In this document: positions 1-20,724 of the stretch, piece after piece
How the letters are laid out: each line of letters starts with the position of its first letter
Numbering within the stretch: the first letter of the stretch is position 1
Virus record (IMG/VR): IMGVR_UViG_3300047553_000130
Location: 1-20,724 of that record
From: a virus
Reading direction: 5' to 3' (one strand)
Length of the DNA stretch: 20,724 bases
Translations under genes and position numbers: made by a program
Notes under the pieces: generated by a model
Database searches by the model: none
What the model saw: the letters and a program-made list of their open reading frames with translations, nothing else
Told to the model about the DNA's origin: nothing

Positions 1-828
1 GCGGCGGACTTGCTGCGCTCAATGATTATCGCTGCGCCAGATCATCGCCTGATGTTTGCAGACTACAGCGCCATCGAAGCGCGAGTGCTGGCCTGGATGG
101 CGGGGCAGAAGGACTTAGTGGAGACATTCGCAAAGGGGGGCGATGTGTATATCAAGATGGCGTCGGCAATCTATAATGTGCCGGAAGACAAGGTAACGTC
201 GGAGCAACGGCAGGTCGGCAAGATGGCGATCCTTGGTTGCGGCTACGGCATGGGCGGCAAACGCTTTGCCGAGCAGTGCGCAGCGATGGGCATCGGCGTG
301 GACGTAGAGGAAGCCAAGCGGATCGTGTCGATCTACCGGCAGGAGAATAACCAGATCGCCGCCTACTGGCAGAGTCTCGAAGCCGAGTATCTTGAACTCG
401 CCAGAGAAGCACTGGACCAAGGCGAGACTATCCTGCGCTATGCGCTACCATCTGGCCGGAGCCTTACGTATCGCAACCCGCGCATTGTGCAGCGTGAGAC
501 GCCGTGGGGAACCAGCCAGGATACGGTCGAGATAGACACGCTTAACAGCATTACCCGCCAGTGGGTGCCTCAGAAAATTTGGGGTGGACTGGCTGTGGAA
601 AATGTGGTTCAAGCTACAGCGCGAGACTTGATGGCCGGGGCGATGATGCGGCTTGAGAACGCCGGATACCCAGTTATCATGTCCGTCCATGACGAAATTA
701 TCTGTGAAGTCCCTGAAGGTTACGGGTCACTTGACGAGATGATTGAGATCATGACATCACCGCCCGCTTGGGCAAAGGGTTGTCCGATTGCGGCCGAAGG
801 GAAAGAAGGTCCGCGATACCGGAAGTGA
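1..828 (+). CDS. Family A DNA polymerase, C-terminal part (5' end outside window)
   Basis: This is the palm/fingers end of a PolA-type replicative polymerase, which would extend the phage DNA chain in the cytoplasm. The frame is open from base 1, so the N-terminus and any 3'-5' exonuclease domain lie upstream. Motif A is DYSAIEARVLAW (from base 61; the bacterial form is DYSQIELR). Motif B is the RQVGKMAILGCGYG stretch (Arg at 208, Lys at 220, GYG following). Motif C is VHDEI at 685-699, with the catalytic Asp-Glu. All three are intact, so the domain looks active. A short gap with a Shine-Dalgarno follows, then the chain of small genes. Family assignment is secure from the motifs; the phage role is inferred from context. 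Confidence 0.93.
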   Translation, partial: AADLLRSMIIAAPDHRLMFADYSAIEARVLAWMAGQKDLVETFAKGGDVYIKMASAIYNVPEDKVTSEQRQVGKMAILGCGYGMGGKRFAEQCAAMGIGVDVEEAKRIVSIYRQENNQIAAYWQSLEAEYLELAREALDQGETILRYALPSGRSLTYRNPRIVQRETPWGTSQDTVEIDTLNSITRQWVPQKIWGGLAVENVVQATARDLMAGAMMRLENAGYPVIMSVHDEIICEVPEGYGSLDEMIEIMTSPPAWAKGCPIAAEGKEGPRYRK

Positions 829-844
829 CATAAAGGAGCGAGTT

Positions 845-1060
845 ATGATTCAGTTTGACCATGTGAGTGACAGCTTCTGCGTCAAAGATGGCGACAAGTG
901 GCTCTACTTCGACAGCGTGTCGAAGGCCAAAGACGCAGTGCGCCAGGTGAAGATGAAAGAGGCGGTCAAGGCCGAACGCGAACAGGTAGCCGCATGGCTG
1001 CGCCGCATCGGCAAGCCACAGATGGCTGACGCCGTGGAAGCTGGGGAGCATCTGCAATGA
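845..1060 (+). CDS. Small hypothetical phage protein (71 aa)
   Basis: I do not recognise this protein. An upstream in-frame ATG exists, but the start at 845 is preferred because AAAGGAG lies a few bases before it and the polymerase stop is only 16 bases upstream. The N-terminal half has a small beta-type, aromatic pattern (MIQFDHVSDSFCVKDGDKW). The second half is a charged helix rich in Lys, Glu and Ala. It ends in Gln (CAATGA) and the ATGA stop-start overlap begins the next gene, so it opens the translationally coupled chain. No function can be inferred. Confidence 0.8.
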   Translation: MIQFDHVSDSFCVKDGDKWLYFDSVSKAKDAVRQVKMKEAVKAEREQVAAWLRRIGKPQMADAVEAGEHLQ

Positions 1061-1272
1061 CCGACCGCAATGAAGACAACGAGATCATCGACACCGCCCT
1101 CGACACGCTGGCTTGGCAGCGCCGCGAGATCGACCGCCTGACTGCCGAGAACGAGCGGCTGCGGAACGATCACGCGTCTGCCGTTGCCGAATTGAATAAG
1201 ACAAAGGCGCTGCTCAAAGGCTATCGCCGGGGCTACAAAACAGCCCGCGCCGCACTGGGAGACACGCAATGA
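1057..1272 (+). CDS. Small coiled-coil protein (71 aa) with shared module
   Basis: The protein is almost wholly helical and charged, with a predicted coiled coil around REIDRLTAENERLRNDHAS (residues 24-43). This module recurs in the genes at 1996 and 2612, partly as exact DNA repeats. The C-terminus is ARAALGDTQ, encoded by a 30-bp sequence repeated exactly at the end of the gene starting at 2612. The start overlaps the previous stop as ATGA, with GGGGAG just upstream. I infer a multimerising accessory protein; no enzymatic motif is visible and the function is unknown. Confidence 0.8.
   Translation: MTDRNEDNEIIDTALDTLAWQRREIDRLTAENERLRNDHASAVAELNKTKALLKGYRRGYKTARAALGDTQ
1243..1272 (+). repeat. 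Gene-end/gene-start cassette, copy 1 (30 bp)
   Basis: It encodes ARAALGDTQ-stop, and also contains GGGAG and the ATG of the next gene. It is identical to 2951-2980, with related versions at 2248-2271 and 3148-3171. Confidence 0.9.
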
Positions 1273-1475
1273 ACGATGAACGTAAAGAAGCAATGGACCA
1301 ACTGATCGCGATGGATGCTGACCTGATTGACCCCGTGCAGGACAGGCTGGTGCTGGCCGTGCGCGAACTAGCAGCCGATGATAGCCAATGGGTAGCCGAA
1401 GCATTTGCCGCAACACTGCGCAAGGCGCTTGCGATGCATGGCCTCGCCATCGTGAAAGGAGCAGGCCATGGGTGA
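1269..1475 (+). CDS. Small hypothetical phage protein (68 aa)
   Basis: This is an acidic, mainly helical protein without a recognisable domain. The start overlaps the preceding stop (ATGA), and its Shine-Dalgarno is the GGGAG inside the repeated gene-end cassette at 1243-1272. The C-terminus, KGAGHG, is encoded by a sequence that nearly repeats at the end of the next gene (KAAGHDRD). That sequence also carries AAGGAG, which serves the next start. Function unknown. Confidence 0.78.
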   Translation: MNDERKEAMDQLIAMDADLIDPVQDRLVLAVRELAADDSQWVAEAFAATLRKALAMHGLAIVKGAGHG

Positions 1476-1713
1476 CATCTGGCGCTTTGTCTTTGCCGTC
1501 TGGGCAGTGACCGCAGGGCAATGGGTATTTGCGAAACTGCTAGGCCGTTCTCTTGACGAATGGGACCACACCCATGCGGTCATCATGGCAGGGGTTTACG
1601 TAATCGTGAAAGCCATTCGCTCTGACAAGACAGTTGTGCGGGTGATTGGGAATGCGGAGCCGGATAATTGGGAGGCGACCCTCATGAAAGCAGCAGGCCA
1701 TGACCGTGACTGA
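1468..1713 (+). CDS. Small membrane-associated protein (81 aa)
   Basis: The N-terminus is strongly hydrophobic (residues about 4-22: IWRFVFAVWAVTAGQWVF), and a second hydrophobic stretch lies around residues 37-49 (HAVIMAGVYVIVK). One or two membrane helices are therefore likely, followed by a soluble tail of about 30 residues. The gene starts inside the end of the previous one (8-bp overlap) behind AAGGAG at 1455-1460, and it overlaps the next gene by 14 bp. I do not recognise a family. A small inner-membrane protein is the most that can be said. Confidence 0.75.
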   Translation: MGDIWRFVFAVWAVTAGQWVFAKLLGRSLDEWDHTHAVIMAGVYVIVKAIRSDKTVVRVIGNAEPDNWEATLMKAAGHDRD

Positions 1714-1999
1714 CGAGGACCGGAAGGCAGCGAGGGCTGTCTGGATACAGGCTGCGTTCGACTATGGCGGCCAGAGCATCCCCGGCGAGGGTGAAGAACG
1801 CGCCGCAAGGGTTATCGCTGACTTCATAGCCGACACACGCCAAGCCGCCTACGCCGCAGGGCTGGAACGTGCGGCGGTGATTGCGGAGAGGGTGGCTCAA
1901 GCCGAGCTAGGTGGTGTGCATGGCGATTATGCCAAGGGCATTCGCTGGTGTCGTGACCGCATTGGGGACGCAATCCGCGCAGAGAAGGATAAGACATGA
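1700..1999 (+). CDS. Small hypothetical protein (99 aa)
   Basis: This is a soluble, Ala/Arg/Glu-rich, mostly helical protein. Stretches such as RVIADFIADTRQAAYAAGLE and CRDRIGDAIRAEKDKT resemble small phage proteins often found in such clusters, but no catalytic motif is visible. The start lies within the last codons of the upstream gene (14-bp overlap), in a junction resembling the one at 1452-1470. The stop overlaps the next start (ATGA at 1996). Function unknown. Confidence 0.8.
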   Translation: MTVTDEDRKAARAVWIQAAFDYGGQSIPGEGEERAARVIADFIADTRQAAYAAGLERAAVIAERVAQAELGGVHGDYAKGIRWCRDRIGDAIRAEKDKT

Positions 2000-2271
2000 C
2001 CGAGGATAATCTGGTGAAGCGGTTGAACTATTGGATTGATGAGGCGCACCGCGAAAACGAATGGTCCGATCTCATGGATGTTCGCTACCGCATCGAAGCC
2101 CTGACTGCCGAGAACGAGCGGCTGAAGCGTGAAGTCCTGTTGCAGATGGGCTGGAAAACGGAAGCGCAGAAACGGCTTGCGCTACTGGAAGAGGCGCTAG
2201 AGTTCATCGCCACTGAAGGCGGCCAGACTGAAAGTCGGGTGGCATTCGCCGCACTGGAGGGGAAGCAATGA
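1996..2271 (+). CDS. Small coiled-coil protein (91 aa) with shared module
   Basis: It is helical and charged. It carries the recurring coiled-coil module YRIEALTAENERLKRE (residues about 31-46), encoded by a 38-bp sequence at 2087-2124 that is repeated exactly at 2664-2701 in the gene starting at 2612. The C-terminus AALEGKQ is a divergent version of the AALGDTQ ending seen in neighbours, and its DNA (2248-2271) supplies GGAGGGG as Shine-Dalgarno for the following gene. Stop and start overlap as ATGA at both ends. Function unknown; likely to oligomerise. Confidence 0.8.
   Translation: MTEDNLVKRLNYWIDEAHRENEWSDLMDVRYRIEALTAENERLKREVLLQMGWKTEAQKRLALLEEALEFIATEGGQTESRVAFAALEGKQ
2087..2124 (+). 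repeat. Coiled-coil module DNA repeat (38 bp), copy A
   Basis: It encodes RIEALTAENERL in the 1996 gene and is identical to 2664-2701. A 27-bp part (1138-1164) occurs in the 1057 gene, and a 19-bp part (2431-2449) in the 2268 gene. Confidence 0.9.
2248..2271 (+). repeat. Gene-end/gene-start cassette, diverged copy
   Basis: It begins GCCGCACTGG, as in the 30-bp cassette, and ends GCAATGA, with GGAGGGG in between. It encodes AALEGKQ-stop and supplies the ribosome site for the gene at 2268. Confidence 0.75.
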
Positions 2272-2615
2272 CGGAAAAATGCCTACACGCTTCGGACTGC
2301 GACTGGCACGTTGACCAGTACCCGTGGGAATGCACTTGCGGGGCGATACCGCGCAAGGCGGCTATGGATGAACTGGTTGCAGATAGCGCCGACGAACTAT
2401 GGGCCAAGCACGAACGAGAACACTTGTTCGACCGCATCGAAGCCCTGACCATCGCCAACACCGGCTTGCACGATGAGATCGAAGACCTGCGTGAAAAGCT
2501 GGCTGCTGCCTACATCGCCCTGTCCGGAACAGACGTACACGCTTCGGACTGTGCTACATCTAACGCGCCAGCCTATGAGCCGGGACCGTGCGACTGCAAG
2601 GGGGCAGAGCAATGA
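2268..2615 (+). CDS. Cys/His-rich protein with two matching end motifs (115 aa)
   Basis: Two similar Cys/His motifs flank a helical, charged centre. The N-terminal one reads HASDC, ten residues, then CTC. The C-terminal one reads HASDC, twelve residues, then CDC. A 16-bp DNA sequence is identical in both (2284-2299 and 2536-2551). The pattern looks like metal binding, probably zinc, but no named zinc-finger family fits clearly. The centre contains a partial copy of the recurring module (DRIEALTIANTGLHDEI). It sits in the overlapping chain (ATGA at both ends) and ends in Gln. The function is unknown; a paired zinc-knuckle adaptor would be one reading. Confidence 0.78.
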   Translation: MTEKCLHASDCDWHVDQYPWECTCGAIPRKAAMDELVADSADELWAKHEREHLFDRIEALTIANTGLHDEIEDLREKLAAAYIALSGTDVHASDCATSNAPAYEPGPCDCKGAEQ

Positions 2616-2980
2616 ACGGCGTGACGCAATGGGAAGCCAAGGAGATCATCCGCGAGAAAAACGACCGCATCGAAGCCCTGACTGCCGAGAACGAGCGGCT
2701 GCGGGAGGCGTATAAAAACGCAAACGAAGCATGGGGTATTGCACAGCTTGAGGTCGAGCGGCTGCGGGAGGCGTTGGTAGCTGAACGCGAGGAGAACCTA
2801 TGGAGCGCCTATGCCACGGGCGATGTGATTGGCGATGAGTGGACGCACTTGTTTATGTCGGACGGTGAATGGCTGGCTAAGGAATGCGGCTTTGATCCTA
2901 GGCAGGGGTATTACAGCGCCGAAGCTATTCGCAACGCCATTCCTATAGCTGCCCGCGCCGCACTGGGAGACACGCAATGA
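2612..2980 (+). CDS. Coiled-coil protein with shared modules (122 aa)
   Basis: The start at 2612 overlaps the preceding stop (ATGA) and has GGGGG about seven bases upstream. An earlier in-frame ATG would overlap more and lacks support. Residues 12-60 form a long coiled coil with two copies of an ERLREA heptad-like unit. The first contains the module NDRIEALTAENERLREA shared with neighbours. A C-terminal globular part follows, including WTHLFMSDGEWLAKECGFDP. The last residues, ARAALGDTQ, come from the 30-bp cassette (2951-2980) identical to 1243-1272. The gene looks like a longer module carrier; function unknown. Confidence 0.8.
   Translation: MNGVTQWEAKEIIREKNDRIEALTAENERLREAYKNANEAWGIAQLEVERLREALVAEREENLWSAYATGDVIGDEWTHLFMSDGEWLAKECGFDPRQGYYSAEAIRNAIPIAARAALGDTQ
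2664..2701 (+). repeat. Coiled-coil module DNA repeat (38 bp), copy B
   Basis: This second exact copy lies in the 2612 gene. With the following bases, 2678-2704 also equals 1138-1164 over 27 bp, so the three genes share patches of different length. Confidence 0.9.
2951..2980 (+). repeat. Gene-end/gene-start cassette, copy 2 (30 bp)
   Basis: It is base-for-base identical to 1243-1272. It encodes the C-terminus of the 2612 gene and provides Shine-Dalgarno and start for the 2977 gene. Confidence 0.9.
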
Positions 2981-3171
2981 CCGAAGAACTGAAGATTGGA
3001 GATCGCGTCGAGAAGGTCAAAGGCTATCGCTGGCCTGGCGTGATCGTCGCCATCTTTGAAACCACGCAGGGCAAGCTGCGCTACGTTGTCGAATGCACGG
3101 TGCCAGAGGTTGCTGGCGCGCTTCACATCTATGCGCCGGAGCAGATCGCCGCACTGGGAGACGCGCAATGA
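2977..3171 (+). CDS. Small SH3-like beta protein (64 aa), hypothetical
   Basis: The sequence GDRVEKVKGYRWPGVIVAIF followed by GKLRYVVECTVPEVAGALHIY is a compact beta-strand pattern. It resembles small SH3/KOW-like phage and alphaproteobacterial proteins of unknown function; this likeness is from memory. It ends in AALGDAQ, a one-base variant (3148-3171) of the recurring cassette. Its start uses the GGGAG of the cassette at 2951-2980 and overlaps the previous stop by 4 bp. The function is not known; nucleic-acid or protein binding would fit the fold. Confidence 0.8.
   Translation: MTEELKIGDRVEKVKGYRWPGVIVAIFETTQGKLRYVVECTVPEVAGALHIYAPEQIAALGDAQ
3148..3171 (+). repeat. Gene-end/gene-start cassette, one-base variant (24 bp)
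   Basis: It matches the last 24 bases of the 30-bp cassette with one difference (ACGC for ACAC), giving AALGDAQ-stop. It provides the ribosome site and start for the gene at 3168. Confidence 0.85.
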
Positions 3172-3329
3172 CTAGGCAGATCATCGGCGCATTGATGGCT
3201 TTCACCCCGTTTCTCGCGGCTATGGCCTACATAGCCTACCAAGCGCCTGCGATAGTCCTTGTGGCGGTACTAGGCATACTTGCGGTCCTCGCGTGGTATG
3301 GCATCGCCTTGCATCTGCTATGCGAATGA
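3168..3329 (+). CDS. Small two-helix membrane protein (53 aa)
   Basis: Nearly the whole protein is hydrophobic. One helix covers residues about 4-23 (IIGALMAFTPFLAAMAYIAY) and a second covers about 27-49 (AIVLVAVLGILAVLAWYGIA). Only a few polar residues lie at the ends. The start at 3168 overlaps the previous stop (ATGA), with GGGAG in the cassette just upstream; longer in-frame starts lack this. It is most likely an inner-membrane miniprotein. A holin-like role is possible but unsupported, since the lysis block is elsewhere. Confidence 0.75.
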   Translation: MTRQIIGALMAFTPFLAAMAYIAYQAPAIVLVAVLGILAVLAWYGIALHLLCE

Positions 3330-3409
3330 CCCCCGCTCTGCGCCACTGGCTCTGGACCCAGTTCGGCTGGGATATTTACGATTGGGAACCTGAGGAGATT
3401 AGGTTTTGA
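3326..3409 (+). CDS. Tiny hypothetical protein (27 aa)
   Basis: This reading frame of 27 codons starts with ATG overlapping the previous stop (ATGA) and ends TTTTGA, overlapping the next start. It is Trp/acidic-rich (HWLWTQFGWDIYDWEPEEIR). No strong Shine-Dalgarno precedes it, so translation would rely on coupling. It is called because it fills exactly the gap between two overlapping genes in an otherwise unbroken chain. Function unknown, and it could be mainly a translational relay. Confidence 0.55.
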   Translation: MTPALRHWLWTQFGWDIYDWEPEEIRF

Positions 3410-3570
3410 CTGAACAAGAACTTATTCCGTACCTGGGCAAACGTATCCTGGCGGATGCAGATAAGCTCCGGCTCTTCATGCCGGATTGCTTCGCTAGGTT
3501 CCCACTCGAATGGAATGGAGCGCAATATGAAATCCGCATCATACAAAAGAGGGAAGAGGAAGATGACTGA
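3406..3570 (+). CDS. Small hypothetical protein with TTG start (54 aa)
   Basis: A TTG at 3406 overlaps the upstream TGA (TTGA), with GAGGAG about ten bases before it. The frame then runs 54 codons: MTEQELIPYLGKRILADADK, then LRLFMPDCFARFPLEW, with an acidic end REEEDD. The opening MTE matches several neighbours that begin MTE or MTD. The stop overlaps the ATG of the next gene by 8 bp. It fills the only hole left in the chain. Function unknown. Confidence 0.6.
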   Translation: MTEQELIPYLGKRILADADKLRLFMPDCFARFPLEWNGAQYEIRIIQKREEEDD

Positions 3571-3691
3571 GATATTCATAGCAGCCGCAGTAGGCGCTGG
3601 GATGACCGCGTTCTTCTACGCCATCCATCTTGTGCGCGAAGCGATCATTCGCGGCGTTGACGACCTAGACGATATTGACTGGATGCAATGA
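3563..3691 (+). CDS. Tiny single-TM protein (42 aa)
   Basis: The start at 3563 is preferred over longer in-frame starts because AGAGGAAG lies directly upstream and it overlaps the previous stop by 8 bp. The N-terminus forms one membrane helix (residues about 3-20: EIFIAAAVGAGMTAFFYAIH). The C-terminal tail is acidic (DDLDDIDWMQ). It ends CAATGA like many genes here and overlaps the following HTH-DnaA gene by 4 bp. No family is recognised. Confidence 0.65.
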   Translation: MTEIFIAAAVGAGMTAFFYAIHLVREAIIRGVDDLDDIDWMQ

Positions 3692-4278
3692 CACACAAAT
3701 CAACCTTTGACTTGGATGCGGTCCAGAAGACTATTCGCGACCGCATCGGGGAAGCTATTGGCTCAAGCGGCTTGCCTTCGCACAAGGCCGCGGGGATGTC
3801 TGGTTATTCGCCAGCACATCTGCGTAGGCTCCGCAATGGTGAGGGCAAGAACCCGACCATCGCTGGGATATGGTCGTTAGCCGAAGCCATGAATGTGAAC
3901 CCGCACTGGCTGCTCGGTTCGCCATACGTCACGAAGTACACGGGCATTGAAGACCCGCAAGAAAGGAAGAGCGTGCTTACCTCTGAAGTTATCGACGAAG
4001 CGAGTAGACTGTTTCATGTACACCCACGGGACATCACTGGCCCCTATCGCTACCAGTTCTTGATGCCCGTTCGCTTCGCCCTTTATCACTCGTTTCGCAA
4101 ACGGGGGTTGTCATACCCGCATATCGGTCGCATCATGAACCGCGATCATAGCAGTGTGATCTACGGAGCGCAGCAGGCAGTATATCGGATGGAGCGCGAC
4201 GCGGAGTACGCGGCGAAGGTTGAGCAGCTAATCAATTTCCGTCCGAAGATTGAGAGCGAGGAGATAGAACATGGCTGA
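3688..4278 (+). CDS. HTH + DnaA domain IV fusion, DNA-binding protein (196 aa)
   Basis: Residues about 12-76 resemble a Cro/CI-type helix-turn-helix (AAGMSGYSPAHLRRLRNGEG, then NPTIAGIWSLAEAMNV). Residues about 100-181 match the C-terminal DNA-binding domain of the bacterial initiator DnaA: a basic loop, LSYPHIGRIMNRDHSSVIYG, and a long last helix. RDHSSV at 152-157 corresponds to the DnaA RDHTTV signature that reads the DnaA box. The AAA+ ATPase and DnaB-loading domains are absent, so it cannot initiate like DnaA. It may bind the phage origin, occupy host DnaA boxes, or act as a regulator. It overlaps DUF2800 by 8 bp in the replication operon. Domain calls are strong; the role is inferred. 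Confidence 0.85.
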   Translation: MTHKSTFDLDAVQKTIRDRIGEAIGSSGLPSHKAAGMSGYSPAHLRRLRNGEGKNPTIAGIWSLAEAMNVNPHWLLGSPYVTKYTGIEDPQERKSVLTSEVIDEASRLFHVHPRDITGPYRYQFLMPVRFALYHSFRKRGLSYPHIGRIMNRDHSSVIYGAQQAVYRMERDAEYAAKVEQLINFRPKIESEEIEHG

Positions 4279-5428
4279 GATCGCACACGCCTCATTCGGC
4301 GCGTCAAACGCCAAGCGACGCATGGCTTGTCCTGGTAGCCTTAACGCCGAATCAAAGTTCCCCGACACGTCAAGCCCGTTCGCGGAGCTTGGCACTGCGG
4401 CGCACGAACTGGGCGAGTATTGCATCGAGAATAACATCCAAGATGTGTTCACGATGCTCGGCCGCACGTTCAACGATCATGTCGTAGATGACAACATGGC
4501 CTCCGCTGTGCGTGTCTACGTAGACTACGTTAACTCAGTCGCGGAAGAAGAAGCGCCGGCCTTGCTGAAGTTGGAGCAACGCTTCAGCCTTGAGGCCCTC
4601 GATCCGCCGATGCCGATGTTCGGCACCAGCGACTGCACGATCTACGGCAAAGAGACTGGCAACCTCTGGGTGATCGACTACAAGCACGGCCAGGGCGTAG
4701 CTGTAGACGCGGAAGACAATCCGCAGCTAAAATACTACGCGCTCGGCGCTGTGCTGAAGATCGGCAATCGCGCCCCGATCAACGCGATCCACACCGCGAT
4801 TGTCCAGCCGCGCGCACCGCATCGTCTGGGTTCGATCCGGACGCACAGCTATACGAAGGATGAAATCCTCGGCTTCGGCACCGACCTGATTGACGCAGCG
4901 CACGCGGCTATCAAGCCCGACGCGCCGCTTATTGCCGGCGACCACTGCAAGTTCTGTAAGGCGTCGGGCACTTGCTCGGCTTTGCGGAGTAACGCTCTGG
5001 CCGTAGCGCAGGATGAGTTCGGCGTGACGCGCAGTGTCGAAGACCTGACGCCGGAAGAAGTTGCAAATTATATGGACAAGATTCCGCTCCTCGAAGAGTG
5101 GATCAAGTCTATCCGCCGCCACGCGCACACGATGCTTGAGACTGGGCAGGCGCTGCCCGGCTTCAAGCTGGTTGAGAAGCGGCCGACTCGTCGTTGGAAG
5201 AACGAAGAGGAACTGCTGGCGTGGGCGACGACCGAAGGTCTCGAAGACGATGACATCTACGATAAGAAGTTGAAGTCGCCTTCGCAGATCGAGAAGGTAG
5301 TTGGCAAAAAGAACTTGCCCGCTACTCTCGTAATGGCGGTGTCAACTGGGGTCTCGATGGTCCCTGATACCGACAACCGACCGCCAGCCGCGCTCCTTGC
5401 GGCTGACGAATTTGACGTGACTGAGTAA
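4271..5428 (+). CDS. DUF2800 family PD-(D/E)XK nuclease (385 aa)
   Basis: The protein resembles phage DUF2800 proteins, RecB/Cas4-like nucleases found next to DUF2815 and phage polymerases. Visible motifs are His45 in ELGTAAHELGEYC, Asp121 in MFGTSDCTIYG, Asp136-Lys138 in WVIDYKHGQG, and Gln152 in NPQLKYYALG. These correspond to the RecB-type nuclease core. Cys20 (in MACPGS) with Cys226, Cys229 and Cys235 (CKFCKASGTC) matches the four-cysteine Fe-S arrangement of Cas4/AddB-like nucleases. A role in recombination or end processing is inferred from the family. The gene overlaps the HTH-DnaA gene by 8 bp and is followed after 14 bp by the DUF2815 gene. Confidence 0.85.
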   Translation: MAEIAHASFGASNAKRRMACPGSLNAESKFPDTSSPFAELGTAAHELGEYCIENNIQDVFTMLGRTFNDHVVDDNMASAVRVYVDYVNSVAEEEAPALLKLEQRFSLEALDPPMPMFGTSDCTIYGKETGNLWVIDYKHGQGVAVDAEDNPQLKYYALGAVLKIGNRAPINAIHTAIVQPRAPHRLGSIRTHSYTKDEILGFGTDLIDAAHAAIKPDAPLIAGDHCKFCKASGTCSALRSNALAVAQDEFGVTRSVEDLTPEEVANYMDKIPLLEEWIKSIRRHAHTMLETGQALPGFKLVEKRPTRRWKNEEELLAWATTEGLEDDDIYDKKLKSPSQIEKVVGKKNLPATLVMAVSTGVSMVPDTDNRPPAALLAADEFDVTE

Positions 5429-5442
5429 ATAAGGAAACTCCG

Positions 5443-6003
5443 ATGACCAAGGTAATTACCCCTGAAGCCGTTATCAGCTACCCGCATATCTTCGAGCCGC
5501 AGACTCCGCCGGGAGCAAGCGAACCCGTCTATTCCTGCTCTCTGGTGTTTCCAGACGGAACCGACATCACCGATCTCAAAGCCGCAGCCCTCGCCGTTGG
5601 CAAAGAGAAGTGGGGCGACAAGTTCAAAGCCCTGCTCCAGTCCGGAAAGATTCGTATGCCGTTCCGCGAAGACGGTGTCGAGAAGGGCTATCCTGAAGGC
5701 TCGACGTTCATGAACGTTAAGTCGAAGCAAGCGCCGCAGGTCGTGTCGAAGTTTGCTGGCGCCGACGGCAAGCCCGCCCCGATCACTGATCCGAAGGAAA
5801 TTTATCCTGGCGCCAAGGTCCGTGCTTCGCTGCGCGCCTACGCTTACAGCGTCAACGGTAACAACGGCGTGGCCTTCAGCCTCGGCAACATCCAGAAGAC
5901 GGATGACGGCCCGCGTATGGACGGTCGCCTCTCGGCTGCTGATGAATTCTCTGCCGAAGCTCGTCCGTCCGCAGACATTTCGGACTTGGATGATCTCTTG
6001 TGA
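5443..6003 (+). CDS. DUF2815 family single-strand DNA-binding-like protein (186 aa)
   Basis: The length, sequence style (KVITPEAVISYPHIFEPQ, then YSCSLVFP) and position after DUF2800 identify a DUF2815 protein, thought to be a phage ssDNA-binding/OB-fold protein. The acidic tail ADISDLDDLL resembles the SSB C-terminal peptide that recruits replication partners. It would coat single strands made by the polymerase and nuclease. AAGGAAAC lies upstream of the ATG at 5443. It is the last gene before the terminator at 6036-6071. The family call is from memory of the cassette; the biochemical role is inferred. Confidence 0.82.
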   Translation: MTKVITPEAVISYPHIFEPQTPPGASEPVYSCSLVFPDGTDITDLKAAALAVGKEKWGDKFKALLQSGKIRMPFREDGVEKGYPEGSTFMNVKSKQAPQVVSKFAGADGKPAPITDPKEIYPGAKVRASLRAYAYSVNGNNGVAFSLGNIQKTDDGPRMDGRLSAADEFSAEARPSADISDLDDLL

Positions 6004-6035
6004 TTTGACTTGTCTGCTATAAAGCAGTACAAACT

Positions 6036-6071
6036 GGGGCCGGGAGTTTGGAAGTCCTCCCGGCCCCTTTT
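6036..6071 (+). terminator. Rho-independent terminator of the replication operon
   Basis: A perfect 11-bp stem (GGGGCCGGGAG at 6036-6046 with CTCCCGGCCCC at 6057-6067) closes a 10-base loop and is followed by TTTT. It lies 32 bp past the DUF2815 stop, reading on the + strand. On the other strand no T-run follows, so it should end only rightward transcription. Confidence 0.9.
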
Positions 6072-6093
6072 AACTGCTATGTAGGAGCAGCTA

Positions 6094-6600
6094 ATGACCA
6101 AGCATATTATGACCGCGGAAGAAGCGCGTCAACTTTTTACGTACAACGAAGAAACTGGCGAACTGCACTGGACAATAGATGTCCGGCCGCGCGCAAAGAA
6201 AGGCGAGGTAGCCGGATTTATATGTCCGGCCGATGGCTACCGACGTATAGGCTACAAAGGTTCTATAAATCTTGGACACCGAGTGATGTGGCTGTTCCAC
6301 ATGGGTCGTTGGCCACATAAGTTCCTCGACCATATCGACGGGAACAGAGCAAACAATCGTATAGAGAATTTACGTGAAGCGTCTCGTACTGACAACAACA
6401 GAAACGTAGCAATACAGCGCAATAATACTTCTGGTTATAAAGGGGTTAGTTTGATGCGACGCGACAACGTGTGGGTCGCGCAGATAACTGTTAACCGAAA
6501 GAACTATTTCCTGGGCCGCTTCGCTACACCAGAAGAAGCACACGCCGCGTATTGCAAAGCGGCGAAAGAACTTCACGGCGAGTTTGCTAACACTGGCTAG
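6094..6600 (+). CDS. HNH homing-type endonuclease with AP2 DNA-binding domain (168 aa)
   Basis: The middle carries an HNH_3-type nuclease core: His62 (GHRVMWLFHMG), DHIDGNRANN (Asp79, His80, Asn84) and ENLREASRTDNNRN. The C-terminus (residues about 113-168) is an AP2 DNA-binding domain (SGYKGVSLMRRDNVWVAQI, FLGRFATPEEAHAAY). Such proteins are free-standing mobile nucleases in phages. TAGGAG lies eight bases before the ATG at 6094. The gene sits after the operon terminator, so it needs readthrough or its own promoter. By hand count its G+C is about 49%, against about 58% for DUF2815 next door, consistent with recent arrival. Its stop shares CTAG with the oppositely transcribed helicase stop. 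Confidence 0.9.
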   Translation: MTKHIMTAEEARQLFTYNEETGELHWTIDVRPRAKKGEVAGFICPADGYRRIGYKGSINLGHRVMWLFHMGRWPHKFLDHIDGNRANNRIENLREASRTDNNRNVAIQRNNTSGYKGVSLMRRDNVWVAQITVNRKNYFLGRFATPEEAHAAYCKAAKELHGEFANTG

Positions 6601-7880
6601 TCCAGAACCTCAGAGATCATCTGGGCTTTCTTAGCAAGTGCGCGTGCAACTATTTCGTCGCAGGAATTTGCAAGGCCAAATGACCGCACGATCACTGGCT
6701 TAGACTGGCCGATGCGGTGGCATCGCTTTGAAGCCTGGGCGTTCGTTGCTGGCACCCAGTCCATCTCCACGAAGACAACTTGGTTCGCAGCCGTGAGCGT
6801 GATCGCGGTCGAGCAGGCCGTGATCTGGCCGATGAAGACGCGGCACGACGGGTCAGTCTGGAACCTATCAATTTCGGACTGTCGCTCCTGATTTGCCATA
6901 CCGCCCACCACGTAGGCCGGGTTGAACTCCGCCAGTTCTTCGCGCAACGCTTCGAGCGCGGCGCGGTGATAGGCAAACACTACCACCTTGTCGTAGGCAT
7001 GGTCCTTCAACTCGGCCGATAACTGCGCAGCGACCGGCTTCGCCTTGGCCAGTGCGGTGAGCCGGCGGAGCGAGGCCATGCTGGACACAATTGAATCGAG
7101 TTTGCCGGACACGTCGTCTTGCGTGACGGCGCTTTGCAAGATAAGCTCGACGGCTTGGCGCTCGTCCGGGCTTTCGATGTGGGCCGTGTCGTCCCAGTTG
7201 GCGACTTCGACTACGGTGTCCTGCCACCACAGCGGCGGCAACTCCGTCAGAACTTTATCGGCCTTGCGGCGGAGCATGATCGACTGGAGGATGGACTTGA
7301 ACTCGCCCATTCGTTCAGCTTTGTTGCCTAAAACCTTAAGACCGAACTGCCTGTTCCAGGTCTTGCAGAAATACAGAGTATAATCGACGAAGTTTAATGG
7401 GTAGTTCCATATCGCTTTAAGATGAGTCCAGAAGTCAGAGACATCATTAGGAATGGGAGTGCCGCTAAGAAGCCAAACACGGTCGCTGAAACGAACAAGA
7501 CCGTCGCCACGACAGTACTGACCATATAGGTACTTTGTGCGCTTAGCTTGACGATTTTTAAGATAGTGCGCTTCGTCGATGACGAGAACATCCGGTTCCA
7601 GTTTGGCGATCTCATTACGCGCTTCCTTCGATTGCGTTAGTTTGTCGTAACTGTAGATTACTACTTCGCGCTCGATCTTACCCCAGCGTTCGAACTCGCG
7701 GCGCCAGTTAATCTTGGCGATGGCTGGACAGACTACGGCAACTTTCTTCAGGCCAAGCTGGTCGCACGCGGCTATGACTTGGATCGTCTTGCCTAGCCCC
7801 TGCTCATCCGCGAGAAACGCCGCGGGATTTTCTGCGAGGAATTTTGCCCCCGTCTTCTGATACTCGAATAGGTGATCCAT
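6597..7880 (-). CDS. SNF2-family DNA helicase/translocase (427 aa)
   Basis: This is a compact SF2 Swi2/Snf2 enzyme, close in style to SMARCAL1-like phage helicases that use ATP to remodel or anneal branched DNA. From the start at 7880, motif I is DEQGLGKT (25-32), motif II is DEAH (102-105), motif III is LLSGTPI (137-143), and motif VI lies in RCHRIGQ (386-392). ATG at 7880 is preferred over a TTG 30 bp upstream because GAGAGG and GGAG lie just before it. The gene overlaps the RuvC-like gene by 77 bp in another frame. It is the last gene of the minus-strand operon. Residues about 90-200 come from a more A+T-rich stretch. Activity is expected from the intact motifs. Confidence 0.92.
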   Translation of the reverse strand: MDHLFEYQKTGAKFLAENPAAFLADEQGLGKTIQVIAACDQLGLKKVAVVCPAIAKINWRREFERWGKIEREVVIYSYDKLTQSKEARNEIAKLEPDVLVIDEAHYLKNRQAKRTKYLYGQYCRGDGLVRFSDRVWLLSGTPIPNDVSDFWTHLKAIWNYPLNFVDYTLYFCKTWNRQFGLKVLGNKAERMGEFKSILQSIMLRRKADKVLTELPPLWWQDTVVEVANWDDTAHIESPDERQAVELILQSAVTQDDVSGKLDSIVSSMASLRRLTALAKAKPVAAQLSAELKDHAYDKVVVFAYHRAALEALREELAEFNPAYVVGGMANQERQSEIDRFQTDPSCRVFIGQITACSTAITLTAANQVVFVEMDWVPATNAQASKRCHRIGQSKPVIVRSFGLANSCDEIVARALAKKAQMISEVLD

Positions 7881-8358
7881 TCTCCAGCCTCTCTGCGGCG
7901 TAGCAAGCAATCAGCGCAGCATCCGCCCGCCCGTCGTCCTTCTTCCGTGCGAAGAGGTGCGCCTGGTCAGGGAAAAGTTCTTGCGCTCTTGCTCGGCTTC
8001 CGTCCTTTCCGCCAAACAATCGCATAGCCTTAGTCCACGTTTGCGGCGGGATCAAGGCGAAAGGAATGTCAAGCGCGGCCAGCACGCCTTCGAGTACACC
8101 AGCCGCACGGCCGAAGCTGAAAGTAGAAGCGACGCCTTGCCCCGGCATCGAGTGGACTTTCTCGACGGCTGCGGTCATGCCCTCGGTTACATGTAACCGC
8201 AACGCAGAAGAAAGGGCCACGGCGTCAACCTGATTGACGGTCCGTGGCCCTCGCTTAACCTTAGTAGTGGGCATATCTATAACGACAATCGAACGGTCGT
8301 CCGTGTCGAGAAGTACCAAAGCGCCAGAAGCGCCGGGGTCAACGCCCAGGATTTTCAT
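7804..8358 (-). CDS. RuvC-like Holliday junction resolvase (184 aa)
   Basis: The RNase H-like fold of RuvC is evident. GVDPGASGALVLLD holds the first acidic residue (Asp7), AAVEKVHSMPGQGVAS holds Glu66, and RKKDDGRADAALIACYA holds the final acidic pair (Asp141/142, Asp146). It would cut four-way junctions during phage recombination or clear branches before packaging. The basic tail (IPRRKSRGVSRG) is encoded in the region overlapping the helicase start. No clear Shine-Dalgarno precedes 8358; the upstream gene ends 17 bp before, so coupling is possible. Pairing with the SNF2 helicase supports a branched-DNA role. Confidence 0.88.
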   Translation of the reverse strand: MKILGVDPGASGALVLLDTDDRSIVVIDMPTTKVKRGPRTVNQVDAVALSSALRLHVTEGMTAAVEKVHSMPGQGVASTFSFGRAAGVLEGVLAALDIPFALIPPQTWTKAMRLFGGKDGSRARAQELFPDQAHLFARKKDDGRADAALIACYAAERLENGSPIRVSEDGGKIPRRKSRGVSRG

Positions 8359-8375
8359 GGGCGAACAGTATACGT

Positions 8376-8501
8376 TTAGAACTTAGTGCGCAAGTGACTA
8401 CGTGGCCCCAGCTTTTTACGGTGCCGAAGACCGACTGGCTTACTACGCCGCTTGGCTTTTGGCAGCGGTTTCCATGCACCTTTAACTACAGTCTTGGCCA
8501 T
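8376..8501 (-). CDS. Tiny, very basic protein (41 aa)
   Basis: A 41-codon frame starts at an ATG sharing one base with the stop of the 1038-aa gene (TAATG), with GGCAGGAG upstream. It is very rich in Lys and Arg (KPLPKAKRRSKPVGLRHRKK) and has almost no acidic residues. It fills the gap between the large virion gene and the RuvC-like gene. The composition suggests nucleic-acid or ribosome binding, or a virion DNA-associated peptide. No family is recognised. Confidence 0.7.
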   Translation of the reverse strand: MAKTVVKGAWKPLPKAKRRSKPVGLRHRKKLGPRSHLRTKF

Positions 8502-11500
8502 TACTGTGCGGCTCCTGCCTTTTGCAACTGAGTGTATACTTCGTACTTGACGGCATCGCGGTACATATCCCGCGACTGTTCGAAGACTTTGCGGAACACA
8601 CGGCGTTTCTGTTCGTCATCAAGACCGACATACCACGGCTGCTTGACGATCTGATCGAGTTGCTGCTTCGCGACAGCGCCTGACGCGTAGGCAAAGCGGC
8701 GGTGCAAGTCCTGCGGTATCTCGTACTTCTGCCCGTTGATAGTGACAAACTTGTCGGGCTTACCCGCAACGAACATGATCTTTGCGGCCTCGGTCTTGGC
8801 TGGGCTTGACACGTTCTGCTGCGATACACGAACAGGGGACAAAAGGTTGAACGCAACAGCAGCCGCGCCACCTTCACTCGGCGTTTTAAATCCGGTGCGG
8901 GTGATGCGGTCGCCCCACGGGTCGAGCCGCGAAGGAAGATTATCGCTAAGACCAGGCACGCGTGACTTAGCTGTGTTGAGCAACTCGCCAGCAAAAGTCT
9001 CGGCTGTCGTATCGCGTAGGATGGGGTCGATAGCAGAGGCCGTTTGCGGAAGAACGTTCGGAATAAACGACGCCGCCATCTTCTTAACGTAACCTTCGCC
9101 GTACCGATCCGGGTCCGAGAAGGCTTCCATCAGGTCGGAGATACCTTGCAGATAGGTCTTGCTGGCAAGGTTCTTCGCGATAGCCAGCGTGATGGCCGTG
9201 CCTGCTTCCTCAAGCTGCTTCTTATCCATGAACTTGCTAAGCGTAGCAAAGTCCGCAGCCAAACCAATCTGCATAGCAAGCGGTTCAAGCCGGCCGTACT
9301 GATAGTACTTGCCGCCAATCTTGATGCTCTGCGGCTGCCAGCCCGTAGCCAAAAGCGCAGCGCGCTCAGCCGGATCGCTTGGGCCGTTGCCCGTTACGAT
9401 ACCTGCTTCGGCCAGAGCAGCAACGGACCCGGCGATAGCCGTACCGAGAGTAACCCGCGCCAGTGCTTCATCCCGCGCCCGACCGCCCTTAGTAACGTCC
9501 GTCCAAAAACTCTTGGCCAGAGGCGCCAGCGGAGTACGGCCGAGTGCTTGCTTAAGGATGTTGACTGGCGTGCGGACAAATGGGACGATGAAGCGGACAG
9601 GCCACGCGGTCTGCGTGACGCGCTGTGCCAACTTACCGTACTTGCCGAGTTCATTCTGGAATGTCATGACTTCGGCGTGCTTCGTCGCCGCGTCACGCAT
9701 CTGCTTAGTCGGGTTAGCTAGATAGTTCTTGTACAGTTCGGCGCGCTTTGCTGCGTCACCGCCAGCTTCCTTAGCAGCCTGGGCGTATGCCTGCGCAGCC
9801 AGTTCACCTTGGCTGTTGATGGCCTTGAACAATTCGTCTTCCGCCGTAAGCAACCGACTTGGAACACGGATTACTTCGCCCGTAATACCGCCAATAGCTT
9901 TCTTTTGTTGTTCTACTGCGGTCTTTGCGCTTCGCGCTTCTCCGGTACGGATGGCTTCGGCGAACAGACGAAGACCATCTTTCGCGCCCTGCAACATACC
10001 GACCATGCGCGCTTTAACTTCGCCGGAAGTGATGCGGTCTTCAGAGCGAAGTACCTTTCCGATACCGGAAGCTAGTGCCTTTTCCGGGAGAGACATGAAG
10101 CTGAAAAGCGTATTTGAAGTTACGTTTACAGCGTGCGTCGTCGGCCCCGCCAGCAGGCCGTTAATCCAAAATTCGGAAATCTTATCGCCAAATCCAGGCT
10201 TCGTCGCCTCACCGACAAATTTCGATACGGCTTCCGGAGAATTCAGCGTGCCGATCTTGCGCAGAAACTCATCGATTGCCGCGGGGTCCGTAATGTCGGT
10301 ATACTGGCCGATAGCCATCTCGACGGCGCGAGAACGATCCGACCCCTGAACTTCACGCAGCGACCGCATAGCGCGGCCGAGTTCTGCCGTGGCGCCAGCC
10401 AACTGCTCTTGAAACGCAGCCTGGCGCATGACCGCTTCGAGCGCCTTAGCCCGCAGGTTCTGGTCGCCAGTCGCCATGTATTCGCGGGCGGTAGCGAACA
10501 GGTCTTCCGCACTAGCGACAACCGCGCGGCGTGCAGCCGTAGTCTGTTCGGCGTTGAGCGGCTGGCCGATCTTGCGGCCGATAATGTCTTCTAGGTCAAC
10601 CTTGTCCGCGAGACGATTGATCTCTTCAATCGGCATCACGCCGCGACGTGCTTCGACGAACGCGTCGTTAGTTGCCGCCACCTCGTCAAGCAAACGCTTA
10701 ACGTCGTCGGTTGTTTCGAGCTTAGTGACGTTGATATTACCGGCGCGGTCAACAACAGGCGCAGCCTCTTCTACCGGCGCGGCCATGTTCTCAAGCGTGC
10801 GCGCAGCACGGGCTACGTTTTCCTGCGTTACAGGAATGGTAGGAACCGCTTCTGCTGCTGCAACCGGGGCCGGTGTTACCGAAACTTCAGGGGTAGCTAC
10901 AGGCTTCGGCGCTTCCACAACTTCCGGTGCAGCGGACGGACGCGCTAGACGCGGTGCCGGTGGGGGCGTGATCGGCTCGGCTACTTCTGCGATACGTGGC
11001 AGTGTAGGGGTAGCGCGTGACGGAAATTCGGGGACTGTAGCAAACGGGTACTTCATCGTCGCGAAGTCAGCGATGCCAAGTGCCTGTTCTGCGAATGACG
11101 TTGGCGTCTGCTTTACACTGGTCAGCGCCTCAATCGCGGGCAACACGCCGATGTTTTCGAGAAGTTGTCCGGTCCCCTGGGCGGCGCCCATAAGACCAGC
11201 CTGCGCCGTAGTGTACGCAGCCGCACCAATGTCCCCAAGCGGGGCGTAAAGATACTTGCCGAGAACGCCGAGGTTCTCAAGTGCGGCGCGATTCTCCGGA
11301 TCAAGACCAAGCGACGGCTCTGCGGCTAATACATCGCCAGCACCCGCAATAGCTGCGCCAAGCGGCGTTGTATCGGCAGGAGACGGAACCTGCGGCAACT
11401 CGGCTGTGGGCTGCTGGTCAATAACGCCGGGAAGGAACCGAGCGCCCTTGCCGTAGTCCACCATTTGCTGAGTAAGTTTAGGGTCAAGGGCTACGCCATT

Positions 11501-11617
11501 GTCCGCTGCAAACTTAATCAGTGCATCCGCGCTGGCACCAGCGTCCAGCATCTGCTGAAGCGTCTGCGCCAGCGCAGTGCTTTCATCGATCTGCGTCTTG
11601 GCGGTAGCGTCTGCCAT
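8501..11617 (-). CDS. Large internal virion / DNA-ejection-type protein (1038 aa)
   Basis: This is the longest gene of the window and a likely internal virion protein. It lies at the distal end of the virion operon, where podoviruses keep ejection proteins. The N-terminal 190 residues are helical and Ala-rich. Residues about 194-263 are a Pro/Ala linker (PITPPPAPRLARPSAAPEVV). The rest is long and helical, with a hydrophobic stretch (TLGTAIAGSVAALAEAGIVT) near the middle of the C-terminal half. No lysozyme or other catalytic motif is seen. GAGGACTAC precedes the ATG at 11617. Similar large proteins are common and unnamed in phages. The ejection role is inferred from size and position; a polyvalent injected protein is the alternative. 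Confidence 0.7.
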   Translation of the reverse strand: MADATAKTQIDESTALAQTLQQMLDAGASADALIKFAADNGVALDPKLTQQMVDYGKGARFLPGVIDQQPTAELPQVPSPADTTPLGAAIAGAGDVLAAEPSLGLDPENRAALENLGVLGKYLYAPLGDIGAAAYTTAQAGLMGAAQGTGQLLENIGVLPAIEALTSVKQTPTSFAEQALGIADFATMKYPFATVPEFPSRATPTLPRIAEVAEPITPPPAPRLARPSAAPEVVEAPKPVATPEVSVTPAPVAAAEAVPTIPVTQENVARAARTLENMAAPVEEAAPVVDRAGNINVTKLETTDDVKRLLDEVAATNDAFVEARRGVMPIEEINRLADKVDLEDIIGRKIGQPLNAEQTTAARRAVVASAEDLFATAREYMATGDQNLRAKALEAVMRQAAFQEQLAGATAELGRAMRSLREVQGSDRSRAVEMAIGQYTDITDPAAIDEFLRKIGTLNSPEAVSKFVGEATKPGFGDKISEFWINGLLAGPTTHAVNVTSNTLFSFMSLPEKALASGIGKVLRSEDRITSGEVKARMVGMLQGAKDGLRLFAEAIRTGEARSAKTAVEQQKKAIGGITGEVIRVPSRLLTAEDELFKAINSQGELAAQAYAQAAKEAGGDAAKRAELYKNYLANPTKQMRDAATKHAEVMTFQNELGKYGKLAQRVTQTAWPVRFIVPFVRTPVNILKQALGRTPLAPLAKSFWTDVTKGGRARDEALARVTLGTAIAGSVAALAEAGIVTGNGPSDPAERAALLATGWQPQSIKIGGKYYQYGRLEPLAMQIGLAADFATLSKFMDKKQLEEAGTAITLAIAKNLASKTYLQGISDLMEAFSDPDRYGEGYVKKMAASFIPNVLPQTASAIDPILRDTTAETFAGELLNTAKSRVPGLSDNLPSRLDPWGDRITRTGFKTPSEGGAAAVAFNLLSPVRVSQQNVSSPAKTEAAKIMFVAGKPDKFVTINGQKYEIPQDLHRRFAYASGAVAKQQLDQIVKQPWYVGLDDEQKRRVFRKVFEQSRDMYRDAVKYEVYTQLQKAGAAQ

Positions 11618-11637
11618 GTAGTCCTCGATTTATAAGA

Positions 11638-12585
11638 TCAGTCGGGTGCGTTGCCCATCGATGGCCCGCCAAAGAATGAACCGCCTCTGGCCTGCTTCAT
11701 GATCTTACCGGCATCAGGTCCATTAGTCACGCGGACAAACCCGCCCGGAAGAACCTGACCTTGGGCAAAAACTGGCGGAGAACCAGGCGCTCCACGTTCG
11801 TACACAACAGTCCGAACCTTACCGTCCGGAGACTTGCCTTCGCCGGAACCGTCGCCGCGCTTGAACCGCGCCTGGTCCAACCGCACACCGATCCAACCAC
11901 GCGCAGATGCGTCCTTCTGCGCCGGGGTCATGCCGGGGCTATAGGCAAGTACCTTCTGTTCGGCGTTGAGGATAGGTTGGCCAGTACGCTTATTGATCCA
12001 TACTTCTTCAGCGATGCCGTCGCCGTTGTAGTCGAACTGCTTCCATTCGCCTTCAACGTTTTCCGGAAGACCAGTCAGTTCTTGAACGGACTTGTCGCTC
12101 ATGACCATGAACGTCTTGCCGTTAATCTCTTTGGTCTGAAACGGCGTGGCGTCCTTAGTGAAGTCAGCCATACGCTTGACCTGCTCATCCATAGGGAGAG
12201 CCAGAAACGCCTTGCGCTTGTTCTCGTCGGTGATGGTCTTGGCGTACTCTTGAGCAGCGCCCGTGAACTTAGCACGCTCATTCATCGCGGCCTGAAGCTG
12301 CGCCAACTGAAGCTGAGTAGCAGCGCGGTTCTGCGCAGTCTGCTGGACGCTGGCCATAACCGCCTGCGGCGAAACCTGCGAACCCCGGCTGGCGGACTTC
12401 AGCAGCGCGCCAAGCGCGGCCAGCTTTTCACCGCCGGAAAGCGTCGAAGCGACATCGCCCTGAAGCGCCTTTTGTATGCTGTCCAGAGATGTAATATCCG
12501 GAAGAGTATTCTTAACGTCGTTGCCAACAGGAAGAGCAGTGCTGCGGCTACGACCGCCGATGCCGAGAGTTTGAAGGATACCCAT
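11638..12585 (-). CDS. Internal virion protein candidate (315 aa)
   Basis: The family is unknown. The N-terminal 110 residues are helical and Gln/Ala-rich (QQTAQNRAATQLQLAQLQAA), and the C-terminal half is more globular. DYNGDGIAEEVW (from residue 185) is a DxNxDG calcium-loop-like motif of the VCBS/dockerin sort. The end is Gly-rich. AGAGG precedes the ATG at 12585. It lies between a Gln/Ala-rich protein and the 1038-aa protein, the usual place for ejection or internal core proteins. That role is inferred from position and composition only. Confidence 0.65.
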   Translation of the reverse strand: MGILQTLGIGGRSRSTALPVGNDVKNTLPDITSLDSIQKALQGDVASTLSGGEKLAALGALLKSASRGSQVSPQAVMASVQQTAQNRAATQLQLAQLQAAMNERAKFTGAAQEYAKTITDENKRKAFLALPMDEQVKRMADFTKDATPFQTKEINGKTFMVMSDKSVQELTGLPENVEGEWKQFDYNGDGIAEEVWINKRTGQPILNAEQKVLAYSPGMTPAQKDASARGWIGVRLDQARFKRGDGSGEGKSPDGKVRTVVYERGAPGSPPVFAQGQVLPGGFVRVTNGPDAGKIMKQARGGSFFGGPSMGNAPD

Positions 12586-12597
12586 GTCGAACCTCTA

Positions 12598-13461
12598 TTA
12601 AAGGAAGCCGAGCGTCTTAAGCCCGCCGAGAACACCAGCAACATCACCGGCCGTGCCGAGGAAACCCTGGCCCGGCGTAGTCGAAGTCTGAGTTGACGAC
12701 TGCACATTCGGCAGGCCCGTGAGGCCCGACTGAAGAATGCGAAGCTGCTCGACCGGGTAGCCGCGCTGTGCGAGGAAGTCCTGATAGGCCACGTCGAGGT
12801 TCTGCTGAGCAAGACCGCGCTGCGCCTGGCCAGCGGCCTGAAGCATACCGGCGCGGGCCTGTTCCTGCTGAAGCGCCTGATTGCCGTAGCCAGCAAGAGC
12901 CGAAGCACCAGCCAACTGCTGACCCGGAAGGGCCTGCGCCATCTGCGCGGCCTGGCCGTAACCCTGGCTGTACAGGTTAGCCAAGGTTTCAGCCATGTTG
13001 CGTTCCTGTTCGCCAGCAAGCTGCGCTTCGTAGACACCACGACGTTCATTGCCAAATGCCTTCGAAGCCGCAAGCTGCGCCTTGGTAGCAGCGTCGCGCT
13101 CAGCGCGGGCCTGCGACAGACGAGCCATTGTAGCATCGATCACATTCTGCTGGTACGGGTTCATGAAACCCTGCACATTCTGCTGGAACTGCTGCGGCGA
13201 GAACATCGCTGCCTGCTGCGCGACCTGAGTGGCCTGCGCCAGTTCCGGCGCGCCGACGCGGTTTGCCGCGGCCTGCTGCGCCATCTCGAATGCCTGCTGT
13301 TCGGCAGGGCGGAAACCGGCAACGCGCGGCCCGCTGTAGGGCTGATACGGCAGAGAGGCGACCTGCTGCGCCGCCGTCATGTTGCGCGTCAGCGCCTCTT
13401 TAATAAACGGGTCCAGCGTATTCTGCTGGGTTGTCGTTGCAGTCTGACCGCCTTTAGACAT
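12598..13461 (-). CDS. Ala/Gln-rich virion protein candidate (287 aa)
   Basis: Very rich in Ala and Gln, it is predicted as long helices (ATQVAQQAAMFSPQQFQQNV, ALQQEQARAGMLQAAGQAQR). It has a glycine-rich C-terminus (GQGFLGTAGDVAGVLGGLKT) that could insert into or cross a membrane. The N-terminus has SLPYQPYSGPRVAGFRPAEQ, a pattern I associate with phage virion proteins next to ejection genes. AAGGAA lies upstream of the ATG at 13461. The composition recalls podovirus internal core/ejection proteins. No family name can be given. Confidence 0.65.
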   Translation of the reverse strand: MSKGGQTATTTQQNTLDPFIKEALTRNMTAAQQVASLPYQPYSGPRVAGFRPAEQQAFEMAQQAAANRVGAPELAQATQVAQQAAMFSPQQFQQNVQGFMNPYQQNVIDATMARLSQARAERDAATKAQLAASKAFGNERRGVYEAQLAGEQERNMAETLANLYSQGYGQAAQMAQALPGQQLAGASALAGYGNQALQQEQARAGMLQAAGQAQRGLAQQNLDVAYQDFLAQRGYPVEQLRILQSGLTGLPNVQSSTQTSTTPGQGFLGTAGDVAGVLGGLKTLGFL

Positions 13462-13463
13462 AC

Positions 13464-13829
13464 TTAAAGTTCCTTAATCACCGTAGTGCAGAGGTGTTTC
13501 GCGCCACGGCTTTCTAAAACCCTCATCCAGCCCTTCCTGCCTGAAACCGAAAGAGATGTACACCCAACTACCTTAGCATAGATTTCAATGGAATCCCACA
13601 TCTCAAGTAACTCTTCCATCTCACCCCCGGCGAGAAAAATATGGAAGACTTTCTTTTTCGGATAGAGGTAGATTTCCGTGATTACCGCGCTGTTCTTGCC
13701 CGGCCAGAGTTGAAACTGTCCGGCTTCAGTCCCGGCCCATATGTCTTCGATGTCGTGCGTCCCGTTGGAATAAGCCAGCGCGTCTTCAAGCCACTTAGCA
13801 CACCGATCAAACTCTTCGCGCAGTTCCAT
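13464..13829 (-). CDS. GNAT-like small phage protein (121 aa)
   Basis: The sequence alternates strands and helices as in a minimal acetyltransferase (GNAT) fold: AVITEIYLYPKKKVFHIFLA, then MEELLEMWDSIEIYAKVVGC, then GRKGWMRVLESRGAKHL. Small proteins of this type occur in podovirus tail regions, and T7 gp13 is comparable in position. The acetyl-CoA-binding loop is not clearly present, so enzyme activity is doubtful. ATG at 13829 is chosen over a longer in-frame start because it lies one base after the upstream stop. A virion assembly role is inferred. Confidence 0.65.
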   Translation of the reverse strand: MELREEFDRCAKWLEDALAYSNGTHDIEDIWAGTEAGQFQLWPGKNSAVITEIYLYPKKKVFHIFLAGGEMEELLEMWDSIEIYAKVVGCTSLSVSGRKGWMRVLESRGAKHLCTTVIKEL

Positions 13830-13830
13830 C

Positions 13831-14928
13831 TTATTGCTGCACCTGCGTAACCGCCAAGACAACCGCCGGAGAAGCAGGGGCAAATGCCGTCGCGGCCACC
13901 GTGTCGATAGTCACCGCCGTATCGTCTGCGGCGTAGCAAATCTCGATGTAGTCGTTCGCGGCCAGTGAGAAGAACTCTGAGAGCGAGATCGGCACGTAGC
14001 CAGAGTTAATAGCGATAGAGACAAGCCGCGCGCTGTTGGCGATGTCGCTGCCGTTCTTGCGGAACCAGACCCACACTGTCTTGGCCGACGAGCTTGTGCT
14101 AGTAATCTGCACTGTCGCGTCGAACTGATAGAGGCCGGACTGCGACACGACGATCCGCGAAGTGGGCGAACCGCGCGAGATGCCGTTGGCGACCTCTGTG
14201 CTGTCGAACGTCAAAGCATAGGCGGTGTTAGCCGCCGCTGGCGTTGCGTCCGTCGTCTTGGCGAACTCGCCGTAATACTTCTGCTGCTCAATCGTCGGAC
14301 GCACAAACAGAACGCCGTTAGTGGCGTCGGAGATAACACACGCCGCGATAGGGATGACGTTATTCGGCGCTGTCGGCTTGGTCTTGGTCAAACCCCCGGC
14401 CGTAGTTGGCGAGGCATAAAGAATATCGCCAGGGCTAAACGCGCTGGTATTAAGGCCACGCACAAAACCCCAAGTGCAACAGTAGCCCTTCTGCCCGCTG
14501 TCCGGCAGATCGTGCGTCATGATGCCAAGGATATAAAGCGTCGGGGTAGAGCCATCCGCCAGATACGGCGCTACAAGAAGTGCGTTTGACGTAGCCCCGG
14601 CGAAGCCGACGACAGTGCCGTTCGGGATCGTGACCCCGGTGGTGTTGCCGACACGGGCGTAAGTCTCCTGCCCGATCTGCTGCGTAACCCCGTACTCCAT
14701 GCCGAGGTCAAGCGTCTGATCCGTATCATTCCACGCCAGCCGCGCCGTCTGCATCGTGTGCGGAAGGCCGGTAGTGAAGTCGATCTCCGGCGTAACCAGC
14801 TTTTCCGGATACGGAATGACCACATCGGAACCGCGGCCATACCGCTTGTTCACCTCAACTTCCAGCGTGCGATTACGCTGCGCTTCGGTCAACGGGTTGT
14901 AGGTTGGCGGGGGCGAGGGAAGTTTCAT
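13831..14928 (-). CDS. Virion/tail protein with C1q-like C-terminal domain (365 aa)
   Basis: After a short Pro-rich start, residues about 85-211 form a beta-rich domain common in phage virion proteins (VRGLNTSAFSPGDILYASPT, VIPIAACVISDATNGVLFVR). Residues about 221-364 look like a C1q/TNF-type jelly roll: GLYQFDATVQI, TVWVWFRKNGSDIANS, LSEFFSLAANDYIEICY. Such domains trimerise and can bind receptors or cap fibres. The start overlaps the previous stop (ATGA, 14925-14928), so it is coupled to the 493-aa tail protein. It may be a tail spike, fibre or head decoration; I cannot tell which. Confidence 0.7.
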   Translation of the reverse strand: MKLPSPPPTYNPLTEAQRNRTLEVEVNKRYGRGSDVVIPYPEKLVTPEIDFTTGLPHTMQTARLAWNDTDQTLDLGMEYGVTQQIGQETYARVGNTTGVTIPNGTVVGFAGATSNALLVAPYLADGSTPTLYILGIMTHDLPDSGQKGYCCTWGFVRGLNTSAFSPGDILYASPTTAGGLTKTKPTAPNNVIPIAACVISDATNGVLFVRPTIEQQKYYGEFAKTTDATPAAANTAYALTFDSTEVANGISRGSPTSRIVVSQSGLYQFDATVQITSTSSSAKTVWVWFRKNGSDIANSARLVSIAINSGYVPISLSEFFSLAANDYIEICYAADDTAVTIDTVAATAFAPASPAVVLAVTQVQQ

Positions 14929-16406
14929 CGCCGGCCACCGCCAATCGCTTCAAGCCGCATCGTCCCGACACGCCAATCCGTGTTATCCTGCGCGATGATC
15001 TTCATCTTTACTTGGCGTCCGTTGAAGCGAACGCTCGTCGGGTTGGCCATGCTGTACGGCCCGTAGCTCCAGACCGGCGCATTCGGATAATACTTCGTCG
15101 AGAACGAAACCGTGACTTGGCCCTGGGTGCGCTCGTCCGGGATGAGTTCGTTGACGTAGAATACCCGGTCGCCGTTGCCGATCTGTATCGGGCCGGACTC
15201 CAGATATACTTCTTCGCCAGCATGGTTCACGCCAACTTCGTGATCGTAGATGTAGCCATCCGGCGTGACGTACAGCGGATTGGCGAACTGACCACGATCA
15301 GTACCCGCTGCGCGCGCGAGCGTTCCGATGGTCCAGTAGTTCTGGCTGTAGTCCCATACGACGTAGCGGTTATTCTCCATCGAACTTGCCGACGGATAGA
15401 ACCACCACACTTCGTTGAACTGCGAATTATTGACGGCGTAGACTTTGCTGATCTGCGCCTGGTTGATGTCGCTGAAAACGTAGTCCGACACTTCGCACGG
15501 CACCGACTTGACGTAGCCGTCGTACATGAAGAAGCCACGCGTCCCCATCCATACGGCAAAGTTGTCCTGCACGGCAATCGCGTTCGCTCCGGCGAGACCA
15601 CACGCACGACCTGCATATTCAGAAGTATAAACGAACGGCTGGCCAGTGTAGGTAACGATATGCGCGTCCATGTCGGTCAGGATCAGGTTCTGACCGCGGA
15701 CGCGCTTACCTGTGACAATTTTGCCACCAGTCTGGAGAATAAGACTGCCGGCGTTGTTTGTGCTTGAGGGCGTCCAGACCGTGTTATCTTCGAGATCGGA
15801 CCACTGGATTTTGCGCGGATTACCGCCGGCACCCAGCGCCATCATCGAGCGCTCGTTCGTTACAAGAACGCCGGTGTTTCCAGTCGGCGCGTTTGTGACG
15901 GCCGCAGCCTTTGTCGGCGTAGTCGCGTCAAGCTGCCATTCGTAAATCTTGCCGTCATAGTTTGAGCAAGCGACCAGATACTCGCCCCAAGTGTCCATCG
16001 TCCAGGTCGTTGCCGGCGTGGTTGAACCCACGTCGGGACGCGGTACGCCGTAATATCCAGCGCTGTATGCGCCAACGGAATAGCCCCCGCCGACAGTCGC
16101 ATCGGCGTTGCCCGGCGTAAAGCCGGTCGGCGTGATGTCCACGACAACGCTTGACTGAGTGACGGCGTAGAGCTTCGTGTGAGTGCCGACGCCGATCCAG
16201 CGAGTGTTGCTGTTGTCGCGCCACGTAATGATGCCGCGCGGCTTGCCGTTCATCTGGGTCGTGGTACGCTGCTGCCACCCGCCAATCGGCCGGATCATGC
16301 CTTCTACCCAGCGCACAAAGTTCGCGTCGTACCACCGGCCCGAAGCGTCAAGCTCAGTGCCGTTGCGGTAAATGCCCGGTGGTAGTTTGATCGGAAGAAG
16401 GGCCAT
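14925..16406 (-). CDS. Tail hub/nozzle-type structural protein (493 aa)
   Basis: The protein is beta-rich with many Trp, Tyr and Gly residues in repeating blade-like units (GRWYDANFVRWVEGMIRPIG, RGIITWRDNSNTRWIGVG, YVVWDYSQNYWTIGTL). This suggests a beta-propeller-like tail hub or nozzle, as in podoviruses (P22 gp10-like or T7 gp12-like in role). The opening KLPPGIYRNGTE and a Trp-rich segment are typical of this phage family. It lies after the lysis block and is coupled to the next gene by ATGA. The fold and role are inferred from pattern and position, with no motif proof. The Shine-Dalgarno before 16406 is weak. Confidence 0.6.
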   Translation of the reverse strand: MALLPIKLPPGIYRNGTELDASGRWYDANFVRWVEGMIRPIGGWQQRTTTQMNGKPRGIITWRDNSNTRWIGVGTHTKLYAVTQSSVVVDITPTGFTPGNADATVGGGYSVGAYSAGYYGVPRPDVGSTTPATTWTMDTWGEYLVACSNYDGKIYEWQLDATTPTKAAAVTNAPTGNTGVLVTNERSMMALGAGGNPRKIQWSDLEDNTVWTPSSTNNAGSLILQTGGKIVTGKRVRGQNLILTDMDAHIVTYTGQPFVYTSEYAGRACGLAGANAIAVQDNFAVWMGTRGFFMYDGYVKSVPCEVSDYVFSDINQAQISKVYAVNNSQFNEVWWFYPSASSMENNRYVVWDYSQNYWTIGTLARAAGTDRGQFANPLYVTPDGYIYDHEVGVNHAGEEVYLESGPIQIGNGDRVFYVNELIPDERTQGQVTVSFSTKYYPNAPVWSYGPYSMANPTSVRFNGRQVKMKIIAQDNTDWRVGTMRLEAIGGGRR

Positions 16407-16438
16407 GTTTGCGTCCGTAGTTAACTGTTCACCGTATA

Positions 16439-16678
16439 TCAGTTTTTAGCAGACTTTGCATCTACCGGACAATCGTGTTCGCAAACGCAGATATAGCGGC
16501 TATTATGGGCCTCAATCTCCGCAATAGTTTCGGCGGTGTCCTTCAGACTATCGTAACTGATTGGCTTCGTGATCTTGCAATAGTCACTGACTACGGCGGG
16601 CGCGGTCGAATCTAGAACGCAGCCGCTCAGTCCGAACAGGATCGGGAGTAGCCACAGCTTGTTCGGCTTGTTCTTCAC
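16439..16678 (-). CDS. Rz1-like outer-membrane spanin lipoprotein (79 aa)
   Basis: A lipoprotein signal is clear: a Lys-rich start, a hydrophobic core (LWLLPILFGLSGC), and a lipobox with Cys20. A periplasmic domain follows with paired cysteines (YICVCEHDCP). This fits an outer-membrane spanin subunit, which joins an inner-membrane partner to disrupt the outer membrane at lysis. The start is GTG at 16678, preceded by a perfect AGGAGG nine bases upstream. The ATG further upstream would hide the signal peptide. The 5' part is nested in another frame within the upstream gene, as in lambda Rz/Rz1. Confidence 0.75.
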   Translation of the reverse strand: MKNKPNKLWLLPILFGLSGCVLDSTAPAVVSDYCKITKPISYDSLKDTAETIAEIEAHNSRYICVCEHDCPVDAKSAKN

Positions 16679-16805
16679 GGCGCTGCACCTCCTGTAGATC
16701 GGCCTCGCGCTGCTGCGCCTTTCCGGCCTCGAGCAACTGCCGATCTGCAAAAAGCCTAAAGACGGCTTGAAGCAAACCGAACAGTTGCTTGAGTAACTGG
16801 ATCAC
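16584..16805 (-). CDS. Rz-like inner-membrane spanin candidate (73 aa)
   Basis: A short hydrophobic N-terminus (IQLLKQLFGLLQAVFRLF) is followed by a charged coiled coil (QREADLQEVQRREEQAEQAV). This is the layout of an i-spanin, although shorter than usual and with a rather amphipathic membrane segment. The gene begins with GTG overlapping the previous stop (GTGA at 16802-16805). It shares 95 bp, in another frame, with the Rz1-like lipoprotein gene, and this nesting is the best argument for the assignment. It would span the inner membrane and meet the lipoprotein in the periplasm. Alternative: an unrelated small coiled-coil protein. Confidence 0.55.
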   Translation of the reverse strand: MIQLLKQLFGLLQAVFRLFADRQLLEAGKAQQREADLQEVQRREEQAEQAVATPDPVRTERLRSRFDRARRSQ

Positions 16806-16954
16806 TTCACGCCGTTACGAACGAACGCAGCGAGAAGCGCAGTAAACACCAGGTTGGCGGTCTGCATCAGGTCGGCATCGCCAACGAGATAGGCGCCAAC
16901 GGCAGTGAGAACGGCGATTCCGGCCGTGATGTAAGTCTTATAACCTGCAAGCAT
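16802..16954 (-). CDS. Holin-like small membrane protein (50 aa)
   Basis: It has two short membrane helices (ITAGIAVLTAVGAYLV and TANLVFTALLAAFV) joined by a polar turn (GDADLMQ), with a positive C-terminus (VRNGVK). The layout and place, directly after the endolysin and before the spanins, suit a holin that permeabilises the inner membrane. The ATG at 16954 has AAGGAG eight bases upstream, so it is chosen over longer frames that reach into the endolysin gene. Other membrane proteins in the block could be the true holin. Confidence 0.7.
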   Translation of the reverse strand: MLAGYKTYITAGIAVLTAVGAYLVGDADLMQTANLVFTALLAAFVRNGVK

Positions 16955-16965
16955 CTTATTACTCC

Positions 16966-17349
16966 TTATGGATATTGCTTCCAAGGAAGCTGCCAATGCG
17001 GCCCGTCCTTGAATGTACGCCAATCTCCGCCCCATTCAATCGGAACTTTGAGTTCGGCTGCGGCCTGCTTAACAGCCTTTGCGATCTTAGCATAGAGTGG
17101 CCAGTCCCAACGAATCTCGCCATCAATGACAGCCGCGAGATCAACGGCATGGCCCGTAATATGACGCGAACGCATTGTCTTTGAAGCACCCGACTTCACA
17201 AGTTGTTGCTGACGTGCAACAGTACGCAGGCCTTCGATAACGCTGAAGTCTACTTCCGTAATTTGGATAGCGCGCTCGACTACACGGACCAGATCGGGAT
17301 GTACGCCCTTGAGTCGTTCCTTCGACTTAGCGCCAAGAACGAAAGACAT
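16966..17349 (-). CDS. M15-family peptidase endolysin (127 aa)
   Basis: The M15 zinc peptidase signature is plain: SRHITGHAVDLAA (His63, Asp70) and EWGGDWRTFKDGPHWQL (Glu105, Asp109, His118). These are the metal ligands and catalytic residues of VanX/phage L-alanyl-D-glutamate endopeptidases. It would cut peptidoglycan cross-link peptides at the end of infection. No signal peptide is present, so it needs a holin for export. The start overlaps the upstream stop by one base (TAATG). At 127 aa it is typical of single-domain phage M15 endolysins. Confidence 0.9.
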   Translation of the reverse strand: MSFVLGAKSKERLKGVHPDLVRVVERAIQITEVDFSVIEGLRTVARQQQLVKSGASKTMRSRHITGHAVDLAAVIDGEIRWDWPLYAKIAKAVKQAAAELKVPIEWGGDWRTFKDGPHWQLPWKQYP

Positions 17350-17564
17350 TATCCGCCAACCTTCATCTTAAATGCAGTCCAGATAATCCCAACCGCCACG
17401 ATCACACCGGATAGCCACTTAATAAAACCCACGACGCCGGACGCAGTTTTCCATGCGTCAACCAGACCGGATACGGCGGTTGACAAATCTTCTACCTTCT
17501 GGGTCAGATCGACAATTTCTTTTTGCAAGAGAGCGATCTCTACTTCGTGCTGCACATCAGACAT
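17349..17564 (-). CDS. XhlA-like coiled-coil + TM lysis protein (71 aa)
   Basis: The N-terminal half is a coiled coil (EIALLQKEIVDLTQKVEDLS) and the C-terminal half one membrane helix (FIKWLSGVIVAVGIIWTAF), ending in a short basic tail. This is the XhlA/haemolysin-like layout, often encoded beside endolysins, where it may assist the holin. It ends in TAATG overlap with the M15 gene, and TAGGG lies upstream of the ATG at 17564. Family likeness is from layout; the exact contribution to lysis is unknown. Confidence 0.7.
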   Translation of the reverse strand: MSDVQHEVEIALLQKEIVDLTQKVEDLSTAVSGLVDAWKTASGVVGFIKWLSGVIVAVGIIWTAFKMKVGG

Positions 17565-17572
17565 AGTGGACC

Positions 17573-17842
17573 CTACACTAAATAAGCTACAAGAACGACA
17601 GCGGCCGTGGGTGCGGCCACATCTACTACGGACTTAATAGTCCACACTCTACCTTGGAACCCGCCATGCCACGGCATATTAGCGCGGACTCCAAAGCCGT
17701 AACGTTCGATCCAACGATACTCCGCCTGGGCATGTTCACGTCCGGCGTATAGGCCAATGGCAAACGCCGCTCCGGCCCACCAATCGCCAGTCAGCAAACC
17801 GATTGCTGCTTGACAAAGAAGACCGAGGGCGGCGTGTACCAT
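17573..17842 (-). CDS. Two-TM phage membrane protein of the lysis block (89 aa)
   Basis: Hydrophobic stretches lie at residues about 3-18 with 24-40 (HAALGLLCQAAIGLL, WWAGAAFAIGLYAG) and near the C-terminus (VAAPTAAVVLVAYLV). The loop between them, HAQAEYRWIERYGFG then RANMPWHGGF, is a pattern I recall from widespread phage proteins without known function. ATG at 17842 is chosen because it follows the tail-fibre stop by one base; an in-frame start 24 bp upstream overlaps that gene. A holin role is possible. Confidence 0.7.
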   Translation of the reverse strand: MVHAALGLLCQAAIGLLTGDWWAGAAFAIGLYAGREHAQAEYRWIERYGFGVRANMPWHGGFQGRVWTIKSVVDVAAPTAAVVLVAYLV

Positions 17843-17843
17843 C

Positions 17844-19376
17844 TTACTTGGCTTCGAGTTCTGCAACGCGGGCCGAAAGATCGTCGATCTTTGCGTTTGC
17901 CTCCTGCAATGCTTTCAGCAGCATATACGGCAGGACGCTACCCTTGAGGACTTTGTAGCGGATGCCGGTATCGTCGATGTCCTGAAGAGCCTCTTCGACA
18001 AGGCCGGGAAACACCTCTTCGACTTCTTGCGCAATGAGGCCCAGTTCACGCGGCTTATCTTCCGCGTCGGTGTGCCAGTTATACTTGACCACACGCAGCT
18101 TGCAGATGTCATCAAGATACCCATCGCGGGTGCTTTCGATATTCTTCTTCAGACGGTAATCCGACGACCACGAGCTAGTGCCATTGCCGTACAGATACCA
18201 GATGTTCACGCCCTGCGTCACACCGGCATAGTGGTACGACGAAGTGCTATTGCCGGTGTTCTGGAGGTTAGAGAAATAACTATAGACGTTGCCGGTCGTA
18301 CTATCGTTATACGAGTTGATTACCGCAGTAGGGCCAGAAGCCGCCCGAACGTCGAGGCGTCCAGAAGGGCCTGTTACCCCGATCCCGACGTTGCCGCTGC
18401 TGTCGATGCGCATCCGGCTGCTACCGCCGATAGACCAGTCGTAATAGCAACTTGCAGACGTATTCCAGATGAAGCCGTCAGTTCCGCCAGCGGTCGGCGT
18501 ACAGTCGAGTGTCGAGGAACCAGTTTGCAGGCGGAGTACACCGAGCGACCCAACTTCAAGCTTTTTGCTGGGGCTGCTCGTCCCGATCCCGACGTTGCCG
18601 CTGGAATTGATGACCATGTTGACGTTAGCGCGGGAATTGTTCCCGAACTGGAGCGCGTCATTGGTGCGGTCAGCCCAGATTTGCCAGTTGCGCTGACCTT
18701 GGTTCTCAAAACCGATACCCGCGCTGTTGCTGCCCGAGTTCGTCGCGCTGATCCAAGCCTGCGTATTGCCGTTCTGGCTCAGGTGCAGCAGGTAGCTAGG
18801 CGAACTCGTGCCGATCCCGACATTCGTGCCGGTGTCGTAGATCACCGACGCCGACACAGCCGAAGTGCCGTTGCCCTTCAGTACATACCCGCTGGTCAAC
18901 GAGGTAGCGCCAGTGCCGCCGTTGGCGACAGGAAGTGTGCCGCTAACTTGGGTCGTGAGGCTGACAGTGCCCGACAAATCGCTAGTCGGTATAGTGGCCG
19001 ATGCGGTTAGCGCGGAAGTCCCGCTCCCCTTGACGTAACCCGTGAGCGTCGTTGCCCCGGTACCGCCCCGCGCCACGCCCAGCGTGGTGATCGTCGGCTC
19101 TTTGCCATTAAGCTGCGTCTGGATCGACGAGGTCACGCCGTCGAGGTAGCCGAGTTCGGCCGGGGACAGCGACGCGCCATTCGCGGTGATGCTGCCAGCA
19201 ACAGTCAGAACCTTACCCGAACCAACATTGAGGCCAACGCTCGTACCGGAACCGGCTGCGGCGAAGATAGCGTCAATCGTATCGAGGTCGGTGTTGAGCT
19301 TAGTACCCCAGGTATCGGCGCTGGCACCGACTTCCGGTTTCGTAAGTCCAAGGTTCGTCGTGGTAGTATCAGCCAT
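17844..19376 (-). CDS. Tail fibre with C-terminal S74 intramolecular chaperone (510 aa)
   Basis: The N-terminus ([20 protein letters not shown]) is typical of phage fibres. The shaft has repeats: GGTGAT units near residues 105 and 160, then three NVGIG units. From about residue 404, [10 protein letters not shown] begins a peptidase S74 chaperone domain ([33 protein letters not shown]). It assists fibre trimerisation and then cuts itself off, probably before the Ser of SDYR, by the family mechanism. The final residues form a coiled coil. The fibre would recognise the host surface. GAGG lies before the ATG at 19376. Strong call. Confidence 0.92.
18378..18603 (-). repeat. Tail-fibre shaft DNA repeat (NVGIG units)
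   Basis: A 22-bp sequence at 18378-18399 is identical at 18582-18603 and encodes the SGNVGIG units of the fibre shaft. A third, diverged unit lies near 18810-18830. These short in-gene repeats could support fibre length change by recombination. Confidence 0.8.
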
Positions 19377-19384
19377 AATTTACC

Positions 19385-20047
19385 TCACGCAGCCAATGAG
19401 TCTGGAAATACTCGCGGCGTCCAAGTTTCGCTTGTATCAGAAAGCGGAGTCCAAGTCTCGCTTGTTGTTTCTTGCGGCGTCCAAGAAATAGCAGTATCCG
19501 CCTGAGTAGTCCATGTCTCAGGCGTAGTTTCTTGTGGCGTCCAACTTTCCGGTGTTACCGGTTGCGGCTCCCACTTCTCTACCGCATCTACAGTTACGCT
19601 TGACTGCGCATTCGCAGCGATAGCGGCGCCCAGAACGCGCGTAGCAGAGACTTGCGCGGACGACTGCGCGTTGGTCGTAATGCTGACAAGGAACACGCCT
19701 TGCAGCGTGCAACTAACCGAAGCCGCGGCGTCTGATGTAGCGCCGCTCTGCTGAATGCGAGTAGCGGCAACAGTCGTACTAGACGTGGCGCTGGACGTGA
19801 TGCTCGGCTGCTGGACGCGCGTAACCGAAACCGAACCGCTTGCCGCTGCATTAGCTGTAGCGGAGATCGACTGGACGCGATTAGCAGTAACAGTCGTCGA
19901 GGACGTAGCCGACGTATCGACAGCGGCCAGCTTTACGATCTGCGCGGACGCAGACGCAGAAGACGTGGCGCTTACGGCGACCACAATCTCCTTGGGGTCT
20001 ATGCCGTAATTGCCACGTCCGTAAAGGCCGCTACCGTAGCCGGCCAT
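19385..20047 (-). CDS. Repeat-built virion protein: 20-residue and 10-residue repeats (220 aa)
   Basis: A Gly/Tyr start (MAGYGSGLYGRGNYG) leads to six complete, exactly 20-residue units (residues 26-145) and a partial seventh. Typical units are SATSSTTVTANRVQSISATA and NAAASGSVSVTRVQQPSITS. From residue 159 a second array takes over: tryptophans at 159, 169, 179, 189, 199 and 209 mark a decapeptide such as WTPQETTPET. The first array looks like small Ser/Thr/Ala beta repeats. The second is probably extended and sticky. The gene lies between Gp80-like and tail-fibre genes, so a virion or fibre-attachment protein is inferred. Similar repeat proteins are known in phages without assigned function. 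Confidence 0.75.
   Translation of the reverse strand: MAGYGSGLYGRGNYGIDPKEIVVAVSATSSASASAQIVKLAAVDTSATSSTTVTANRVQSISATANAAASGSVSVTRVQQPSITSSATSSTTVAATRIQQSGATSDAAASVSCTLQGVFLVSITTNAQSSAQVSATRVLGAAIAANAQSSVTVDAVEKWEPQPVTPESWTPQETTPETWTTQADTAISWTPQETTSETWTPLSDTSETWTPRVFPDSLAA
19424..19573 (-). repeat. Array of five 10-residue (30-bp) Trp repeats
   Basis: Five complete 30-bp units encode decapeptides starting with Trp (W-T-P-Q-x-T-x-x-E-T type), and a sixth partial unit follows to the end of the gene. Trp spacing is exactly ten residues throughout. Confidence 0.82.
19613..19972 (-). repeat. Array of six 20-residue (60-bp) protein repeats
   Basis: Six units of exactly 60 bp encode a loosely conserved [S/N]A-x-[S/A]S-x-x-V-x-x-T-R-[V/I]-Q pattern, with a partial seventh continuing to about 19574. 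The period is kept exactly although the sequence varies. Confidence 0.8.
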
Positions 20048-20050
20048 CTA

Positions 20051-20431
20051 TCAGTCCAGATTAATGTCGAAGTCTCCGGCCGGGATGCGAAGCACATCGC
20101 CCGACGCAATAGTCTTCGAAGTCGTGAGCGCGCCGTAGGCCAGCAGATTGCCGCCCGACAGTGCATCATAAACAGCGGCGTAAGTGATCGTGCCCCATGA
20201 ACCAGTGGCGGTCGGAAACTCAACCGCGGCCGTGTTCGAAGCCTGGTTGTTCGTCACGGTGAACGCAATCGTCTGGCGGGCATACGAACCGCCCGACACT
20301 TCGGTGCCGCTGCCGGTTTCGCCCGGATCGCTGGTGAACAGCGCGACGTACAGAGTGGACGGAGCGGTATACGCGGTCGCCCCGAAGACGTGCAGGAGAA
20401 CCTTGTTCTCAAGATAATTCGAGAAAGACAT
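20051..20431 (-). CDS. Gp80-like small virion protein (126 aa)
   Basis: The sequence LENKVLLHVFGATAYTAPST, then LYVALFTSDPGETGSGTEVS, then a beta-rich end (GSWGTITYAAVYDALSGGNL, GDVLRIPAGDFDINLD) matches a common phage virion family. It is annotated, as I recall, as tail-fibre-like Gp80 or capsid/tail associated. It probably forms a small beta domain on the virion. AAGGATC lies upstream of the ATG at 20431. The exact place in the particle is not known. Confidence 0.75.
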   Translation of the reverse strand: MSFSNYLENKVLLHVFGATAYTAPSTLYVALFTSDPGETGSGTEVSGGSYARQTIAFTVTNNQASNTAAVEFPTATGSWGTITYAAVYDALSGGNLLAYGALTTSKTIASGDVLRIPAGDFDINLD

Positions 20432-20442
20432 TCAACCGATCC

Positions 20443-20724
20443 TTAACCAAACGTGCGGAAACGCGACTTCAACTTGGACGACCCGATGCGGGCGCGTTCG
20501 TCGGCCAGCATCATATCATCAAACAGGCGCTGATACAGCCCGGCCCAGACATTAATCCGGTCGTCTTCCTTCAGATACGGAGCCGACTGGATTAGGGCTG
20601 CGTAGAGGTAGAGATCGGGGCTTTCTTCTAGCAGCCAGTTAGACGTGTTGCTATCAGACAGCGCCGGAATCTTGGCGTAGTAGAGAAGCTCGGCGTCGTA
20701 CTCTCCGTCGGGATACGGCACGAC
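20443..20724 (-). CDS. Head-tail adaptor-type protein, C-terminal part (5' end outside window)
   Basis: The frame is open to the edge of the window, so the N-terminus is missing. The visible part has EESPDLYLYAALIQSAPYLK, DRINVWAGLYQRLFDDMMLA, then DERARIGSSKLKSRFR. This helical pattern is found in phage adaptor proteins (SU10-type adaptor, comparable in role to T7 gp11 or P22 gp4) that join portal and tail. An upstream portal and capsid would be expected beyond the window. The family call is from memory of this pattern. Confidence 0.65.
   Translation of the reverse strand, partial: VVPYPDGEYDAELLYYAKIPALSDSNTSNWLLEESPDLYLYAALIQSAPYLKEDDRINVWAGLYQRLFDDMMLADERARIGSSKLKSRFRTFG

Follow-up and report, generated by a model that had tools for sequence, protein, structure and literature searches.

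Short shared DNA joints at module borders in a hypervariable island of small phage genes probably reflect homologous recombination

The window analysed here is the whole 20,724-nucleotide stretch of viral DNA, in which positions 849-3325 form a hypervariable island of small genes, flanked by a DNA polymerase gene on one side and by a replication/recombination block on the other (Table 1). A comparison with L024, the closest relative spanning both island flanks, reveals that positions 1-848 are shared at 92.7% and positions 3326-5985 at 82.6%, and that the island between them holds a different set of mini-genes. The island also contains 217 of the 261 bases that lie under repeated 18-mers in the whole window. 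The window mini-genes give only sub-threshold matches in Pfam and weak matches of unknown function in PHROGs, and the mini-genes and their DNA have no match among 50,697 annotated phage records, so that neither a cultured example nor a host was identified. In a second genome scan, a related mini-protein appeared only in two contigs of one Gammaproteobacteria MAG, which does not fix the host. The products are probably accessory early-type proteins, some of which appear to carry Lar anti-restriction domains.

Table 1. Mini-genes, joints and possible recombination proteins of the window.
Feature	Position	Strand	Description
Mini-gene 1	845..1060	+	71 aa, ends EAGEHLQ; first island gene; ORF, ATGA overlap with gene 2
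Mini-gene 2	1057..1272	+	71 aa coiled coil
Mini-gene 3	1269..1475	+	68 aa; block 1290-1470 common to L054 at 91%
Mini-gene 4	1468..1713	+	81 aa, hydrophobic; ORF with 8-nt overlap
Mini-gene 5	1700..1999	+	99 aa; L053 and L054 shared blocks stop within gene at 1881/1888
Mini-gene 6	1996..2271	+	91 aa coiled coil
Mini-gene 7	2268..2615	+	115 aa
Mini-gene 8	2612..2980	+	122 aa; 3′ module with three distinct 5′ halves: window, L008, L065
Mini-gene 9	2977..3171	+	64 aa, SH3-like
Mini-gene 10	3168..3329	+	53 aa, hydrophobic; last island gene; L024 conserved backbone restarts at 3326
J2 copy 1	1243..1272	+	ARAALGDTQ, GGGAG, ATGA
J2 copy 2	2951..2980	+	30 nt identical to copy 1
J2 copy 3	3147..3172	+	AALGDAQ; 24-mer at 3148-3171, one mismatch
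J2′ diverged cassette	2247..2272	+	AALEGKQ, GGAGGGG, ATGA; 26 nt identical in L054, flanks unlike
J1 copy 1 (IDRLTAENERLR)	1129..1164	+	repeat family D1/D6; HSP ends; crossover 1152-1165
J1 copy 2	2087..2124	+	38 nt identical to 2664-2701
J1 partial copy (DRIEALT)	2429..2449	+	21 nt identical to 2662-2682
J1 copy 3	2662..2711	+	exact repeat, 38 nt with 2087
J1 partial copy (VERLREAL)	2750..2777	+	L008 chimera crossover at 2755-2768
End-of-gene-1 joint	1031..1060	+	EAGEHL-Q/K, stop, ATGACCG start; 94.8% block common to L008 starts here
J3 copy 1 (GTGAAAGGAGCAGGCCATG)	1447..1475	+	gene end, SD-like AAAGGAG, start; repeat D19; common to L053, L054, L066
J3 copy 2	1679..1714	+	repeat D19; L066 97%, L053 92%
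Intragenic joint (RQAAYAAGLERAAVIAE)	1838..1888	+	51 nt 100% identical to L066, gene otherwise different
J4	1969..2002	+	AIRAEKDK-T/P, stop, ATGACC start; common to L053, L054, L066
Exonuclease, possible actor	4271..5428	+	DUF2800 / PHROG exonuclease; PF10926 E 4e-92, phrog_69 E 3e-98
Gp2.5-like ssDNA-binding and annealing protein, possible actor	5443..6003	+	PF10991 E 5e-32, phrog_112 E 2.5e-38
RuvC-like Holliday junction resolvase, possible actor	7804..8358	-	phrog_1770 E 5e-34

Recomputation of the exact repeats confirms the 30-nt identity at the ends of mini-genes 2 and 8 that the first-pass annotation had reported, together with the one-mismatch 24-mer and the diverged copy at 2248-2271; in 100 dinucleotide shuffles of the window, the 24-mer has no match at up to three mismatches. 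Every copy of this cassette (J2) closes one reading frame, carries GGGAG or GGAG(G) 5-7 nt upstream of the ATG and shares an overlapping ATGA with the following gene, so that the earlier description of last residues, a Shine-Dalgarno (SD)-like motif and a stop/start is borne out by the reading frames, and the overlap and motif suggest that translation is coupled at the joints. The diverged copy (2248-2271), with five differences from the 24-mer, is a joint in its own right, since a 26-nt stretch starting at 2247 matches L054 exactly between differing flanks. J2-family 24-mers occur at 27 sites in 23 further viral contigs, where 26 of them close an open frame and 25 open one, with 20 distinct upstream ends and 22 distinct downstream starts. 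One mini-gene family has neighbours from 22 families upstream and 18 downstream.

The genes around the cassette had been regarded as otherwise unrelated, which does not hold for mini-genes 2, 6, 7 and 8: their coiled-coil parts have a longer repeat, J1, in common. J1 is a coiled-coil stretch, DRIEALTAENERLR, that represents a second, intragenic joint. In L008, the 5′ part of mini-gene 2 is joined to the 3′ part of mini-gene 8 in a chimera with 310 of 321 positions matching and one crossover in 14 bp of J1, and in L005 the 3′ half of mini-gene 2 is joined to a Lar-like 5′ half. A scan of 84,980 species genomes for the J1 pattern gave no match. J2 is one among several joint types, and the J1 type yields chimeric proteins.

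All compared contigs are metagenomic assemblies. In pairs of contigs, identity changes from 0.95-0.99 to 0.25-0.36 across the 24 bp, and the similar side is upstream in some pairs and downstream in others: the upstream and downstream values are 0.99 and 0.30 for L142a/L149, 0.95 and 0.36 for L142b/L146, and 0.25 and 0.94 for L149/L146. The window (mini-gene 8), L008 and L006 are alike on the upstream side and continue into three different genes. These two sets and the L008 chimera represent recombinants with one parent upstream and the other downstream. As the first-pass annotation had envisaged, different mini-genes lie between the copies in related contigs, and breakpoints between related phages fall at the cassettes. 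Ten of 19 HSP ends lie inside within-window repeats (3.2 expected, p 0.0004), and across 17 contigs 97 of 163 lie at repeats or gene junctions (30.8 ± 5.6 expected; 0 of 2000 shifts), with p-values that are optimistic because HSP ends from related contigs are non-independent. The other 66 breakpoints (about 40%) coincide with no repeat or gene junction, which indicates that other routes operate too.

Identity is 0.89-0.92 in the joints and mostly 0.27-0.34 in the flanks, except for the bases touching the joint; at the shared-DNA joints it drops to background on both sides, and the bordering modules differ between phages. Same-codon identity in the joints is 0.90, compared with an expected 0.39 for J1 and 0.32 for J2, which is far above the codon-usage expectation and indicates that the DNA is shared and not the peptide alone. 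Additionally, joint-to-joint modules are common to the window and other contigs at 91-97%, and near-identical blocks (89-97%) are present in contigs with only ~27-40% identity in the polymerase or exonuclease. These sequence comparisons show that exchange has taken place repeatedly at the joints and that joints in unrelated contexts are identical as DNA.

The most probable reading (approximately 0.8) is that this mosaicism arose by homologous recombination at short boundary sequences shared between modules. The joints are ~20-50 bp of shared DNA and coincide exactly with the module borders, which are either overlaps between genes or points midway through coiled-coil genes. If the same joint is present in two phages, or twice in one genome, homologous pairing over the joint would connect the upstream module of one partner to the downstream module of the other; exchange at J2, J3 and J4 would insert, remove or swap whole mini-genes, and exchange at J1 would do so with half-genes. 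Since each joint brings along either stop, SD motif and start or a heptad stretch in frame, the reading frame and the start signals would be preserved in the products. The agent may be single-strand annealing by the phage exonuclease and the Gp2.5-like protein, or host RecA. The joint lengths agree with the minimal pairing lengths of Redbeta (23-27) and RecA (31-34) (PMC3945230). Against this reading, many joints have less than 30 bp of exact identity, close to the lower limit of homologous recombination. The cassette had been proposed to be a moveable joint; the swapping is supported, whereas shared homology used for recombination describes the cassette better than a self-moving element does.

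It is quite unlikely that the shared ending is primarily a functional C-terminal tag (for localisation, partner binding or stability) under protein selection, with DNA identity secondary. Such a tag would fit the AALG-D/E endings found repeatedly on many unrelated mini-proteins, and all eight changes in the nine codons directly before the gene 8 cassette are synonymous, which suggests an amino-acid constraint there and possible peptide selection for some ends; a search of all loci gave no source for this recoded patch (2924-2950). However, the synonymous codons of J2 are near-invariant, and joints encoding EHLK, EKDKT or KGAGH, or lying within genes, behave alike. Additionally, the ending is present on the SH3-like gene of the window and absent from its L008 version. 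In L010, a 23/24 copy provides SD and start, with the preceding gene terminating in a different frame; this is suggestive, with chance possible at the ~1% level by a rough estimate.

Homologous recombination at shared joints also accounts for the data better than simple duplication and divergence, in which the mini-genes would be old paralogues and the shared ends their best-conserved part. Several tandem genes do have a coiled-coil segment and ending in common, but the whole-gene homology of a tandem paralogous family was not found: the joint flanks are at about random identity, one upstream end continues into unrelated genes, the change being abrupt at the joint, and joint-to-joint modules recur in other contigs. 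The first-pass annotation had set a fixed gene order with ends drifting as after duplication against its own proposal, and this picture is contradicted by L024, the flank identities and the cassette switches, which leaves duplication very improbable. The joints are just as improbable as recognition sites of a site-specific recombinase or an integron-like system; repeated sites in a single orientation between cassettes recall such systems, but the joint lacks both an inverted repeat and a stable hairpin and folds no better than shuffles do, the same role is played by several unrelated joint sequences (intragenic coding stretches among them), and no integrase or reverse transcriptase is present among the window proteins examined, from an incomplete genome. 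Least probable is an assembly artefact in which short repeats joined unrelated fragments, as could be suspected of metagenome assemblies, since reads and k-mers are usually longer than the 24-51 bp repeats, the same arrangement recurs in separate assemblies (L058/L063, L055/L056, L065/L007), and frames and overlaps are intact across the joints.

Recombination at the window joints is an unusually dense variant of an old boundary-sequence proposal, with chimeric proteins, and clear cases are few so far. Short conserved boundary (linker) sequences have been proposed as a driver of lambdoid mosaicism (PMC3029335, PMC2327257); as with these linkers, short shared DNA at module borders, homologous recombination and retained module function go together, whereas the window joints are part of the coding sequence, unite a stop, an SD motif and a start, are present several times per genome and include an intragenic, chimera-making type. 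In mycobacteriophage Island3 compared with Brujita, genes 67 and 68 have a 60-bp shared 3′ end, a relative carries the recombinant, and recombination over ~50 bp has been proposed (PMC3029335). There too, neighbouring small genes are alike at their 3′ ends alone, in DNA and protein, but Island3 represents a single event in one phage pair, whereas the present case involves a whole island, several kinds of joint and over 20 contigs, whose backbones are in part dissimilar. The Start Associated Sequences of Cluster K mycobacteriophages (13 bp, GGGATAGGAGCCC) are mostly found in gaps of >50 bp (PMC3203893). They are likewise repeated short SD-containing sequences just before the starts of unrelated accessory genes; unlike the window joints, they have no tie to upstream gene ends or breakpoints, and the window joints differ from SAS/ESAS in sequence and in the ATGA overlap of their genes. 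T4-type mobile regulatory cassettes, attributed to Arbiol et al. 2010, are reportedly intergenic early promoters with stem-loops, and such repeated short elements are said to aid accessory-gene shuffling in phages. The window joints resemble them as repeated short elements but have neither an intergenic gap nor a hairpin. Within-protein mosaicism in phages, in which fragments are likewise shuffled between proteins, has been described mainly for core functions, and more is expected in unknown accessory proteins (PMC10684548); the window case, in contrast, names the DNA joint of the fragment exchange.

Whether phage mosaics arise by illegitimate recombination followed by selection or by homologous recombination at short borders has been disputed for decades, largely because boundary sequences cannot be found at most mosaic borders (PMC3029335). 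The island provides a natural case with nameable borders, in which about 60% of breakpoints are at repeats or gene junctions compared with an expectation of about 19%, reading frame and start signals are preserved, and joints lie within genes too. The question of mosaic origin thereby becomes testable by single crosses, and codon-identical joints with unlike flanks provide a signature that can be searched for elsewhere. The island also reveals a possible route for building new small accessory proteins from halves. A bolder extension, conceivable though unlikely, is that the joints are kept by selection as exchange points and that a community of unrelated phages draws on a common, open stock of half-genes (5′ and 3′ modules with a coiled-coil hinge); from this stock, new proteins for host takeover or anti-restriction could be reassembled in frame, in a combinatorial system like exon shuffling without introns.

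The window, catalogued as a virus contig, is a 20.7 kb piece of a tailed-phage genome in which ten small genes follow the DNA polymerase gene and overlap successively, throughout the run, by ATGA, 8 or 14 nt. The first-pass annotation had described a repeated cassette (J2) here, comprising the last residues of one gene, a Shine-Dalgarno-like motif and an ATGA that starts the next; these repeats are borne out at all four sites, and shuffled windows contain zero copies. Repeated 18-mers cover 261 bases of the window, 217 of which are inside the variable island of mini-genes (849-3325). The longest exact repeat is not J2 but a 38-nt intragenic sequence, J1, which codes for DRIEALTAENERLR, a coiled-coil heptad stretch.

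Repeats, joints, shared blocks and genes of the window (L numbers, viral contigs compared with it)
Feature	Position	Strand	Remarks
DNA polymerase gene	10-828		precedes small-gene run
Ten small genes	845-3329	+	directly after polymerase gene
HTH/DnaA-C-like, then DUF2800 exonuclease, then Gp2.5/Enc34-like ssDNA-binding protein genes			3' of small genes
J2, identical 30 nt	1243; 2951
J2, one-mismatch 24-mer	3148
J2, diverged	2248
J1, longest copies	2087; 2664
J1, shorter copies	1129; 2429; 2750
Further joint	1031-1060		by contig comparison
Further joint, J3	1447-1475 with 1679-1714		by contig comparison
Further joint	1838-1888		by contig comparison; intragenic
Further joint, J4	1969-2002		by contig comparison
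Further joint	2247-2272		by contig comparison
Joint-to-joint blocks, L008	1031-1164; 2755-2991; 2954-3146
Joint-to-joint block, L005	1129-1276
Joint-to-joint blocks, L054	1290-1470; 1679-1888
Joint-to-joint block, L053	1697-1881
HNH endonuclease with AP2 domain	6094-6600		adjoins Gp2.5-like gene; relatives in several contigs (31-52% identity)
WTPQETTPETWT-like unit, repeated	19404-19544 (gene 19385-20047)	-	near C-terminus of tail-type protein

Contig L024 is 92.7% identical to the window over 1-848 and 82.6% over 3326-5985, and its set of small genes between these flanks is unlike that of the window; farther relatives, with polymerases 70-74% identical, carry merely zero to four small genes at the site. 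The island matches other contigs in blocks 80-240 bp long, with 91-100% identity, that span from joint to joint. Block ends fall in joints, taken as within-window repeats only, in 10 of 19 cases against 3.2 expected from circular shifts (p 0.0004), and across 17 contigs 97 of 163 ends lie at the contig's own repeats or gene junctions against 30.8 ± 5.6 expected (0 of 2000 shifts), p-values that are optimistic because ends from related contigs are partly dependent. The remaining 66 of the 163 ends are left unexplained by joints.

Individual recombinants can be recognized. In L008, the 5' portion of window gene 2 and the 3' portion of window gene 8 are fused into one gene; with a single crossover, placed inside a 14-bp part of the repeat that they share, 310 of its 321 positions match. 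Comparison of cassette sites in other contigs reveals 120 bp upstream that are 0.99 identical and downstream sequence that is 0.30 identical (L142/L149), 0.95 and 0.36 for a second L142 site with L146, and the reverse, 0.25 and 0.94, for L149/L146. Additionally, the window, L008 and L006 have an upstream end in common that is followed by three different genes, and the cassette peptide that ends the SH3-like gene of the window is absent from its L008 counterpart. This SH3-like mini-protein (2977-3171) shows a weak resemblance to type II (R67) dihydrofolate reductase, with a below-cut-off match to PF06442 (E 0.0014) and one to PDB 2p4t (E 0.0086), and has LHIY where the chain has VHIY.

Where joint copies have dissimilar upstream flanks, their identical residues share a codon in 90% of cases for both J1 and J2, whereas codon usage predicts 39% and 32%, respectively. 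Within the joints, identity is 0.92 (J1) and 0.89 (J2); the flanks mostly show 0.27-0.34, reaching 0.44-0.47 solely in the adjoining bases, and a degenerate scan of the viral collection for AALGD-(T/A)-Q-stop finds 7 stretches versus 6 by the exact DNA 24-mer. The shared codons, the drop in the flanks and the little that the scan adds together indicate that the joints are shared as DNA itself. Selection on the peptide may matter in places: directly before the gene 8 cassette (2924-2950), between 170 bp without difference and the identical cassette, 8 codons in a row of 9 carry changes relative to L008 and L065, every one of them synonymous. This patch looks as if a diverged homologue encoding the same peptide had supplied a short piece, and a search of all loci found no source for it.

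The cassette family, defined as a 24-mer with three variable positions, is present in 23 further contigs. Of its 27 sites there, 26 terminate an open reading frame and 25 start one; the upstream ends are of about 20 kinds and the downstream starts of 22. Among 73 loci around one recurrent mini-gene, which is flanked by 22 neighbour families upstream and 18 downstream, J1-like copies occur in 21 and J2-like copies in 19, every time on the gene strand, and reversed patterns gave zero matches. Mini-gene blocks are 89-97% identical across contigs whose polymerase or exonuclease is about 27-40% identical; none of the cultured phages in the collection match the window mini-genes. In L010 (reverse strand, 601-624), a cassette copy matches at 23 of 24 positions; the one change creates a TAG, at which the upstream gene stops in a different frame, and the SD-like motif and ATG of the copy serve the downstream gene. 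A 91-residue mini-gene product of L056 (reverse strand, 505-780 of the extracted region) consists largely of G-N-G-D-G-Y repeats. The data are metagenomic contigs throughout. Identical or near-identical arrangements recur in separate assemblies (L058/L063, L055/L056, L065/L007), which argues against assembly artefacts, although that of the window itself is seen in one assembly.

Homologous exchange at short conserved borders has long been proposed for lambdoid phages (PMC3029335, PMC2327257). Start Associated Sequences (PMC3203893) and T4 regulatory cassettes have some features of the window joints, yet position, sequence and structure set them apart. What is new relative to known border exchange is that the joints are dense, coding and apparently coupled, include an intragenic type, and are common to phages with unlike backbones. 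Homologous pairing over a joint, between co-infecting phages or between copies inside one genome, is the most likely route of exchange: pairing at J2, J3 or J4 would insert, remove or swap whole mini-genes, and pairing at J1 half-genes. Frame and start signals survive because the joint contains them, and we infer that translation is coupled across joints. The joints (24-51 bp) are near the minimal pairing lengths of Redbeta (23-27) and RecA (31-34; PMC3945230). The window also encodes a Holliday-junction resolvase, which, to judge from gene content, could act with the exonuclease and the Gp2.5-like annealing protein in single-strand annealing.

Restriction-alleviation domains of the Lar type (PF14354) occur as 5' modules, either joined to J1 or with J2 at their end, in L005 (6281-6754) and L008 (reverse strand, 4353-4619). 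That some modules bear this domain suggests that anti-restriction modules belong to the shuffled pool, and is a hint of counter-defence or takeover proteins in the island.
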